Below are positions 1 through 64,000 of a stretch of DNA of 64,000 nt, one piece after another (position 1 is the first letter of the stretch; every line of letters begins with the position of its first letter). The stretch comes from Cryobacterium sp. MP_M3 (GTDB lineage Bacteria; Actinomycetota; Actinomycetes; Actinomycetales; Microbacteriaceae), in contig NZ_JADOVI010000006.1 of the NCBI RefSeq assembly GCF_015752155.1, positions 62,001 to 126,000 on the forward strand, given 5' to 3'. The notes beneath the pieces were generated by a model. That model made no database searches, was not told the origin of the DNA, and saw only the letters and a program-made list of their open reading frames with translations. A program made the translations under genes and the position numbers.

Positions 1-473
1 TTGAGCAGGTCGAAGAAGCTGCCCGTGAAGTTGTGGCCGGCGTCGAGCTGCACTCCCTGCACGACGTTGGCGAAGGCCACGCCCCAGAGCAGGGCGGGCA
101 CGGCGCTGCCGACGACGATCATGCCGTCGAACCACTTCTTCCACTCCGATTCCGGCCGCTGGTGCCGGTACTCGAACGACACCCCGCGCACGATCAGGGC
201 GAGCAGGATGAGCAGCAGGGCGAGGTAGAACCCGCTGAACATGGTGGCGTACCACTCGGGGAACGCGGCGAAGAGGGAGGCGCCGGCCACGATCACCCAG
301 GTCTCGTTGAGGTCCCAGACCGGGCCGATCGTATTGATCAGCACCCGGCGGTCGGTGTCGTCCCGGCCCAGGAACGGCAGGGACATCCCGACGCCGAAGT
401 CGAAACCGTCGAGTACGAAGTAGCCGATGAACATCGCGGCGATGATCCAGAACCAGAGGATGTTGAGTTCCAT
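1..473 (-). CDS. cydB: cytochrome bd ubiquinol oxidase subunit II, N-terminal part
   Basis: Subunit II of the cytochrome bd quinol oxidase, a membrane complex that oxidises quinol and reduces oxygen without pumping protons. The visible 157 residues begin MELNILWFWIIAAMFIGYFV and contain the conserved LDGFDFGVG and GPVWDLNETW segments and several hydrophobic helices, as in CydB. The gene runs off the left edge, so the C-terminal half is not seen. The ATG lies 9 bp after the cydA stop, and its AGGAG ribosome site overlaps the cydA end, so the two genes are one operon. Identification rests on sequence motifs and the cydA neighbour. Confidence 0.93.
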   Translation of the reverse strand, partial: MELNILWFWIIAAMFIGYFVLDGFDFGVGMSLPFLGRDDTDRRVLINTIGPVWDLNETWVIVAGASLFAAFPEWYATMFSGFYLALLLILLALIVRGVSFEYRHQRPESEWKKWFDGMIVVGSAVPALLWGVAFANVVQGVQLDAGHNFTGSFFDLL

Positions 474-482
474 CAGACGCTC

Positions 483-1895
483 CTAGTAGACCGTGACACG
501 TTGGGGGGTTTCACCGGTCAGCGGATCCGGCACCGGGGCATCCTCCGGGCCCTGCCGGACCGCGCGCAGGATCAGCCGGAACTCCACCACCGCGAGCACG
601 CCGTAGATGAGGGTGAACGCGATCAGGGAGATCAGGATCTCCAGCCCGGAGACGTTGGGCGACACGCCGGACTCGGTCTTCAGCAACCCGAAGACGAGCC
701 AGGGTTGCCGTCCCATCTCGGTGAAGATCCAGCCGACGCTCATCGACGCGAGCGAGAACGGGAACGACCAGATGGCGACCTTCCAGACCCAGGCGGCGGC
801 CGGGGTGCGCCCGCCGCGGGTGAGCCACAGGCCGACGACGGCGACGAGGATGTGCGCGATGCCGAGGCCGATCATCCAGCGGAACGCCCAGTAGGTGATC
901 CAGATGGTCGGCGTGTAGTCGCCGGGGCCGTAGAGCGCCGCGTACTGGGCCTGCAGGTTGTTGATGCCCTCGACGGTGCCGTCGAGGGTGTGGGTCGAGA
1001 GGAACGAGAGCAGGTACGGGATCCGCACCGAGAACAGCTCGCTCACGCCGTCGGGGGTGCCGAGGGTGAAGAGCGAGAAGGATGCGTTCGCACCGGTCGC
1101 CGTCTTGTACATCGCCTCGGCCGCGGCCATCTTCATCGGCTGGGCGGCGGTCATGGCCAGGCTCAGCGAATCGCCGAAGAAGGTGGTCAGCGCGCCGGAG
1201 ATGACCATCATCCACATGCCGAACTTGAGGGCCGGACGCATGGTGTCGGCGTGCTGCTTGCGGTAGAGGTGCCAGGCCGCGACGGAGATGATCAGGCCGG
1301 ACGACACCATGAAACAGGCGAAGATGGTGTGCGGGAAGGACGCGAGCGCGATCGGGTTGGTGAGCAGCTCGCCGATGTCGGTGAGCTCGGCCCGGCCCCT
1401 GGCCTCGTTGATCCGGAACGCGATCGGGTTCTGCATGAACGCGTTGGCGGCGAGGATGAAGTAGGCGGAGGCGATCGAGCCGACCGTCGTCAGCCAGATC
1501 GTGGCGAGGTGCAGCCCCCGGGGAAGCTTGTCCCAGCCGAAGATCCACAGCCCGATGAAGGTGGCCTCGAGGAAGAACGCCACGATGCCCTCGAAGGCGA
1601 GCGGCGCCCCGAACACGTCGCCGACGAAGCGGGAGTAGGTGGACCAGTTCATGCCGAACTGGAACTCCTGCACGATCCCGGTCACGACGCCCATGGCGAA
1701 GTTGATCAGGAAGATCTTGCCGAAGAAGTGGGTCAGCTGGAGGTACTTCGCCTTGTCGGTGCGCACCCACGCGGACTGGAAGATCGCGACCGTGAGGGCC
1801 AGCCCGATCGTGAGCGGAACGAAGAGGAAGTGGTACACGGTCGTCAGACCGAATTGCCACCTCGACAGGAGTAACGGATCCAGCCACTCGTTCAT
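483..1895 (-). CDS. cydA: cytochrome bd ubiquinol oxidase subunit I
   Basis: Haem-carrying subunit of the cytochrome bd quinol oxidase (470 aa, near the usual length). His22 in the first helix matches the conserved N-terminal haem ligand. The FEGIVAFFLEATF segment carries the conserved acidic residues, and the EMGRQPW motif carries the methionine ligand of haem b558. A short Q-loop type is suggested by the modest distance between helices. The ATG is preceded by GGAGG at good spacing. Two perfect dyads lie 22 bp upstream of the start, in the spacer shared with the BlaI-type regulator, so oxygen- or stress-linked control by that repressor is a reasonable inference. cydDC is not in the window. 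Confidence 0.96.
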   Translation of the reverse strand: MNEWLDPLLLSRWQFGLTTVYHFLFVPLTIGLALTVAIFQSAWVRTDKAKYLQLTHFFGKIFLINFAMGVVTGIVQEFQFGMNWSTYSRFVGDVFGAPLAFEGIVAFFLEATFIGLWIFGWDKLPRGLHLATIWLTTVGSIASAYFILAANAFMQNPIAFRINEARGRAELTDIGELLTNPIALASFPHTIFACFMVSSGLIISVAAWHLYRKQHADTMRPALKFGMWMMVISGALTTFFGDSLSLAMTAAQPMKMAAAEAMYKTATGANASFSLFTLGTPDGVSELFSVRIPYLLSFLSTHTLDGTVEGINNLQAQYAALYGPGDYTPTIWITYWAFRWMIGLGIAHILVAVVGLWLTRGGRTPAAAWVWKVAIWSFPFSLASMSVGWIFTEMGRQPWLVFGLLKTESGVSPNVSGLEILISLIAFTLIYGVLAVVEFRLILRAVRQGPEDAPVPDPLTGETPQRVTVY

Positions 1896-1916
1896 GCGTC
1901 CTCCAACAGAGCCACT

Positions 1917-1935
1917 CTTCTACGATACGTAGAAG
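1917..1935. promoter_or_regulatory. palindromic operator O1 between cydA and blaI
   Basis: A perfect 8-bp inverted repeat with a 3-bp centre: CTTCTACG, ATA, CGTAGAAG. It sits 22 bp before the cydA ATG. The half-site contains TACG/CGTA, similar in form to the TACA/TGTA half-sites bound by BlaI, MecI and CopY winged-helix repressors. That the adjacent BlaI-type protein binds here is inferred from position and form. Confidence 0.75.
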
Positions 1936-1941
1936 ACTACA

Positions 1942-1960
1942 CTTCTACGCCCCGTAGAAG
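1942..1960. promoter_or_regulatory. palindromic operator O2 between cydA and blaI
   Basis: A second perfect copy of the same dyad, with arms CTTCTACG and CGTAGAAG around CCC. Its centre is 25 bp from that of O1. It covers the place where the -35 box of the blaI promoter would lie, given the TAAACT -10 box at 1978-1983. Binding here would repress blaI itself, while O1 lies nearer cydA. Confidence 0.75.
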
Positions 1961-1977
1961 ACTGCAGTCGGCAGCGG

Positions 1978-1983
1978 TAAACT
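1978..1983 (+). promoter_or_regulatory. -10 box of blaI (leaderless type)
   Basis: TAAACT ends 6 nt before the blaI ATG, and no Shine-Dalgarno sequence is present. This spacing places the transcript start at or next to the start codon. Confidence 0.5.
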
Positions 1984-1989
1984 GGCCGC

Positions 1990-2370
1990 ATGGGGAATCT
2001 GGGTGTGCTGGAGCGGTTGCTGATGGATGTCCTCTGGGACTCCGGTCAGGCGTTGCCCGCGAACGAGCTGCGCGACCGTCTGCTCACCCCGGCCGCAGTG
2101 GCCGCGAGCCGCAAGCCGCTGGCGACGACAACGGTGCTCACGGTGCTGTCCAGGCTCGAGACCAAGGGCTTCGTCACCCGGGACCGCGGCAGCCGCCCGC
2201 ACCTGTACCGGGCGGTGCGGACCCGCGCCGAACACACGGCCGAGCTGATGCACGAGGTGCTCGGTTCCGCGCCCGACCGCCAGGCGGCGCTGGCCAGGTT
2301 CATCGGCAACGTCACCCCGCAGGAGGCCGAAAGCCTCCGGCTCCTGCTCAGCCCCGCGGCCGGCGAGTGA
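1990..2370 (+). CDS. BlaI/MecI/CopY family transcriptional repressor
   Basis: A 126-residue winged-helix repressor of the BlaI/MecI type. Residues 1-80 show the family pattern: MGNLGVLERLLMDVLW, then a recognition region with ATTTVLTVLSRLETKGFVTR, a wing rich in Arg, and a C-terminal dimer helix. Family members bind dyads as dimers and are released when a partner M56 membrane protease cleaves them; such a protease gene follows 42 bp downstream. No beta-lactamase or PBP2a gene is next to the pair. The divergent neighbour is cydAB, and two matching dyads lie between, so the likely target is cytochrome bd expression plus autoregulation. That target is inference. Confidence 0.9.
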   Translation: MGNLGVLERLLMDVLWDSGQALPANELRDRLLTPAAVAASRKPLATTTVLTVLSRLETKGFVTRDRGSRPHLYRAVRTRAEHTAELMHEVLGSAPDRQAALARFIGNVTPQEAESLRLLLSPAAGE

Positions 2371-2412
2371 CGCGGCGCGAGTGACGAAACGAGCGACGCG
2401 AGATGCGGCACC

Positions 2413-3399
2413 ATGCCGGCGACCGCGTTAGCCCTCGGGGCGCTCGCCCTCGCCCTGGCGTGGCCTCTTCCGATCCTGCTCTCCCGGGCTCGGTGGCCGG
2501 CCCGCTCCCCCGGCCTCGCGCTGGTGCTCTGGCAGTCGATCGCCCTCGCCGGCGGCCTGTCGATGATCGGGGCCCTGTTCGCCTACGGACTGCTCGGGTT
2601 CGGGACCAATGCGCTGGCGGGCATCCGGTCCCTGTCGGTGCACGCCGGCTCCGGAGCGGTCCCCGCCGGGGTGACGTTCGGCCAGGTGCTCGCGCTCGCC
2701 GCCGCGTTCCTGCTCGCCGGGCACCTGCTGCTCAATCTGGCGGCCACGTTCCTCCGCGCCCGGGTGCAGCTGCGCCGGCACCGGCACCTGGTCGCGCTGC
2801 TCAGCGAGCCGTCGGCCGACCGTCCGGGCACCCGCGTCATCGACCATGAGGCCCCGGTCGCCTACTGCCTGCCCGGCGCGACGACGTCGGCGACCGTGTT
2901 GTCGCGGGGGCTGATCAGCCTGCTCGAGGCCGATCAGCTCCGCGCGGTGGTGGCCCACGAGCGCGCGCACCTGCTGCAGCGCCACCATGTCGTGCTGCTC
3001 GCGTTCCGGTCCTGGCGCAGCGCGCTGCCGTGGTTCCCGATCGCCACCCGGGCGGAGACCGCAGTGGGCCTGCTGGTTGAGATGCTCGCCGACGACGAGG
3101 CCCGCCGGCAGGTCGACGACCGCACGCTCGCGATGGCGATCGCGCTCGTGGGTTCGGCACACGGGCCGGTCACCGGGGCAGGCGACACGGGGGCGGCCGA
3201 CACGGGGGCGGGCGAGACGGGGCCGCAGGGCACGGATGCCACGACTTTCGCCGGGCCGGATCATCCGTTCGACCTGTTGACTCCCCGCCTTCGCCGCCTC
3301 GTGGTGGCCACGCCGCGGCTGCGCGGTCACCAGGGCTTCGCTGTTCTGGCCGCGTCGGCAGGGCTGCTCGCCCTGCCGACGGTGCTGCTGCTCGCCTGA
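2413..3399 (+). CDS. M56 family (BlaR1-like) membrane metallopeptidase
   Basis: A 328-residue membrane protein with hydrophobic helices near residues 3-22, 36-62 and 88-113, and the zinc-protease motif HERAH at 182-186. This is the arrangement of the M56/BlaR1 protease domain. Unlike BlaR1 and MecR1 it has no C-terminal penicillin-binding sensor; after the protease core there is only a short tail with one hydrophobic helix at the end. Residues around 255-275 are a low-complexity Gly/Asp/Thr stretch from a 15-bp DNA repeat (GDTGA, ADTGA, GETGP). It follows the BlaI-type gene and probably cleaves it. The signal it senses cannot be read from sequence. Confidence 0.85.
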   Translation: MPATALALGALALALAWPLPILLSRARWPARSPGLALVLWQSIALAGGLSMIGALFAYGLLGFGTNALAGIRSLSVHAGSGAVPAGVTFGQVLALAAAFLLAGHLLLNLAATFLRARVQLRRHRHLVALLSEPSADRPGTRVIDHEAPVAYCLPGATTSATVLSRGLISLLEADQLRAVVAHERAHLLQRHHVVLLAFRSWRSALPWFPIATRAETAVGLLVEMLADDEARRQVDDRTLAMAIALVGSAHGPVTGAGDTGAADTGAGETGPQGTDATTFAGPDHPFDLLTPRLRRLVVATPRLRGHQGFAVLAASAGLLALPTVLLLA

Positions 3400-3415
3400 C
3401 CGGGAGCCGCAGAGG

Positions 3416-4342
3416 CTAGAAGAGTTTCGCCTTTCCCAGCCACTCGGCGGCGATCGCCTTCGCGGACTTCTGGTCGTTCTTGCTCTCCGAGTTCATGCTC
3501 ACCAGGTCCTCGGCGCTCAGGGCGGCGCTGACCTTGTTGAGCACTGCTGCGGCCTTGTCGTCGACCTTCTTCGACACGACGGGTACGACGTTGTCCGGGA
3601 AGAACAACCCGTCGGGGTCGGCGAGGGCGACGAGCTTGTTCGACTTGATGTTCGGGTCGGCGGTGTAGATGTTCGCCAGCTGGATGTCTCCGTCGACGAG
3701 AGCCTTGACGGTGAGCGGTCCGCCGCTGTCCTCGACCGGCTTGAATCCGGCGGTCACGATGCCGTACTTCTCCTTGAGCGCGGTCGGGCCGTAGGGACGG
3801 GTCTCCAGCTCGGAGTTTCCGCCGACCGTGATGGGCTCGGTGACGTTCTTCAGCGAAGCGATGTCGGTGAGCTTGTACTTCGTGGCGAAGGCCTGCGTGA
3901 CGGTCCACGAGTTCTGGTCGCTCGCGGCGGCCTGGTCGAGCACGCTCAGGCCGGACGGCAGTGCCTTCTGGAGTTCGGCGTAGGTCTCATCTGCTGTGCC
4001 GCCGGCCGCCTTCTTGTCGAGGGCCTGCAGCAGGCTGCCGGTGTACTCGGGGAAGACGTCGATCTTGCCGCCGGTGATGTCGGGCAGGTAGACCTCGCGC
4101 TGGCCGATCCGGAACTGCCGGTCGACGGTGACGCCGTTGGCCTCGAGTGCCTGGGCGTAGATCTCGGCGATGATCTCGTTGGAGTAGTAGTCCTGCGAGC
4201 CGACCACAAGGGTCTTCGAGTCGCCCGACGTGGTACTTCCGGCGCCCAGCGGATCGCCGGACGCACACCCTGCAAGGGCTACGACGGCCCCAACCGCGAC
4301 CGCGGCGATTGCCGCGAGCCGGCCTCTTTTCACTGTGAACAT
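3416..4342 (-). CDS. osmoprotectant (glycine betaine/choline-type) ABC transporter substrate-binding lipoprotein
   Basis: Extracytoplasmic solute-binding lipoprotein of 308 residues, in the ProX/OpuBC-type family that binds glycine betaine, choline or related quaternary amines. It has a positively charged N-terminus, a hydrophobic signal and a lipobox with the acylated Cys at position 26 (LAGC). The mature part has family features such as VVGSQDYYSNEIIAEIYAQ, DVFPEYTGSLLQ and a TYAELQKALP segment. The reading frame is open further upstream, but that part lies on top of the permease gene; the ATG at 4342 overlaps the permease stop as TAATG. It is the last gene of the importer operon. The ligand is not determined. 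Confidence 0.92.
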   Translation of the reverse strand: MFTVKRGRLAAIAAVAVGAVVALAGCASGDPLGAGSTTSGDSKTLVVGSQDYYSNEIIAEIYAQALEANGVTVDRQFRIGQREVYLPDITGGKIDVFPEYTGSLLQALDKKAAGGTADETYAELQKALPSGLSVLDQAAASDQNSWTVTQAFATKYKLTDIASLKNVTEPITVGGNSELETRPYGPTALKEKYGIVTAGFKPVEDSGGPLTVKALVDGDIQLANIYTADPNIKSNKLVALADPDGLFFPDNVVPVVSKKVDDKAAAVLNKVSAALSAEDLVSMNSESKNDQKSAKAIAAEWLGKAKLF

Positions 4343-5082
4343 TAGGGGTTTCCTTTCGTGATGGCGGGTTCCATCCCCGGGCGCGGTCTGGCTGACCTGG
4401 CCCGGTCGACTGGGAGGCGGGTCGTGGCGACACCGCGTGGGACCACGACCCGCTGGATCGTGGCGAAGACGGCCTCGAGTGCGAGGGCGAGCAGGATGAC
4501 GAGGATGGAGCCGCCGAGCATCTCGGCATAGTCGCGGGTCTTCAGCCCGGAGAAGAGGTAACGGCCGAGGCCGAAGTCCGCGACGTAGGCGGCGAGGGTG
4601 GCGGTGGCCACGACCTGGAGCGCGGCGGAGCGTAGACCGCCGATCAGCAGGGGCAGGCCCAGCGGAATCTCGACCTGGGTCAGGATCTGCGCCTCCGACA
4701 TGCCGACGGCCCGGGCGGCGTCGATCGCGCCCCGGTCGATGGCCTCGAACCCGGCGTACGCACCGGCGAGGATCGGGGGGATCGCGAGCACGGTCAGGGC
4801 GACGTAGGGGGCACCCAGGCCGATTCCGATCCAGAGCGCGACCAGGGTCAGCAGCCCGAGGGTCGGGATGGCGCGCAGCCCGCCCGACGTCGCCACGGCC
4901 AGGCCGCGTCCCCGCCCGGTGTGCCCGATCGCGAAGCCGAACGGAATGGCGATGGCCGAGGCGACGACCAGGGTGAGGAAGGTGAAGCCGAGGTGCTCGA
5001 GCACGCGCACGGGGATCGCTCCCGGTCCGGCGTAGTTGGCGGGGTCGAGGATCCAGCCGAGGGCGTCGCCGAAGATGTTCAT
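4342..5082 (-). CDS. osmoprotectant ABC transporter permease (second)
   Basis: Inner-membrane permease of 246 residues with about six helices and the binding-protein-dependent transport loop (EAIDRGAIDAARAVGMSEAQ and the following IPLGLPLLIGG), which contacts the ATPase. It matches the OpuCB/OpuCD type of permease. It starts at ATG within an ATGA overlap with the first permease and ends in a TAATG overlap with the binding-protein gene, so translation is coupled. The C-terminal 35 residues are Arg/Pro-rich and hydrophilic. The frame is open far upstream, but the start chosen is the one with the overlap and the correct family N-terminus. Confidence 0.9.
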   Translation of the reverse strand: MNIFGDALGWILDPANYAGPGAIPVRVLEHLGFTFLTLVVASAIAIPFGFAIGHTGRGRGLAVATSGGLRAIPTLGLLTLVALWIGIGLGAPYVALTVLAIPPILAGAYAGFEAIDRGAIDAARAVGMSEAQILTQVEIPLGLPLLIGGLRSAALQVVATATLAAYVADFGLGRYLFSGLKTRDYAEMLGGSILVILLALALEAVFATIQRVVVPRGVATTRLPVDRARSARPRPGMEPAITKGNP

Positions 5083-5765
5083 GGGGTGACCTCGACGGGC
5101 GGCCGGAGCCGCGCATCCGCCTTGACGGCCTTCCGTGCGCGGGTCCAGGGCAGGGCCAGCCTTCCGGCGGCGACCAGCGCCGCGTCGAGCAGCAGGGCGA
5201 GCAGTACGGTCGCGACGATGCCGGTGATGATCTCGGCCTGGATCCCCCGCTGGAAGCCGTCGGTGAAGAGGGAGCCGAGGCTCTGCGCCCCGATCACCGC
5301 ACCCACCGTGGCCAGGCTCACCGTGCTGACCGCCACGACCCTGAGCCCGGCCAACAGCACCGGGCCGGACAGCGGCAGCTCCACCTGCCAGAAGTTGGTC
5401 CAGGCGGAGAACCCCACCGCCACGGCCGAGCGCTGCACGTCGGCGTCGACGGAGGCGAGGCCGTCGGCGACCACGCGCACCATCAGGGCCACGCCGTAGA
5501 TGGTGAGGGCGATGACGAGGTTGAGCGGGGACCGGAGCGTCGTGCCGACGAGGGCCGGAAGCACGATGAACATCGGGAACGAGGGGATGGCGTAGAGGAG
5601 CCCGCTCGCCGTCAGGATCACGCCCCGGCTGAGCCGGTAGCGGTTGGCCAGCCAGCCGAGCGGCAGTGCGATCACGAAGCTGAGGATGATCGGGGGCACG
5701 CTGAGAATGAGGTGATCGAGGGTGCGATCCCAGATGAGGTCGAGGTTCTCCCAGACCCAGGTCAC
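5079..5765 (-). CDS. osmoprotectant ABC transporter permease (first)
   Basis: Permease of 228 residues with hydrophobic segments from about residue 19 onward. It carries the ATPase-contact loop around GLASVDADVQRSAVAVGFS followed by VELPLSGPVLLAGLR. It pairs with the next gene to form the membrane channel, as in four-gene Opu importers where two different permeases are used. Its GTG start overlaps the ATPase stop as GTGA, and its stop overlaps the second permease start as ATGA. Confidence 0.9.
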   Translation of the reverse strand: MTWVWENLDLIWDRTLDHLILSVPPIILSFVIALPLGWLANRYRLSRGVILTASGLLYAIPSFPMFIVLPALVGTTLRSPLNLVIALTIYGVALMVRVVADGLASVDADVQRSAVAVGFSAWTNFWQVELPLSGPVLLAGLRVVAVSTVSLATVGAVIGAQSLGSLFTDGFQRGIQAEIITGIVATVLLALLLDAALVAAGRLALPWTRARKAVKADARLRPPVEVTP

Positions 5766-6607
5766 CGGGAGAACCCGACCTGCCCTGGGGCGGAGTCGCC
5801 GACGAGCACGCCGGCCAGGCGGCCGTCGCTGTCGACGAGCACGTCACGACCGTCATGTCGTTCGACGTGCAGCGCGCGCTTGCCGCGGTCGGCGCCGATG
5901 AAGCTGGCGACGAAGTCGTTCGCCGGATGGGCCAGGATGTCGGCGGGCGAGCCGATCTGCGCGATCCGGCCGCCCTCCTGCAGGATGACGACCTGATCGC
6001 CCAGCAGGAAAGCCTCGTCGACGTCGTGGGTGACGAAGACCACGGTCTTGCCGAGCTCGGTCTGCAGCCGGATGAGCTCCTGCTGCAGCTCGGCGCGCAC
6101 GATCGGGTCTACGGCGCCGAACGGCTCGTCCATCAGCAGGATGTTGGGATTGACCGCGAGCCCCCTGGCCACGCCCACGCGCTGCTGCTGACCGCCGGAC
6201 AACTGGCTCGGGTACCGATCGGCGAGGCCCCGGTCGAGACCGACCGTGTCGAGCATGGCCAGGGCGTCGGCCCTGGCCTTCTTCCGCGGCACGCCGCGCA
6301 GCAACGGCACCGTCGCAACGTTGTCGACCACCTTGCGGTGCGGGAGCAGGCCCGAGTTCTGCATCACATAACCGATGCTGCGGCGGAGCTTCACCGGTTC
6401 GAGGGAGGCGATGTCGACCCCGTCGATCTCGATCGAGCCGGCCGTGGGGTCGACCATCCGGTTGATCATCCGCAGCAGGGTGGTCTTCCCCGACCCGGAC
6501 GATCCGACCAGCACCGTGGTCCGGTGCGATGGGAGGGTGAGGCTGAAGTCATCGACGGCCAGGGTGCCATCCGGGAACTGCTTGCTCACCGAGCGGAACT
6601 CGATCAT
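5762..6607 (-). CDS. osmoprotectant ABC transporter ATP-binding protein
   Basis: Cytoplasmic ATPase of 281 residues that powers the importer. Seen in order: Walker A GSSGSGKTT (about 35-43), Q-loop QNSGLLPHR, signature LSGGQQQRVGVARG, Walker B ILLMDEPFGAVD and the H-loop VTHDVDEA. The C-terminal 50 residues after the nucleotide-binding domain are short and Asp/Gly/Arg-rich and do not form the two full CBS repeats found in OpuCA, so CBS-mediated ionic-strength sensing is not evident. It is the first gene of the operon, 149 bp downstream of a TetR gene on the same strand. Confidence 0.93.
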   Translation of the reverse strand: MIEFRSVSKQFPDGTLAVDDFSLTLPSHRTTVLVGSSGSGKTTLLRMINRMVDPTAGSIEIDGVDIASLEPVKLRRSIGYVMQNSGLLPHRKVVDNVATVPLLRGVPRKKARADALAMLDTVGLDRGLADRYPSQLSGGQQQRVGVARGLAVNPNILLMDEPFGAVDPIVRAELQQELIRLQTELGKTVVFVTHDVDEAFLLGDQVVILQEGGRIAQIGSPADILAHPANDFVASFIGADRGKRALHVERHDGRDVLVDSDGRLAGVLVGDSAPGQVGFSR

Positions 6608-6756
6608 AGAAGTGGCTCATTCCTCGCCTGAAGTCGGATCAACACGTGCCAGAGGGTTAACACAACCATCCTTCGTCGCCGAACGGCACAGTGGATTGCA
6701 GAATGTTATCCGCTGACGGCGAAACGGTCGGCGCCGACCGGTCAGACGCTGGGTGG

Positions 6757-7422
6757 TCAGACGCTGGCCGCGACCGGCCCGTAATAGCCGACCAGGTAGT
6801 CGCGCATGACCCGGCGGCACTCCGCGATGAAGCGTTCGTCGCCGTTCGGGTCACTGTGGAAGGCGCGGGAGAGGATCGAGTCCGCCATCTCGACCGTCAC
6901 CTCGAGCCGGAAGATCAGCTCAGGGCCACCGTGCAGGCCGAACTCCTCGGCGAGCACGCCCGCCAGCTGACGGGCGAAGTAGCCCGACTCGAGTTCCTCG
7001 CTGCCGCTGATCGGGGTGCGTTCCCGGTCGGCGAAATGCACGATCCGGAAACCGGGCTCTGAGCGGTACAGGTCGACGAACGCCGTGACGGCGCAGTCCA
7101 CGGCATCCCACCAGTTCTCCGGCCCGCTGCTGCGAAGCTGCTCGACCACGCGCTGCCGGAACCGCAGCACCGCGCGTTCGCGCAGGGCCTGCAATACCGC
7201 CACCCGGTCGGGGTAGTACCGGTACACAGTGCCGATCGACGCCCCCGCGCGCTCAGCGACCATCGCGGTCGTGATGCGGTCGAACCCCACCTCGTCCACG
7301 ACGACGGCGGCTGCATCGAGCAGCCCTGACAGACGGGCCGTGCTGCGCTGCTGGGTGGGTTCGATCCGCACCTGCTGGCCCGACACGACAGGATCCCCAC
7401 CGAAAAGGTCACTGAGTGACAC
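6757..7422 (-). CDS. TetR family transcriptional regulator
   Basis: A 221-residue TetR regulator. Residues about 28-75 form the N-terminal DNA-binding domain: AAAVVVDEVGFDRITTAMVAE, then RAGASIGTVYRYYPDRVAVLQAL, with the conserved recognition-helix pattern. The C-terminal ligand domain is not assignable. The GTG start is supported by AAGGAGGAC 7 nt upstream. A 13-bp dyad, GTCACT-G-AGTGAC, overlaps the start at 7408-7420 and could be an operator. The gene lies upstream of the ABC importer on the same strand and is divergent from the App1 gene; which of these it controls is unknown. A 13-bp direct repeat (GGTCAGACGCTGG at 6740 and 6755) crosses its stop codon. Confidence 0.9.
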   Translation of the reverse strand: MSLSDLFGGDPVVSGQQVRIEPTQQRSTARLSGLLDAAAVVVDEVGFDRITTAMVAERAGASIGTVYRYYPDRVAVLQALRERAVLRFRQRVVEQLRSSGPENWWDAVDCAVTAFVDLYRSEPGFRIVHFADRERTPISGSEELESGYFARQLAGVLAEEFGLHGGPELIFRLEVTVEMADSILSRAFHSDPNGDERFIAECRRVMRDYLVGYYGPVAASV

Positions 7423-7550
7423 TTGTCCTCCTTGAAGTAAGCCCCAATCCTACGTTGCTGAGTCCCGCTCGCCTGCCAGCGACGGGCATCAGCCCCGGAA
7501 TGGGGGCCGCGCCACGCCGTGCGGCCGTGGCGCATGCCAGACTAGGGACT

Positions 7551-8636
7551 GTGCCGAAGTCATCCCGAGTACCGACCACGGTCACCCCTGCGATGATGAT
7601 GCACCGTGCGGCGCGCATCGAGGACTGGCTGCACGGGACCCGCGAAGGATTCGCCCGCAAGCGCGGCTACCTGCCCACGGTCATTCCGTACACCGGTTAC
7701 GGGTCCACCGAATGGGTGCGGATCCTCTGCCGTGTGCTCCTGGCCAAACCGGCCAGGCCGGCCAAGCCGGCGAGCACCCGGCTCCGCTGGCGTTCCGACC
7801 GGCGTGACGCCGGCATCCGCGGCTGGCGCAGTTTCACCAGCGTGCCTGTCAACGACGTGACCGTGACCATTGAGATCAACGGCCAGGTCCACCGGGTGCA
7901 GGCGGACCGCGGCGGAGTCGTGGACACCGTGGTGCGGGTGAGCCTGACCCCCGGCTGGCATGTGGCCCGGCTGCACACGGAGGTGCACGCGGATGCGTCC
8001 ACCCCGGTCGAAGCGCCCCTCTTCATCGTCGCCCCGACCGTGCACCACGGGATCATCTCCGATGTCGACGACACCGTCATGGTCACGACGCTCCCCCGCC
8101 CCCTGCTGGCGGCCTGGAACACGTTCGTGCTCGACGAGCACGCCCGGGTCCCCACCCCCGGGATGGCGGTACTGCTCGACCGGCTGGCGGCCACCTCCGA
8201 CGGCGCCCCGATGATCTACCTCTCGACCGGGGCGTGGAATGTCGCCCCCACGCTGACCCGTTTCCTCTCCCGCAACCTCTACCCGGCCGGGGCGCTCCTG
8301 CTCACGGACTGGGGTCCCACCCACGACCGCTGGTTCCGGAGCGGGCGCGAGCACAAGCGCGCCAACCTGCGCCGGCTCGCCCAGGAGTTCCCGGAGATCC
8401 GCTGGATCCTGATCGGGGACGACGGCCAGCACGACGAGGCCATCTACGGCGAGTTCCAGCGTGACTTCCCCGGCAGCGTCGAGGCCGTCCTGATCCGCCA
8501 GCTCTCCCCGAGTGAGGCCGTCCTCGCCGGACGACGGGCCAAGGACGCCGTCGAGGAGAAGCACGATCCTCGGTGGATCTACGGACCCGACGGCTCCAGC
8601 CTGGCCGCCCAGCTGGCCGAGCAGGGCCTGCTCTAG
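7551..8636 (+). CDS. App1-family (DUF2183) phosphatase-domain protein
   Basis: A 361-residue protein with the App1 catalytic domain (DUF2183), a HAD-like fold known from yeast phosphatidate phosphatase App1. The nucleophile motif DVDDT is at 171-175, followed by a YLSTGAWN segment and the GDDGQHDEAIY motif typical of the family. The N-terminal 160 residues form a beta-rich domain of the kind that precedes App1 domains in bacteria. The substrate in bacteria is not established. The GTG at 7551 was chosen because family similarity begins soon after; the open frame extends upstream to 7416 over the TetR promoter. Its stop overlaps the pyrD stop by 4 bp at CTAG. Confidence 0.85.
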   Translation: MPKSSRVPTTVTPAMMMHRAARIEDWLHGTREGFARKRGYLPTVIPYTGYGSTEWVRILCRVLLAKPARPAKPASTRLRWRSDRRDAGIRGWRSFTSVPVNDVTVTIEINGQVHRVQADRGGVVDTVVRVSLTPGWHVARLHTEVHADASTPVEAPLFIVAPTVHHGIISDVDDTVMVTTLPRPLLAAWNTFVLDEHARVPTPGMAVLLDRLAATSDGAPMIYLSTGAWNVAPTLTRFLSRNLYPAGALLLTDWGPTHDRWFRSGREHKRANLRRLAQEFPEIRWILIGDDGQHDEAIYGEFQRDFPGSVEAVLIRQLSPSEAVLAGRRAKDAVEEKHDPRWIYGPDGSSLAAQLAEQGLL

Positions 8637-9688
8637 CCTGCCGGCGTCCAGCCTGCTTCCGCGGCGCGGATGCGGTCCAGCCCGCGGTTGATCTGGCGGG
8701 CCCAGAGCGGGCCACGATAGAGGAACGCGGTGTAGCCCTGCACCAGGGTCGCTCCGGCCGCGAGGCGCTCGGCGACCTGCTCCGCCGTCTCGACGCCGCC
8801 GACCGAGATGACGCACAGCTCCCGGGGCACGGAGGCGCGGATCAGGCGCAGCACGGCCAGGGACCTGGCGTGGAGCGGGGCCCCGGAGAGGCCGCCGGCC
8901 CCGGCGGCGGCGACCGTGGCGGCATCCGCGACCAGACCCTCCCTCGAAATGGTCGTGTTCGTTGCGATGATGCCGTCGAGGCCGAGCCCGACCACGAGTT
9001 CGGCGATCCGGGTGACCTCCTCGTCGCTGAGGTCGGGGGCGATCTTGACCAGCAGCGGCGTTCCGGCGGCTTCCGCCTGCACCGCGCGCAGGAGCGGGGC
9101 CAGCTGGTCGAGCTCCTGGAGCCCGCGCAGGCCCGGCGTGTTGGGTGAACTCACGTTCACGACCAGGTAGTCGGCCAGGGGCGCGAGGAGCGCGGCGCTG
9201 GCCAGGTAGTCGGCGGTGGCGTCGTCGACCGCGGTGACGCGGCTCTTGCCGATGTTGATGCCGAGCACGGGGCGGCCGGGAACGGCCAGGACCCGGGCGA
9301 GGCGCACCCGCGCCGCCGCCGCGCCGTCGTTGTTGAAGCCCATCCGGTTGATCACGGCACGGTCGGCGATCAGGCGGAAGAGCCGCGGCTTCGGGTTGCC
9401 GGGCTGGGCGACGGCCGTGATCGTGCCGACCTCGACATGGCCGAAACCGAGTTGGCCGAGGCCGATCACGGCCTTGCTGTCCTTGTCGAACCCGGCGGCC
9501 AGGCCGAACGGCGAGTCGAAGTGCAACCCGAGCGCGTCAACACCGTGGCCGGGCGCCGGCGCGGTGAACCTGCGAACGAGACGTCCGACACCGAGGACGG
9601 GCAGTGCCCGGATCACGCTGAAGGCGAGATGGTGCGCGCGTTCCGGGTCGAGCCGGGAGAGCACGGTCCTGAAGAAGAAGGGGTACAC
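8633..9688 (-). CDS. pyrD: quinone-dependent dihydroorotate dehydrogenase
   Basis: Class 2 dihydroorotate dehydrogenase (351 aa), the membrane-linked FMN enzyme that oxidises dihydroorotate to orotate with quinone in pyrimidine synthesis. Seen: N-terminal membrane-contact helix (RLDPERAHHLAF), FMN-site segments GLAAGFDKDSKAV and NRMGFNNDG, the catalytic region VNVSSPNTPGLRGLQ with the class 2 serine, and C-terminal ISVGGVETAEQ. The frame is open upstream over nrdR; GTG at 9688 gives the family N-terminus (MYPFFFRTVLSRLDPERAH). It is the last of three leftward genes with hisD and nrdR and converges on the App1 gene. Confidence 0.95.
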   Translation of the reverse strand: MYPFFFRTVLSRLDPERAHHLAFSVIRALPVLGVGRLVRRFTAPAPGHGVDALGLHFDSPFGLAAGFDKDSKAVIGLGQLGFGHVEVGTITAVAQPGNPKPRLFRLIADRAVINRMGFNNDGAAAARVRLARVLAVPGRPVLGINIGKSRVTAVDDATADYLASAALLAPLADYLVVNVSSPNTPGLRGLQELDQLAPLLRAVQAEAAGTPLLVKIAPDLSDEEVTRIAELVVGLGLDGIIATNTTISREGLVADAATVAAAGAGGLSGAPLHARSLAVLRLIRASVPRELCVISVGGVETAEQVAERLAAGATLVQGYTAFLYRGPLWARQINRGLDRIRAAEAGWTPAG

Positions 9689-9702
9689 GGTCGTGTGCCG
9701 GC

Positions 9703-10215
9703 CTAGTCTTCTGGCGTGCCGGACGGCGAGCCGGCGGGCGGGCCGGCCGGGTCGGTGCCGAGCCCCTCGACGTGCCCGGTGCGCAGCTGGGCGATCGCGG
9801 ATTCGAAATCCTCGAGCGAGTCGAAGCCCTGGTAGACGCTGGCGAAGCGCAGGTAGGCGACCTCGTCCAGGTCCCGCAGCGGCGGGAGGATGGCCAGGCC
9901 GATGTCGTTCGCGTCCACCTGGGAGGCACCGGTCTGGCGGATGGTCTCCTCCACCTTCTGGGCGAGCATGGCCAGGTCGGAGTCCGTGACCGGTCGCCCC
10001 TGGCACGCCTTGCGCACCCCGGACACGATCTTGTCCCGGCTGAACGGTTCGACGACCCCGCTGCGCTTGATGATGTTCAGGCTCGCGGTCTCGGTGGTGC
10101 TGAACCGGCGCCCGCACTCGGGGCACTGGCGCCGGCGCCGGATCGACAGCCCGTCGTCGCTCGTGCGCGAGTCGATGACCCTGGAGTCCGGGTGGCGGCA
10201 GAACGGGCAGAACAT
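9703..10215 (-). CDS. nrdR: transcriptional repressor NrdR
   Basis: Zinc-ribbon/ATP-cone repressor of ribonucleotide reductase genes. The four zinc ligands are Cys3, Cys6, Cys31 and Cys34, and the ATP-cone follows from about residue 46 ([20 protein letters not shown]). Length is 170 aa; the last 20 residues are a Gly/Pro-rich tail. The start ATG has no Shine-Dalgarno but lies 7 nt behind a TAGGCT box, so it probably has its own leaderless promoter inside the hisD end. No nrd genes are in the window. Confidence 0.96.
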
Positions 10216-10222
10216 TTGGCCT

Positions 10223-10228
10223 AGCCTA
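10223..10228 (-). promoter_or_regulatory. -10 box of nrdR, overlapping the hisD stop
   Basis: TAGGCT on the minus strand ends 7 nt before the nrdR ATG and overlaps the hisD stop codon at 10226-10228. No ribosome-binding site is present, consistent with a leaderless transcript. Confidence 0.5.
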
Positions 10229-11545
10229 CCGTTCCGCGCCGGCGTTGAACCGTGCCGTGACGGCGTCGCCGTGGGCGGGCAGCGCCTCGGCGTCGGAGAG
10301 GGCCGCGATGTGGCAGGCGACCGCGAGCAGCGCCTCCCGGCTATAGTCGACGACCTGTTGCGGCCGGAGGAAGGTGTACGCCCCCAGGCCTGAGGAGAAC
10401 CTGGCCTGGCCGCCGGTCGGCAGCACGTGGTTCGAGCCCGCGACGTAGTCGCCCAGGCTGACCGGGGAATACGGGCCGAGGAAGATGGCCCCGGCGTTGT
10501 CGATCAGCTCGAGCACGGCCTGCGGGTCCGCGGTCTGGATTTCCAGGTGCTCGGGTCCGAACGCATTGCTGAACGCGGCGGCCGCGGCCAGGTCGTCGAC
10601 GAGCACGATCGCGGACTGGCGTCCGGAGAGCGCTGCGGTGACCCGCACGCTGTGGGTGGCCGTCGTGGCCAGGTCGTCGAGGCGGGCGGACACGGCATCC
10701 GCCAGCGCGGCGGAATCGGTGACGAGCACGGCTGCCGCCAGCTCGTCGTGTTCGGCCTGGCTGACCAGGTCCGCCGCCACCAGCCGCGGGTCGGCGGCGG
10801 CATCCGCGATCACCAGGATGTCGGTCGGCCCGGCTTCGGAGTCGATCCCGGTGACCCCTCGCACGAGGCGTTTCGCTGCGGCGACATAGACGTTGCCGGG
10901 GCCGGTGACGAGCTGGACCGGGTCGAGGCCGAGCCCGGGGACGCCGTAGGCGAAGGCGCCGACGGCGCCCGCGCCGCCCATGGCGTAGATCTCGTGCACG
11001 CCGAGCAGCCCGGCGACGGCGAGGATCGTGGGGTGCACCCGGCCGGCGTGGTCACTCTGCGGCGGCGAGGCCAGCGCGAGCGACGAGACGCCGGCGACCT
11101 GGGCCGGCACGACGTTCATCACGACGCTGGACGGGTAGACGGCCTTGCCGCCGGGAACATAGAGCCCCACCCGGTTGACCGGCTGCCAGCGCTGGGTGAT
11201 GACGGCGCCGTCGGCGATCGTGGTGGTGACGCGCGGCGGCACCTGCGCGGCGCTCGCGATCCGCACCCGCCGGATCGTCTCCTCGATGGCGGTGCGCACG
11301 TCGGGATCGAGCCCGGCCACGGCCTCGGCGATCTCGCTCGCCGGAACCCGCACGTGGGCGGGACGCACCCGGTCCAGGCGCTCGGCCTGGTCGAGCAGTG
11401 CTGCCTCTCCCCTGGCGCGCACATCGTCGATCAAGGCAGCGGCGACGTCGCTGGCGACGGTCACGCTGGTGGCCGCGCGCGGCACGGCGGCCAGCAGTTC
11501 GGCGGGAGTGGGCCTGGTGCCCCGAAGGTCAATAGTCTGGATCAT
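10226..11545 (-). CDS. hisD: histidinol dehydrogenase
   Basis: NAD- and zinc-dependent enzyme for the last two oxidations of histidine synthesis (histidinol to histidine); 439 aa, typical length. Motifs: [17 protein letters not shown], the [15 protein letters not shown] glycine-rich stretch, [27 protein letters not shown], the [14 protein letters not shown] segment with catalytic His, and [17 protein letters not shown] near the C-terminus. The ATG (MIQTIDLRG) was chosen over an open frame extending upstream because it fits the family start and follows a TAGGCT box by 8 nt. The other his genes are not adjacent. Confidence 0.96.
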
Positions 11546-11553
11546 CTCTGACC

Positions 11554-11559
11554 AGCCTA
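11554..11559 (-). promoter_or_regulatory. -10 box of hisD
   Basis: TAGGCT on the minus strand, ending 8 nt before the hisD ATG. The spacing fits a leaderless or near-leaderless start. Confidence 0.45.
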
Positions 11560-11619
11560 GCGACGAACCTCCCCGTGTACGGGAATAGGCTGGCTGGCGA
11601 GGAGCTTGATTCAAACACC

Positions 11620-12186
11620 ATGAACGACACCGAGGCACCAGAGACATCACCGGCCACCACTCCCGCCACCGCGGCACCTCCCCTGGAGGGCGACCCGAAC
11701 GCGCCCCAGGACCTCGCGGCCTTCAAACACGCGTTCCGGCGCCATGCAGCGGGGGTCGCGGTCATCACCTCGCTGAGCGAGGACGGCACCCCGGTCGGGT
11801 TCACCGCCACGTCGCTGGCGTCGCTGGCGTCCGTGCCGCCGCTGGCCACGTTCAACATGGCGCGTTCGGCCAGCACCTGGCCGGCCATCGCGGCGAACGA
11901 CCGGGTGGTCATCCACATCCTCGGGGCACGCAACCGTGCCCTCGCCCAGAAGCTGTCAGGGCCGCAGGAAGAGCGTTTCGTCGGCGACCACTGGGCGCCC
12001 GGCCCGCACGGGCTGCCTGTGCTCACCGGGGTGACGTCGTGGATGGTCGGCCGGATCGTCGACCGGGTACTCGTGCACAACAGCGCGGTCGTGATCGTGC
12101 AGATCGAAGAGGGCGGGATGGGCGAGAACGACGACGCGCTGCTCTACCACGAGCGCGCCTACCGGGTGCCGGGCGCCGAGGTCTGA
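11620..12186 (+). CDS. flavin reductase-domain protein
   Basis: A 188-residue protein of the flavin-reductase-like (FMN-binding split barrel) family, whose members reduce free flavin or hold FMN as partners of monooxygenases. After a 30-residue Thr/Ala/Pro-rich tail, the domain runs from about residue 32: FRRHAAGVAVITS, VGFTATSLASLASVPPLATFN, HILGARNRALAQKLSG and LVHNSAVVIVQIE. The ATG at 11620 was chosen; an upstream ATG in frame (11575) lies over the hisD promoter. A TAGGCT box at 11586-11591 and a GAGGAG sequence about 15 nt upstream may serve it. No monooxygenase partner is adjacent. Confidence 0.85.
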   Translation: MNDTEAPETSPATTPATAAPPLEGDPNAPQDLAAFKHAFRRHAAGVAVITSLSEDGTPVGFTATSLASLASVPPLATFNMARSASTWPAIAANDRVVIHILGARNRALAQKLSGPQEERFVGDHWAPGPHGLPVLTGVTSWMVGRIVDRVLVHNSAVVIVQIEEGGMGENDDALLYHERAYRVPGAEV

Positions 12187-12235
12187 CCCTGACGAGCTGA
12201 CCCTGCGAACCGGGCCGGCGGTTCAGACCGGCGGT

Positions 12236-13003
12236 TCAGACCGGCGGCAGGCCGCGCAACCGGCGGCGTTCCGCCTCGACGATCGCGGCCTCCTCCGGGG
12301 TCGGGGCGCTGCCACCCAGGTGCCTGGGCTGCCACCAGGCCCCGGCGCCGTCCTCCGGACAGCTTTCCTGCAGTCCGTCGACGAGCAGCTGCAGGGTCTC
12401 GTGCAGTAGCAGGGTGAGCTGATGCGCATCCGCGTCGGCCGGCACCTGGATCGGTTCGCCGATCGCGAAGGCGATCGGCGCCCGGAAGGCGTCCCGCAGT
12501 GAGGGCTTGTGGTTCTTGGTGAGCAGGCGGTGCCCACCCCAGACCGCGATCGGCACGACGGGGACCCCTGCCTCCGCTGCCATCCGAATGGCACCCGATT
12601 TGAGCGACCGCACCGTGAAGGACGCGTTCACGCCGCCCTCCGGGAACACGCCGAGGAGTTCACCGGCGCGGAGTGCCTCGACCGCCTGGACATAGGCTGC
12701 CGCCCCGGCCTTCATGTCGACGGAGATGTGGCGCATCCCGCGCAGCAGGGGGCCGACGAGGGGCTGGTCGAACGCGCCCTTCTTGGCCAGGAAGCGGATG
12801 TGCCGGCGGTTCCGGTGCCAGGTCATCCACTCGACGAGGGCGAAGTCCGCATAGCCGAAGTGGGTGATGGCCAGGACTGCTCCCCCGGTGTCCGGAAGGT
12901 TGGCGAGCCCGGTGACCGACGGCTTGAGGCGCAGCAGAGAGAACACGGCCCGCCCTGCCCCGATGGCCGTGCTGTAGATCGGTTCCCTGGCGCGCCTTGT
13001 CAT
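12236..13003 (-). CDS. 1-acylglycerol-3-phosphate acyltransferase-like protein
   Basis: A 255-residue PlsC-type acyltransferase that probably transfers an acyl chain to lysophosphatidate or a related glycerolipid at the membrane. It has the catalytic HX4D motif (HFGYAD, near residue 48), block III FPEGG, and block IV PVVPIAVWG. The C-terminal 50 residues are a hydrophilic tail (APTPEEAAIVEAERRR). The ATG is 6 nt behind a TAGCCT box and has no ribosome site. It converges with the flavin reductase gene. The spacer and its own stop codon lie in a 13-bp tandem repeat (about 12212-12245). Confidence 0.85.
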   Translation of the reverse strand: MTRRAREPIYSTAIGAGRAVFSLLRLKPSVTGLANLPDTGGAVLAITHFGYADFALVEWMTWHRNRRHIRFLAKKGAFDQPLVGPLLRGMRHISVDMKAGAAAYVQAVEALRAGELLGVFPEGGVNASFTVRSLKSGAIRMAAEAGVPVVPIAVWGGHRLLTKNHKPSLRDAFRAPIAFAIGEPIQVPADADAHQLTLLLHETLQLLVDGLQESCPEDGAGAWWQPRHLGGSAPTPEEAAIVEAERRRLRGLPPV

Positions 13004-13009
13004 GGTCCA

Positions 13010-13015
13010 AGGCTA
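13010..13015 (-). promoter_or_regulatory. -10 box of the PlsC-type gene
   Basis: TAGCCT on the minus strand ends 6 nt before the ATG, in the 22-bp spacer after dnaE. This allows the acyltransferase gene to be read separately from dnaE. Confidence 0.45.
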
Positions 13016-13025
13016 CAACCCTGCG

Positions 13026-16000
13026 TCAGGTGAGGCAGTATGGCCCGAGCAGGCTCTTCAGCTCCCCGAACAGGTCGGCGCTGATCGTGATCCGGAACGG
13101 CAGCTCGAACACGCGGGCGGTCGTGCCCTTGACGAGTTTGAGCCTCACCTCCGAGCTGCCGCCGTGGCGCCCGAGCACCTCGCCGAGCGCGGTGACCGTG
13201 TCGGTCGTCGCCCGGGCTTCGGCCACCGTGATGGCCAGCGGTCCGGAGTCGGAGGCCTGTCCCAGCTCGGGCGCGAAGATGCTGTACGCGTGCAGGTTCA
13301 TTCCGTCGTCCCGCATGCTCACCCGGCCTCGCACGACAACGATCGAGTCGCTGATCAGGTCCTGGGCGAACTCCTGGTACGCCTTGCCCATGAACATCAC
13401 GGCGATCTCCCCGCCGAAGTCCTCGACCTGGATGATGCCGTACTGGTTGCCCGACTTCTTCGCGATCCGGTGCTGCACGCTGGTGATCAGGCCGGCGATC
13501 GTGACGGTGTCGGCATCCTGGGTCTGGTCGGAGGCCATCAGGTCGACGATGGTGGTGCTGGCGTGCTTGGCCAGCGGGATTTCGAGCCCGGCGAGCGGGT
13601 GATCGGAGACGTACAGGCCGAGCATGTCGCGCTCGAAGGCGAGTTTCTCCTTCTTGCTCCACTCCGGGCGGTCGGGCACCTGCTCGGTCTCCTGCGGGTC
13701 GTCGAAGAGGCTGTCGAAGTCGAAGCCGACCATTCCGTGCTCTTCGTCCCGCTTGATCTTGACAGCGGACTCGACCGCGGCCTCGTGGATCTCGACCATG
13801 CCGCGCCGGGTCGCGCCGAGCGAGTCGAAGGCGCCGGCCTTGATCAGCGATTCGACCGTTCGCTTGTTGGCCACCTGGATCGGAACCTTGCGCAGGAAGT
13901 CGTGGAACGACTCGAACGCGCCCTTGTCCGTGCGGGTGAGCCGGATGGCGTCGACGACGTTGAAGCCGACGTTGCGCACCGCCCCCATCCCGAACCGGAT
14001 GTCGGTGCCGACGGCCGCGAAGTAGCCGATCGACTCGTTCACGTCGGGCGGCAGGACCTGGATGCCCATCCTCCGGCATTCGTTGAGGTAGAGGGCCAGC
14101 TTGTCGCGGGAGTCGCCGACGCTGGTGAGCAGGGCCGCCATGTACTCGGCCGGGTACTTGGCTTTGAGGTAGGCGGTCCAGTAGGAGAGCACCCCGTAGG
14201 CGGCCGAGTGGGCCTTGTTGAAGGCGTAGTCGGAGAACGGCAGCAGGATGTCCCAGACCGTCTTCACGGCGTCCATCGAGTAGCCGTTGGCCTTCATCCC
14301 GGCGGAGAAGCCTTCGAACTGCTTGTCCAGCTCGGACTTCTTCTTCTTGCCCATGGCGCGCCGCAGGAGGTCGGCCTGGCCGAGGGAGAAGCCGGCCAAC
14401 TTCTGGGCGATGGACATGACCTGCTCCTGGTACACGATCAGGCCGTAGGTGGTGCCGATGACGTCCCGGAGCGCTTCCTCGAGCTCAGGGTGGATCGGGA
14501 TGATCTCCTGCTGGCCGGTCTTGCGGAGCGCGTAATTGGTGTGGGAGTTGGCGCCCATGGGGCCAGGCCGGTACAGGGCGATCACGGCGGAGATGTCTTC
14601 GAAGTTGTCAGGCTTCATGAGTCGCAGCAGTGATCTCATCGGCCCGCCGTCGAGCTGGAACACGCCCAGGGTGTCGCCGCGGGCGAGCAGTTCGTAGGCG
14701 GCCGGGTCGTCGAGCCCGAGCTCCTCGAGCACGGGCCGATGGCCGCGGTTCACCGCGATGTTGTCGAGGGTGTCGTCGATGATGGTGAGGTTGCGCAGCC
14801 CGAGGAAGTCCATCTTGATCAGGCCGAGGGCCTCGGAGGCCGGGTAGTCGAACTGCGTGACGACCTGGCCGTCCGCTTCACGCTTCATGATCGGAATGAT
14901 GTCGATCAAAGGGTCGGAGCTCATGATCACGCCCGCGGCGTGCACTCCCCACTGGCGCTTGAGGTTCTCCAGCCCGAGGGCCGTGTCGAAGACGGTGCGG
15001 GCCTCGGGGTCGGACTCGATCACGGCGCGGAAGTCGGCCGCCTCCCGGTACCGCGGGTGGTCCTTGTCGAACATGCCGGTGAGCGGCACGTCCTTGCCCA
15101 TGATCGCCGGCGGCATGGCCTTGGTGAGTTTGTCGCCCATGCCGAACGGGAATCCCAGCACCCGGGACGCGTCCTTCAGCGCCTGCTTGGCCTTGATCGT
15201 GCCGTAGGTGACGATCTGGGCGACGCGCTCCTCGCCGTACTTCTCGGTGACGTAGTGGATGACCTCGCCGCGGCGGCGCTCGTCGAAGTCCACGTCGAAG
15301 TCGGGCATGGAGACGCGGTCGGGGTTCAGGAACCGCTCGAAGATCAGGCCGTGCACGAGCGGGTCGAGGTCCGTGATGCCCATCGCGTAGGCCACCATGG
15401 AACCGGCGCCCGAGCCACGGCCGGGCCCCACCCGGATGCCCTGCTGCTTGGCCCACATGATGAAGTCGGCCACGACCAGGAAGTAGCCCGGGAAGCCCAT
15501 CTGGATGATGATGCCGATCTCGTAGTCGGCGCGTTTGCGCACGTCCGCGGGGATCCCGTTCGGGTAGCGCTTGGCCAGCCCGATCTCGTTCTCCTTGACG
15601 AACCAGCTCTCCTCGTTCTCGCCCTCCGGGCACGGGAACCGGGGCATGTAGTTGGCCTGGGTGTTGAACTCCACCTGGCAGCGTTCGGCGATGAGCAGGG
15701 TGTTGTCGCAGGATTCCGGGTGGTCGCGGAAGATGTGCCGCATCTGCGCGGCGGTCTTGAGGTAGAACTCGTCCGAGTCGAACTTGAACCGGTTCGGGTC
15801 GTCGAGGGTCGAGGCCGACTGCACGCAGAGCAGGGCCGCATGGGCGGTCGCGTCATGCGCGTGGGTGTAGTGCAGGTCGTTGCTGGCCACGAGCGGAAGC
15901 TTGAGTTCGCCGGCGAGTTTGAGCAGATCGGTCATGGTGCGGCGCTCGATGTCGATGCCGTGGTCCATGATCTCGCAGAAGAAGTTCTCCTTGCCGAAGA

Positions 16001-16565
16001 TGTCCTGGAAGTCGCCGGCGGCCTTCTTGGCCTCCTCGTACTGGCCGAGGCGCAGGCGGGTCTGCACCTCGCCACCGACGCAGCCGGTCGTTCCGATCAG
16101 CCCGGCGGAGAACTCGGAGAGAAGCTCGCGGTCCATCCGGGGCTTGAAGTAGTAGCCCTCCAGGCTGGCCTTCGACGACAGCCGGAACAGGTTGTGCATT
16201 CCCGCGGTGGTCTCGGACAGAAGCGTCATATGCGTGTACGACCCGGCACCGCCGACGTCGTCCCGGTTCTGCCCGTTGGTGCCCCACCGCACCCGGGTCT
16301 TGTCCCGGCGGTCGGTGCCGGGGGTGATGTACGCCTCGGTGCCGATGATCGGCTTGATGCCGGCCTCGGTGGCGGTGCGCCAGAAATCAAACGCACCGAA
16401 CACGTTGCCGTGGTCGGTGATCGCGACGGCGGGCATCCCCTGCTCGACCGCCGCGTTGATCAGCGGCTTGACCCGCGCCGCACCGTCCAGCATCGAGTAC
16501 TCACTGTGCACGTGCAGGTGGACGAACGAATCCTTCGATCCACCCGACTTATTCTGAGGGGACAA
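13026..16565 (-). CDS. dnaE: DNA polymerase III subunit alpha
   Basis: Replicative polymerase (1179 aa). The N-terminus is a PHP domain (HLHVHSEYSMLDGAA). The palm follows with the GPGRGSGAGSMVAY segment and the catalytic acidic motif PDFDVDFDE, then YQEQVM, FNKAHSAAYG, a helix-hairpin-helix region (ESLIKAGAFDSLG) and an OB-fold domain near residue 1000 (TIAGLITSVQHRIAKKSGNQY). Start TTG at 16565 was chosen because GGAG stands 6 nt upstream and the family N-terminus follows at once; the frame is open further upstream over the rluA-type gene. It is the last gene of the long leftward run. Confidence 0.97.
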   Translation of the reverse strand: MSPQNKSGGSKDSFVHLHVHSEYSMLDGAARVKPLINAAVEQGMPAVAITDHGNVFGAFDFWRTATEAGIKPIIGTEAYITPGTDRRDKTRVRWGTNGQNRDDVGGAGSYTHMTLLSETTAGMHNLFRLSSKASLEGYYFKPRMDRELLSEFSAGLIGTTGCVGGEVQTRLRLGQYEEAKKAAGDFQDIFGKENFFCEIMDHGIDIERRTMTDLLKLAGELKLPLVASNDLHYTHAHDATAHAALLCVQSASTLDDPNRFKFDSDEFYLKTAAQMRHIFRDHPESCDNTLLIAERCQVEFNTQANYMPRFPCPEGENEESWFVKENEIGLAKRYPNGIPADVRKRADYEIGIIIQMGFPGYFLVVADFIMWAKQQGIRVGPGRGSGAGSMVAYAMGITDLDPLVHGLIFERFLNPDRVSMPDFDVDFDERRRGEVIHYVTEKYGEERVAQIVTYGTIKAKQALKDASRVLGFPFGMGDKLTKAMPPAIMGKDVPLTGMFDKDHPRYREAADFRAVIESDPEARTVFDTALGLENLKRQWGVHAAGVIMSSDPLIDIIPIMKREADGQVVTQFDYPASEALGLIKMDFLGLRNLTIIDDTLDNIAVNRGHRPVLEELGLDDPAAYELLARGDTLGVFQLDGGPMRSLLRLMKPDNFEDISAVIALYRPGPMGANSHTNYALRKTGQQEIIPIHPELEEALRDVIGTTYGLIVYQEQVMSIAQKLAGFSLGQADLLRRAMGKKKKSELDKQFEGFSAGMKANGYSMDAVKTVWDILLPFSDYAFNKAHSAAYGVLSYWTAYLKAKYPAEYMAALLTSVGDSRDKLALYLNECRRMGIQVLPPDVNESIGYFAAVGTDIRFGMGAVRNVGFNVVDAIRLTRTDKGAFESFHDFLRKVPIQVANKRTVESLIKAGAFDSLGATRRGMVEIHEAAVESAVKIKRDEEHGMVGFDFDSLFDDPQETEQVPDRPEWSKKEKLAFERDMLGLYVSDHPLAGLEIPLAKHASTTIVDLMASDQTQDADTVTIAGLITSVQHRIAKKSGNQYGIIQVEDFGGEIAVMFMGKAYQEFAQDLISDSIVVVRGRVSMRDDGMNLHAYSIFAPELGQASDSGPLAITVAEARATTDTVTALGEVLGRHGGSSEVRLKLVKGTTARVFELPFRITISADLFGELKSLLGPYCLT

Positions 16566-16600
16566 AACGGCTCCGAGGTGTTGAGAGTGGTCGCTGCGGG

Positions 16601-17521
16601 CTAGGCGTCCCGCAGCACGTCGAGCGCGTGCGCGAGGTCGTCCGGGTAGTCGGCGTTGAAGGTGACCCACTCGCGCGAGTCGGGGTGGTGGAAGGCGAGT
16701 TGTTTCGCGTGCAGCCATTGCCGGGTCAGGCCGAGACGGGCGGTGATCGACGGGTCGGCCCCGTACATGGCGTCGCCGACGCACGGATGCCGCTGGGCGG
16801 CCATGTGCACCCGGATCTGGTGGGTGCGCCCGGTCTCCAGATGCACCTCCAGCAGTGAGGCCGAGCGGAACGCCTCGAGGGTCTCGTAGTGGGTGATCGA
16901 ATCCTTGCCGCCGGCGACGACGGCGAATTTCCAGTCCGAGCGAGGGTGGCGCCCGAGAGGGGCGTCGATGGTACCGGCGAGCGGGTCAGGGTGCCCCTGG
17001 ACGACCGCGTGGTAGATCTTCTCGACCTCCCGGTCGTGGAAGGCCCGCTTGAGGGCCGTGTAGGCCGCCTCCGACTTGGCGACGACCATCAGCCCGCTGG
17101 TGCCCACGTCCAGCCGGTGCACGATGCCCGCGCGTTCGGCGGCGCCGGAGGTCGCGATCCGGTAGCCGGCGGCCGAGAGCGCCCCGAGCACGGTCGGCCC
17201 GGTCCAGCCGACGCTGGGGTGCGCGGCAACGCCCGAGGGCTTGTTGACGACGACGATGCTCTCGTCGTCGTGCACGATCGACAGGTCCGGCACCGGGATC
17301 GGCACGATGGTGAGGGCCTCACGCGGCTGCCAGTTGACCTCGAGCCACGCTCCGCCGTGCAGCCGGTCGGACTTGCCGACGACGGCGCCGTTCAGCTCCA
17401 CCCCGCCGGCCTCGGCGACCTCGGCCGCGAAGCTCCGGGAGAACCCGAACAGCTTCGCGATGCCGGCGTCGACGCGAACGCCGTCGAGGCCGTCGGGAAG
17501 GGGAAGAGAGCGTGTTTCCAT
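16601..17521 (-). CDS. RluA/RluD-family 23S rRNA pseudouridine synthase
   Basis: Pseudouridine synthase (306 aa) of the RluA family. It has an N-terminal S4 RNA-binding domain (about 15-70) and the catalytic motif [10 protein letters not shown] with the nucleophile Asp138. Downstream family segments include [26 protein letters not shown] and [14 protein letters not shown]. RluD-type enzymes modify helix 69 of 23S rRNA, but the exact site is not certain for this one. It follows lspA by 7 bp on the same strand, the usual lspA-rluD order of actinobacteria. Confidence 0.93.
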
Positions 17522-17528
17522 GGGTGAG

Positions 17529-18131
17529 TCAGGGTGCTAACTGGGTGGGGGTCGGAGCAGGGGAATCGGGGGTTCCGGATGCCGGGGTTGCGGTTTCCGG
17601 CGCTGCGGCTTCCGGGGCAGGTCCCCGGCGGCCGTCGAGGCCGACGCCCCGGATGGTGAGCCACATGAAGATGATCATGCTCGTCACGATCGACATGTCC
17701 GCGACGTTGTAAATGGCCGGGATGAGCCACGGGGTCGAGATGAAGTCCACCACGTGGCCGAGACCGAAGGACGGTTCACGAAGCAGCCGGTCCGTCAGGT
17801 TTCCGAGCACGCCGCCCAGGAGGAGTCCGAAGACGAGGCCCCAGGCCAGGGAGCGGATGCGCCCCGCGAACCAGACGATGAACACCACCACGGCGACCGC
17901 GATGATCGAGAAGATCCAGGTCATCCCGGTTGCCAGGGAAAACGCAGCGCCCGGGTTCCGGACGAAGTGCAATTGGAGCACATCGTTCAGAACCCGGACG
18001 GTGTCACCCTCGGCAAGACCGGTGACGACAAGATACTTGCTGATTTGGTCCAGCGCGTAGATGCCCAGCGCGACGAGGACCAGAACGACAAGCGCGCTGG
18101 AGCGCTTCTTCGCTCCGTCCTTAGGCGCCAA
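17529..18131 (-). CDS. lspA: lipoprotein signal peptidase (signal peptidase II)
   Basis: Membrane aspartyl protease that removes signal peptides from diacylated prolipoproteins. It has four hydrophobic helices and the catalytic aspartates in VVDF (Asp129) and YNVAD (Asp145); [11 protein letters not shown] is also conserved. A Pro/Ala/Thr-rich cytoplasmic tail of about 35 residues follows the last helix. The start is TTG at 18131, overlapping the last 11 bp of divIVA. A likely substrate, the solute-binding lipoprotein of the ABC importer, is in this window. Confidence 0.95.
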
Positions 18132-18771
18132 AGCCCTGGAAGCTCGGCTTCGGGGCGTTGCCCGAATCGCTGCCGGCGTTCGCGCCGACCGGGGAGGTGG
18201 CGTCGAGGTCGCGGAGCTGGCTCTCGATGTAGCTCTTCAGCTTCTGGCGGTACTCACGCTCGAACGTGCGCAGGTCTTCGATCTTGTTCTCGAGGACCGA
18301 ACGCTCCTTGTCGAGGGCGTTGATCTGGGCGCGCTGCTTGGCCTCGGCCTCAGCGACCAGACGCGCGGCAGTGGCGTGGCCTTCGGCGATGAGCGCGTCA
18401 CGCTTCTCGGCACCCTCCTTGACGTGCTCCTCGTGCAGGCGGCGAGCCAGCTGCAGCAGGTTGGTGGTGCCGGCGGTCTCATCGACCGGCTCGGCGACCG
18501 CGGCGACAACCGGGACGACCGGAGCGGCGACGGGAGCCGGGGTGGGCTCAGCGGCGACCTCAGGAGCCTTGACGGCCTCGGCCAGGACAACGGGCTCGGC
18601 CGTTCCGCCACCGGAGACGCGAGCTCGGAGCTCCTCGTTTTCCGCGGTGAGGCGACGCAGCTCGACAACGACCTCGTCGAGGAAGTCGTCTACTTCGTCC
18701 TGATCGTATCCTTCACGGAACTTCGTCGACTGGAACCGCTTGTTGACTACATCTTCCGGAGTTAGCGCCAT
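18121..18771 (-). CDS. divIVA: DivIVA/Wag31 polar growth and division-site protein
   Basis: Cytoplasmic coiled-coil scaffold (216 aa) that marks curved membrane at poles and septa and organises peptidoglycan insertion. The N-terminal membrane-binding domain is MALTPEDVVNKRFQSTKFREGYDQDEVDDFLDEV-like with the usual FREGYD motif, and a first coiled coil follows to about residue 52. A 50-residue Pro/Ala/Val linker (54-103) separates it from a second coiled coil (about 105-190). The ATG has GGTGGAAAG upstream. Its place next to yggT and sepF is conserved in actinobacteria. Confidence 0.95.
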   Translation of the reverse strand: MALTPEDVVNKRFQSTKFREGYDQDEVDDFLDEVVVELRRLTAENEELRARVSGGGTAEPVVLAEAVKAPEVAAEPTPAPVAAPVVPVVAAVAEPVDETAGTTNLLQLARRLHEEHVKEGAEKRDALIAEGHATAARLVAEAEAKQRAQINALDKERSVLENKIEDLRTFEREYRQKLKSYIESQLRDLDATSPVGANAGSDSGNAPKPSFQGFGA

Positions 18772-18912
18772 GGCTTTCCACCCTTAAAACTTGAGTTTGC
18801 GAACATTTCTGATTGAGTTCTTCCAACGTACCAAGGACCGACCCATGTCGCTCCGCGTCGGCCCGGCACGCCACCGGTCAAGAATACATGCCTTGACGGT
18901 GGCGGGCGGTAT

Positions 18913-19215
18913 TCAGACCCGAACGAGGGCCCCGGCGATCCACATTCCGACGATGACGCAGAGCATGGTCAGGCTCCAGCCGAAATCGAACGCGATCGGG
19001 CCGAGTCGGAGCGGGGGCATGATCCGGCGGAAGAAGCGCACCGGCGGGTCGGTGACCGAGTAGACCAGCTCGACGAGCACGAGGACGAACCCCGTCGGCC
19101 GCCACGCCCGATTGACACTGCGGACCAGGTCGACGATGAACCGACCCCACATGATGAAGAAATACAGCAACAGGGCGTAGTACGCGACCGTGCCGAGCAG
19201 TGAAACGACGAACAC
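18913..19215 (-). CDS. YggT family membrane protein
   Basis: A 100-residue protein with two hydrophobic regions (about 1-33 and 75-98) and the family motif DPPVRFFRRIMPPL between them. YggT proteins are found beside sepF and divIVA in many Gram-positive bacteria; their role is unclear, perhaps in septum or osmotic functions. The start is GTG, 8 bp after sepF. A 141-bp spacer then leads to divIVA. Confidence 0.92.
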   Translation of the reverse strand: MFVVSLLGTVAYYALLLYFFIMWGRFIVDLVRSVNRAWRPTGFVLVLVELVYSVTDPPVRFFRRIMPPLRLGPIAFDFGWSLTMLCVIVGMWIAGALVRV

Positions 19216-19223
19216 GGGGAGGT

Positions 19224-19778
19224 TTACGACTGTGCGAAGAACGACGCCTCGGCGTCGGGCTCTTCACCCGCGTTGTCCCCGGAGACGACGACGTGCGACG
19301 GGGAGAGCAGGAAGACCTTGGCCGTGACGCGCTCGATCTTGCCATACAGGCCCTGCGAGAGGCCGCTGGCGAAGTCGATCAGGCGCCGGGCATCCGCATC
19401 GCTCATCTGCGACAGGTTGATGATGACCGGGATCCCGTCTCGGAAGGACTCGGCGATCGCCTGGGCGTCCTTGTACTGGCGCGGGTGGACGGTGAGGATT
19501 TCATTCATTTCTGAGGCAGCCACATTCTTGGGAGTGGAGGTCTTGCGCAGCGGCGTCACCGGTGCACGGCCGGCCGAACCGTGGGTGGCGCCGGAGTGCG
19601 ACGACCCCCCGGCGGCGGAGTGGGGCGCGGCGGATTTCGGAGCGGCGGAGTGCGCGTTGGCGGAGTGTGCCACAGCGGAGTTCGAATTGGCGGCCGGGGC
19701 AGCCGCAGGCGCCTCGTATTCCAGCTCTTCGTCTGCCAGACCCAGGTAAACCATGGTTTTCTTGAGCGGGTTGGACAT
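19224..19778 (-). CDS. sepF: cell division protein SepF
   Basis: FtsZ-membrane linker used in place of FtsA in actinobacteria. It has an N-terminal amphipathic segment ([16 protein letters not shown]), a disordered Ala/Ser/His-rich linker (about 22-80) and the C-terminal SepF domain ([41 protein letters not shown]). Length is 184 aa. The linker contains an HSA-type repeat encoded by degenerate short DNA repeats. GGAGG stands 6 nt before the ATG. It lies between yggS and yggT as expected. Confidence 0.96.
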
Positions 19779-19814
19779 CTCGACCTCCGGGTTGATGATT
19801 CTTACGTTCTCAGA

Positions 19815-20522
19815 TTAACCGAGTACCGGGCGATTCCCGGTGATTGCCGTGCCAATTCGAAGGTGTGTCGCCCCTTCGCTGATCGCGTCGGGGTAGTCCT
19901 GGGACATCCCCATCGAGAGGTACCTGGCCTCGGGAGCGACGCGCCTGGCCTGCTCGGCGAGCTCACGCACGCGGGCGAACGCCCGGCGCGGTTCGACGCC
20001 GAGCGGAGCCACGGCCATCAGGCCGAGCAGTCGCAGCCCCGCGGTGGCCTGCACCCGCTCGAGGAGGGCGTCCAGGTCGGGGGGTGCCACGCCGCCGCGG
20101 GCCGGGTCGTCCGTGAGGTTCACCTGCACGAAGCAGTCGACCGTGGACTCGTCGGAGGCAAGGGCGTCGACCAGCGACGGACGGTCGACGGAGTGGATGA
20201 CCTGCGCGTAGGCCCGCACCTGCTTGGCCTTCTTGCCCTGGACCTGGCCCACGAAGTGCCAGGTCAGGCCGAGTCCGGCCAGCGCCGCGGCTTTGGCCTG
20301 GGCCTCCTGGTGCCGGTTCTCGCCGACGTCGTTCACGCCCAGGCTGTGCAGTTCCTCGATCAGCGAGACGGGGTGGAACTTGGTGACGACGATGGTGGTG
20401 ATCTCAGCGGGGTCACGTTCGGCGGAGGCGGCCGCCTGGGCGATCTTCCCCCGCACGAGGGCGAGGCGCTCCCGGAGACCCGGCTCGGCCGGGGCCCCGG
20501 AAACCACGTCCGGCTCGTTCAT
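19815..20522 (-). CDS. YggS/PLPBP family pyridoxal-phosphate homeostasis protein
   Basis: Alanine-racemase-fold protein (235 aa) that binds pyridoxal 5'-phosphate through Lys48 (VVTKFHP) and maintains PLP balance without known catalysis. Other family marks are GVNDVGENRHQEAQAK, WHFVGQVQGKK and the phosphate-binding end LSMGMSQDYPDAISEGATHLRIGTAI-like region. It starts 19 bp after ftsZ. In M. tuberculosis a yfiH/pgeF gene lies between ftsZ and this gene; here it is absent. Confidence 0.94.
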   Translation of the reverse strand: MNEPDVVSGAPAEPGLRERLALVRGKIAQAAASAERDPAEITTIVVTKFHPVSLIEELHSLGVNDVGENRHQEAQAKAAALAGLGLTWHFVGQVQGKKAKQVRAYAQVIHSVDRPSLVDALASDESTVDCFVQVNLTDDPARGGVAPPDLDALLERVQATAGLRLLGLMAVAPLGVEPRRAFARVRELAEQARRVAPEARYLSMGMSQDYPDAISEGATHLRIGTAITGNRPVLG

Positions 20523-20541
20523 CTAGCTGGTCGCCGTCTTC

Positions 20542-21732
20542 TTACTTGAGGAAGTCGGGGATGTCCAGGTCGTCCGGGTCTTCCTCGAAGGCCGGGTCGG
20601 CCACGGCCGCACCGGGCTCGACGCCGGACCAGACCGAGGAACCGGCCGCCTCGTCGACCTCGTACTGCGCCGAGTCGCTGCCGGAGCCGACGGATGCCCC
20701 GCCGGCCGACGAGTTCACGCCGGCTGCCACGCCTGCCGCGACCAGGTCGGCGCGGCGGACCTCGACCGCCTTGGCGCCGGGCTCGCCGCCGTCGAAGCCC
20801 GCGGCGATGACGGTGACCCGCACCTCGTCGCCGAGGGTGTCGTCGATGACCGCACCGAAGATGATGTTGGCCTCGGGGTGGACGGCCTCCTGCACGAGCC
20901 GGGCGGCGTCGTTGATCTCGAAGATTCCGAGGTTGGAGCCACCCTGGATGGAGAGGAGCACGCCGTGCGCGCCGTCGATCGAGGCTTCGAGCAGCGGGGA
21001 GGCGACGGCGAGTTCAGCGGCCTTGATCGCGCGGTCGGCGCCGCGGGAGGACCCGATGCCCATGAGCGCCGAACCGGCGCCCTGCATGACCGACTTGACG
21101 TCGGCGAAGTCGAGGTTGATCAGGCCGGGGGTGGTGATCAGGTCGGTGATCCCCTGCACGCCGGCGAGGAGGACCTGGTCGGCCGTTGCGAAGGCCTCGA
21201 GCATGCTGATCCCGCGGTCGCTGATTTCCAGCAACCGGTCGTTCGGCACGACGATGAGGGTGTCGACCTCGTTCTTCAGCGAGGCGACGCCGGCCTCGGC
21301 CTGGGCCTGGCGGCGCTTGCCCTCGAAGCCGAACGGCTTGGTGACGACACCGATGGTGAGCGCGCCGATGGACTTGGCGATCCGAGCGACGACGGGGGCG
21401 CCGCCGGTTCCGGTTCCGCCGCCCTCACCGGCCGTGACGAAGACCATGTCGGCGCCGGCCAGCGCCTCTTCGATCTCTTCGGCGTGGTCCTCGGCGGCAC
21501 GGCGGCCGACCTCGGGGTCCGCTCCTGCGCCGAGGCCGCGGGTGAGGTCGCGACCGACGTCGAGCTTGACGTCGGCGTCGCTCATCAGCAAGGCCTGGGC
21601 ATCCGTATTAATGGCGATGAACTCGACCCCGCGGAGGCCAAGCTCGATCATGCGGTTGACGGCGTTGACACCGCCGCCACCGATTCCAACAACCTTGATG
21701 ACTGCGAGGTAGTTCTGATTTGTTGTTGACAC
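20542..21732 (-). CDS. ftsZ: cell division GTPase FtsZ
   Basis: Tubulin-like GTPase (396 aa) that forms the cytokinetic ring. The tubulin signature [13 protein letters not shown] is present, as are the N-terminal [15 protein letters not shown], the T7 loop [11 protein letters not shown] and the C-terminal conserved peptide [10 protein letters not shown] that binds SepF and FtsW. A variable acidic linker lies at about 315-385. The start is GTG at 21732, with CGGAGG upstream. The 129-bp spacer before it is AT-rich and probably holds its own promoter. No ftsA is present. Confidence 0.98.
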
Positions 21733-21861
21733 GTCCGGCCTCCGGTGGAACTCTAAACCTTTACTCGAAGTTTAAAGTTATGCTGAGTATGCAATTCCTG
21801 ATCTCGAAGTTATGCGCCAGTTCGCACGGCTCGGGGAGGCGCGCCCGCGTGTCGCGAAAAG
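21733..21861 (-). promoter_or_regulatory. ftsZ upstream region with direct repeats
   Basis: This 129-bp spacer between ftsQ and ftsZ is much more AT-rich than its surroundings (for example the run near 21771-21780). It contains a 9-bp direct repeat CTCGAAGTT at 21764-21772 and 21803-21811, and a second, AAGTTATGC, at 21775-21783 and 21807-21815. It holds the CGGAGG ribosome site. A promoter is expected here because ftsZ is usually transcribed separately; the exact -10 and -35 boxes are not clear. The repeats could be activator sites, for example for the FtsR homologue at 54.5-55.2 kb, but that is inference. Confidence 0.5.
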
Positions 21862-22992
21862 TCAGCGCAGAACGGCACTGTCGGGCGAGGACACGTCGTA
21901 TTCGCCGACGCTGCCGACCGGGTGGCTCACGACCAGGGCGGCGAGCACGACGGCCTTGTACTCGGACTTCTCCGCGCTCCCCCAGACGACGCGCGCGCCG
22001 CCGACGAGAGTGAGGGTGACGTCGTCCTTCGTCGCGGCGGTGACGGTGTCCAGCTGGCCGCGGATGCCGTCCGGCAGCGCCATGATCACGGCCGCGGCCG
22101 CCTGGAAGCCGGTGCTGCCGGCACCGGAGCGCGCGTTGATGGTCGCATAGCCGGCCGGCCGTTCGGTCCCGCTCTGGATGACGACGCCCGCGGCATCGAC
22201 GAGGTCGAAGCCCGCCGGGGTGACGACGGCACCGATCGGCTCACGTTCGACGATCCTCACGACGAGGGTCCCGGGCGGGCGGCTCTCGGTGACGTAGCTG
22301 CGGATCAGGGTGAACCTGGACAGTTCCTTCTTCACCTTGGTGAAATCGACCAGCGGCAGCGGGGTGCCCAGTTGTTCGCCGAGCGCCGCCTGTACCTCGG
22401 CCGCGGGGACGCGGTTGGCACCGACGACCTCGATGGTCTTGAGAGCCATCAGCGGCGAATACGCACCGATCAGGACGAATGCGGCCAGTGCCGCGGTGAT
22501 GCCGAGCGAGACGAGCCAGATGGTGCGGCGACGGCGTGACCGCCAGGTGAAGCGGCGCACCTCCTCACGCTCATACAGCTTGCGGGCCCGGCGCGCGGCA
22601 CGGAACTTCCGGCGGGCGCCGGCCGGGGTGAGCGGCGCCTCGGCGGGGGGTGCCTCGGCCGGCGCGGCGGGCAGGCCGGGCGCGGGCGCGGCATCCGGTC
22701 GGGTGATTCCCGGGGTCGCCGGCGGGTCGACCGTCTCCGTCGGGCGTCGGAGCGGCCAGACGGGGGCGACGCGCCGGGTGCCCGGCCCGGGCAGCACGAT
22801 CGGGTCGGTCGAGGTCTGGTCGGAGGCGGCCGGGGAGCCGGGCGTCCGGCCGGGTGCGGGACGGGCGTCCGTCGCGCGGCCAGCGGTGCCGGTCCCGGGT
22901 TTCGTCGTGCGCCGGGGGCCGCGGGCGCGGGCGGCGGCCGGACCGGCGGGTTCGGGCGCGGCCGGTTGGTCGAAGCCCTGGGGCCGCTTCAT
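21862..22992 (-). CDS. ftsQ: cell division protein FtsQ (POTRA domain)
   Basis: Single-pass divisome protein of 376 residues. The first 150 residues are a Pro/Ala/Arg-rich cytoplasmic region, unusually long for FtsQ. One membrane helix follows (about 165-190, IWLVSLGITAALAAFVLIGAY), then a POTRA domain (LMALKTIEVVGANRVPAAEVQAALGEQLG) and the FtsQ beta domain (SRPPGTLVVRIVEREPIGAVV). The ATG at 22992 (MKRPQGFDQP) lies 13 bp after murC; the frame is open upstream over murC. It recruits FtsL and associated proteins to the ring. Confidence 0.92.
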   Translation of the reverse strand: MKRPQGFDQPAAPEPAGPAAARARGPRRTTKPGTGTAGRATDARPAPGRTPGSPAASDQTSTDPIVLPGPGTRRVAPVWPLRRPTETVDPPATPGITRPDAAPAPGLPAAPAEAPPAEAPLTPAGARRKFRAARRARKLYEREEVRRFTWRSRRRRTIWLVSLGITAALAAFVLIGAYSPLMALKTIEVVGANRVPAAEVQAALGEQLGTPLPLVDFTKVKKELSRFTLIRSYVTESRPPGTLVVRIVEREPIGAVVTPAGFDLVDAAGVVIQSGTERPAGYATINARSGAGSTGFQAAAAVIMALPDGIRGQLDTVTAATKDDVTLTLVGGARVVWGSAEKSEYKAVVLAALVVSHPVGSVGEYDVSSPDSAVLR

Positions 22993-23005
22993 GCCGAGGT
23001 GCGGG

Positions 23006-24433
23006 TCATCCGCGGACCGCTTCGAGCGAGCCGAGGAGCTGGGGAACGATGCGGTACACGTCGCCGCAGCCGAGGGTGACGACGAAGTCGCCGTCGCGGG
23101 CGATGCTGGCGACGTAGTCGGCCGCTTCCTGCCAGTCCGGCACATAGGCGACGTGGGACGGGTCGTGGAACTTCTCGGAGACGAGCGCCCCGGTCACTCC
23201 GGGCTCCGGGTCCTCGCGGGCGCCGTAGACGCCGAGGACGACGGTCTGGTCCGCGAACTTCTCGAGGGTGTCGGCGAATTCTCGCGCGAACAGCCGGGTG
23301 CGGCTGTAGAGGTGCGGCTGGTGCACGGCGATGATGCGCCCCGTGCCGACCACGGTGCGCGCGGCGGCGAGGGCCGCGGCCACCTCGGTCGGGTGGTGCG
23401 CGTAGTCGTCGTAGACGCTGACCCCGTTGACGATGCCGTGCAGTTCGAACCGGCGTTCCGTGCCGCCGAATTCGGAGATCGCTGCCAGGGAGGAGGCCGG
23501 CTCGAAGCCGAGGCCGACGAGCACCGCGAACGCGCCGGCCGCGTTGATGGCGTTGTGCCGGCCGGGGATCCGGAGCGTGGCGAAGTAGTCCTGCCCGGCC
23601 CAGGCGACACCGAAGCGCACCGGCCCGTCGGTGACCACGGAGTGCACCCGCACGTCGGCGTCCGCGGCCTCGCCGAAGGTGATGACCCGTTTGCCCTCGA
23701 GCTTGCCCGTGACGCTGACGGCCCCGTCGTCGTCGGAGGAGATGACGACGAACTCCGTGGCCTTCTGGGCGAATTCCACGAATGCGGCCTCGAACGCCTC
23801 CAGCGACCCGTAGTGGTCGAGGTGGTCGGGGTCGACGTTGGTGACGAGCGCGACTGCGGTGTTGTAGAGCAGGAACGACCCGTCCGACTCGTCGGCCTCG
23901 ACGACGAAGAGGTCATCGGTGCCGCTGGCCGCCGACACGCCGAGCGATTCGATCACGCCACCGTTCACGAAGCTGGGGTGCTGGCCGATGCCGAGCAGGC
24001 CGGTCACGATCATGCCGGTGGAGGTGGTCTTGCCGTGCGCGCCGGCGACGGCGACAAGGCGGTGCTTCTGGATGAGCCAGGCGAGGGCCTGCGACCGGTG
24101 CAGCACCGGCAGCCCGCGTTCCTTGGCCAGGACGTATTCGGGGTTGTCCTGCCAGAGCGCCCCGGTGACGACGAGGGTGTCCGCGGCGCCGACGTTCTCG
24201 GCGGCGTGCCCGATCGCGATGCGCGCGCCGAGCTTCCGAAGGGCGAGGACGTTGTCCGACTCGCGCACGTCGGATCCGGTGACGGTATGGCCGGCGTCGA
24301 GGAACAGACGCGCGATCCCGCTCATCCCGGAGCCGCCGATGCCCACGAAGTGCACCGTTCCGAGGTCCTGGGGAATGGTGAGGGTCAGGTCGGGCTTGAT
24401 CACGGTTGCTGCGCTCTTCTCGGTTGGAGACAA
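23006..24433 (-). CDS. murC: UDP-N-acetylmuramate-L-alanine ligase
   Basis: ATP-dependent ligase (475 aa) that adds L-Ala to UDP-MurNAc. It has the N-terminal nucleotide-binding fold ([17 protein letters not shown]), the ATP loop [22 protein letters not shown], the [12 protein letters not shown] segment and [11 protein letters not shown], all typical of MurC. The start is TTG at 24433; a 78-bp spacer separates it from murG, long for this operon, so an extra promoter may exist there. murB, which often follows murC in other phyla, is absent. Confidence 0.96.
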
Positions 24434-24511
24434 ATGCTGGGTGTGCGGGAACTACGTTACGCGCCGTCGCCGTCGAATGCCGGATTGACGATGGCCGGGG
24501 TCGGCCCAGGC

Positions 24512-25582
24512 TCAGGCGAGGGCGCTCCGGATGAAGTCGACCATCCGGGCCGACCCGTCGCGTCCGCCGACGGATGCCGCGGCGGCGCCCATCCGCGCGA
24601 CCCTGGCCCGGTCGGTGAGCACCGTCAGGAGCTCGGCCCGCACCCACACGGGGACGAAGTCCGCGTCGTCGACGAGGATCCCTCCCCCGGCCCTGACGAC
24701 GTCGGCGGCGTTGAAGCGCTGCTCGCCGTTGCCGACCGGGTACGGCACGTAGACGGCCGGGATCCCCAGGGCGCTCAGTTCGCAGACCGTGCCGGCCCCG
24801 GCCCGGGAGACGGCGAAGTCGGCCACCGCCAGGGCGAGGTCCATCCGGTCGCAGTAGGCGATCATCCGGTAGTGGTCCAGCCCCGGGTCGGCCACCTCTG
24901 ACTTCTCCCCGGTGATGTGAAGCACCTGCCAGTCGGCCGTGATCAGGTCGGGGGCGGACTGCAGGACCGTGTTGTTGAGCCGGCGGGCGCCGAGCGACCC
25001 GCCGGTGACGAGCAGGGTGGGTCGGTCGGGGTCCAGGCCGAAGGCCGCCAGCGCCTCCGGGCGTGCCGCCGCACGGTCGAGCCGTTCGATTTCGGGGCGG
25101 AGCGGCATCCCGACGACCCGGGCGTGGCGGATCCGGGTGCCGGGGAAGGCCACCCCGACGAAACCGGTGAACCAGGCGCCGAGCCGGTTGGCCAGGCCGG
25201 CCCGGAAGTTGGCCTCGTGGATGACGATCGGCACGCGCGCACGCCGCGCGGCGAGGTAGGCGGGGGTGGAGACGTAGCCGCCGAAACCGACGACCACGTC
25301 GACCTTGCGGGCGCGGATCAGTTCGGTGAGGTCGGCTACCGCGTGGTTCAGGCGACCGAGAAAGGTGAGCGCCTGCCGGTTCGGGCGCCGCGGGAACGGC
25401 AGCCGGGGCACGATCACGAGTTCGTAGCCGCGGGCCGGAACGAGCCGGGATTCGAGGCCTTCGCTTGTTCCCAGCACGATCAGGGTGGCGTCGGGTTCCC
25501 GGCTCCGGATCGTGTCGGCGACCGCGAGCAGCGGGTTGACGTGGCCGGCGGTGCCGCCGCCGGCGAGCAGGTAGGTGGTCAC
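24512..25582 (-). CDS. murG: UDP-GlcNAc:lipid I N-acetylglucosaminyltransferase
   Basis: Membrane-associated GT28 glycosyltransferase (356 aa) that turns lipid I into lipid II. Features: the N-terminal GGGTAGHVNPLLAVAD loop, GFGGYVSTPAYLAA, VIHEANFRAG (family HEQN site, here HEAN), a TGGSLGARRLN loop and the C-terminal donor site CELSALGIPAVYVPYP. The GTG at 25582 was chosen because the glycine loop follows directly (MTTYLLAGGG); the open frame extends over the ftsW end. It lies 7 bp after ftsW. Confidence 0.95.
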   Translation of the reverse strand: MTTYLLAGGGTAGHVNPLLAVADTIRSREPDATLIVLGTSEGLESRLVPARGYELVIVPRLPFPRRPNRQALTFLGRLNHAVADLTELIRARKVDVVVGFGGYVSTPAYLAARRARVPIVIHEANFRAGLANRLGAWFTGFVGVAFPGTRIRHARVVGMPLRPEIERLDRAAARPEALAAFGLDPDRPTLLVTGGSLGARRLNNTVLQSAPDLITADWQVLHITGEKSEVADPGLDHYRMIAYCDRMDLALAVADFAVSRAGAGTVCELSALGIPAVYVPYPVGNGEQRFNAADVVRAGGGILVDDADFVPVWVRAELLTVLTDRARVARMGAAAASVGGRDGSARMVDFIRSALA

Positions 25583-25589
25583 GCGGGAC

Positions 25590-26843
25590 TCACTCGTTCT
25601 CTTCGGGCGGGGCGGCGGCATCCTCGTGGTCGCCGCGGGCGAAGGAGAGAACGATTCCGATCGCGACCAGTGTCGACAGGAGCGCGGTGCCGCCGGCGGA
25701 GACCAGCGGCAGTGGCACGCCCAGCACGGGGAACACCCCGAGCACGACGCCGATGTTGACCAGGGCCTGGCCGATCACCCAGACCAGGACGGCGGCGGTG
25801 GAGACCTTGGCCTGCAGGCTGGGGCTGGTGCGCATGATCCGGATGAACGCGAACGCGAGCAGGATGAACATGCACAGGACGACGATGGCGCCGATCAGGC
25901 CGAGTTCCTCGCCGATGATCGCGAAGATGTAGTCGTTGTCGGCGGCGGGAAGCCACGACCACTTGGCCTTGGAATTGCCGAGGCCGACGCCGAAGATGCC
26001 GCCGTTGGCGAGGGCCCAGGTGCCGTGCAGCGGCTGCCAGCAGGCCGCGGAGATGGTGCCGTCCGCCGCGTCACAGCCGGTGCCGAGGAAGCTGAGGATC
26101 CGGGTCATCCGGTTGGAGCTCGAGACCGCGACGAGGAGGGCCAGCACGATCCCGATCACGAGTGGGACCGCCAGCAGCCGGAGCCGGACCCCGGCGAAGA
26201 ACAGAGTGCCGAAGAGGATCCCGGCCATGATCATCACGGTACCGAGGTCACCGCCGATCATGACGAGGAGCACGGCGCCGCCGCCCACGCCGAAGACCGG
26301 GATGTACACGTGCCGCCAGTCGTCGAGCTTGTCCTTCTTCTGGGACAGGATCATGCCCAGCCAGACCACGAGCGCCAGTTTGATCGCCTCGGACGGCTGG
26401 AACTGGATTCCGCCGAGGGAGAGCCAGTTGGTGTTCCCGGCCACGGTGATGCCGAGCGGGGTGAAGACGACCAGGCACTGCATGAGGCAGGAGACCACGA
26501 GCATCGGCCAGGCGATCCGCCGCCAGAACTTCAGCGGCATCCGGCTGACGACGAGCAGCAGCGGAACCCCGATCAGGGCGAACCCGCCCTGGCGCAGTAC
26601 CGTCCCGAAGAACCCGGTGTTCTCGAGGTAGGAGTCGACCGACGACGAGGAGAGCACCATGACGAGCCCGAAGACGACCAGGAACAGGGTCGTGCCCAGC
26701 AGCAGGAAGTAGCTCGCGGACTCGGCCTTGAACACCCGGCCGAGGTGGATCCGGGCCGACGAACCGTCGGCCCGGTCGCTCGCCGCCGAGGGCGCGACCG
26801 GCCTAGGCGGGCGGAGTCGAGGCGGATTCGTCAGCCGCCTCAC
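25590..26843 (-). CDS. ftsW: lipid II-polymerising glycosyltransferase FtsW
   Basis: SEDS-family septal peptidoglycan glycosyltransferase (417 aa) with about ten membrane helices, working with FtsI. Marks: VMVLSSSSVDSY, NWLSLGGIQFQPSEAIKLALVVWL, GGDLGTVMIMAGILF, and near the end FPVLGVPLPLVSAGGTALL. A 40-residue Arg/Pro/Ala-rich N-terminus precedes the first helix. The GTG start lies 41 bp inside murD; GGGAGG almost touches it, which is too close to be ideal, so a start a few codons downstream cannot be ruled out. Confidence 0.94.
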   Translation of the reverse strand: MRRLTNPPRLRPPRPVAPSAASDRADGSSARIHLGRVFKAESASYFLLLGTTLFLVVFGLVMVLSSSSVDSYLENTGFFGTVLRQGGFALIGVPLLLVVSRMPLKFWRRIAWPMLVVSCLMQCLVVFTPLGITVAGNTNWLSLGGIQFQPSEAIKLALVVWLGMILSQKKDKLDDWRHVYIPVFGVGGGAVLLVMIGGDLGTVMIMAGILFGTLFFAGVRLRLLAVPLVIGIVLALLVAVSSSNRMTRILSFLGTGCDAADGTISAACWQPLHGTWALANGGIFGVGLGNSKAKWSWLPAADNDYIFAIIGEELGLIGAIVVLCMFILLAFAFIRIMRTSPSLQAKVSTAAVLVWVIGQALVNIGVVLGVFPVLGVPLPLVSAGGTALLSTLVAIGIVLSFARGDHEDAAAPPEENE

Positions 26844-28371
26844 CTCCCAAGTAGTCCCGTACGGCTTCTGCGAACAACCGGCCGCGCTGCGCGTAGTCGG
26901 TGAACTGGTCCATGGATGCGGCCGCAGGCGCGAGCAGCACGACGTCGCCGAGTTCGGCGAGGTCGGCGGCCAGTCGAACGGCGTCCGGCATCACCTGACC
27001 AGTGTCCTGTGCGTTGATCTCGAAAACGCGCAGCCGGGGCGCGTGTCGCCGGAATGCGTCCCTGAGTGCCTCCCGGTCGGTCCCGATGATGATGGCGCCG
27101 CGGAGGTGGCCCACGTGGCTGGCGACCAGCTGGTCGATGTCGACGCCCTTGAGCAGCCCGCCGACCAGCCAGACCACCGATTCGAACGCGGCGAGGGAGG
27201 CGTCCGCGGCGTGCGGGTTGGTGGCCTTCGAATCGTCGATCCAGCGGATGCCGGCGGACTCGGCGACGACCTCGATCCGGTGCGCGTCGAGGTGGAAGGT
27301 CTCGAGGGCGTCATGGATGACCTCGGGCGGCACGCCGAACGAGCGGGCGAGCGCGGCCGCGGCGAGGATGTCGGCGAGCAGATGGTGGGCGGCCAGTCCG
27401 CGTGCCCGGAGCTCGGGCACGGTGGTGATCTCGAGTGCGGTTTCGAAGCGGTCCTCATGGAAGGCGCGGTCGCAGAGGATGCCGTCGACGATGCCGACCT
27501 CGCTGGGCCCGGGCACGCCGAGGCCGAACCCGATCGCCCGTGCGCCCTCCTGGACCTCGGCGTCTTCGACCATCCGCCTCGTGGCGTCGTCGGCCTTGTT
27601 GTAGACGCAGGCGACGCGGGTGTTGGCGTAGACGGTGGCCTTGGCGGCGCGGTAGGCCTCCGCCGACCCGTGCCAGTCGAGGTGGTCGTCGGCGATGTTG
27701 AGGCAGACGCTGGCCCACGGGACCAGGGCGCCGGGTCCGCTCTGCGGGAGATGGTGCAGCTGGTAGCTGGAGAGTTCGACGACGAGCACGTCCCACCCCT
27801 GCGGGTCGCGCACGGCGTCGAGCACGGGCACGCCGATGTTGCCGCACGGGGCGACGCGCAGGCCCGCCGCCGCGAGCATGGTGGCGGTCAGCTGCACGGT
27901 CGTGGTCTTGCCGTTGGTGCCGGTGACCAGGATCCACTCTGCCGGCGCGCCGACCTTGTCGCGCAGGCGCCAGGCGAGTTCGATGTCTCCCCAGACGGGG
28001 ATGCCGTTCCGGGCGGCCCAGAGGAGCAGCGGGTGGTCGGGGTGGAACCCGGGCGACACGATGAGGAGTTCCGGTCGGTGCAGGACCAGGTCGGGCAGAA
28101 CGGCGGGGTCGGCGTCGGGGTCGGCGGACAGATCGGCCTGCACGAGGCGCACGCCGATCACGCCGAGCAGCCTGGCGCGGTCGGCGGGGGTCCCGTTCGC
28201 GGGGACCGGACCGGCCACCACGAGGACGTCGGCGCCCAGTTCGGCGAGGGTGTCGGCGGCGGCGAAGCCGGTGACCCCGAGCCCGAGCACGGCGACCCGC
28301 AGGCCGCGCCAGTCGGCGTGCCAGCTGGTCAGGTCGTCAAGACGGCTCAATTGGGCACCGCCGACAGCCAT
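26803..28371 (-). CDS. murD: UDP-N-acetylmuramoyl-L-alanine-D-glutamate ligase
   Basis: ATP-dependent ligase that adds D-Glu to UDP-MurNAc-L-Ala. It has the N-terminal fold with [21 protein letters not shown], the ATP loop [14 protein letters not shown], a Mg/ATP segment [20 protein letters not shown] and the C-terminal [13 protein letters not shown] plus [12 protein letters not shown] motifs. The start is uncertain: ATG at 28371 overlaps mraY by 25 bp; a TTG at 28350 in the same frame overlaps the mraY stop as TTGA and gives the family-like start (M)SRLDDLTSW. The tail overlaps ftsW by 41 bp. Confidence 0.95.
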
Positions 28372-29447
28372 TCGAGGTAGAACGTTCCGACGCCGGCGGC
28401 GACGAGTAGGCCGCCGATGATCCAGAACCGGACGACGACGGTCACCTCGGCCCAGCCCTTGAGCTCGAAGTGGTGGTGGATCGGGCTCATCAGGAAGATC
28501 CGTTTGCCGCGGGTCACCTTGAAGTAGGCGCGCTGCACGATCACGGAACCGGTTTCGATCACGAAGATGCCGCCGAGCAGCACGAGCAGGAGTTCGGTGC
28601 GGCTGAGGATCGCCAGGGCGGCAAGGGCGCCGCCGATCGCGAGCGACCCGGTGTCGCCGAGGAAGATCTTCGCCGGCGAGGTATTCCACCACAGGAAGCC
28701 GATCAGGCCGCCGACGATGGCCGCCGCGACGATGGCCAGGTCGAGGGGGTCGCGGGTGTCGTAGGACCGGTAGAGGTCGCCGACATCCGCGCCGCCGAAC
28801 CTGGCCTGGTTGGACTGCCAGAACCCGATGACGATGAAGGCGCCGATCGCGAGGATCGAGGACCCGGTGGCGAGCCCGTCGAGACCGTCGGTCACGTTGA
28901 CCCCGTTCGAGGTGGCGGCGACGATCAGGCAGATCCAGACGATGAAGACGGCGATCCCGATCACGGTGCCGAGCTCCATGAAGTCCAGCGGCAGGTCCCG
29001 GATGAAGGAGATCTGGGTCGAGGCCGGGGTCAGGCCGTGCCGGTTGGGGAACTGCAGGGAGAGGTAGCCGAAGGTGCCGGCGACCAGGACCTGCCCGACC
29101 ACCTTCGCCCAGCCGCCGAGGCCGAGGCTGCGCTGGTTGCGGGTCTTGAGGAAGTCGTCGACGAAGCCGACCAGTCCGAGTCCCACCATCATGAACAGCA
29201 CGAGCAGGGGGGATGCCGGGATGGCCCGGTGGGCGATGAACATGGCCAGGAAGTAGCTGACCAGCGTGCCGATGATGATGATGATACCGCCCATGGTGGC
29301 GGTGCCGCGCTTGGCGTGGTGGCTCTGCGGACCGTCATCGCGGATGAACTGGCCCCAGCCGAGCTTCTTGAACAGCCGGATGAACAGCGGGGTGAAGGCC
29401 AGGGTGAAGACGAGCGACATGGCCCCGGCGCTCAGTAGTGCAATCAC
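28347..29447 (-). CDS. mraY: phospho-MurNAc-pentapeptide transferase
   Basis: Ten-helix membrane enzyme (366 aa) that attaches phospho-MurNAc-pentapeptide to undecaprenyl phosphate, giving lipid I. The catalytic DDFLKTRN motif ([17 protein letters not shown]), [31 protein letters not shown] and [13 protein letters not shown] are all present. GTG start overlaps the murF stop as GTGA. Its stop overlaps murD. Confidence 0.97.
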
Positions 29448-30856
29448 GAGAAGAACTCTCCTAGTCGGTCGCCGAGGAATCGTAGGCCGGCCGAATTCGA
29501 CGACTTGACCAGCACGGTGTCCCCCGGCCGCACCGTTCCCCGGAGCAGGTCGAAGGCTTCGTCGGGTGTCTCGACGAAAGCCGATTCACCGTCCCAGGAT
29601 CCCTCGTTGATCGTGCTGATGTGCATGCGGCGGGCGGCCCGCCCGACCACGACGAGCTGCGAGATGTTCAGGCGCACGGCGAGGAGTCCCACCCGGTCGT
29701 GCTCCTCCCCCGCCAGGTCGCCGAGCTCGCTCATCTCGCCGAGGACGGCGATGGTGCGCTGGCCCGGCCGGCGGATCTGCGCGAGCGTCTTCAGCGCGGC
29801 GGTCATCGAGTCCGGACTCGCGTTGTAGGCGTCGTTGATGACGGTCACGCCGTCGCGGCCGCCCATCACCTCCATCCGCCAGCGCTCGGCGGTGTGCACG
29901 GATTCGAGGGCGGACACGATCAGGTCGATGTCCACGCCGAGCAGTTCGGCGGCGGTCGCGGCGGCCAGCGCGTTCATCACGTGGTGTTCGCCGAGCACCC
30001 GGAAGGCCACCGGTCGGGTCTCCCCCGAGGCCAGGTGCAGCTGGAAGGACGTGCCGGCGGCGGAGGCGACGACGTCGGTCGCCCGCACACCCTCGGTTCC
30101 GTTCTGGCCGAACCAGGCGATCCGGGCCCGGGTCGCCCCGGCCATCCCGGCCACCCGGGGGTCGTCGGCGTTGAGCACGGCGACGTCCGTCTCGAGCAGG
30201 TCGGTGACCATTTCGGTCTTGGCCCGGACGGTCGCGTCGATACCGCCGAACTCGCCGGCGTGGGCGAGGCCCACCTTGAGCACGATCCCGATGTCGGGTC
30301 GGGCCATCCGGATGAGCCGGGCGATTTCGCCGACCGCGCTGGCGCCCATTTCGGCGACCAGGAAACGGGTCTCGAGGGTCAGCCCGAGCATGGTCAGCGG
30401 TGCGCCGACCTCGTTGTTGAAGGATTCCCGGGCGGCGACGGTGGGGCCGACCCGTTCGAGCACGGCCTTGAGCAGGTTCTTGGTCGTGGTCTTGCCGTTG
30501 GAACCGGTGATGCCGATGATCTGGAGTCGGCCGGCGGCCCTGACCCGGGCCACGACGTCGGTGGCCAGGTCGCCGAGGGCGGTGACCGCATCCGGGACCA
30601 CGATCTGGGCGACAGGCAGGTCGAGCAGGCGTTCGACGATCAGGAGCACGGCGCCGCGCTCGACGGCGGTCGGCGCGAACAGGTGCCCGTCGGTGACGTC
30701 ACCGGGCTTCGCCACGAAGACGGCGCCCGGTCCGATCTCGCGGGAGTCGGTGTTGACGGCGCCGTCGATGCGCGATTCGGGCGTGAGGGTGCTGCCGTCG
30801 AGGTGCAGTTCGCCGTCGACCGCCTGGGCGATTTCGCGAAGGCTGAGCGCTATCAC
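29444..30856 (-). CDS. murF: UDP-MurNAc-tripeptide-D-Ala-D-Ala ligase
   Basis: ATP-dependent ligase (470 aa) that adds D-Ala-D-Ala to complete the pentapeptide. Present: [16 protein letters not shown], the ATP loop [29 protein letters not shown], the [13 protein letters not shown] segment, NADDPRV and the [11 protein letters not shown] motif characteristic of MurF. GTG start follows the murE stop with no spacer (TAA then GTG). ddl, which makes D-Ala-D-Ala, is not in this cluster. Confidence 0.97.
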
Positions 30857-32401
30857 TTACAACCACCCCGCTTCGCGGAGGGCCAGCCGAGAATCGTCCC
30901 GGGCGGAATACGGGATCTTGACGCCGGCGACCTCGTGGTAGTTCTCGTGGCCCGGCCCGGCGTAGAGGATCGCGTCGCCCTCTTCGGCAAGGGAGAGCGC
31001 CTTCCGGAAGGCGGTGTGCGGGTCGGCGACCTCATAGAACTCGCCGGTCGGCACGGCTTCCCTGGCTGCGGCGAGCAGGGTGGCCCGGATCGCGGCCGGG
31101 TCCTCGAACCGGGGGTGGAAGTCGGTGACGACGACGACGTCGGCGCCCCGGGCGGCGATGGCGCCCATGTCGGCTCGTTTCGTGGTGTCGCGGTCGCCGT
31201 CGGCGCCGAAGACCATGATCACCCGGCCGGGAGTGAACTTGCGGATCGCGGCGAGGGTGTTGAGGAAGGCGTCGGGGCTGTGGCCGTAGTCGATGTAGAC
31301 GAGCGGTCCGCGGTCGCCGGAGATCCGTTCGGCGCGGCCCGGGATGTACACGTCGATTCCGCCGTCACGGTCCAGGGTGTGCGCGATCGCCTCGAGGTCG
31401 TAGCCGGATTCCACGAGCAGCAGGATGGCCAGGGCGGCGTTGGCGGCCATGAACCAGCCGAGCAGCGGCACCCTCGTCTGAAGGCGACGGCCCTCCGGAC
31501 CCTCGAGCACGAACTCCGTGTACAGGGCGCTCTCGGACACGATGGTCATGTGCCAGTCGGCTTCGACGTCGGGCCGGCTGCTCAGGGTGGTGACCGGGAT
31601 GCGGCATTCGTCCACGATGCGGCGGCCCCAGTCCGAGTCGACCGTGACCACTCCGCGGCGGGAGCGGTCGGGCTGGAACAGTTCGAGCTTGGCCTGGAAG
31701 TACTCGTCCAGGCCGGCGTAGTCGTCGAGGTGGTCGTGGCTGAGGTTCGTGAACCCGGCGACGTCGAAGACGAGGCCGTCGACCCGGTGACGGGTGAGGG
31801 CCTGGGCGGATACCTCGATGGCGACGGCCCGCACCTCGGCCTCCCGCATGCGGGCCAGCAGGGCGTGCAGTTCGGTGGCCTCCGGGGTGGTCAGGGCGCT
31901 GACGACGGCCAGGTCGCCGATCCGGCGCTCCGCGGTCGAGGTGAGCCCTGAGACGACGCCCAACTGGGTGAGGATCGCGAAGAGCAGGTAGACGACGCTG
32001 GTCTTCCCATTGGTGCCGGTGACGGCGAACAGGGTGGCCGGGTTCTCGTCGGTGCGGTAGATCCAGGCGGCGACGGCGCCGAGGGCGGCGCGGGCATCCG
32101 GGGTCACCAGGATGGGCAGGCCGCTGCCGGCGGCGAGGAGCGCCCCGGCCTCGTCGGTCAGGATCGCCACGGCGCCCGCCTCCATGGCCGCTGCCGCGAA
32201 GGCTGCGCCATGGCTGGCGCGTCCGGGTACTCCGACGTACAGGTCTCCGGGTTGGACCGTGCGTGAGCTCAGGCTCACACCGGTCACCTCTAAGCCATCG
32301 ATGTCTCCGCGCAGGAACAGTTCAAATTCATCGACCAGGCCCGACAACGATCGCGGGACCGGATGCTGAGGACGGAGAGCCGAGGGTGCCAATTCGGTCA
32401 C
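30857..32401 (-). CDS. murE: MurE-type UDP-MurNAc-dipeptide:diamino-acid ligase
   Basis: ATP-dependent ligase (514 aa) that adds the third residue of the stem peptide. Features: the N-terminal substrate fold SSRTVQPGDLYVGVPG, ATP loop [28 protein letters not shown] and NLSHDHLDDYAGLDEYFQAK. The usual diaminopimelate-selecting motif DNPR is replaced by DFHPR at 427-431 (TDFHPRFEDPAAIR), an insertion of a residue plus changes. Many Microbacteriaceae have B-type peptidoglycan with diaminobutyrate, ornithine, lysine or homoserine instead of meso-diaminopimelate, so the substrate here is probably not meso-diaminopimelate. Start GTG. Confidence 0.94.
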   Translation of the reverse strand: MTELAPSALRPQHPVPRSLSGLVDEFELFLRGDIDGLEVTGVSLSSRTVQPGDLYVGVPGRASHGAAFAAAAMEAGAVAILTDEAGALLAAGSGLPILVTPDARAALGAVAAWIYRTDENPATLFAVTGTNGKTSVVYLLFAILTQLGVVSGLTSTAERRIGDLAVVSALTTPEATELHALLARMREAEVRAVAIEVSAQALTRHRVDGLVFDVAGFTNLSHDHLDDYAGLDEYFQAKLELFQPDRSRRGVVTVDSDWGRRIVDECRIPVTTLSSRPDVEADWHMTIVSESALYTEFVLEGPEGRRLQTRVPLLGWFMAANAALAILLLVESGYDLEAIAHTLDRDGGIDVYIPGRAERISGDRGPLVYIDYGHSPDAFLNTLAAIRKFTPGRVIMVFGADGDRDTTKRADMGAIAARGADVVVVTDFHPRFEDPAAIRATLLAAAREAVPTGEFYEVADPHTAFRKALSLAEEGDAILYAGPGHENYHEVAGVKIPYSARDDSRLALREAGWL

Positions 32402-32414
32402 GGGGCTCGCTTTC

Positions 32415-34193
32415 TTACCAGGTACCGGGAAGCGCAGGCGCGGCGGCGCCCGATGGGACTGCCCGGTACTTCTTCAGCACCTGGCTCATGACCTCTTGGA
32501 AGACCGGAGCAGATGCAGCAGAAGAGTTCAGTTTAACAGGATCGGCGAGACTGACCGAAACGACGTACTCAGGATCGTCGGCCGGAGCGAACCCGGAAAC
32601 GGAAACCAGGTAGCCGTGGGTGTACCCGCCGTGGCCGTCCGGCATCTGCGCGGTGCCGGTCTTGGCGGCGACCCGGTAGCCGGGAATGTTCCACTTCGCG
32701 GCCAGCCAGCCCTTCTGGTACACCATCTCGAGCATGTCCGCCGTGTCGCGGGCGGCCGAGGCCGAAACGACCTGGTTGCCGGCCGTGGCCGGCACCTCGG
32801 TCATCGTGCCGTCGGCGTGGCGGCACCCCTCGACCAGCTGCACGGGAAGCCGCACGCCGTTGTTGCCGATGGCCTGGTAGATGCTGGAAACCTGCAGGGC
32901 GGTGGTGGTCAGGCCCTGGCCGAACATGGTGGCGTATTTGGTCTGGCTGTCCCAGTTCTCCCAGGCATGCAGGATGCCGCTGTCCTCGGCGGGGAATTGC
33001 GCCTCGGTGGCCTTTCCGAGGCCGAACTTGGTCATGTAGTCGTAGCGCTGCTGGTCGCTGAGCAACTCGCCGAACTTCGACATCCCGGTGTTGGAGGATT
33101 CGATCAGCACGCCGGTCAGGGTCAGGTTGAGGTCGGCGTGGCCGGAGCTGTCGTTGACGTTGGCCCCGTTGGGCGGCAGGTAGCGGTAGGGCGCCACGAT
33201 CTTGCTGCCGGGGGTGGCCAGGCCCGCGTCGAGCACGGATGCCGCGGTGAGCGCCTTGAACGTCGAGCCGGGTTCGAAGGAGGCCGTGAACGCTCTCGAG
33301 CCGCGGTCGTCCGCCTTCTCGGTGCCGTTCACGTTGTTGGGGTCGACCGACGGGTAGTCGGCCACGGCGACGAGCTTGCCGGTCTTCACCTCCTGCACGA
33401 CGACGGTTCCCCAGGCCGCGCCGGTGGCCTTGGCCTGCTTGGCGAGGACCTGCTGCACGTACCACTGCAGGTCGGAGTCGATGGTGGTGACGACGTCGCC
33501 GCCGTTCTGGGCCTGGCTGGTGGTGACGGTGCTCTGGGGCAGGCGTACCCCGTCGGCGCCCTTCTCATAGGTTTCGATGCCGTTCGTGCTGGCCAGACAG
33601 GAGTCCTGGCCGAGTTCGAGGCCTGCCTGCGCCTCTCCCCCTGACGAGACGAAGCCGACCAGGTTGCCGGCGACGGCGCCGTCAGGGTAGACCCGGCTCG
33701 GGTTCTTCTCGAAGTAGATCCACGGGATCTCGAGCTTGTCGACCGCCCGGAACACGTCCACGTCCACGGCCTTGGCCACGAAGGCGTAGTCCGAACTCTT
33801 GTCCTTGGCGAGGGCGCCGGAGATGATCGCGAGGATGGAGTCCCCGGTCTTGCCGGTGAGCGCGCCGACCTCCGCCGCGGCCTGGGCGACCGTCACGGTG
33901 ACCTCGCCGGCGTCGGTCGTACGGGTGAACTCGGCGGCGTTGCGGGGCGACAAGGTGATGTTGTACCGCATCACCGTTCCGGCCAGCACGACGCCGTTGG
34001 CGTCGAGGATGTCCCCGCGCGAGCCGTACACGGGTTGTTCGACCGACCGGTTGCCCAGCGACTCCGCGTTCAGGGTGTCGGCGCGCACGATCTGGATGTC
34101 GACGAGCTTGACCACGAACATGGCGATGATCGCGAAGAGGAGCACGATCGTTCCCGCGATGCGGCGCCTGCTTGACCGGGTGTTCGTCGCCAC
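32415..34193 (-). CDS. ftsI: septal class B penicillin-binding protein (FtsI/PbpB)
   Basis: Septal transpeptidase (592 aa) that works with FtsW. One N-terminal membrane helix (about 12-32) precedes a pedestal domain with RGDILDANGVVLA. The transpeptidase domain has the catalytic SXXK at Ser310 (GSTFKA), the SSN motif, and the KTGT box (AAKTGTAQM). It contains two cysteines (in QDSCLAS and EGCRHAD) in the extracellular part. No C-terminal PASTA repeats are present. It lies 13 bp before murE. Start GTG (MATNTRSS). Confidence 0.95.
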   Translation of the reverse strand: MATNTRSSRRRIAGTIVLLFAIIAMFVVKLVDIQIVRADTLNAESLGNRSVEQPVYGSRGDILDANGVVLAGTVMRYNITLSPRNAAEFTRTTDAGEVTVTVAQAAAEVGALTGKTGDSILAIISGALAKDKSSDYAFVAKAVDVDVFRAVDKLEIPWIYFEKNPSRVYPDGAVAGNLVGFVSSGGEAQAGLELGQDSCLASTNGIETYEKGADGVRLPQSTVTTSQAQNGGDVVTTIDSDLQWYVQQVLAKQAKATGAAWGTVVVQEVKTGKLVAVADYPSVDPNNVNGTEKADDRGSRAFTASFEPGSTFKALTAASVLDAGLATPGSKIVAPYRYLPPNGANVNDSSGHADLNLTLTGVLIESSNTGMSKFGELLSDQQRYDYMTKFGLGKATEAQFPAEDSGILHAWENWDSQTKYATMFGQGLTTTALQVSSIYQAIGNNGVRLPVQLVEGCRHADGTMTEVPATAGNQVVSASAARDTADMLEMVYQKGWLAAKWNIPGYRVAAKTGTAQMPDGHGGYTHGYLVSVSGFAPADDPEYVVSVSLADPVKLNSSAASAPVFQEVMSQVLKKYRAVPSGAAAPALPGTW

Positions 34194-34271
34194 CGTCTGA
34201 TCCTTACTGTGGCCGGGGCCACGGGGTTGGCGGGTGCTGGGCTTACGGGTGCGGTGCGTGCTGCTGCCGGG

Positions 34272-34874
34272 CTAACGGGTTGCGGGGGTCGGGATGCCGT
34301 GGGTTGCTGCCTTCGGCGCGACGTCCGCGACCTTCGCCGCGGGTTCGGCCGCCGCACCGCCGACGCCGGCACCCTGGCCGGTGCCCTGCGGCAGCTGCGT
34401 GACCAAAGGTACGCCGGCGAGCAGCGCATTCGGCACGAGACTCGCCGAGCCGCCCTGACTTCCGGTGGCCGAGGCCGGCGCGCCCAGTACGGCGCCGTCG
34501 GACAGGCGGAGGTAGACGGGGTTCGAGTTGCTGACCATGCCCAGCGCCTCGGCGTTGGCGGCGAGGCTCTGCGGGGAGGAGATCCGCACGAGGTCCTCGG
34601 TCACGCTCTCGGCGGTGCGTCCCAGCTCGACCTGGCTGGCCTGCAGCCGGGACACCTCATAGGCACCCTGGGAAATCCCCACGCTCAGCAGCAGCTGGAC
34701 GATGACGATGGTCGCCATCCCTGCCACGGCGGAGAGCGCGTAGACGATCCGGGGCCTGGCCCGGCGCTGGCTGCGGGTCGAGACGATTTCGATGTGGCGG
34801 GTGTCGGGCGCCTGCACCGGGTCGGGGGTGTTGTCCCAGTTCGGTCGCAGGACGCGTGCGAGGTTGTCACTCAT
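34272..34874 (-). CDS. ftsL: FtsL-like divisome protein
   Basis: A 200-residue single-pass protein between rsmH and ftsI, the position of FtsL. It has a cytoplasmic N-terminus (about 1-42), one membrane helix (about 43-66) and a heptad-rich extracellular segment ([29 protein letters not shown], about 72-100), as in FtsL. An unusual 90-residue tail rich in Gly, Ala, Pro and Gln follows. Its ATG overlaps the rsmH stop as ATGA. The 78-bp spacer to ftsI has imperfect GGGCTNACGGGT direct repeats (near 34237 and 34269). Identification rests on position and topology, as sequence conservation is low. Confidence 0.8.
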
Positions 34875-35824
34875 GCGGCTCTCCTCAGTCGCTCGGCGGC
34901 GCGAAGTCGGACTGACGTCGCGCGCGGATTACTCGCCTTTTCCTCTTCGGAGGCCAGTTCCGCGCCTCTGATGAGCAATTTGAATAGTGGTTTGTGTTCG
35001 GGCAGCTCGATCGGCAGCCCGGCGGGGGCCGTCGAGCCCGACGCGGCGGCGAGAAGCTTCTTGACGATGCGGTCCTCGAGCGACTGGTAGGCCATCACGA
35101 CGATCCGGCCGCCGACGGCGACCGCGTCGAGGGCGGCCGGGATGGCCCGCTCGAGAACGGCCAGTTCCTGGTTGACCTCGATCCGGAGCGCCTGGAAGAC
35201 CCTCTTCGCCGGGTGCCCGGTGCGCTGCACCGCCACGGGGGTGACCGCGGTGATCACCTGGACCAGCTGGGCCGACCGGGTGAACGGTGTCGTGGCCCGA
35301 GCCTCGACGATGGCCTTCGCGTAGCGGGCGGCGAGCTTCTCTTCGCCGTAGTCGTGGAAGATGCGCCGCAGGTCGGCTTCGCTGTAGCTGGCGAGGATGC
35401 GTTCGGCGGTGAGTTCGCTGGTGCTGTCCATCCGCATGTCCAGCGGCGCGTCCTTCGAGTAGGAGAACCCGCGCTCGACCCGGTCGAGCTGGAGCGACGA
35501 GACGCCGAGATCGAAGAGGATGCCGTTCACCTCGCGGATGCCGAGGCCGTCGAGCGCCTCGCGGATGCCGTCGTAGACGGTGTGCACCAGGTGCACACGG
35601 TCGCGGAACGGCTTGAGCCGCTCCTCGGCGATCGCGAGGGCCTCGAGGTCCCGGTCGAGGCCGACCAGGACGAGGTTCGGGAACCGCTGGAGGATGGCCT
35701 CCGCGTGCCCCGCCATGCCGAGGGTGGCGTCGACGAGCACCGCGCCCGGCTGTTCCAGCGCGGGTGCGAGCAGTTCGACGCAGCGGTCGAGCATGACGGG
35801 GGTGTGGATTTCGTTGATGGCCAT
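34871..35824 (-). CDS. rsmH: 16S rRNA (cytosine(1402)-N(4))-methyltransferase
   Basis: SAM-dependent methyltransferase (317 aa) acting on C1402 of 16S rRNA in the ribosomal P site. Motifs: [28 protein letters not shown] (SAM loop), [30 protein letters not shown] and [15 protein letters not shown] at 35824 was chosen ([12 protein letters not shown]), matching family length; the open frame continues 18 codons upstream. GGGA lies 7 nt upstream. It is the second gene of the dcw operon, 100 bp after mraZ. Confidence 0.96.
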
Positions 35825-35924
35825 ATAGTCCCGGGTGTAGTTCCTGGTTCCTGATCCCCATCCATTCCTTCCTGGCACCGGGGAAGTGTGTCAGGGAGAA
35901 CGGCTGGGAGTCAGGCGCCAGGTG

Positions 35925-36356
35925 CTAGATGAGTCCCGGAATCACCTCCTCCGAAGTGTTTGCGAATGAGGTTTCCTGTTCGGCGAGGTAGCTGTCCCAC
36001 GCCGCGCTGTCCCAGATCTCGACCCGGGTTCCGGCGCCGATGACGGTGAGGTCACGGTCCAGGCCGGCGTAGCTGCGCAGGTTGGCCGGGATGGTCACCC
36101 GGTTCTGCTTGTCGGGCATTTCGGCGCTGGCACCGGAGAGCGTCATCCGCGCATAGCTGCGGGCTGCCTTGTCGGTGAGCGGGGCCTGGCCGATCTTCTC
36201 GGCGAATGCCTCGAACTCACGGGTCGTGAAGACGTAGAGGCAGTTCTCCTGGCCACGGGTCATGACGATCCCCGGCGACAACTCGTCGCGAAACTTCGCG
36301 GGAAGGATGACGCGTCCCTTTTCGTCGAGCTTGGGGGCATAGGTCCCGAGGAACAT
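35925..36356 (-). CDS. mraZ: transcriptional regulator MraZ
   Basis: First gene of the dcw cluster (143 aa). It has two SpoVT/AbrB-like repeats, the first around [21 protein letters not shown] and the second around [19 protein letters not shown], which form a ring that binds repeated boxes before its own promoter. Three such boxes are visible upstream. AAGGGG stands about 8 nt before the ATG. It is expected to repress or tune the whole cluster. Confidence 0.96.
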
Positions 36357-36388
36357 TCATCACCCCTTCCGGCCAGGTTCAGGTGTTA

Positions 36389-36414
36389 CTCCACTTTACT
36401 CCACTTCGCTCCAC
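36389..36414 (-). promoter_or_regulatory. three MraZ boxes
   Basis: GTGGAG occurs three times on the minus strand at exact 10-bp steps (36389-36394, 36399-36404, 36409-36414), each followed by TAA or CGA and A or C. Evenly spaced purine-rich repeats before mraZ are the known binding site of MraZ; the one-turn spacing suits its ring shape. Confidence 0.8.
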
Positions 36415-36421
36415 CAAACAA
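36393..36421 (-). promoter_or_regulatory. predicted dcw (mraZ) promoter
   Basis: On the minus strand TTGTTT (-35, 36416-36421) and TAAAGT (-10, 36393-36398) are separated by 17 bp. The -10 box lies between MraZ boxes and the spacer contains two of them, so MraZ bound here would cover the promoter. The transcript would start about 30 nt before the mraZ ATG. Confidence 0.6.
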
Positions 36422-36431
36422 TGAAAACAGG

Positions 36432-36450
36432 CCCCCTTTCGGGGTTTTTT
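36432..36450. terminator. short hairpin with T6 run upstream of mraZ promoter
   Basis: CCCC-TTTC-GGGG followed by TTTTTT on the plus strand; on the minus strand the same stem is followed by a poorer T stretch. It could end antisense transcription away from mraZ or weakly insulate the mraZ promoter. Orientation and use are unclear. Confidence 0.35.
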
Positions 36451-36532
36451 ACCCCAGTTGCCCCACTGCGAGCGGGAAAGACCAGTGGAGGGAAATTCCG
36501 GGCCGGCGGCCGAAACGCGCGATTCCGGGCAC

Positions 36533-36560
36533 AAAAAAGGGCCGATCGGATGATCGGCCC
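36533..36560 (-). terminator. rho-independent terminator after the DUF3040 gene
   Basis: On the minus strand a perfect 9-bp stem (GGGCCGATC / GATCGGCCC, loop ATCC) is followed by six T. It stands about 70 bp after the DUF3040 stop and before the mraZ promoter, so it separates the two transcription units. Confidence 0.85.
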
Positions 36561-36628
36561 AAATTCTCGGGAAAAAACGTGCGTGTGGAACCAAGTGCGG
36601 ATGGAACTAGGGGTGAAGCCTCACCGGT

Positions 36629-37006
36629 CTACTGCTGGCCGTCCTGGCGACGATCCCAGCGTTCGTTCAGCCGGTCCATGAATCCCTTGTCGGCGGACCG
36701 CTGCTGCGCGGGGCGACGAAGGGGCGGGGCACCCATCCGGCGGGCGGACTTGCCGGGGGTGGTCGCGATGAGCACACCGGCGAACATGACGATGAATCCG
36801 AGGATGCCGATCCAGAGCTGCTGAACCGCCACACCGGCGATCAACCCTCCGATGCCGGCGACTGCGGCCAGGACGCCGATGGCGATGGAGCGGTAATTCG
36901 GTCGGAGCGGTGAACCGCCGACGGTCGACACGAAGTCGGCGTCATTGTGGTAGAGACCGCGCTCCATTTCTTCGAGGAGTCGCTGCTCTTGTTCCGAAAG
37001 CGGCAT
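36629..37006 (-). CDS. DUF3040 domain membrane protein
   Basis: A 125-residue protein: an N-terminal DUF3040 signature (MPLSEQEQRLLEEMERGLYHND), two membrane helices (about 40-60 and 65-82), then a hydrophilic Arg/Gln-rich tail. Function unknown. In M. tuberculosis the corresponding gene Rv2169c lies near mraZ, as here. GGAGG precedes the ATG, and a strong terminator follows. It is divergent from the polyprenyl synthetase. Confidence 0.88.
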   Translation of the reverse strand: MPLSEQEQRLLEEMERGLYHNDADFVSTVGGSPLRPNYRSIAIGVLAAVAGIGGLIAGVAVQQLWIGILGFIVMFAGVLIATTPGKSARRMGAPPLRRPAQQRSADKGFMDRLNERWDRRQDGQQ

Positions 37007-37064
37007 CTCATTCCTCCTACTTGGACCGGCGCCTGACTCCCAATTCTAACCCCGCTGTGATGGC

Positions 37065-37070
37065 TAGGCT
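37065..37070 (+). promoter_or_regulatory. -10 box of the polyprenyl synthetase gene
   Basis: TAGGCT ends 6 nt before the GTG start and no ribosome site is present, so the transcript is probably leaderless. Confidence 0.5.
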
Positions 37071-37076
37071 AGGCAC

Positions 37077-38195
37077 GTGGCTGAAAGCAATCAACTGGTC
37101 GAACTGGTTCATTCTCGGATCGACGAATTCATCGAAACCCGTCAACCAATTGTGACTACTATCAGCCCGGATCTTACGCCGCTGGTGGACTTCTCACGGC
37201 AGTTTCTCAGCGGTGGCAAGCGCTTCCGGGCCCTGTTCTGTTACTGGGGCTGGAAGAGCGTCGAGGGTGCCCGGTCCCCCGCCGAACCGGCGGCCGCCGA
37301 CGACCCCCGGGCGCGGTTGTCCCCGGTGGTCGCCGTCGCCGCAGCGCTCGAGATCTTCCATGCGGCGGCGCTCGTGCACGACGACATCATCGACAAGTCG
37401 GACACGCGGCGAGGCAAGGCATCCGCCCACCGGCTCTTCGAAGCGATGCATGCGTCGAGCGGCTGGGCCGGCAGCCGCGAGGACTTCGGTCAGGCCGCGG
37501 CGATCCTGCTCGGAGACCTCCTGCTCGGCTGGAGCGACGAACTCCTCGACGAGGGGCTGGCCGGCGTGGCGCGGGCCTCGGCCCAGGCCGCGAGGGCGGA
37601 ATTCAACCGGATGCGCACCGAGGTCACGGCGGGGCAATACCTGGACATCCTGGAGGAACGGGCCTGGCTCACCAAGCCGGAGTCCGAGCTGCTCGACCGG
37701 GCCATGCGGGTGATCGTGTTCAAGTCGGCGAAGTACAGCGTGCAGGCTCCGCTCGTGATCGGTGCCGCCGTGGCGGGCGCCGGCGTGGAGCACCTCGACG
37801 CCCTCCGGGCCTTCGGGCTGCCGCTCGGCATCGCCTACCAGTTGAGGGACGACCTCCTGGGCGTCTTCGGCGACGCGTCGGTGACGGGCAAGCCCAGCGG
37901 CGACGACCTGCGCGAGGGCAAGCGCACCGTGCTCGTGGCCCTGGCCCGGCAGGCCCTGGCCGAGGACGACCGGAACCTGCTCGACACGCTGCTCGGAGAC
38001 CCCGCGCTCACGGCGGAGCAGATCACCGGCTTGCAGCGGCTGATCCTGGACAGCGGGGCGGTGCTCCGCGTCGAGGACCTGATCCAGTCCCAGGTGGCCG
38101 AGGCGCTGGCCGCACTGGCCGGGTCGCCGATCGAAGCAGAGATCGCCGAGCAGCTGGGCATCCTCGCCGAGACCGTCACCCGGAGGGTCTTCTAG
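37077..38195 (+). CDS. polyprenyl (geranylgeranyl-type) diphosphate synthase
   Basis: Trans-prenyltransferase (372 aa) that condenses isopentenyl diphosphate onto allylic diphosphates. The first aspartate-rich motif is HDDIIDKSDTRRG (DDIID), the second is DDLLGVFGD, and GGKRFRALF is present near the N-terminus. Chain length cannot be set from sequence alone; the gene corresponds in place to M. tuberculosis idsA2 (Rv2173), a short-chain synthase. Start GTG, apparently leaderless. Relevance to the neighbouring cell-wall genes could be supply of lipid carrier or menaquinone/carotenoid precursors. Confidence 0.93.
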   Translation: MAESNQLVELVHSRIDEFIETRQPIVTTISPDLTPLVDFSRQFLSGGKRFRALFCYWGWKSVEGARSPAEPAAADDPRARLSPVVAVAAALEIFHAAALVHDDIIDKSDTRRGKASAHRLFEAMHASSGWAGSREDFGQAAAILLGDLLLGWSDELLDEGLAGVARASAQAARAEFNRMRTEVTAGQYLDILEERAWLTKPESELLDRAMRVIVFKSAKYSVQAPLVIGAAVAGAGVEHLDALRAFGLPLGIAYQLRDDLLGVFGDASVTGKPSGDDLREGKRTVLVALARQALAEDDRNLLDTLLGDPALTAEQITGLQRLILDSGAVLRVEDLIQSQVAEALAALAGSPIEAEIAEQLGILAETVTRRVF

Positions 38196-38249
38196 GGTCG
38201 GGGACCGGCGGTCAGCGGTCCGCCGACGGCCTGCAGGAAGGGCGCGTGC

Positions 38250-38594
38250 CTAGGCGAGGGCCTGCGCGACGCGACGCACTTCGGCCTTGCGGCCGGCCAG
38301 CAGCGCGACGATGGGCGGAACGCCCAGGCTGCTGTCCACCTCGAGCAGCCAGTCCATCGCCTGCTCGTCGGTGAAGCCGTCGTCCGCGAGCACGATCAGG
38401 GTGCCGCGCAGCTCCGGAAGTGGGGCGCCGTCCTTGATGAACAGGGCCGGGACCTGCAGGGGGCCGCCGGCGCGGCGCACGGCCAGCAGCTGCTTGTCGT
38501 CGATCAGCTGGCGAACTCTGCTCTGGCTGACGCCGAGGAGTTGGACGAGGTCGGGGATGGACAGCCACTGCTGATCTGAAGACGATTCGGTCAC
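38250..38594 (-). CDS. Rv2175c-like DNA-binding protein
   Basis: A 114-residue winged-helix protein of the Rv2175c family: an N-terminal helix-turn-helix (WLSIPDLVQLLGVSQSRVRQLIDDKQLLAVRR) followed by the conserved C-terminal part (PELRGTLIVLADDGFTDEQAMDWLLEVD). In M. tuberculosis Rv2175c binds DNA and is a substrate of the kinase PknL, encoded next to it. Here the PknL-type gene is also close, with one gene between them. The N-terminal MTESSSD tail offers possible phosphorylation sites. Start GTG. Confidence 0.88.
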   Translation of the reverse strand: MTESSSDQQWLSIPDLVQLLGVSQSRVRQLIDDKQLLAVRRAGGPLQVPALFIKDGAPLPELRGTLIVLADDGFTDEQAMDWLLEVDSSLGVPPIVALLAGRKAEVRRVAQALA

Positions 38595-38743
38595 GGCACC
38601 AGCATTCCATGATTCCCGAACCTCGACAAACCCCCTGTCCGTTTTCCCGCGTGTTGACGCCTATAACAGGAGGCACGCTGGTTGACTCTCTTAATCATCT
38701 GTGTCAGCGTTGGTCGTTGTATGCAATCTGGACGGGGAGCGCC

Positions 38744-40081
38744 ATGTCGGCAAAAGCCAGCAAAATCGGAACACAGACAGGGCCGCCGGCGGATGGCGGC
38801 CGGCACAGCACCGGCCGGTCCGGGGAACGCCGTTCGTTCGGGCGCCTCGCCACGATCCCCCTGGTGATCATCAGCACCATTGCGATCACCCTGAACCTGG
38901 CCTCACCGGCGGATGCCGCGACGATTGCGAAGAAGCCGCTGAAGAGCCGGAGCAACCTGCCGGGCACGGTCCCGGCGACCGCGGTCCGCGGCCAGGTCGC
39001 GCGCGCATCCGGCGAGACACCGCCGACCCAGTACACGGTGGTCGAGGGCGACACCGTCAGCGCGGTGGCCGGCCGGTTCGGCCTGTCGACGGCATCCGTT
39101 CTCGCCTTGAACGGCCTCGGCTGGTCGGCCGTGATCTTCCCCGGCCAGAGCCTCACCCTCGCCGGCCAGGCTGCACCGGTCGCCGCCGCACCGACCCCGG
39201 TCGCCGCCGAGATCACCCGCTACACGATCGTGGCCGGTGACACCATCAGCGGCATCGCTGCCGCCCACGGCCTGTCGGCGGGCGATATCCTGAGCGCGAA
39301 CGGCCTCGACCGGGGCAGCATCATCTTCCCCGGGCAGGCCATCGTGCTGCCCGGCGCGGCCGCGCCGGCAGCCGCACCCGCCGCACCCGCACCCGCGCCC
39401 GCACCCGCACCCGCACCTCAGGCTGCCCCGGCTCCCGCGGCCGGGACGCACACCATCGTCGCCGGGGACACGATCGGGGCCATCGCGGCAGCGGCCGGGG
39501 TGTCCGTTCAGGCGGTGCTCGACGCCAACGGGCTCGGCTGGTCCAGCATCATCTACCCGGGCCAGGTTCTCACCGTGCCGTCACTCGCCATCGCCCAGGT
39601 GTCGTCGGTCGCCTCCGCGCCGGCCGCTGATCCCGTCCGCCCCGAGCCGACCGCCACCGCCGGGGTCGTCACGCCGCTGACCGATGAGATGCGCCAGAAC
39701 GCGCGCATCATCGTCTCCGCCGGGCGTGCCGTCGGCGTCGGCGACACCGGCCTCGTCATCGCGCTGGCCGCCGCCGCCCAGGAGTCCGGCCTGCGCAACG
39801 TGCGACACGGCGACCGGGACTCGCTCGGCCTGTTCCAGCAGCGGCCGAGCGCAGGCTGGGGATCGGCCGAGCAGGTCATGGACCCGGTGCGCGCCAGCCA
39901 GGCCTTCTTCGGCGGAACCGGCAACCCCAACCGCGGGGTCACCCGAGGTCTGCTCGATATTCCCGGCTGGGAGGCGATGACCGTGACCCAGGCAGCGCAG
40001 GCCGTGCAGATCTCCGCGTTCCCGGACTACTACGCCAAGTGGGAGACGTCGGCCAGGGCGTGGCTGCCTGAACTGGGCTGA
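38744..40081 (+). CDS. secreted LysM protein with lytic-transglycosylase-like domain
   Basis: Exported peptidoglycan-binding protein (445 aa). A hydrophobic signal segment at about 35-58 ends in ASPADAATIA. Three LysM repeats follow, each starting YTVVEGDT, YTIVAGDT or HTIVAGDT and ending FPGQ/YPGQ. A (Pro-Ala)n linker of hexanucleotide repeats lies between the second and third. The C-terminal 130 residues have AAAQESGLRNVRHGDRDSLGLFQQRPS, resembling lysozyme-like/transglycosylase domains, with Glu in QESG a likely catalytic residue. ATG at 38744 has GGGGAGC just upstream; the longer open frame lacks a site. It lies between the Rv2175c-like gene and pknL. Target bond not known. Confidence 0.85.
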   Translation: MSAKASKIGTQTGPPADGGRHSTGRSGERRSFGRLATIPLVIISTIAITLNLASPADAATIAKKPLKSRSNLPGTVPATAVRGQVARASGETPPTQYTVVEGDTVSAVAGRFGLSTASVLALNGLGWSAVIFPGQSLTLAGQAAPVAAAPTPVAAEITRYTIVAGDTISGIAAAHGLSAGDILSANGLDRGSIIFPGQAIVLPGAAAPAAAPAAPAPAPAPAPAPQAAPAPAAGTHTIVAGDTIGAIAAAAGVSVQAVLDANGLGWSSIIYPGQVLTVPSLAIAQVSSVASAPAADPVRPEPTATAGVVTPLTDEMRQNARIIVSAGRAVGVGDTGLVIALAAAAQESGLRNVRHGDRDSLGLFQQRPSAGWGSAEQVMDPVRASQAFFGGTGNPNRGVTRGLLDIPGWEAMTVTQAAQAVQISAFPDYYAKWETSARAWLPELG

Positions 40082-40164
40082 CCTGCGCCCCGAACTGGGC
40101 CCGACTTGCCCGCAAATCCCCCGAGTTCCGGGTGTCCTGCACCGGTGATCGCCGCATCCTTCCC

Positions 40165-40170
40165 TAGACT
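40165..40170 (+). promoter_or_regulatory. -10 box of pknL
   Basis: TAGACT ends 6 nt before the GTG start of the kinase gene; there is no ribosome site, so a leaderless transcript is likely. Confidence 0.5.
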
Positions 40171-40176
40171 CGACTG

Positions 40177-42126
40177 GTGAGCGATACCCCTGCCGATCCG
40201 ATGATCGGCCGTCTGATTGACGGCCGCTATCAGGTGCGCTCGCGTATCGCCCGCGGCGGCATGGCCACCGTCTACCTCGCCACCGACCTGCGCCTCGAAC
40301 GCCGGGTCGCGATCAAGATCATGCACGGCCACCTCGCCGACGACAACGCCTTCAAGGCGCGCTTCGTGCAGGAGGCCCGCTCCGCCGCCCGGTTGGCCCA
40401 CCCGAACGTCGTCAACGTGTACGACCAGGGCCAGGATGCCGACATGGCCTACCTGGTGATGGAGTACCTGCCGGGCATCACGCTGCGCGACCTGCTCAAG
40501 GACTACGGCCGGCTCACGAGCGAGCAGACCATGGACATCCTCGAGGCTGTGCTGTCCGGTCTCGCCGCGGCGCACAAGGCCGGGATCGTGCACCGCGACC
40601 TGAAGCCCGAGAACGTGCTGCTCGCCGACGACGGCCGGATCAAGATCGGCGACTTCGGCCTCGCCCGCGCGGTCAACAACAACACCGCGACCGGCCAGGC
40701 CCTGCTCGGCACGATCGCCTACCTCTCCCCCGAGCTCGTCACCCGCGGGATCGCCGACGCGCGCAGCGACATCTACGCGCTCGGCATCATGACCTACGAG
40801 ATGCTCACCGGCGAGCAGCCGTACGTCGGCGAAGCTCCCATGCAGATCGCGTACCAGCACGCGAACGACACCGTGCCGATGCCGAGCACCCGGGTGCCGA
40901 CGATCCCGCACGAACTCGACGAGCTCGTCAGCTGGGCCACTGCCCGCGACCCGGAGAACCGCCCGCGGGACGCCAGGGTCATGCTCGACCAGCTCCAGGA
41001 CGTCGACATGACCGTGCGTGCATCCTCGGCCGACGAGACCGCGCTCCAGCCCACGATGATCCTCGCCACCGGGCTGCCGAGCGCCGTCGCCGACGCGGAG
41101 ACCCAGATCCTCGGCGCGAAGCCCCTCGCCACGGCGACCAAGCCCCGGACGCCGACGCCGCCCGCGACGCCGGACAATGCGGCCCGGCTCACCGACAAGG
41201 CTCGCAAGCGCAAACGCAAGGGGTACTGGCTGTTCGCGCTGGTCATTCTGCTCGCCGCCCTCGCCGGCGGCACCGGCTGGTACTTCGGCTCGGGGCCCGG
41301 TTCGCTCATCGCCGTTCCGCAGCTCGTCTCGGCATCGCCGGAAGACGCGACCGGCCAGCTCACCAAACTGGGCCTGGAGGCCAAACTCGGCACCCAGTAC
41401 AGCGGAACCATCGCGGCCGGCCTCGTCGCGAGTACCGACCCCGGCGCACAAGCGCGCGTCGCCAAGGGCAGCACGGTCACGCTCCGGGTGTCCCAGGGAC
41501 CCCAGCCGATCACGTTGCCGGTGCTGGCCGGCCTGTCCACGGAGGCGGCAACCGCCGCGATCACCGACCTGAAGGCATCCGTCGGCGCCACCGACTCGGT
41601 CTTCGACGGCGATGTCGCCGCCGGCACCGTCATCTCCGCCAGCCGGGAGAGCGACGCGGGCGACGTGTCCCAGGGCGGCGGCTACTTCGAGGGCCTGAAG
41701 GTGAACCTGGTCGTCTCGCTCGGCCCGATCCCGGATGTCGCGGGCAAGTCGGTCGATGACGCCACCGCGATCCTCACTGACAAGGGACTGGTGGCAAAGC
41801 CCGGCGAACAGACCTACAGCGACACGGTGCCGGAGGGCGACGTGATCAAGGCCTCCGCGGCTGGCGACGGCCCCGTGCGGGTCGGCGACACCTTCAGCCT
41901 CACGATTTCCCGCGGGCCGGAGCCCGTCGTGGTTCCGAATGTGATCGGCATGTCGTGGAACGACGGCAAGAAGGCCCTCACCGACCTCGGCTTCGCACTC
42001 AGCTACAACCCCGGAGCAGACGCCATTTCGGCGCTCCTCAAGGTGCAGTCAACTGATCCAGTGGCGGGCACGTCCGCCCCCAAGGGCAGCACGATCGCCC
42101 TCAAGCCGACCAACCCGTTCGGATAA
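40177..42126 (+). CDS. pknL: PASTA-domain Ser/Thr protein kinase (PknL-type)
   Basis: Transmembrane receptor kinase (649 aa). The kinase domain (about 15-280) has the Gly loop IARGGMATVY, ATP lysine Lys47, catalytic HRDLKPEN with Asp141, DFGLAR and the SPE motif (GTIAYLSPE). A juxtamembrane stretch rich in Thr/Ala/Pro ends in KARKRKRKG, then one membrane helix (about 350-368). About four PASTA repeats follow outside the cell, which in relatives bind muropeptides or lipid II. Neighbours (polyprenyl synthase, Rv2175c-like, class II DAHP synthase) match M. tuberculosis pknL rather than pknB, which lies with pknA and rodA. Rv2175c-like protein is a likely substrate. Confidence 0.93.
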   Translation: MSDTPADPMIGRLIDGRYQVRSRIARGGMATVYLATDLRLERRVAIKIMHGHLADDNAFKARFVQEARSAARLAHPNVVNVYDQGQDADMAYLVMEYLPGITLRDLLKDYGRLTSEQTMDILEAVLSGLAAAHKAGIVHRDLKPENVLLADDGRIKIGDFGLARAVNNNTATGQALLGTIAYLSPELVTRGIADARSDIYALGIMTYEMLTGEQPYVGEAPMQIAYQHANDTVPMPSTRVPTIPHELDELVSWATARDPENRPRDARVMLDQLQDVDMTVRASSADETALQPTMILATGLPSAVADAETQILGAKPLATATKPRTPTPPATPDNAARLTDKARKRKRKGYWLFALVILLAALAGGTGWYFGSGPGSLIAVPQLVSASPEDATGQLTKLGLEAKLGTQYSGTIAAGLVASTDPGAQARVAKGSTVTLRVSQGPQPITLPVLAGLSTEAATAAITDLKASVGATDSVFDGDVAAGTVISASRESDAGDVSQGGGYFEGLKVNLVVSLGPIPDVAGKSVDDATAILTDKGLVAKPGEQTYSDTVPEGDVIKASAAGDGPVRVGDTFSLTISRGPEPVVVPNVIGMSWNDGKKALTDLGFALSYNPGADAISALLKVQSTDPVAGTSAPKGSTIALKPTNPFG

Positions 42127-42237
42127 CTCCCCGACGCTGCCAGTTTTGTTGTTCCGCCGAGATCGACCTTTTCGGTCGAGCCCGACCCGCGCACCTGACG
42201 GCCTCGACCGGAACGGTCGGACTCGACACGGATGCAA

Positions 42238-42275
42238 CGCACTCGCCCGTCGGAGATGTCCGACGGGCGAGTGCG
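42238..42275. terminator. 17-bp perfect hairpin between pknL and aroG
   Basis: A perfect inverted repeat with 17-bp arms (42238-42254 and 42259-42275) and a GATG loop lies between two convergent genes. There is no T run on either side. It most likely acts as a two-way terminator of the T-less kind seen in high-GC genomes. A weaker stem (TCGACC/GGTCGA) lies at 42163-42179. Confidence 0.65.
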
Positions 42276-42295
42276 AGCGCGGGCGCGGCGCCGGG

Positions 42296-43666
42296 CTAGC
42301 GGGCGGCGAGCTCCTCGGCCACCAGGAACGCGAGCTCGAGGGACTGCATGTGGTTGAGCCGCGGGTCGCAGAGCGACTCGTAGCGGGTCGCCAGGGCAGC
42401 CTCGTCGATGTGCTCCGAGCCGCCGAGGCACTCGGTGACGTCATCGCCGGTCAGCTCCACGTGCACGCCGCCCGGGTGGGTGCCGACGCTGCGGTGGGCC
42501 TCGAAGAAGCCGCGCACCTCGTCGACCACGTCGTCGAAGCGACGGGTCTTGTAGCCGGTCGGGGTGGTGACGCCGTTGCCGTGCATCGGGTCGGTGACCC
42601 AGAGCGGCTTGGCGTCGCTGGCCTTGATCGCCTCGAGCAGCGGCGGGAGCGCGTCACGCACCTTGCCGGCACCCATCCGGGTGATGAAGGTCAGGCGTCC
42701 AGGCTCGCGGTTCGGGTCGAGCTTGTCGACCAGGCGCAGCATGTCTTCGGCCGAGGTGGTCGGGCCGAGCTTGACCCCGATCGGGTTGCGCACCCGCGAG
42801 AGGAAGTCCACGTGCGCCCCGTCGAGTTCCCGGGTGCGTTCGCCGATCCAGATGAAGTGCGCCGAGGTGTTGTACGGCGTGCCGGTGCGGGAGTCGATCC
42901 GCGTCATGGGGCGCTCGTAGTCCATCAGCAGACCCTCGTGGCTGGTGTAGAACTCGGTGCGCCGCATCGCCTCGAAGTCGGCGCCGCAGGCGATCATGAA
43001 CTTGATGGCCCGGTCGATCTCCTTGGCCACCTTCTCGTAGCGCTGGTTGGCGGGGTTCGCGGCGAAGCCCTGGTTCCAGCTGTGCACCTGGCGCAGGTCG
43101 GCGAAACCGCCCTGGGTGAACGCGCGGATGAGATTGAGGGTGGATGCCGCGGTGTGGTAGCCCTTGACCAGGCGGGCCGGGTCGGCCTCGCGCGATTCGG
43201 GTGTGAAGTCGTAGCCGTTGACGATGTCGCCGCGGTAGGCCGGCAGGGTGACGCCGCCCCGGGTCTCGAAGTCGCTGGAGCGCGGCTTGGCGAACTGGCC
43301 GGCCATCCGCCCCATCTTGATCACGGGCATGGACGCGCCGTAGGTGAGCACCACGGCCATCTGCAGCACGGTCTTGACCCGGTTGCGGATCTGCTCGGCG
43401 GTCGCGCCGCTGAAGGTCTCGGCACAGTCGCCGCCCTGCAGCAGGAAGGCCTCGCCGTTGGCGGCCTGGGCCAGCCGGTCGCGGAGGATGTCGACCTCGC
43501 CCGCGAAGACCAGCGGCGGCTGCGTCGACAGTTCAGCGGATGCCGCGGCGACGGCCTCGGCGTCGGGCCAGGTCGGCTGCTGCTTGATCGGAAGCGTGCG
43601 CCAATAGTCCAGGCCAGCGATCACAGATCGATCTGCGACAACGACTGGTTCGGTAGGGTCTACCAC
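42296..43666 (-). CDS. aroG: class II 3-deoxy-7-phosphoheptulonate synthase
   Basis: First enzyme of the shikimate pathway, joining phosphoenolpyruvate and erythrose 4-phosphate (456 aa). Class II marks: LLQGGDCAETF, VIKMGRMAGQFAKPRS, RGDIVNGYDF, FYTSHEGLLMDYERPMTR, TSAHFIWIGERTR, GVKLGPTT and WVTDPMHGNGVTT. It corresponds to the plant-like enzyme of M. tuberculosis (Rv2178c), which is near pknL there too. Allosteric and chorismate mutase partners cannot be judged. Start GTG. Confidence 0.95.
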   Translation of the reverse strand: MVDPTEPVVVADRSVIAGLDYWRTLPIKQQPTWPDAEAVAAASAELSTQPPLVFAGEVDILRDRLAQAANGEAFLLQGGDCAETFSGATAEQIRNRVKTVLQMAVVLTYGASMPVIKMGRMAGQFAKPRSSDFETRGGVTLPAYRGDIVNGYDFTPESREADPARLVKGYHTAASTLNLIRAFTQGGFADLRQVHSWNQGFAANPANQRYEKVAKEIDRAIKFMIACGADFEAMRRTEFYTSHEGLLMDYERPMTRIDSRTGTPYNTSAHFIWIGERTRELDGAHVDFLSRVRNPIGVKLGPTTSAEDMLRLVDKLDPNREPGRLTFITRMGAGKVRDALPPLLEAIKASDAKPLWVTDPMHGNGVTTPTGYKTRRFDDVVDEVRGFFEAHRSVGTHPGGVHVELTGDDVTECLGGSEHIDEAALATRYESLCDPRLNHMQSLELAFLVAEELAAR

Positions 43667-43773
43667 TGGGCTAGTCCTGTTTTCTCTTACGCGGCACGCG
43701 GGAACGCTGCCTGCCGGGGGTGGGTTTGTGGCGGTTACGGCCTCGGAATCCGGGCGAAACCAATGACGCGATC

Positions 43774-44463
43774 TTATCGCGAAAGACTTGCCCGCTTTTC
43801 TTTCACGCTGGTGGCGTAGACGTCCACGTACTCCTGGGTGCTGAGCCGCTGCAGTTCATACATCAGCTCGTCGGTGATCGATCGGAGCACGAACCGGTCA
43901 CCCTCCATGCCTTCGAACCGTCTGAAGTCCAGGGGCTTGCCGATGACGACTCCGATCCGGCGCACCTTCGGAATGCGGGTCCCGGTCGGCATGGCCTTCT
44001 CGGTGTCGATCATCGCGACCGGGATCACCGGCACGCCGGCCTCGAGCACCATCCGGGCCACCCCGGTGCGACCGCGGTACATCTTCGCGTCGGGGCTGCG
44101 CGTGCCCTCCGGGTAGATGCCGAGCACGCCGCCGCCGGCGAGCACGCGCAGGCCGGTGTTGAGGGAGTCCTCGGAGGCCTTGCCGCCCGACCGGTCGATG
44201 GGGAGCTGCCCGGTGGCCTTGAAGAACTGGCGCGTGGCCCAGCCCTTGAGACCCTTGCCGGTGAAATACTCGCTCTTGGCCAGGAAGACGACCCGCCGCG
44301 ACACGACCAGCGGCAGGAACACCGAGTCGATGAAGGACAGGTGGTTGCTGGCGAGGATCACGCCGCCCACTTTGGGGATGTTCTCCAGCCCGACCACCCA
44401 GGGCCGGAAGATTCCGAGCACCAGCGGACCGATGACAATGTTTTTCATGAACCAATAAAACAT
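43774..44463 (-). CDS. 1-acyl-sn-glycerol-3-phosphate acyltransferase-like protein (PlsM/Rv2182c-like)
   Basis: Membrane-associated acyltransferase (229 aa). HX4D is NHLSFID, block II has YFTGKGLKG, block III is YPEGTRSPD and block IV is VPVIPVAMI. The position next to the class II DAHP synthase and ROK kinase matches M. tuberculosis Rv2182c, a lysophospholipid acyltransferase. ATG at 44463 is backed by GGAGGG 7 nt upstream; the longer frame begins in the kinase gene. The window's second PlsC-type gene at 12.2-13.0 kb is only distantly similar. Confidence 0.9.
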   Translation of the reverse strand: MFYWFMKNIVIGPLVLGIFRPWVVGLENIPKVGGVILASNHLSFIDSVFLPLVVSRRVVFLAKSEYFTGKGLKGWATRQFFKATGQLPIDRSGGKASEDSLNTGLRVLAGGGVLGIYPEGTRSPDAKMYRGRTGVARMVLEAGVPVIPVAMIDTEKAMPTGTRIPKVRRIGVVIGKPLDFRRFEGMEGDRFVLRSITDELMYELQRLSTQEYVDVYATSVKEKRASLSR

Positions 44464-44491
44464 TGGGCTCCCTCCGTTGGACTCCCTGAGC

Positions 44492-45439
44492 CTACTTCGT
44501 GAAAACGTGCTTTCGCGCGAGGTCGGCCGCACCGACCACGCCGGCATCGTTCACGAGCTGGGCGATGGCGAACTCCGCCTCGGGGTGGTAGCCCCGGGCT
44601 GGGAGGTTCTCCAGGTAGGCGGCGCGGATCGGTTCCAGCAGCAGGTCGCCGGCGTCGGCTACCCCGCCGCCGAAGACGAAGATCTGCGGGTCGAGCACGG
44701 CGGCCAGGCTGGCGCAGGCCTGGCCCAGCGAACTGCCCAGCTGGCGCAGCGCGGCCAGCGCGCCGTTGTCGCCGTCCTGGATCAACCGGCCGACGTCCTT
44801 GCCGGTGAGCTTGCCCTTTCCCTTGCGGGCGGCGGCGAGGCCCTGGCCGATGCCGCCGGCATCCGCCAGTTCGTTGGCGATCCGCAGCAGGGCCCGGCCG
44901 GAACCGTATTGCTCGATGCAACCCTGGGCTCCGCAGCCGCAGGAGCGCCCGTTCGGGACGATCCGCAGGTGCCCGAGTTCGGCGGCGCAGCCGAAGCCGC
45001 CGCGGAAGAGCCGGTTCTCGGAGATGATCGCGCCGCCGACTCCAGTGCCGATGGTGAGCATGACCATGTCGCTGTACATCTGGCCGGCGCCGAAGCAGAA
45101 CTCCGCCCAGCCGGCGGCGTTGGCGTCGTTCTCGATCAGGATCGGCATGTCGAGCCGAGCTTCGAGGGTGGCCCGGAGAGGTTCGTGGCGCCAGTTGACG
45201 TTCGGGCCGTAGTAGACGACCGACTGGGCTGCGTCGATGAACCCGGCGGCGGCGATTCCGGCGGCGACGACCTCTTCGCCTTCGGCGAGGCCGGTGATCA
45301 TCTCGACGACGGCATCCTCGATGCCGCGCGGGTCGCTGGCCGTGGTGGGGCGGCGATCGGAACGGATGATCGTCCCGAACTCGTCGACGAGGGCGGCGGC
45401 GATCTTGGTGCCACCGATATCAATCCCAATCGCGTGCAC
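44492..45439 (-). CDS. ROK-family glucokinase
   Basis: Sugar kinase (315 aa) probably making glucose 6-phosphate. N-terminal phosphate loop GIDIGGTKIAAALVD, sugar-binding NDANAAGWAE, GTGVGGAIISENRL, the ELGHLRIV segment with the metal-ligand His, and the ROK zinc motif CGCGAQGCIEQYGSG are present. The very similar N-terminus and motif set match actinobacterial Glk. No DNA-binding domain is fused, so it is not a ROK repressor. Start GTG. The divergent neighbour is an acyl-CoA synthetase. Confidence 0.92.
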   Translation of the reverse strand: MHAIGIDIGGTKIAAALVDEFGTIIRSDRRPTTASDPRGIEDAVVEMITGLAEGEEVVAAGIAAAGFIDAAQSVVYYGPNVNWRHEPLRATLEARLDMPILIENDANAAGWAEFCFGAGQMYSDMVMLTIGTGVGGAIISENRLFRGGFGCAAELGHLRIVPNGRSCGCGAQGCIEQYGSGRALLRIANELADAGGIGQGLAAARKGKGKLTGKDVGRLIQDGDNGALAALRQLGSSLGQACASLAAVLDPQIFVFGGGVADAGDLLLEPIRAAYLENLPARGYHPEAEFAIAQLVNDAGVVGAADLARKHVFTK

Positions 45440-45613
45440 AGCGAACTTCTTTCGTAGGTGTGGCCGGGGGAAATGCGCCGCGGGGCGATCAGGGATGCCG
45501 GGGCGTCCCCTCTAGAGTGTAGTGAACCAGCACCCTGCCAGACGAAACGTCCACGACCGCCGGCCCACGCGGATAGAGTGGGCGCAAACCCGTCCGGTGC
45601 CAAAGGAGTTACC

Positions 45614-47446
45614 GTGAAACAGTTCGACCAGCCCGCAATCGTTCCCGCCGACCCTCAGGCCAACGTCACCGACCTCCTGGCCGCCCGCGTCGCGGCCACG
45701 CCGGACTCCGTGCTCTTCTCCCTGCCCGTCAACGGTCAGTGGACCCCGGTCACGACCAGTGAGTTCCACCGCCAGGTGGTGGCGCTGGCCAAGGGCCTCG
45801 TCGCCGGCGGAATCGAACCCGGCGACAAGATCGGCCTGATGTGCAAGACCAGGTATGAGTGGACGCTGGTCGACTTCGCTGCCTGGTACGCCGGGGCCGT
45901 GCTCGTCCCGGTCTATGAGACCAGCTCCCCCATGCAGATCCAGTGGATCCTCGGCGACTCAGACGCCACAGCCGTGATCCTCGAAACGGCAGATCACTTC
46001 TCCCGGTTCGACGAGGTGCACCCCGACCTGCCGAGCATCCGGACCGTCTGGCAGATCGGTCTGGGCGACCTCGACAAGCTCGCCGCCTCCGGCACCGGCG
46101 TCACGGATGCCGAGATCGAACGTCGCCGCAACCTCGCCGTGGGCGACGACATGGCCACGCTCATCTACACCTCCGGGTCGACGGGCCGCCCGAAGGGCTG
46201 CGTGCTCACCCACTCCAACTTCGTGGAAACGACCCGCAACGCCTCGGTCGCGCTCAAGGAGGTCCTCGAGGACGAGCACGGAGCGTCCACGCTGCTCTTC
46301 ATCACGACCGCACACATCTTCGCCCGGTTCATCGCCGTGCTCTGCGTGCAGTCCGGCGTGCGGGTCGGCCACCAGCCGGATACCCGGCAGCTGCTGCCCG
46401 CGCTGGGCACGTTCAAGCCGACGTTCCTGCTGGCCGTCCCCCGCGTGTTCGAGAAGGTCTACAACTCGGCAGAGCAGAAGGCCGAGGCGGCCGGCCGCGG
46501 CAAGATCTTCGAGGCGGCGGCGCAGATCGCCGTCGACCACTCGATGCTCGTCGACCAGGGTAAACCAGTTCCGCTGATGACGAAGATCAAGTTCGCCATC
46601 TTCGACCGCCTCGTCTACAGCAAGCTGCGTGCGGCGATGGGCGGAAACGTCAAGTACGCCGTGTCAGGATCCGCGCCCCTCGGCGCGCACCTCGGGCACT
46701 TCTACCACAGCCTCGGGATCAAGATCCTCGAGGGCTACGGCCTCACCGAGACCACCGCCCCGACCAGCGTCGGGCTCGCGACCAAGTTCAAGATCGGCAC
46801 CGTCGGCCCGCCCCTGCCCGGCGTCTCCGTGCGGATCATGGACGACGGCGAGATCGAGGTGAAGGGCGTCAACGTCTTCAAGGAGTACTGGAAGAACCCC
46901 GACGCGACCGCCGCCACGTTCCACGACGGCTGGCTCCGCACGGGGGACATCGGCGACTTCGACAGCGAGGGATTCCTCACCATCACCGGGCGCAAGAAGG
47001 AGATCATCGTCACAGCCGGCGGCAAGAACGTCGCCCCGGCCGCCCTCGAAGACCCGATTCGCTCCAACCCGTTGATCGGGCAGGTCGTCGTGGTCGGCGA
47101 CCGCAAGCCGTTCATCGCGGCACTGGTCACGCTCGACCCCGACATGCTCGCGGTCTGGCTGAACAACAATGGCGAGGATGCCGGCATGTCGCTGGCCGAG
47201 GCGGCCGTGAATCCGAAGGTGGTCGCCGAAGTTCAGCGTGCGGTGGACCACGCCAACGACCACGTCTCCCGGGCCGAGTCGATCCGCAAGTTCATCGTGC
47301 TCACCACCGAGCTCACCGAGGAGAACGGCTACCTGACTCCGAAGCTGAGCATCAAGCGGGACCTCATCCTCAAGGACTTCGCCGACGTCATCGAGGGCAT
47401 GTACGCGGGTTCACCGATCACCGAGAGCAACCCGCTGCGAGCCTGA
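45614..47446 (+). CDS. long-chain fatty acid-CoA ligase (FadD15-like)
   Basis: AMP-forming acyl-CoA synthetase (610 aa). Marks: YTSGSTGRPKG (about 187-197), a second core motif GYGLTETTAPTS, GWLRTGDIGDFD and the C-terminal GRKKEIIVTAGGKNVAP. It resembles FadD15 (M. tuberculosis Rv2187), which lies in the same neighbourhood. GTG at 45614 with AGGAG 5-9 nt upstream was chosen; the open frame extends 52 codons upstream. A TAGAGT box at 45574-45579 may be its -10. It supplies acyl-CoA, which fits the acyltransferase nearby. Confidence 0.93.
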   Translation: MKQFDQPAIVPADPQANVTDLLAARVAATPDSVLFSLPVNGQWTPVTTSEFHRQVVALAKGLVAGGIEPGDKIGLMCKTRYEWTLVDFAAWYAGAVLVPVYETSSPMQIQWILGDSDATAVILETADHFSRFDEVHPDLPSIRTVWQIGLGDLDKLAASGTGVTDAEIERRRNLAVGDDMATLIYTSGSTGRPKGCVLTHSNFVETTRNASVALKEVLEDEHGASTLLFITTAHIFARFIAVLCVQSGVRVGHQPDTRQLLPALGTFKPTFLLAVPRVFEKVYNSAEQKAEAAGRGKIFEAAAQIAVDHSMLVDQGKPVPLMTKIKFAIFDRLVYSKLRAAMGGNVKYAVSGSAPLGAHLGHFYHSLGIKILEGYGLTETTAPTSVGLATKFKIGTVGPPLPGVSVRIMDDGEIEVKGVNVFKEYWKNPDATAATFHDGWLRTGDIGDFDSEGFLTITGRKKEIIVTAGGKNVAPAALEDPIRSNPLIGQVVVVGDRKPFIAALVTLDPDMLAVWLNNNGEDAGMSLAEAAVNPKVVAEVQRAVDHANDHVSRAESIRKFIVLTTELTEENGYLTPKLSIKRDLILKDFADVIEGMYAGSPITESNPLRA

Positions 47447-47464
47447 GCCGGGCAGCTCAACGGC

Positions 47465-47956
47465 TCAGAACCAGGTGGACTGGCGGATCTCCTTCATGGC
47501 GGCCCGCCGGTTCTCCTTGTCGAGCCGGTCGAGGTAGAGCAGACCGTCGAGGTGGTCGGTCTCGTGCTGCAGCGCCTGCGCCATGATGCCGGTCCCGGAC
47601 AGTTCGACCGGGTTGCCGTCGAGGTCGATGCCGGAGACGCGTGCGAACGGGAAGCGCTTGGTGGGGTACCACAGGCCGGGCACCGAGAGGCAGCCCTCCT
47701 CGACCAGCTCGGACTCGCCGGTCACCTCGACGACGACCGGGTTGAGGATGTAGCCGATCACGCCGTCGACGTTGTAGCTGAAGGCCCGCAGGTTGACACC
47801 GATCTGGGACGCGGCGACGCCGGCCCGTCCGGGGAGGCGCACACTGTCGACCAGGTCGTCGACGAGGGCACGCACCCGGGCATCGATGATGCCGATCGGG
47901 TCGGAGACGGTCTTGAGTACGGGATCTCCGAATAGTCGGATCTGGCGCTCGGGCAC
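47465..47956 (-). CDS. def: peptide deformylase
   Basis: Metalloenzyme (163 aa) that removes the formyl group from new proteins. Its three motifs are present: [17 protein letters not shown] and QHETDHLDG (the metal ligands Cys and two His). GTG at 47956 was chosen ([14 protein letters not shown]); the open frame continues upstream through low-complexity DNA into the next gene. fmt is not adjacent. It converges on the acyl-CoA ligase gene. Confidence 0.94.
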
Positions 47957-47980
47957 AGGGAAGACTCCAAGTCGGTTCTT

Positions 47981-48045
47981 GCGGTGATGGCCGCGGTGAC
48001 GGTGGCGGTGGCGCTGGTGGTGGTGCTGGTGCTGGTCCGCAGGTG
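47981..48045. repeat. low-complexity GGTGGC/GGTGCT stretch
   Basis: About 65 bp of irregular trinucleotide and hexanucleotide repeats (GGT with GGC, GCT) fill the spacer between def and the MinD-like gene. Read on the minus strand it would give a His/Arg-rich peptide upstream of def, which is not credible as coding. Confidence 0.6.
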
Positions 48046-48047
48046 GG

Positions 48048-49382
48048 TCAGACCGCGCGATCGGCCGGCAGACCCTCCACCACCAGGGCAGCAAGGGTTC
48101 TGGCCGCCAGCTGGGTGATCGGCTTGAGGTCGTTGTAGGAGATGACACTCCCGGCAGCCAGCTGCGGGTCATACGGGATCCGCACGATCTCCCGCACCCT
48201 CGACCGGAAGTGCGATTCGATCTCCTCGAGCTTGACCAGGTTGGTGCCCTGCGTCGCCGTGTTGAGGGCGACGATGGCGTTGCGCACCAGGTCGCCGTAG
48301 CCGTTGGCCTCCAGCCAGGTGAGGGTCTCCGAGGCGAGGCGGGCCTCGTCGACGCTGCCGCCGGAGACGATGACGATCGAGTCCGCGCGCTGCAGGGTGG
48401 CGCGCATGACCGAGTGGACGATCCCCGTGCCGCAGTCGGTGAGCATGATCGAGTAGTACCGGGCGGCGAGGTCGGCGACGACGTTGTAGTCGTTCTCGTC
48501 GAACGCCTCGGACAGGAGCGGGTCGGTGTCGGAGGCGAGGATGTCCAGCCGGGTGGCGTCGCGGGAGACCAGCGCGGAGAAGTCCGTGAAGCCTCCGATC
48601 GACGCGGCCTTCGACACCACGTCCCGCACGGTCGACCTGGTCTGCTTGCTGACCCGTTCGGAGAGGGTGCCGCGGTCGGGGTTCGCGTCGACGGCGATGA
48701 TCCGGTCCTCGCGGGCATCGGCCAGGGCCATGCCGAGCAGCGCGGTGACGGTGGTCTTGCCGACGCCGCCCTTGCGGGTGAGGATCGGCACGAACCGGGT
48801 TCCGCCTTTGAACTCGCGGCGAATGCGCTCGTCCATCGCGTTGTGGGCGCGAACCTTGGCGGAATCGCCGAGGTTGACCAGGTGCAGGGTCGCCGCGTAG
48901 ACGAAGCTGTTCCAGGTGCCGTGCGGCGGCGGTTTGGTCTTGCGGTTGACCGCCAGCAGGCGGTCGGAGGTGAGCATCGACGCCGACTCCGGCGCCGGGC
49001 CGCTCTCGGTGCGGAGACGCTCACGACGGGAGTGGGCGGCGGCGGACGAATCGGCGGCCGGGACGGATGGCGCGGCGACGACGCCCGTCGCCGGCCGGGA
49101 GGCGCGAGCGACGCCCGGCGTGCTGATCTCGACCGTGTGCGTGGCCGGGTGCGCGGCGGATTCCGCCGCCCTGGGCCCGGACAGACCCGGACGGGTGCCG
49201 ACCGCCGGGCGGGCGGACAACGACGCATCCGCCCGCCCGTTCAGGTTGCCCGGAAGGGCGGCCGCCAGGTTCTGGATCGTGTGCGGCGGCAGTTCGCTGT
49301 TGTACTCTTCGCCGGGAACGGTGCCAGGCGACACAGAGGGTTCCTGGCCGGAAACCTCATTGCCTGTGCGCTTATCTGACAA
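48048..49382 (-). CDS. MinD/EspI-like P-loop ATPase with long disordered N-terminus
   Basis: A 444-residue MinD/ParA-class ATPase. The first 145 residues are Ala/Pro/Ser/Arg-rich and disordered; the ATPase domain begins near 195. The deviant Walker A is KGGVGKTT at 204-211, followed by [13 protein letters not shown], a LTDCGTGIV switch and LNTATQG. This layout resembles EspI and related ATPases linked to ESX (type VII) secretion and to polar proteins in actinobacteria. No ESX gene is in the window, so the role is open. Start TTG, weakly supported. Confidence 0.8.
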
Positions 49383-49418
49383 AAGACCCGTCCCTTCGTC
49401 GATAGATCGGCCCCAATC

Positions 49419-52400
49419 CTAGCGCGGTCGCACCACCACGAGCAGATCGCCCGCATCCACCTGCTGGGTTTTGGGGATCGCGACCCGGTCGACGACGCCG
49501 CTGATGGGAGACGTGATCGCCGCCTCCATCTTCATCGCTTCGATCGAGGCCACGCTCTGGCCGGCCTCGATGGTGTCACCCTCCTCGACCTGCAGGGTGA
49601 CCACCCCGGAGAACGGGGCCGCGATCTGGCCGGGCCGGTTCGCATCCGCCTTCTCCGCCGCCTTGCTGCTGACGGTGATGCTGCGGTCGCGCACGAAGAC
49701 CGGGCGGAGCTGCCCGTTGAGCGTGGTCATGACGGTGCGCATGCCCTTGTCGTCCGCCTCGCTGATGGCTTCGAGGCCCACGTACAGCCGCACGCCCCTG
49801 GCGATCTCGACGGCGTGCTCCGTGCCCTGCTGGAGGCCGTTGAGGTAGTCGACGGTGTCGAGCACGGACAGGTCCCCGAACAGCTCGCGGATCTGCTCGT
49901 ACTGGCGGGTCGGTGCGGGGAACAGCAGCTGGTTGAGCATCGCCCGCCGGGTGAGGCTGTCCTTGCCAAGCGCCTCACGCTCGTCGGCGGTGAGTTCGGT
50001 GACGCCGATGCGGATGTTGCGCCCGGCGAGCACCTTGCTGCGGAACGGTTCGGGCCAGCCGCCGGGCAGGTCGCCCAGTTCCCCGGCCATGAAGCCGATC
50101 ACGGAGTCCGGCACGTCGTAGTTGCCGGGGTTCTCGGCGAAGTCGGCCGGGTCGGCCCGCACCGCGGCGAGGTAGAGGGCGAGGTCGCCGACCACCTTCG
50201 ACGACGGGGTGACCTTCGGCACGCGGCCGAGGATGTTGTTGGCCGCGGCGTACATGTCCTCGATCAGTTCGAAGTCGTCCGCCAGGCCGAGCGCGACAGC
50301 CTGGGTGCGCAGGTTGGAGAGCTGGCCGCCCGGGATCTCGTGGGTGTAGACCCGGCCGGTCGGGGCACGGAGGCCCGATTCGAAGGGGTGGTAGACCCGG
50401 CGCACGTCCTCCCAGTAGGGCTCGAGGTCGCAGACGGCCTTGAGCGAGATGCCCGTGTCGCGTTCGGTGTGGGCGAGCGCGGCGACGAGCGAGGAGGCGG
50501 ACGGCTGGCTGGTGGTGCCGGCCATCGGAGCGCTGGCGACGTCGACCGCGTCGGCGCCGGCGCGGGCCGCGGCGAGCAGGGTGGCCAGCTGGCCGCCCGG
50601 CGTGTCGTGGGTGTGCACGTGCACCGGCAGGTCGAACCGCTCGCGGAGGGCGCCGACGAGCTTCTCGGCGGCCGCCGGACGGAGCAGCCCGGCCATGTCC
50701 TTGATCGCGAGGATGTGCGCGCCGGACTCCACGATCTGTTCGGCGAGCCGCAGGTAGTAGTCCAGGGTGTACAGGGGCTCGGCAGGGTCGAGCAGGTCGC
50801 CCGTGTAGCAGAGGGCCACTTCGGCCACGCTGGTGCCGGTCGCGAGCACGGCGTCGATCGCCGGGCGCATCTGGGACACGTCGTTGAGGGCGTCGAAGAT
50901 GCGGAAGATGTCGACGCCGGTGTCGGCGGCTTCACGCACGAAGGCGTGGGTCACCTCGACCGGGTACGGCGTGTAGCCGACGGTGTTGCGGCCGCGGAGC
51001 AGCATCTGCACGTTGATGTTCGGCAGGGCCTCGCGCAGCGACGCGAGGCGTTCCCACGGGTCTTCGCCGAGGAAGCGCAGGGCCACGTCGTAGGTGGCTC
51101 CACCCCAGGCCTCGATCGAGAGCAGTTCCGGGGTCATCCGTGCCACGTAGGGGGCGACCGCGACGAGGTCGCGGGTGCGCACCCGCGTCGCCAGCAGCGA
51201 CTGGTGCGCGTCACGGAAGGTCGTGTCCGTCACGGCGAGTGCCTTCTGCGCGCGCAGGTCGGCGGCAAAGCCCGCCGGACCGAGCAGCTGGAGGCGCTGG
51301 CGTGAGCCGGCCGGGGCCGCGACGGAGAGGTCGAGCTTGGGCAGCTTCTCCGCGGGGTTCAGCAGCGTGATCGGCACGCCGTTGGGCTTGTTGACGGTGA
51401 CGTCGGCGAGCCAGTTCAGGATCTTCGTGCCGCGGTCCTTCGAGGCCCGGCCGCGGAGCAGTTCCGGCCGCTCGTCGATGAAGGAGGTGCTCAGATTGCC
51501 GGCGGCGAAGTCGGGGTCGTCGAGCACCGCCTGCAGGAAGGAGACGTTCGTCGACACTCCGCGGATGCGGAACTCGGCCAGGGCGCGCTTGGACCGGGTC
51601 ACTGCGGAGGTGAAGTCCCGGCCGCGGCAGGTGAGCTTGGCGAGCATCGAATCGAAGTGCGGGCTGATCTGCGCGCCGGGGTTGATGGTTCCGCCGTCGA
51701 GGCGCACACCGGCGCCGCCGGGCGAGCGGTAGGTGGTGATCTTGCCGGTGTCCGGCCGGAATCCCATGGTGGGGTCTTCTGTCGTGATCCGGCACTGCAG
51801 CGCTGCGCCGCGGAGCTGGATCTTGTCCTGGGTCAGGCCGAGGTCGGCCAGGGTCTCCCCCGCGGCGATGCGGATCTGGGCGACGACGAGGTCGACATCC
51901 GTCACCTCTTCGGTGACGGTGTGCTCGACCTGGATGCGCGGGTTCATCTCGATGAACACGTGCTGGCCGGCCCGTTCGCCGACGGTGTCGAGGAGGAACT
52001 CGACCGTTCCCGCGTTGACGTAGCCGATCGACTTGGCGAAGGCGACGGCGTCCGCGTAGAGGCGCTGGCGGATCTCGTCGGAGAGGTTCGGCGCCGGGGC
52101 GATCTCGATGACCTTCTGGTGGCGACGCTGCACCGAGCAGTCGCGTTCGAACAGGTGCACGGTGGCACCGGTCGTGTCGGCGAGGATCTGCACCTCGATG
52201 TGGCGGGGCCGCAGCACGGCCTGCTCGAGGAACATGGTCGGGTCACCGAAGGCACTGTTGGCCTCCCGCATCGCCTCCTCGAGGGAGCCGCGGAGCTCGC
52301 TCATCTTGGCGACCCGACGCATGCCGCGCCCGCCACCGCCGGCGACGGCCTTGGCGAAGATGGGGAAGCCGATGGCCTCGGCCGCGGCGATGAGCTCGTC

Positions 52401-52823
52401 GACGTCGCGGGACGGCGCACTGGATCCCAGGACCGGCACGCCGGCAGCGATCGCGTGTTCCTTGGCGGTGACCTTGTTGCCGGCCATCTCGAGCACGTGC
52501 TCGCCCGGGCCGATGAAGGTGATGCCGGCCTCACGGGCGGCGAGGGCCAGTTCGGGGTTCTCGGAGAGGAATCCGTAGCCGGGGTAGATGGCGTCGGCGC
52601 CGCTCTCCTTCGCCACCCGGATGATCTCGCTCACGGTGAGGTACGCCCGCACCGGATGCCCGGGCTCGCCGATCTGGTACGCCTCGTCGGCCTTCAGCCG
52701 GTGGAGGGAGTTGCGGTCTTCGAACGGGAACACGGCCACCGTTTTGGCGCCGAGTTCATAGGCCGCACGAAACGCACGAATCGCGATTTCCCCGCGGTTG
52801 GCAACAAGAATTTTCGTGAACAT
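49419..52823 (-). CDS. pyc: pyruvate carboxylase
   Basis: Biotin enzyme (1134 aa) that makes oxaloacetate from pyruvate and bicarbonate. N-terminal biotin carboxylase (ILVANRGEIAIRAFRA, the Gly-rich AVAGGGGRGMR loop, EMNPRIQVEHTVTEE), central carboxyltransferase (DTTFRDAHQSLLATR, DIFRIFDALND, HVHTHDTPGG) and the C-terminal biotinyl domain with EAMKMEA, the biotinylated residue being Lys1098. AAAGG precedes the ATG. It is divergent from the ParA gene by 77 bp. Confidence 0.97.
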   Translation of the reverse strand: MFTKILVANRGEIAIRAFRAAYELGAKTVAVFPFEDRNSLHRLKADEAYQIGEPGHPVRAYLTVSEIIRVAKESGADAIYPGYGFLSENPELALAAREAGITFIGPGEHVLEMAGNKVTAKEHAIAAGVPVLGSSAPSRDVDELIAAAEAIGFPIFAKAVAGGGGRGMRRVAKMSELRGSLEEAMREANSAFGDPTMFLEQAVLRPRHIEVQILADTTGATVHLFERDCSVQRRHQKVIEIAPAPNLSDEIRQRLYADAVAFAKSIGYVNAGTVEFLLDTVGERAGQHVFIEMNPRIQVEHTVTEEVTDVDLVVAQIRIAAGETLADLGLTQDKIQLRGAALQCRITTEDPTMGFRPDTGKITTYRSPGGAGVRLDGGTINPGAQISPHFDSMLAKLTCRGRDFTSAVTRSKRALAEFRIRGVSTNVSFLQAVLDDPDFAAGNLSTSFIDERPELLRGRASKDRGTKILNWLADVTVNKPNGVPITLLNPAEKLPKLDLSVAAPAGSRQRLQLLGPAGFAADLRAQKALAVTDTTFRDAHQSLLATRVRTRDLVAVAPYVARMTPELLSIEAWGGATYDVALRFLGEDPWERLASLREALPNINVQMLLRGRNTVGYTPYPVEVTHAFVREAADTGVDIFRIFDALNDVSQMRPAIDAVLATGTSVAEVALCYTGDLLDPAEPLYTLDYYLRLAEQIVESGAHILAIKDMAGLLRPAAAEKLVGALRERFDLPVHVHTHDTPGGQLATLLAAARAGADAVDVASAPMAGTTSQPSASSLVAALAHTERDTGISLKAVCDLEPYWEDVRRVYHPFESGLRAPTGRVYTHEIPGGQLSNLRTQAVALGLADDFELIEDMYAAANNILGRVPKVTPSSKVVGDLALYLAAVRADPADFAENPGNYDVPDSVIGFMAGELGDLPGGWPEPFRSKVLAGRNIRIGVTELTADEREALGKDSLTRRAMLNQLLFPAPTRQYEQIRELFGDLSVLDTVDYLNGLQQGTEHAVEIARGVRLYVGLEAISEADDKGMRTVMTTLNGQLRPVFVRDRSITVSSKAAEKADANRPGQIAAPFSGVVTLQVEEGDTIEAGQSVASIEAMKMEAAITSPISGVVDRVAIPKTQQVDAGDLLVVVRPR

Positions 52824-52900
52824 GCAGACCTTTCGAGCGTGGAGCCGCACACAGCTGACGGTTAGGTTCTCCCAGACTAGTGAAGGTAACGTATCTACTT

Positions 52901-53707
52901 GTGCACGTACTAAGCGTTAGCTCCCTCAAGGGAGGAGTAGGCAAGACCACGGTGACCCTTGGTCTGGCGTCTGCTGCCTTCGCCCGCGGCGTACGAACCC
53001 TGGTTGTGGACATTGATCCCCAGTCGGATGTCTCGACCGGCATGGACATCGAGGTGACCGGCCACCTGAACATCGCCGACGTCCTCGCGTCGCCCAAGGA
53101 GAAGGTCGTGCGCGCGGCCATCGTGCCGAGCGGGTGGACCCGCGGCCGACAGGGCACGATCGACGTGATGATCGGCAGCCCGTCAGCGATCAATTTCGAC
53201 GGGCCGCACCCCAGCATCCGTGACATCTGGAAGCTGGAAGAGGCGCTGTCCACGGTCGAAAAGGACTACGACCTCGTCCTCATCGACTGCGCCCCCTCGC
53301 TCAACGCCCTGACCCGCACCGCCTGGGCGGCCAGCGACCGCGTCGCCGTCGTCACCGAACCCGGCTTGTTCTCCGTCGCGGCGGCTGACCGCGCGCTGCG
53401 GGCGATCGAGGAGATCCGCCGCGGCCTGAGTCCTCGCCTCCAGCCCCTCGGCATCATCGTCAACCGGGCCAGGACCGCCTCGCTCGAGCACCAGTTCCGG
53501 ATCAAGGAACTCCGCGACATGTTCGGTCCGCTCGTGCTCAGCCCCCAGCTCCCCGAGCGCACCTCGCTCCAGCAGGCGCAGGGCGCCGCGAAGCCGCTGC
53601 ACACCTGGCCGGGTGACAGCGCCCAGGAGATGGCGCGATACTTCGACCAGCTGCTCGAGCGGGTGCTGCGCACCGCGCGCATCGGCGAGTACGCCGAACA
53701 GCGCTAG
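52901..53707 (+). CDS. stand-alone ParA-family ATPase
   Basis: A 268-residue ParA/Soj-type ATPase. The sequence starts [17 protein letters not shown], with the deviant Walker A at 10-17, then VVDIDPQSDVSTGMDI, VLIDCAPSLNALTRTAW and LGIIVNRA. No parB or parS-like gene follows, so it is an orphan of the kind that positions other cargo or acts with polar proteins. GTG at 52901 was chosen over GTG at 52880 because the family begins there; a TATCTA box lies at 52892-52897. It converges with the MerR gene. Confidence 0.85.
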   Translation: MHVLSVSSLKGGVGKTTVTLGLASAAFARGVRTLVVDIDPQSDVSTGMDIEVTGHLNIADVLASPKEKVVRAAIVPSGWTRGRQGTIDVMIGSPSAINFDGPHPSIRDIWKLEEALSTVEKDYDLVLIDCAPSLNALTRTAWAASDRVAVVTEPGLFSVAAADRALRAIEEIRRGLSPRLQPLGIIVNRARTASLEHQFRIKELRDMFGPLVLSPQLPERTSLQQAQGAAKPLHTWPGDSAQEMARYFDQLLERVLRTARIGEYAEQR

Positions 53708-53720
53708 CGAGCCGGAACGC

Positions 53721-53750
53721 AAAAAACCGCCCGGCGGCGGTGCCAGGCGG
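53721..53750 (-). terminator. rho-independent terminator after the MerR gene
   Basis: Minus strand: stem CCGCCTGGC / GCCGGGCGG (one T-G pair), loop ACCGCC, then six T. It ends transcription of the garA-ftsR-merR unit and may also block readthrough from the convergent ParA gene. Confidence 0.8.
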
Positions 53751-53785
53751 CGGGACGTGCGCGTGCAGACGTGCTGCGGAACGGG

Positions 53786-54337
53786 TCAGGAGACCTTGCG
53801 GCTGGTCCTGCGGGCGGCGAGTTCGTCGGACGGGTCGATGGTCTGGGTGTCCAGTTCGACGAGACTCGTCTCGACCTCACGAAGCACCTTGCCGACGGCG
53901 ATGCCGAAGACACCCTGTCCGCGGCTGACGAGATCGATGACCTCGTCGTTGGAGGTGCAGAGGTAGACGCTCGCACCGTCGCTCATCAGCGTGGTCTGGG
54001 CCAGGTCGCTGACGCCGGATTCGCGCAGCTGGTTGACGGCGGTGCGGATCTGCTGCAGGGAGATGCCCGTGTCGAGCAGGCGTTTGACGAGTTTCAGGAC
54101 CAGGATGTCGCGGAAGCCGTAGAGACGCTGGGAACCCGATCCGGCGGCGCCACGCACCGTCGGCTGGACCAGTTCGGTGCGGGCCCAGTAGTCGAGCTGG
54201 CGATAGCTGATGCCCGCGGCCCGGGCTGCCACGGCGCCGCGGTACCCGGAATGTTCGTCGAGTTCCGGCATCCCGTCGGTGAAGAGGAGACCGAGTCCGT
54301 AGCGGGAGGCGTCGTCTCGTTGGTTGAGCTCACTCAT
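53786..54337 (-). CDS. MerR family transcriptional regulator (Rv1830-like)
   Basis: A 183-residue MerR regulator. The DNA-binding domain is around 35-105: RAAGISYRQLDYWARTELVQP, the wing GSGSQRLYGFRDILVLKLVKRLLDTGISLQQI. There are no metal-binding cysteines of the MerR/ZntR kind. The C-terminal part (VYLCTSNDEVIDLVSRGQGVFGIAVGKV) is conserved in actinobacterial relatives such as Rv1830. ATG at 54337 has GAGGCG upstream. It lies 174 bp after the FtsR-like gene; in mycobacteria a bifunctional nuclease gene stands in that gap. Confidence 0.88.
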   Translation of the reverse strand: MSELNQRDDASRYGLGLLFTDGMPELDEHSGYRGAVAARAAGISYRQLDYWARTELVQPTVRGAAGSGSQRLYGFRDILVLKLVKRLLDTGISLQQIRTAVNQLRESGVSDLAQTTLMSDGASVYLCTSNDEVIDLVSRGQGVFGIAVGKVLREVETSLVELDTQTIDPSDELAARRTSRKVS

Positions 54338-54511
54338 ACGATCGCCTCTCGGGGGTGTCTGCGATGCCGATGATCGCTGTGTCAACGCTACCGAGGCGAA
54401 CCACCCTGATCAATGACATCCGCTCGACCAAAATCGGCGTGTCGGATGCGAGGAGAACTCGGGTCGATCGCGGCGGCACTCAGTGAGCGGCGTCGGTCTC
54501 CAGTGTATGGC

Positions 54512-55210
54512 TTATTTGGTCAGGCGCCCGAGCGCGGAACGGATCAGACTCCCGCGAATCACCTCGAGTTGGCCTGCGATTTCGACCGCCATTTCGGCAG
54601 CCTTCGCCCGGCTGGAGGCGTCTTTCCGGCGCGACAACGGCACCAGGGCGCTTTCGATCAGGCCGAGTTCCCGCTCGGCGGCGCCGCGGAAACCGCGGAG
54701 GTGCCTCGGCTCGATGCCGCTGCGCTGCAGTTCCACGAGGGCACGCAGCACACCGAGCGCGTCCTCCCCGTAGACGTCAGCCGGGAGGATGATCGAGGCC
54801 GAGACGGCGTCGTGCAAGAGCGTGGCGGCGGCCCCTGCTTCGCGCAGGAGTTCGTCCCTGCTCAGCCGGCGCACGCTGGACAGCATCGAGGGGCCGGGGG
54901 TCACCCCGCCGGGCAGGGTGGGGGTGAGGCCGTTGTCAATGTCTTCCAGGTAGCCGCGAATGACCTTCAACGGCAGGTAATGATCGCGCTGCATCGACAG
55001 GATCAACCGCAGGCGGTCGAGGTCCCCCGCGCAGAACTTTCGGTATCCGGATTCGGTCCGGGCCGGGGAGACGAGTTTCTGTTCCTCGAGGAAACGCAGC
55101 TTGGATGGCGTGAGTTCGGGGAAATCCGGGGTCAGCCGGGCCAGCACCTGTCCGATGCTCAAGAGTGACGTCGCGCCCGGCTGCCGTGCCTGGGCGGAGG
55201 ACGCGGGCAC
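54512..55210 (-). CDS. ftsR: MerR-type regulator FtsR (Rv1828-like)
   Basis: A 232-residue MerR-like regulator: LLSIGQVLARLTPDFPELTPSKLRFLEEQKLVSP is the N-terminal winged helix, with SGYRKFCAGDLDRLRLILSMQRDHYLPLKVIRGYL following. In Corynebacterium glutamicum the orthologue FtsR sits next to odhI and activates ftsZ; the gene order garA/odhI-ftsR is the same here. Its GTG start overlaps the garA stop by one base (TAGTG), so the two are cotranslated. C-terminal 100 residues are a separate helical region. The direct repeats before ftsZ could be targets. Confidence 0.88.
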   Translation of the reverse strand: MPASSAQARQPGATSLLSIGQVLARLTPDFPELTPSKLRFLEEQKLVSPARTESGYRKFCAGDLDRLRLILSMQRDHYLPLKVIRGYLEDIDNGLTPTLPGGVTPGPSMLSSVRRLSRDELLREAGAAATLLHDAVSASIILPADVYGEDALGVLRALVELQRSGIEPRHLRGFRGAAERELGLIESALVPLSRRKDASSRAKAAEMAVEIAGQLEVIRGSLIRSALGRLTK

Positions 55211-55698
55211 TAGTCGCTCGCCAGTGGCGAAAGGTCGAGCCGCGAGGCGTAGAACGTCAGCCGGAACTTGCCGACCTGAACCTCGGCGCCGTCGTGCAGC
55301 AGCGCCGAATCGATCCGGACACCATCGAAGTAGGTGCCGTTGAGCGAAACGAGGTCTTTCACCTCGAACTTGCGACCGTGGCGGAGGAACTCGGCGTGCC
55401 GCCGTGAAACGGTGACGTCGTCAAGGAAGATATCCGCATTGGGATGGCGGCCGACAGTGGTGACGTCGGCGTCCAGCAGGAAGCGCGCCCCCGAATTCGG
55501 TCCACGACGCACCACGAGCAGCGCCGACCCCGAGGGAAGGGCCGCAATGGCCTCCTGCTCCTCGGTCGTGACATCGCCGTCAAGCGCGGCCAACTGCGCC
55601 GCGAACTCCTGGCTGAACGTCATCGTCGTGTCGGTGTTGGCGAAGTTTTCGGGCGTGCCCTTGCGCTGGGGTTCATTCGTCTTTTTGGAATCAATCAC
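55210..55698 (-). CDS. garA: FHA-domain regulator GarA/OdhI
   Basis: Forkhead-associated protein (162 aa). The C-terminal FHA domain has VGRHPNADIFLDDVTVSRRHAEF and the LNGTYFDG loop. Near residues 22-28 is TDTTMTF, matching the phosphorylated Thr-Thr site of GarA/OdhI (DTT in place of ETT). In relatives the unphosphorylated protein inhibits 2-oxoglutarate dehydrogenase and modulates glutamate enzymes, and PknB/PknG phosphorylation releases it. PknL here is a possible but unproved kinase. Start GTG. It lies 10 bp after pgsA. Confidence 0.93.
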   Translation of the reverse strand: MIDSKKTNEPQRKGTPENFANTDTTMTFSQEFAAQLAALDGDVTTEEQEAIAALPSGSALLVVRRGPNSGARFLLDADVTTVGRHPNADIFLDDVTVSRRHAEFLRHGRKFEVKDLVSLNGTYFDGVRIDSALLHDGAEVQVGKFRLTFYASRLDLSPLASD

Positions 55699-55708
55699 CG
55701 TACACCTC

Positions 55709-56326
55709 CTACTTCTCCAGCGTATCGGATTGAGCGGACGATTTCGCCCGCGAAAGCCGAATCACCCTGGCAGCTTCAATTGCGTAGATTATCCCCGCCC
55801 ACCAGTAAAGAAAGGCTCCCCAGATGCCGAACGCCCAGCCCACCGGGCCGGACCACCAGGCCAGCATCGGGAAGGCCTGACCGAGCATGATCATGGGCAG
55901 CGCGTAGAACAGGCAGAAGGTGGCGAGTTTGCCGAGCTGATGCACGGGAAGCGGCCCGAAACCGAAGTTGGCCAGGACGACTCCGAGGCCGAGGAGGAAG
56001 ACATCCCGGCCGACGACGACGAGCACGATCCACCAGGGAACCAGTCCGCGGGAAGCGAGCCCGAGCAGCGCCGCGAAGATGTAGAGGCGGTCGGCGGCCG
56101 GGTCGAGCAGTTGACCGAGGCGGGTGACCTGGTCGAACCGCCTGGCGAGGAACCCGTCGAGGAAGTCGGAGGCTGAAGCCACCACGAGCACGAGCAGGGC
56201 CCAGGAATCCTCGCCACGGATCAACAGGACGAGGAAGACGGGAACCAGGGCCAGCCGCAGCATGCTCAGGAGGTTGGGCAGCGTGACCACCCTCGAACTG
56301 ACCTGTCGTTCCTCTGCCCCGCTCAC
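55709..56326 (-). CDS. pgsA: CDP-diacylglycerol-dependent phosphatidyltransferase (PgsA-like)
   Basis: Membrane enzyme of the CDP-alcohol phosphatidyltransferase family (205 aa). The motif D-x2-DG-x2-AR-x8-G-x3-D-x3-D is complete at residues 54-79 (SDFLDGFLARR to LLDPAADRL). Five or six helices follow. The substrate is glycerol 3-phosphate or inositol phosphate; it corresponds in place to PgsA2 (Rv1822) of M. tuberculosis. GTG at 56326 was chosen because a TAGACT box lies 8 nt upstream; the frame is open further upstream over ku. Confidence 0.9.
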   Translation of the reverse strand: MSGAEERQVSSRVVTLPNLLSMLRLALVPVFLVLLIRGEDSWALLVLVVASASDFLDGFLARRFDQVTRLGQLLDPAADRLYIFAALLGLASRGLVPWWIVLVVVGRDVFLLGLGVVLANFGFGPLPVHQLGKLATFCLFYALPMIMLGQAFPMLAWWSGPVGWAFGIWGAFLYWWAGIIYAIEAARVIRLSRAKSSAQSDTLEK

Positions 56327-56334
56327 AATTCCCG

Positions 56335-56340
56335 AGTCTA
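56335..56340 (-). promoter_or_regulatory. -10 box of the pgsA-garA-ftsR unit
   Basis: TAGACT on the minus strand, 8 nt before the pgsA GTG. It suggests a leaderless operon promoter just after the ku stop. Confidence 0.45.
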
Positions 56341-56375
56341 CCGAGGCGCTCCCCGAAGCGGAGCGCGGCATCCCG

Positions 56376-57251
56376 TCAACCCGCGGATGCGCCGGTGCGG
56401 GGCTCCGCATCGCCTCGCTCCGACCGTGAACGGCTGCCCGTTTCGGACTTTGCACGGCTGCGCTCGACGCTCCGCCGGAGGGCCTCCATCAGGTCGAGCA
56501 CTTCCCCGCCGCCTTCCGCGCCCCCCTCGCCCTCTCCGGGCGCGCGGCCGAAGGTGACGCTGGTGTCGACCGTGTCACCGGCCGCGAGCTTCGCCTCGAT
56601 CAGCTCCCGTAGCTGGTCCTGGTAGTCGTCCCGGAAGTCTCCGGGCGAGAAATCGGAAGCGAACGATTCGACCAGCGCCGCCGACAGGTCCAGTTCCTGG
56701 GCCGAGATGCGCACCTCCGCGTCGAGCGCCGGAAAATCCGCCACCCGGATCTCGTCCGCCCAGAGCAGGGACTGCAGCAGCAGCACGTCGCCGCGCACGC
56801 GGAGAGCCCCGAGCCGGGTCTTCTGGCGCAGGGCGAAGCGAACGATCGCGGTGCGGTCGGTCGCCTGCAACGCGTGCCGCAGCAGCACATACGCCTTGGG
56901 CGATGAACCGTCCGGTTCGAGGTAGTAGCTGCGTTCGTAGCTCATCGGGTCGAGTTGCTCGCTCGGCACGAATTCGACCACGTCGATCTCACGGCTCCGC
57001 TCGGCCGGCAGGGAGGCCAGGTCGGCGTCGGTGAGGATCATCGTGCGGTCGCCGTCGTCCCAGGCCTTGTCGATGTGGGCATAGTCCACGACCTGGCCGC
57101 AGATTTCGCAGCGGCGCTGGTAGCGGATGCGCCCGCCGTCCTTGTCGTGCACCTGGTGCAGTGCGACGTCATGGTCCTCGGTGGCGCTGTAGACCTTGAC
57201 GGGCACATTGACGAGTCCGAAGGTGATCGCGCCCTTCCAGATCGATCTCAT
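56376..57251 (-). CDS. ku: non-homologous end-joining protein Ku
   Basis: Bacterial Ku (291 aa), the homodimeric ring that threads onto DNA double-strand ends and recruits LigD. The N-terminal MRSIWKGAITFGLVNVPVKVYSAT and RCEICGQVVDYAHIDKAW regions with two Cys, VEFVPSEQLDPMSYERSYYLEPD and the LLQSLLWADEIR segment are typical. A Gly/Glu-rich linker leads to a basic Arg/Ser-rich tail (RSRAKSETGSRSRSERG) that may bind DNA. ligD is 2.3 kb away on the other strand, with a nuclease gene between. Confidence 0.95.
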   Translation of the reverse strand: MRSIWKGAITFGLVNVPVKVYSATEDHDVALHQVHDKDGGRIRYQRRCEICGQVVDYAHIDKAWDDGDRTMILTDADLASLPAERSREIDVVEFVPSEQLDPMSYERSYYLEPDGSSPKAYVLLRHALQATDRTAIVRFALRQKTRLGALRVRGDVLLLQSLLWADEIRVADFPALDAEVRISAQELDLSAALVESFASDFSPGDFRDDYQDQLRELIEAKLAAGDTVDTSVTFGRAPGEGEGGAEGGGEVLDLMEALRRSVERSRAKSETGSRSRSERGDAEPRTGASAG

Positions 57252-57341
57252 GCACCCCAGTGAACACCGGTTGACCGCGCGAGGCTAGCGTCCGGGCAGG
57301 CTGCGGCGCCCCAGCCCGCCCGGTGGTCGAGCCGACCCGTT

Positions 57342-57360
57342 GGTCGAGCCTGTCGAGACC
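57342..57360. repeat. left 19-bp inverted copy of the GGTCTCGACAGGCTCGACC repeat
   Basis: The sequence is GGTCGAGCCTGTCGAGACC, the exact reverse complement of the repeat copy at 59301-59319. A degenerate extra copy lies at 57322-57338. The two perfect copies enclose the HNH gene and its promoter. Confidence 0.85.
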
Positions 57361-57365
57361 TGGGA

Positions 57366-57391
57366 ATGAATATTCGAATAAATTATCCACA
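57366..57391. promoter_or_regulatory. AT-rich patch with TATTCGAATA palindrome and DnaA-box-like site
   Basis: Within otherwise GC-rich DNA, a perfect 10-bp palindrome TATTCGAATA (57371-57380) is followed by TTATCCACA (57383-57391), identical to the E. coli DnaA-box consensus. Whether DnaA binds it is not known; one box does not make an origin. Confidence 0.45.
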
Positions 57392-57428
57392 AGCGTGACA
57401 ATGTCTCACATCTGTGTTCGTGTTTTGG

Positions 57429-57434
57429 TATCTT
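57429..57434 (+). promoter_or_regulatory. -10 box of the HNH gene
   Basis: TATCTT ends 6 nt before the ATG and no ribosome site is present, so the transcript is probably leaderless. Confidence 0.5.
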
Positions 57435-57440
57435 CGTGGC

Positions 57441-59231
57441 ATGAACCCAGCAGAGCAGCTCAGAGAGGCGGCGGATGCCGTCGCCCGCCTGGGTTGCTCC
57501 AGCGCCGACCTGGCGGCCCTTCCTGATGCGGCGGTGCTGACCGGTCAGCGGGAGATCGCGGAGGCTCGCCGCCTGCTCGAGATGTACGCGGCGTGGATGG
57601 CCGCGACCATCGCCGACCGCTCCCGCCCGGAGCTGGGCCATTCGGGCCTGGCCGCGCAGCAGGGTTTCCTCTCCCCGGAGGCGATGATCCAGAAGGTCAC
57701 CGGCTCGAGCAAGAACGAAGCGTTCAAGCTCGTCGCGGTGGGCACGATGCTCGCCCGGGCGGAGGCCGCCGACCGGCAGGCCGCAGAGGCGCGTGGGGCG
57801 CTCGGTGACGACGGGACCGGTGTCGACGGGACGAGCGTTGACGGGACCGGTGTCGACGGGACGGGCTTTGACGGGGCGGGCTCTGGCGGCGACTCGGGCG
57901 GCCTCGGCGACCCTGGCGGCCCGGGCGGGTTCTCGCCCGCTCCTGCCGGTGCCGCATCGTGGCAGGCGCCGATCGCCCGCGCCGTGACCGCGGGAACCCT
58001 CTCCGTCGACGCCGCCGAATCCATCCGCAAGGGGCTCGGCGACATCGACACCGCCGTCACCGCCGACACACTCGCCACCGCCCTCACCCAGCTGCTGGCG
58101 GAGTCCGCGACGCTCAACGCGGACCAGTGCTTCACCCGGGCCCGCAGGATGCGCGACGACCTCGACCAGGCCGGCATCGCCGCCCGCGAGAAACAGGCTT
58201 ACGACGACCGGTTCCTCAAGGTCTACCGCCTCCCCGACGGGAAGGTCCGCCTGCACGGGCTCTTCGCCCCGGAAGACGGCGAGTTCGTGCTCTCCACCTA
58301 CGACTCCATCACCAGCCCCAGGCGCGGCGGGGTGCGCTTCGTGGACAAGAAGCGCGCCGCCTGGGCCAAGGCCGTCCAGGACGACCCGCGCAGCACCGCG
58401 CAGATCGCCGCGGACTCCTTCGTGCAACTACTCAAAATCGCCGGCGAAGTCGACCCCGGCCAGATGCTCGGCGGCCGCCGCCCCGCCGTGCACATCATCG
58501 TCACCCAAAAAGACCTCACCAACGCCACCCGCACCAGCACGGGCACCGGTGATGAAACCGGCGCCGGTGCCGGGACTGCCACCCCGGCACCGGCCGACAC
58601 GTCCCCCTCAACACCAAGAACAACCCCCGCCACCACGGCATCTGAAGCACCGGGAGCACCGGAGTCGTCAGGCCCCCAACCCCTTCCGGCGGTCGGACCT
58701 CACACAGCCGCTCCCTCCAAGCTATCCGGCCAGCCCGGGACGGCCGTGGTTCTGGCGGCCGGGCATGGCTCCATCGAGGGCAGTCCTGCCCCGGTCTCCC
58801 TCGCCACCGTCGAACGACAACTCTGCGACACCGGCTACATCGGAATCCTCTTCGACAACACCGGCCAACCCATCGACGTCGGCAGAGAACAACGCCTCTT
58901 CACCCCCGCCCAACGCACCGCCATGGGCACCCGCGACGGCGGCTGCATCTGGCCCGACTGCGACCGGCCACCCTCCTGGACCGAAGCCCACCACCTCAAA
59001 ACCTGGCTCCTCGAACACGGCCACACCGACCTCGCCGACGGCGTCAGCCTCTGCCACCCCCACCACCTGCTCCTCCACAACACAGGCTGGATCATCCTCC
59101 GCGACGGCGACCAGCACTGGCTGAAACCACCGGTGTCGGTCGACCCGGCACAAACGCGCATCGCCCTCCCCAAGAAGACCCACCGGCAGCTCGACCCGGG
59201 CACGCCGACCGTGGACCGGGACACGGACTGA
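57441..59231 (+). CDS. DUF222/HNH endonuclease-domain protein (13E12 repeat family)
   Basis: A 596-residue protein of the DUF222 plus HNH family, multicopy in many actinobacteria and known as the 13E12 repeat family in M. tuberculosis. The DUF222 part spans about 20-350 (LLEMYAAWMAATIAD, FTRARRMRDDLDQAGI, LFAPEDGEFVLSTYDS). The C-terminal HNH zinc-finger nuclease carries GGCIWPDCDRPPSWTEAHH, NH-like CHPHHLLLHNTGW. Residues 124-148 are five tandem DGTGV-type pentapeptides, and a Thr/Pro-rich linker of about 70 residues precedes the nuclease domain. The reading frame is intact. It lies between ku and ligD and within inverted 19-bp repeats. DNA target and biological role are unknown. Confidence 0.88.
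   Translation: MNPAEQLREAADAVARLGCSSADLAALPDAAVLTGQREIAEARRLLEMYAAWMAATIADRSRPELGHSGLAAQQGFLSPEAMIQKVTGSSKNEAFKLVAVGTMLARAEAADRQAAEARGALGDDGTGVDGTSVDGTGVDGTGFDGAGSGGDSGGLGDPGGPGGFSPAPAGAASWQAPIARAVTAGTLSVDAAESIRKGLGDIDTAVTADTLATALTQLLAESATLNADQCFTRARRMRDDLDQAGIAAREKQAYDDRFLKVYRLPDGKVRLHGLFAPEDGEFVLSTYDSITSPRRGGVRFVDKKRAAWAKAVQDDPRSTAQIAADSFVQLLKIAGEVDPGQMLGGRRPAVHIIVTQKDLTNATRTSTGTGDETGAGAGTATPAPADTSPSTPRTTPATTASEAPGAPESSGPQPLPAVGPHTAAPSKLSGQPGTAVVLAAGHGSIEGSPAPVSLATVERQLCDTGYIGILFDNTGQPIDVGREQRLFTPAQRTAMGTRDGGCIWPDCDRPPSWTEAHHLKTWLLEHGHTDLADGVSLCHPHHLLLHNTGWIILRDGDQHWLKPPVSVDPAQTRIALPKKTHRQLDPGTPTVDRDTD
57811..57885 (+). repeat. five 15-bp tandem units inside the HNH gene
   Basis: Units begin ACGGGACCGGTGTCG and vary at a few bases; the first 23 bp of units 1-2 are repeated exactly 30 bp later. 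The multiple-of-three length keeps the frame open and gives Asp-Gly-Thr-Gly-Val-type pentapeptides. Confidence 0.85.
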
Positions 59232-59300
59232 CCGGCCCGCCCTGCGGGGCCTCTACCGGCCGTGCCGCTGGCGAGTGAGCTCGCTGAACTCATGGCTCTG

Positions 59301-59319
59301 GGTCTCGACAGGCTCGACC
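59301..59319. repeat. right 19-bp inverted repeat copy (R1)
   Basis: GGTCTCGACAGGCTCGACC, exact reverse complement of 57342-57360. It stands 69 bp after the HNH stop and is the first of six copies in the 340-bp HNH-ligD spacer. Confidence 0.85.
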
Positions 59320-59353
59320 GCCGGTGATTGAGCGTGCCGAAATCATGCCGTCC

Positions 59354-59506
59354 GGTCTCGACGAGCTCGACCACCGCGGGCTCACCGGGTCTCGCCAGGC
59401 TCGACCACCGCGGGGAACCAGGTGTCGACAGGCTCGAACACTGGGGCGGGACCGGGTCGCGACGGGCTCGACCACCGGGGCGGGCGGGGTCTCGACAGGC
59501 TCGACC
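59354..59506. repeat. array of five repeat copies with 33/34-bp period
   Basis: Imperfect copies of the same 19-mer begin at 59354, 59388, 59421, 59455 and 59488, i.e. steps of 34, 33, 34 and 33 bp; the last is a perfect copy. Between them are short GC-rich pieces, mostly ACCGCGGG or ACCGGGGC. With R1 this fills most of the gene-free 59232-59571. No gene is seen here; an antisense frame through it is only the repeat translated. Confidence 0.85.
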
Positions 59507-59571
59507 ACCGCGGGTTCCGGCCCAGCATCGGAACACTAGCCGCGGACGGGGCGCAAGTGCATGCTGGTGCC

Positions 59572-62043
59572 ATGAATCAGGGACCGGACCATTCGGCCAG
59601 CCAGGTCGTCATTGTCGACGGCCACCGGATCACGCTCACCAGCCTCGACAAGGTGCTCTACCCGGAGACCGGCACGACGAAGGCCGACGTGATCGCCTAC
59701 TACGCGGCCGTCGCCGACGTGCTGATCCCCCATGCGGCCAACCGGCCCGCCACGAGGAAGCGGTGGGTGCACGGCGTCGGCACGGCCGCGGAACCCGGCC
59801 ACATGTTCTTCCAGAAGAATCTCGATGCGTCGACCCCGAGCTGGGTGGCCCGGCGGTCGATCGAGCACTCCGACCACGTAAACGTGTATCCGCTGGTCAA
59901 CGACCTGGCCGCACTGACCTGGCTCGGCCAGATCGCGGCCCTCGAAATCCATGTGCCGCAATGGCAGTTCGGCCGAAACGGGCATCCGCGCAACCCGGAT
60001 CGGCTCGTTCTCGACCTGGACCCCGGCGAGGGCGTCACCCTTGCCGAGTGCGCCCACGTCGCCAGGCTGGCCAGGGCCATCCTGCGCGACATGGGCCTGG
60101 ATGCCTTCCCGGTGACCAGCGGCAGCAAGGGTATCCACTTGTATGCGGCGCTGGACCTCAGCCACACCTCGGATCAGGTATCGGCAGTCGCACACGAACT
60201 GGCGCGGGCGCTCGAGGCCGACCATCCTGACCTCGTGGTCAGCGACATGAAAAAGGCCAGACGCGCCGGCCGGGTGTTCGTGGACTGGAGCCAGAACAAC
60301 GCCGCCAAGACCACGATCGCACCGTATTCGTTGCGCGGGACCTCGTTGCCGATGGTCGCCATGCCCCGTACCTGGCGCGAGCTGGCCTCCCCCGGGCTGG
60401 CCCAGGTCCATTACCGCCAGGCCATGCACCGGGTGGAACGGAACGGCGACCCGCTTTCCGGTCTGCTCGCCGCCCACCCTGGTGTGCGGACAGACATCGG
60501 CGGCGGGTCGGACCCGGGCTCGGGCTCGGGGGCAGCCGACCGGCTGTCCGAATACCGCAGCAAGAGGAACAGCGCGCGCACGCCGGAACCGGTGCCGGCC
60601 GAGATCACCGGCACAGCGGAGGGTCGCTCCTTCGTGATCCAGGAGCACCACGCCCGCAACCTGCACTACGACCTGCGGCTCGAGCACGACGGGGTACTCG
60701 CCGCCTGGGCTCTGCCGCGGGGGGTGCCGACCGAGCCGACGAAGAATCATCTCGCCGTGCGCACAGAAGACCACCCGCTCGAGTACGGCACGTTCGAGGG
60801 AGACATTCCGGCCGGAGAATACGGTGCGGGCACGGTCAGGATCTGGGACAGCGGCAGCTACGAGCTCGAGAAGTGGCGCGACGACGAGGTGATCGCCACC
60901 CTGCACGGCGAACCGGGCGGCGGGCTCGGCGGGGCGCGGCGGTTCGCCCTGATCCACACGAAGGGCCACGACCGGGCCGAGAACAACTGGCTGATCCACT
61001 TGATGAAGGCGACGAACCGCCGTGAGCGGGTGGCGCCGGCACCGCTTCGGGCGGCGACCTCGCGCATCCGCCACTCCCCCATGCTCGCCACGCTCGGCAC
61101 CCTGGCCGACCTGGCCGACGCGGACGGCCGAGCCTGGGCGTGCGAGATGAAGTGGGACGGGATCCGACTGCTCGCCTCCGTGACGATGGACGACCCTGTT
61201 GCGACGGACCACCCCGGGGCCACGGTTCGCCTGGTCACCCGGAACGGCAACGACGTCACGGATGCCTACCCCGAGCTGGTGCGCACCCTGCCGTCGGTCG
61301 TCAGGGCCGGATCGGCCGTGCTCGACGGGGAGGTCGTCGTCCTCGACGCCGCGGGCCGGCCGAGTTTCGGTCTGTTGCAGAACCGGACAGACGGCACGAG
61401 CGTGAACTACCTCGTTTTCGACCTGCTCGAGCGGGACGGGCAGGACCTCACCGGGCAGCCGTATTCGGCGCGGCGGGAGATCCTTGGCCAGGTGGTGCAC
61501 GGCAACGCCGAGGTCCAGGTGCCGCCGGCCTTCGACGGCAATGCGGCGGCGGCCCTTCGGGCGAGCCGCGAGCTCGGCCTGGAGGGCATCGTCGCCAAAC
61601 GACTGGACGGCCCCTATGAACCGGGCCGCAGGTCCCGGTCCTGGATCAAGATCAAGCATCATGCGACCCAGGAGGTCGTGGTCGGCGGATGGCGCCCCGG
61701 CAAGGGCCACCGGGCAGGCTCGATCGGATCACTGCTGGTCGGAATTCCGGAAGGGGGCTCCCTCGCCTACGCCGGCCGGGTCGGGACAGGGTTCCGGGAC
61801 CGCGACCTGGACGAGATCATGGACAGGCTCGCGCCGCTCGCCACGGACGAGAGCCCGTTCGCGGAGGTTCCCTCGGCCGACGCCGGTGACGCGAACTGGG
61901 TGCGGCCGATCCTCGTCGGCGAGGTGGAGTTCGCGGAGTGGACGGAGTCGGGGCGGCTCCGGCACCCCGTCTGGCGCGGGTGGCGCCCGGACAAGGCGCC
62001 CGCCGACGTGGTGAGAGAAGGCTCCCGACAGGCCGGGTCTTAG
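59572..62043 (+). CDS. ligD: multifunctional ATP-dependent DNA ligase LigD
   Basis: Main enzyme of bacterial NHEJ (823 aa) with domains in the mycobacterial order. Polymerase/primase (about 15-300) has the catalytic LDLDP at 147-151 and SGSKGIHLY. The phosphoesterase (about 340-470) has HHARNLHYDLRLEHDG (His359-360). The ligase (about 505-823) has the adenylation motif EMKWDGIR with Lys527, LDGEVV, EGIVAKRL and WIKIKHH. ATG at 59572 was chosen because family similarity begins there; the open frame reaches back through the repeat array. No ribosome site is obvious. It converges with a small membrane protein gene, the stops 1 bp apart. Confidence 0.95.
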   Translation: MNQGPDHSASQVVIVDGHRITLTSLDKVLYPETGTTKADVIAYYAAVADVLIPHAANRPATRKRWVHGVGTAAEPGHMFFQKNLDASTPSWVARRSIEHSDHVNVYPLVNDLAALTWLGQIAALEIHVPQWQFGRNGHPRNPDRLVLDLDPGEGVTLAECAHVARLARAILRDMGLDAFPVTSGSKGIHLYAALDLSHTSDQVSAVAHELARALEADHPDLVVSDMKKARRAGRVFVDWSQNNAAKTTIAPYSLRGTSLPMVAMPRTWRELASPGLAQVHYRQAMHRVERNGDPLSGLLAAHPGVRTDIGGGSDPGSGSGAADRLSEYRSKRNSARTPEPVPAEITGTAEGRSFVIQEHHARNLHYDLRLEHDGVLAAWALPRGVPTEPTKNHLAVRTEDHPLEYGTFEGDIPAGEYGAGTVRIWDSGSYELEKWRDDEVIATLHGEPGGGLGGARRFALIHTKGHDRAENNWLIHLMKATNRRERVAPAPLRAATSRIRHSPMLATLGTLADLADADGRAWACEMKWDGIRLLASVTMDDPVATDHPGATVRLVTRNGNDVTDAYPELVRTLPSVVRAGSAVLDGEVVVLDAAGRPSFGLLQNRTDGTSVNYLVFDLLERDGQDLTGQPYSARREILGQVVHGNAEVQVPPAFDGNAAAALRASRELGLEGIVAKRLDGPYEPGRRSRSWIKIKHHATQEVVVGGWRPGKGHRAGSIGSLLVGIPEGGSLAYAGRVGTGFRDRDLDEIMDRLAPLATDESPFAEVPSADAGDANWVRPILVGEVEFAEWTESGRLRHPVWRGWRPDKAPADVVREGSRQAGS

Positions 62044-62044
62044 C

Positions 62045-62545
62045 TCAGGCGCGGCGCGGTTGCCTGGGCGGCTTGGGGAAGGCATCCCTCATGTGGTCTG
62101 AGGAGAGGTAATCGCCGACGCCGATCATGATCAGACTGAACAGGATCTGTTCGGTGACCATCCAGAACGGGTAGAGACCGGGGATCGCGGCGAGGACCAG
62201 GGTGATCACGGGGAAGAGCTTGCTGAACAGCCGCAGGCGGGAGTAGGCCCAGTAAAACCCCTTCTGGGCGCGCCAGGCGAAGTAGAACAGCGTGAGGGTC
62301 ATCGCGAGCACCACGAAGGTGCGCATCCAGACCGAGAACGGCACGGCGGACCCGCCGAGGGCGAGCACGACCGCCACGACCGCTGCCGCAGCACCGAGCA
62401 CGAGTTCCGCAGCGAGCAGCCAGGCGATCGCGACGAAAGCGCGCCGGGTGCGCGGGTGGTCGCGCATTTCCGGCGGGATCGTGTAGTCGACGCTCCGGCC
62501 TCCCGCCACCCGGTCGACGGCGAGAAACATGGGTTCCAGGTTCAT
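62045..62545 (-). CDS. hypothetical membrane protein
   Basis: A 166-residue protein not recognised. A hydrophilic N-terminus with VDYTIPPEMRDHPRTRRAF precedes about four hydrophobic segments (about 40-66, 72-90, 106-124 and 126-145); the end is basic and Pro-rich. ATG at 62545 has GGAGG 5 nt upstream; the longer frame has no such site. Its stop nearly touches the ligD stop, on the opposite strand. Confidence 0.75.
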   Translation of the reverse strand: MNLEPMFLAVDRVAGGRSVDYTIPPEMRDHPRTRRAFVAIAWLLAAELVLGAAAAVVAVVLALGGSAVPFSVWMRTFVVLAMTLTLFYFAWRAQKGFYWAYSRLRLFSKLFPVITLVLAAIPGLYPFWMVTEQILFSLIMIGVGDYLSSDHMRDAFPKPPRQPRRA

Positions 62546-62580
62546 GGTGCCTCCGGAACCACGGTAGCCGCTCCCAGAGG

Positions 62581-63030
62581 TCAGCCCAGCCGGAGCCGCA
62601 GCGCCGGCCACGCCGCGGCGAAGCCCGGATGCAGAGGGAGCGCGTCGACCTCGTCGGTCGGCACCCAGCGGAGTGCGATGCTCTCCCGGTCGCTGATCAC
62701 CGGTTCGAACGGCCGGTTCGCGCGCACCACCACGGTGGTATAGGACCAGAACCCGAGGTCGAGCACCGAGCTGAATTGCACGCTGACCAGGTCGGCCGGC
62801 ACCCCGGCCTCCTCGCCGGCCTCGCGCAGGGCGGCCTCGAGCGCGGTCTCGTGCTCGTACCGCGCTCCCCCGGGCAGCCCCCAGGTGTCGCCCTGGTGGC
62901 TCCAGAGGGCGCGGTGCTGCAGCAGCACGCCCCGCTCCAGGTGGTGGACGAGGAGACCGGCCGCACCGAATCGCCCCCAGAACTTCCGACCGTCGGGGCC
63001 GTAGACCCAGGTGTCGCCGTTACCGCTCAT
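62581..63030 (-). CDS. NUDIX hydrolase
   Basis: A 149-residue NUDIX protein. The NUDIX box GX5EX7REUXEEXGU is complete (Gly55 to Val77). N-terminal WVYGPDGRKFWGRFGAAGLL resembles a group of actinobacterial NUDIX proteins next to other housekeeping genes. Substrate unknown (a nucleoside diphosphate derivative). ATG at 63030 was chosen; an in-frame ATG at 63066 is also possible. It lies 35 bp upstream of the membrane-protein gene. Confidence 0.9.
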   Translation of the reverse strand: MSGNGDTWVYGPDGRKFWGRFGAAGLLVHHLERGVLLQHRALWSHQGDTWGLPGGARYEHETALEAALREAGEEAGVPADLVSVQFSSVLDLGFWSYTTVVVRANRPFEPVISDRESIALRWVPTDEVDALPLHPGFAAAWPALRLRLG

Positions 63031-63110
63031 CTGCCCAGCATGCGTCACCGAGCCGTGAAATGTCACAGAGCCACGATGTCAGAGCCGTGAAATCAGAGAG
63101 CCGTGGATCG

Positions 63111-63683
63111 TCACCGAACGTCGCCGGGTGGCAGGGCGCGGTAGTGCAGGTGAACCACGCCATTGCCGAAGCGGCGTTCGTCGACCAGCTGAAGCCGCAG
63201 CCGCACGCCGGCCGGGAAGAACCGGGTGCCACCGCCCACGAGAACGGGCGACACGAACTGATGGTATTCGTCGACCAGACCGGCCTCGATCGCGTGTCTG
63301 GCGAGCCCCGGGCCGCCCACGGACAGGTCGCGTGGCGCGCTGTCCTTGAGCCGCCGGATAGCGGCAGGGTCGAACTCCCGTTCGAGCCGGGTACGCGGAG
63401 CGCTGACCGATTCCAGGGTGGTCGAGTAGACGATCTTGTCGGTCGCCCGCCAGAGTGCCGCGAAGTCCTTGATGGCCTCCGGCTCATCGGTGTCGTCGAT
63501 GGTGTCCCAGGCGGCCATCACCTCGTACATCCGGCGCCCGAACAGCTGGGTGCCGATGTCCCGCTCGAGGTCGTTGACGAAGGCGTGCACCTCCGCGTCG
63601 GGCGCGCTCCAGTCGAACTTGCCGTCCGCATCCGAGACATACCCGTCGAGCGACGTGATGCCGGCGTAGATCAGCTTGGCCAT
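63111..63683 (-). CDS. dihydrofolate reductase-like (RibD C-terminal) protein
   Basis: A 190-residue protein of the RibD_C/DHFR superfamily: MAKLIYAGITSLDGYVSDADGKFDW, GTQLFGRRMYEVMAAWD and LSVGGPGLARHAIEAGLVDEYHQFVSPVLVGGGTRFF-like segments. These proteins are common in actinobacteria; catalytic activity is not proved. GGGAG precedes the ATG at 63683. The frame is open upstream over the YciI-like gene. The upstream neighbour is a YciI-like gene, and such pairs are frequent. Confidence 0.88.
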   Translation of the reverse strand: MAKLIYAGITSLDGYVSDADGKFDWSAPDAEVHAFVNDLERDIGTQLFGRRMYEVMAAWDTIDDTDEPEAIKDFAALWRATDKIVYSTTLESVSAPRTRLEREFDPAAIRRLKDSAPRDLSVGGPGLARHAIEAGLVDEYHQFVSPVLVGGGTRFFPAGVRLRLQLVDERRFGNGVVHLHYRALPPGDVR

Positions 63684-63711
63684 GGTTCTCCCCTCGCCGG
63701 CGTTCGGGCGG

Positions 63712-64000
63712 TCACGGCTGGCTGTGCCATTCACCGTCGCGGAAGATGATCGCGGACGGGCGGATTTCGACGGCGCCGTAGAGCGCGCCCGGACACTGCC
63801 GGGCCCAGTCGATGGCGGCATCGAGGTCGGGAACGTCGATGACGAAGGTGCCGTTGAGCCGATCCTGTGTGTCCGCGAACGGACCGTCCTGCACCCGGAG
63901 GGCGCCGTCGCGAACCGAGATCGTGGTCGACGCCGCCACGGGCTGCAGGATGTCGGCGGAGACCAGCACACCCGCGGCATCCAGCGACTTCGCGTAGGCG
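63712..64000 (-). CDS. YciI-like (DGPF/YCII-related) protein, partial
   Basis: The C-terminal 95 residues of a small YCII-related protein. DGPFADTQDRLNGTFVIDV is the family mark, followed by DLDAAIDWARQCPGALYGAVEIRP. The start lies beyond the right edge. Such proteins are often encoded beside sigma factor or DHFR-like genes; the function is unknown. Confidence 0.85.
   Translation of the reverse strand, partial: AYAKSLDAAGVLVSADILQPVAASTTISVRDGALRVQDGPFADTQDRLNGTFVIDVPDLDAAIDWARQCPGALYGAVEIRPSAIIFRDGEWHSQP

Follow-up and report, generated by a model that had tools for sequence, protein, structure and literature searches.

A dispersed DUF222/HNH gene cassette with REP-like ends inserted between ku and ligD in Cryobacterium

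The window, a stretch of 64 000 nucleotides from Cryobacterium sp. MP_M3, carries between the NHEJ genes ku and ligD a DUF222/HNH gene that is enclosed by inverted repeats. The feature is real, is an insertion and lies beyond what chance would provide. Judged by sequence comparison, it is best read as a REP-bounded variant of the 13E12-type DUF222/HNH family in which the copies appear to be homogenised by conversion, and at the level of the family this reading is held with high confidence. To the fuller account, a dispersed cassette with REP-like ends that would home within the genome through its own putative nuclease, with the NHEJ genes as bystanders, we would give an even chance. Counted in its favour are the left border that the several copies of the unit share, a constant polarity in the genome of the window, sites free of the cassette, the association of the repeat with DUF222 genes, and conversion among the copies.

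Organisation and insertion of the cassette

The two neighbours are divergent, ku being encoded on the minus strand to the left (56376–57251, 291 aa; PF02735, E 6e-46) and ligD on the plus strand to the right (59572–62043, 823 aa; four domains, PF21686, PF13298, PF01068 and PF04679). The first-pass annotation had described a DUF222/HNH gene splitting the pair, and such a gene is present on the plus strand at 57441–59231, open over 596 aa. PF02720 was matched by Pfam at residues 178–371 (57972–58553, plus strand; E 5e-15), and an HNH motif was recognised from the sequence at residues 502–546 (58944–59078, plus strand) in an alignment of 33 sequences. The perfect 19-bp inverted repeats of the same description were also confirmed, as exact reverse complements at 57342–57360 and 59301–59319.

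The repeats extend further than this pair. The left end (57320–57360, minus strand) is composed of a partial copy at 57320–57333 and the perfect 19-mer, and the right end (59301–59506, plus strand) is an array of six plus-strand repeats starting at 59301, 59354, 59388, 59421, 59455 and 59488; once both the array and the partial copy are counted the unit spans ∼57320–59510. The outward repeat unit GGTCTCGACAGGCTCGACCACCGG is found as one minus copy ∼80 bp before the start codon and as the plus array downstream. Eight repeat matches (≤3 mismatches) were detected in the window against 0.08 expected in shuffles, seven of them surrounding the DUF222/HNH gene and the remaining one at 28868. A conserved cassette promoter region (57361–57440, plus strand) contains, at 57383–57391, TTATCCACA, which we take to be DnaA-box-like and which precedes the gene at the same place in the other long-form copies too. 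TCCACA was found upstream of 12 of 26 gene starts, compared with 1.6 in base shuffles, and 10 of these lie at -55/-56.

Residues C502, C507, E515, H517, H518, C538 and H542 were invariant in the 33 aligned sequences, a degree of invariance inflated because most of the sequences were picked as open and motif-holding. PF02720 was found in all 33 aligned relatives; the Pfam HNH model was found in 5 of the 33 only, and none was reported for the window protein. The window protein was matched by nothing in PADLOC, PHROGs or NCBIfam, and a PDB sequence search returned non-significant matches only (IscB, E 0.39; McrA, E 0.77). No transposase family matched the cassette protein, which is DUF222 and not an HUH (Y1) transposase (PF01797). 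Ten pairs of DUF222/HNH genes gave dN/dS values of 0.25–0.62; purifying selection of this kind suggests that the protein is in use.

In what follows G000 is the genome of the window, G045 is Cryobacterium sp. HLT2-28, G019 is sp. PH31-AA6, G027 is C. fucosi Hh4 and G012 is C. sinapicolor. LigD was searched for in 30 of the 56 congeners and was matched in 28, G016 and G017 being those with no match. The empty site that might be expected in relatives was found in 24 of the 28 LigD-matching congeners, in which ku lies beside ligD with ∼70–175 bp between alignment starts and with neither a DUF222 gene nor a repeat in the spacer. In G027 the spacer is occupied by the 3' end of a DUF222 gene and by its own repeats; in G022 and G028 no ku was present in the fetched upstream stretch, and in G015 ku and ligD gave partial matches only. 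G045, which was outside the 30-congener draw, is also occupied, and the genomes examined thus include three with the cassette between ku and ligD (G000, HLT2-28 and C. fucosi). The spacer of G019 is empty, though this is a close relative (Ku 87%). Since the site is occupied in G000, G045 and G027 but empty in most of the congeners examined, including G019, the alignments indicate that the insertion is derived and arose in the ancestor of the three genomes, unless it was lost by G019.

The aligned empty spacers have one CTAG, and at the occupied site of the window CTAGC flanks both sides (CTAG at 57285–57288 and 59536–59539), a possible short target duplication that is a single case, seen at this site only. 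CTAG was considered as a general target and was rejected, as a by-eye check of other copies gave no general pattern.

Two further genomes gave weak matches to the window protein on the far side of ku (L107:4693–5052 in G013 and L109:4199–5119 in G029), and the match beside ku in G029 coincides with a strong DUF222 match. DUF222 genes may have settled next to ku more than once.

Dispersed copies and the REP-like repeat

The genome of the window is a 3.94-Mb draft in 56 contigs and gave 18 DUF222 matches, representing ∼17 genes, some of which are cut by contig ends. Seven copies are of the long form (the window copy, C16, C13, C10, C6b, C1 and C9), and the six others are located away from ku and ligD. 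By eye, the similarity among them starts at about the left repeat and spans the promoter region and the gene, and the outer flanks are unrelated. Every one of the seven is flanked left and right by repeats of constant polarity (≤3 mismatches), with the downstream repeat of C13 lying 736 bp away. In C10 and C9 the gene is broken into two frames, and C9 no longer has its ATG. Among the shorter DUF222 class of this genome (L040, L041 and L042), three of four copies have one repeat ∼155–175 bp before the start codon, opposite in sense to that of the long form.

C13 also holds a small module between the gene and its downstream repeat (L048:1650–2290), with similar DNA in G027, G019 and G045; by eye, it looks like a RelE/ParE-type toxin–antitoxin pair.

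Cassette-free sites were also sought for the copies elsewhere. The C6b site of G019 contains nothing but approximately three repeats between the same flanks; that of G026 contains ∼1.6 kb of other sequence without any repeat, and for G008 a single flank was located. At the C9 site the cassette is present in G019; G026 is without it and without ∼770 bp more. The site of the copy found only in G045 (G045_x) has neither repeat nor gene in G000, and in G027 it carries an array but no gene; it was rejected as a clean single difference because G045 has ∼2.5 kb extra beside the cassette. C13 was likewise rejected as a second clean empty site, unrelated sequence following the left flank in G045.

Across G000 the repeat was found in 28 exact copies, 62 copies at ≤1 mismatch and 134 at ≤3, a reversed-pattern control giving 0 and 10. 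The co-occurrence of the 19-mer with DUF222 genes, proposed as a check in the first-pass annotation, was borne out, as 16 of 48 repeat clusters have a DUF222 gene within 500 bp against 0.5–1.7 expected. The association has P 6e-20 over the whole genome (0.5 expected) and 6e-12 when intergenic DNA alone is counted (1.7 expected, on an assumed 12% of intergenic DNA). Of individual repeats (≤1 mismatch), 22 of 62 have a DUF222 gene at ≤500 bp, and 12 of the 17 genes have such a repeat. An empty site exists, then, and the neighbourhood of DUF222 genes is enriched in the 19-mer, the opposite of the two outcomes that the first-pass annotation had named as speaking against it.

The placement of the repeats about the genes is regular. 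In 30 named loci, which are related and so are not independent trials, an upstream repeat was found in 10, all minus and with the nearest copy at 82–88 bp, and a downstream repeat in 15, all plus. Exceptions to this polarity occur among unnamed loci, L116 (G055) and L134 (G052) carrying opposite-sense copies. Downstream of the DUF222 gene in L132 (G021; 3307–4055) GGTC-ended and GATC-ended repeats stand in opposite orientations, forming a BIME-like mixed array.

Away from DUF222 genes the repeat stands either solo or in close inverted pairs, of which seven were counted by eye among the copies at ≤1 mismatch. As a strand, an inverted pair from G000 (z -6.8) and an array of G027 (z -7.1) fold more strongly than shuffled sequence, and a single unit does not (z -0.2). 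Thirty of the 62 repeat loci were classified from crude gene calls. Twelve fell between genes that converge, six between tandem and three between divergent ones, so that 21 of the 30 are intergenic; of the rest, seven were inside called genes and two at an edge. With the 11 DUF222-adjacent and 2 edge loci taken out there remain 9 convergent, 2 tandem, 2 divergent and 4 inside genes, and among these 17 loci two pairs are one site each. By its sequence and placement the repeat family is judged to be REP-like.

Comparison of 11 G000 repeats with G045, ten of them with a clear outcome, gave a counterpart (≤3 mismatches) at the aligned place for seven, which suggests that most of the repeats are old; one was decayed (5 mismatches) and two had no counterpart, one of these being beside a DUF222 gene. 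In G045 itself the upstream repeat has two mismatches in five of seven copies and was not found in one, so the sequence of this upstream copy is only loosely conserved.

A DUF222 match was obtained in 56 of the 57 genus genomes, the window's own included. Over these 57 genomes the repeat (NN form, ≤1 mismatch) numbers between 1 and 576 copies per genome and the DUF222 matches between 0 and 53, and the two counts showed no significant correlation (rho 0.21, p 0.12), in a comparison that uses related genomes and Pfam matches, the latter undercounting the long form (in G033, 2 by Pfam and 23 with the window protein). Two repeat-poor genomes, G032 (6 repeats, 26 DUF222 matches) and G036 (6 and 23), had no flanking inverted repeat at the one copy examined in each. 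This survey of congener copies for flanking repeats used the 16 plus-strand loci of 25, with rough stop-to-stop ORF limits. In G019 four copies of the shorter DUF222 class are 95–96% alike and 81–85% like those of G000, and no repeat (≤1 mismatch) was found within their 4-kb stretches. The proposition that repeats are required for the spread of DUF222 genes is weakened by the repeat-poor congeners, the missing correlation and this homogeneous repeat-free class.

Concerted evolution of the long-form copies

Judged by the flanks, six of the seven long-form loci of G000 have an orthologue in G045, C16 being assigned mainly on its downstream flank; with six of seven sites common to both genomes, moves appear to be rare. 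The tree nevertheless sorted the genes by genome and not by locus, with clades at 100/100 for G045 (seven copies), G019 (five) and G027 (three). The G000 copies do not form one clade, and C13 groups with G045 without strong support. Pairing of the G000 and G045 copies by locus was rejected at six of six loci (p 5e-150 to 6e-4), the locus pairs for this topology test having been named from flanks after the tree had been seen.

The upstream flanks of the orthologues are 92.0–97.7% identical at five of six loci, the C16 flank not being alignable. Within the gene, the mean identity to paralogues of the same genome (84.7–95.5%) exceeded that to the orthologue (82.0–91.7%) in every one of the 18 bins. 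The 80-bp promoter bin was mixed, the mean over paralogues being higher than the orthologue at three of six loci, equal at one and lower at two. A run test with Bonferroni correction was significant for six of 21 G000 pairs and 14 of 21 G045 pairs. Runs of consecutive polymorphic sites are common to the window copy and C1 (66 sites) and to the window copy and C16 (34 sites), the two runs falling in separate regions of the gene. These patterns of identity are those of ectopic gene conversion between dispersed paralogues at fixed sites, as in M. tuberculosis, where gene conversion among REP13E12 copies is reported too.

Explanations and relation to known systems

The account that we prefer would run as follows. 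The cassette entered the short promoter region that the divergent ku and ligD share, in the common ancestor of the three Cryobacterium genomes, and its copies would spread and be homogenised by double-strand-break repair templated on a paralogue. The break would be supplied by the putative activity of the HNH nuclease, amounting to homing within the genome, and the repeats may act as borders or as homology arms during rare moves to new sites. Ku and LigD would be bystanders. That the HNH nuclease drives the homogenisation is held with moderate confidence. Several observations weigh on the other side: the promoter bin favours paralogues at half of the loci only and the G000 copies are not one clade; the repeat-free shorter class of G019 is equally homogeneous and there is no genus-wide correlation; the examined copy in each of G032 and G036 is unflanked, polarity has exceptions, moves are rare and the upstream repeat of G045 is loose.

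The same homogenisation would be expected from passive homologous recombination between copies this similar, and general homologous recombination remains a full rival to breaks made by the HNH nuclease. On this explanation the genes are a passive family and the repeats REP- or terminator-like hairpins that were co-duplicated with them, which we regard as possible, though somewhat doubtful. The strong fold of the inverted pair and the position between convergent genes of nine of the 17 repeat loci that are neither DUF222-adjacent nor at an edge agree with it, as do the homogeneity of the shorter class without repeats and the lack of correlation across genomes. Yet the excess of repeats near DUF222 genes greatly surpasses chance, also with intergenic DNA alone counted, an upstream copy at 82–88 bp in all 10 loci having one is not something that a terminator would need, and purifying selection suggests that the protein is used. 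Homing by the putative nuclease, as preferred here, is set against a further possibility, that the dispersed REP-like repeats owe their spread to the DUF222/HNH protein, acting in the manner of a RAYT in place of an HUH transposase. In the RAYT system as described in PMC2817692, a gene lies between two inverted REPs and the same REP is dispersed, solo or as a doublet, mostly outside genes. The Cryobacterium family, with two inverted repeats flanking the gene and the same repeat scattered as solos and doublets, shares this architecture with RAYT and REPIN systems; the strong association of repeat and DUF222 gene and the gene-less arrays at cassette sites point the same way. It differs in that the cassette protein is DUF222/HNH and is present in several copies per genome, and any mobilisation of the dispersed repeats by the cassette protein is hypothetical. 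Seven of 11 repeats have a counterpart in G045, so most are old, the numbers of repeats and DUF222 genes are uncorrelated, and a single unit folds no better than shuffles. A RAYT-like role is accordingly considered unlikely. Equally improbable in our estimate is a REP-like system driven by the DUF222/HNH proteins themselves, in which the nuclease would recognise the repeat or the inverted doublet, make its cut there or alongside, and propagate by copy repair its own cassette as well as gene-less arrays.

The first-pass annotation had gone on to propose a mobile or amplifiable cassette whose breaks are repaired by the flanking NHEJ genes. Of this proposal, the inserted, multi-copy, repeat-bounded unit stands; the part given to ku and ligD does not. 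A nuclease element coupled to NHEJ, with breaks at the repeats sealed by the neighbouring Ku and LigD, draws on the position between ku and ligD only, and it is faced with a single insertion in three related genomes, with six copies elsewhere, and with two genomes without a LigD match, G016 and G017, that still carry the family (24 and 14 DUF222 matches, 25 and 48 repeats, respectively). We regard such coupling as very improbable, and the location at ku and ligD looks incidental.

The cassette resembles insertion sequences and DNA transposons in its terminal inverted repeats and in the empty site of relatives, and it differs in that no transposase family matches its protein. HNH homing endonucleases bring about conversion among alleles. 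The likeness to them lies in a putative nuclease gene that seems to be copied to related sites, some of which lack the cassette, and in an insertion that is derived; the difference is that conversion in Cryobacterium is among paralogues at different loci and not among alleles. Among the titles and abstract beginnings listed by searches of open-access literature, none joined DUF222/HNH genes to REP-like repeats.

The closest likeness is to the 13E12/REP13E12 loci of mycobacteria, multi-copy DUF222/HNH genes with frequent gene conversion according to PMC13061034 and PMC10589994; several copies and conversion among them are features of the Cryobacterium genes also. The Cryobacterium unit differs in being bounded by a dispersed REP-like repeat, of which the sections of those papers considered here name none. 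For M. tuberculosis the preprint PMC13061034 gives 87 conversion events at REP13E12 loci, which it describes as having no defined function, and this would fit breaks made by the HNH nuclease.

DUF222/HNH genes form a very common family that has no defined function according to the same preprint, which concerns the mycobacterial relatives. In Cryobacterium the ends of the unit are defined, an empty site exists, conversion tracts run through orthologous loci and close species can be compared, so that the idea of a selfish nuclease that drives conversion becomes directly testable. If true, a DUF222 nuclease that recognises the repeat would be an analogue of RAYT/REPIN systems built on an HNH nuclease, and the same reading would go some way towards explaining the place of DUF222 genes among the loci with most conversion in a distant actinobacterium.
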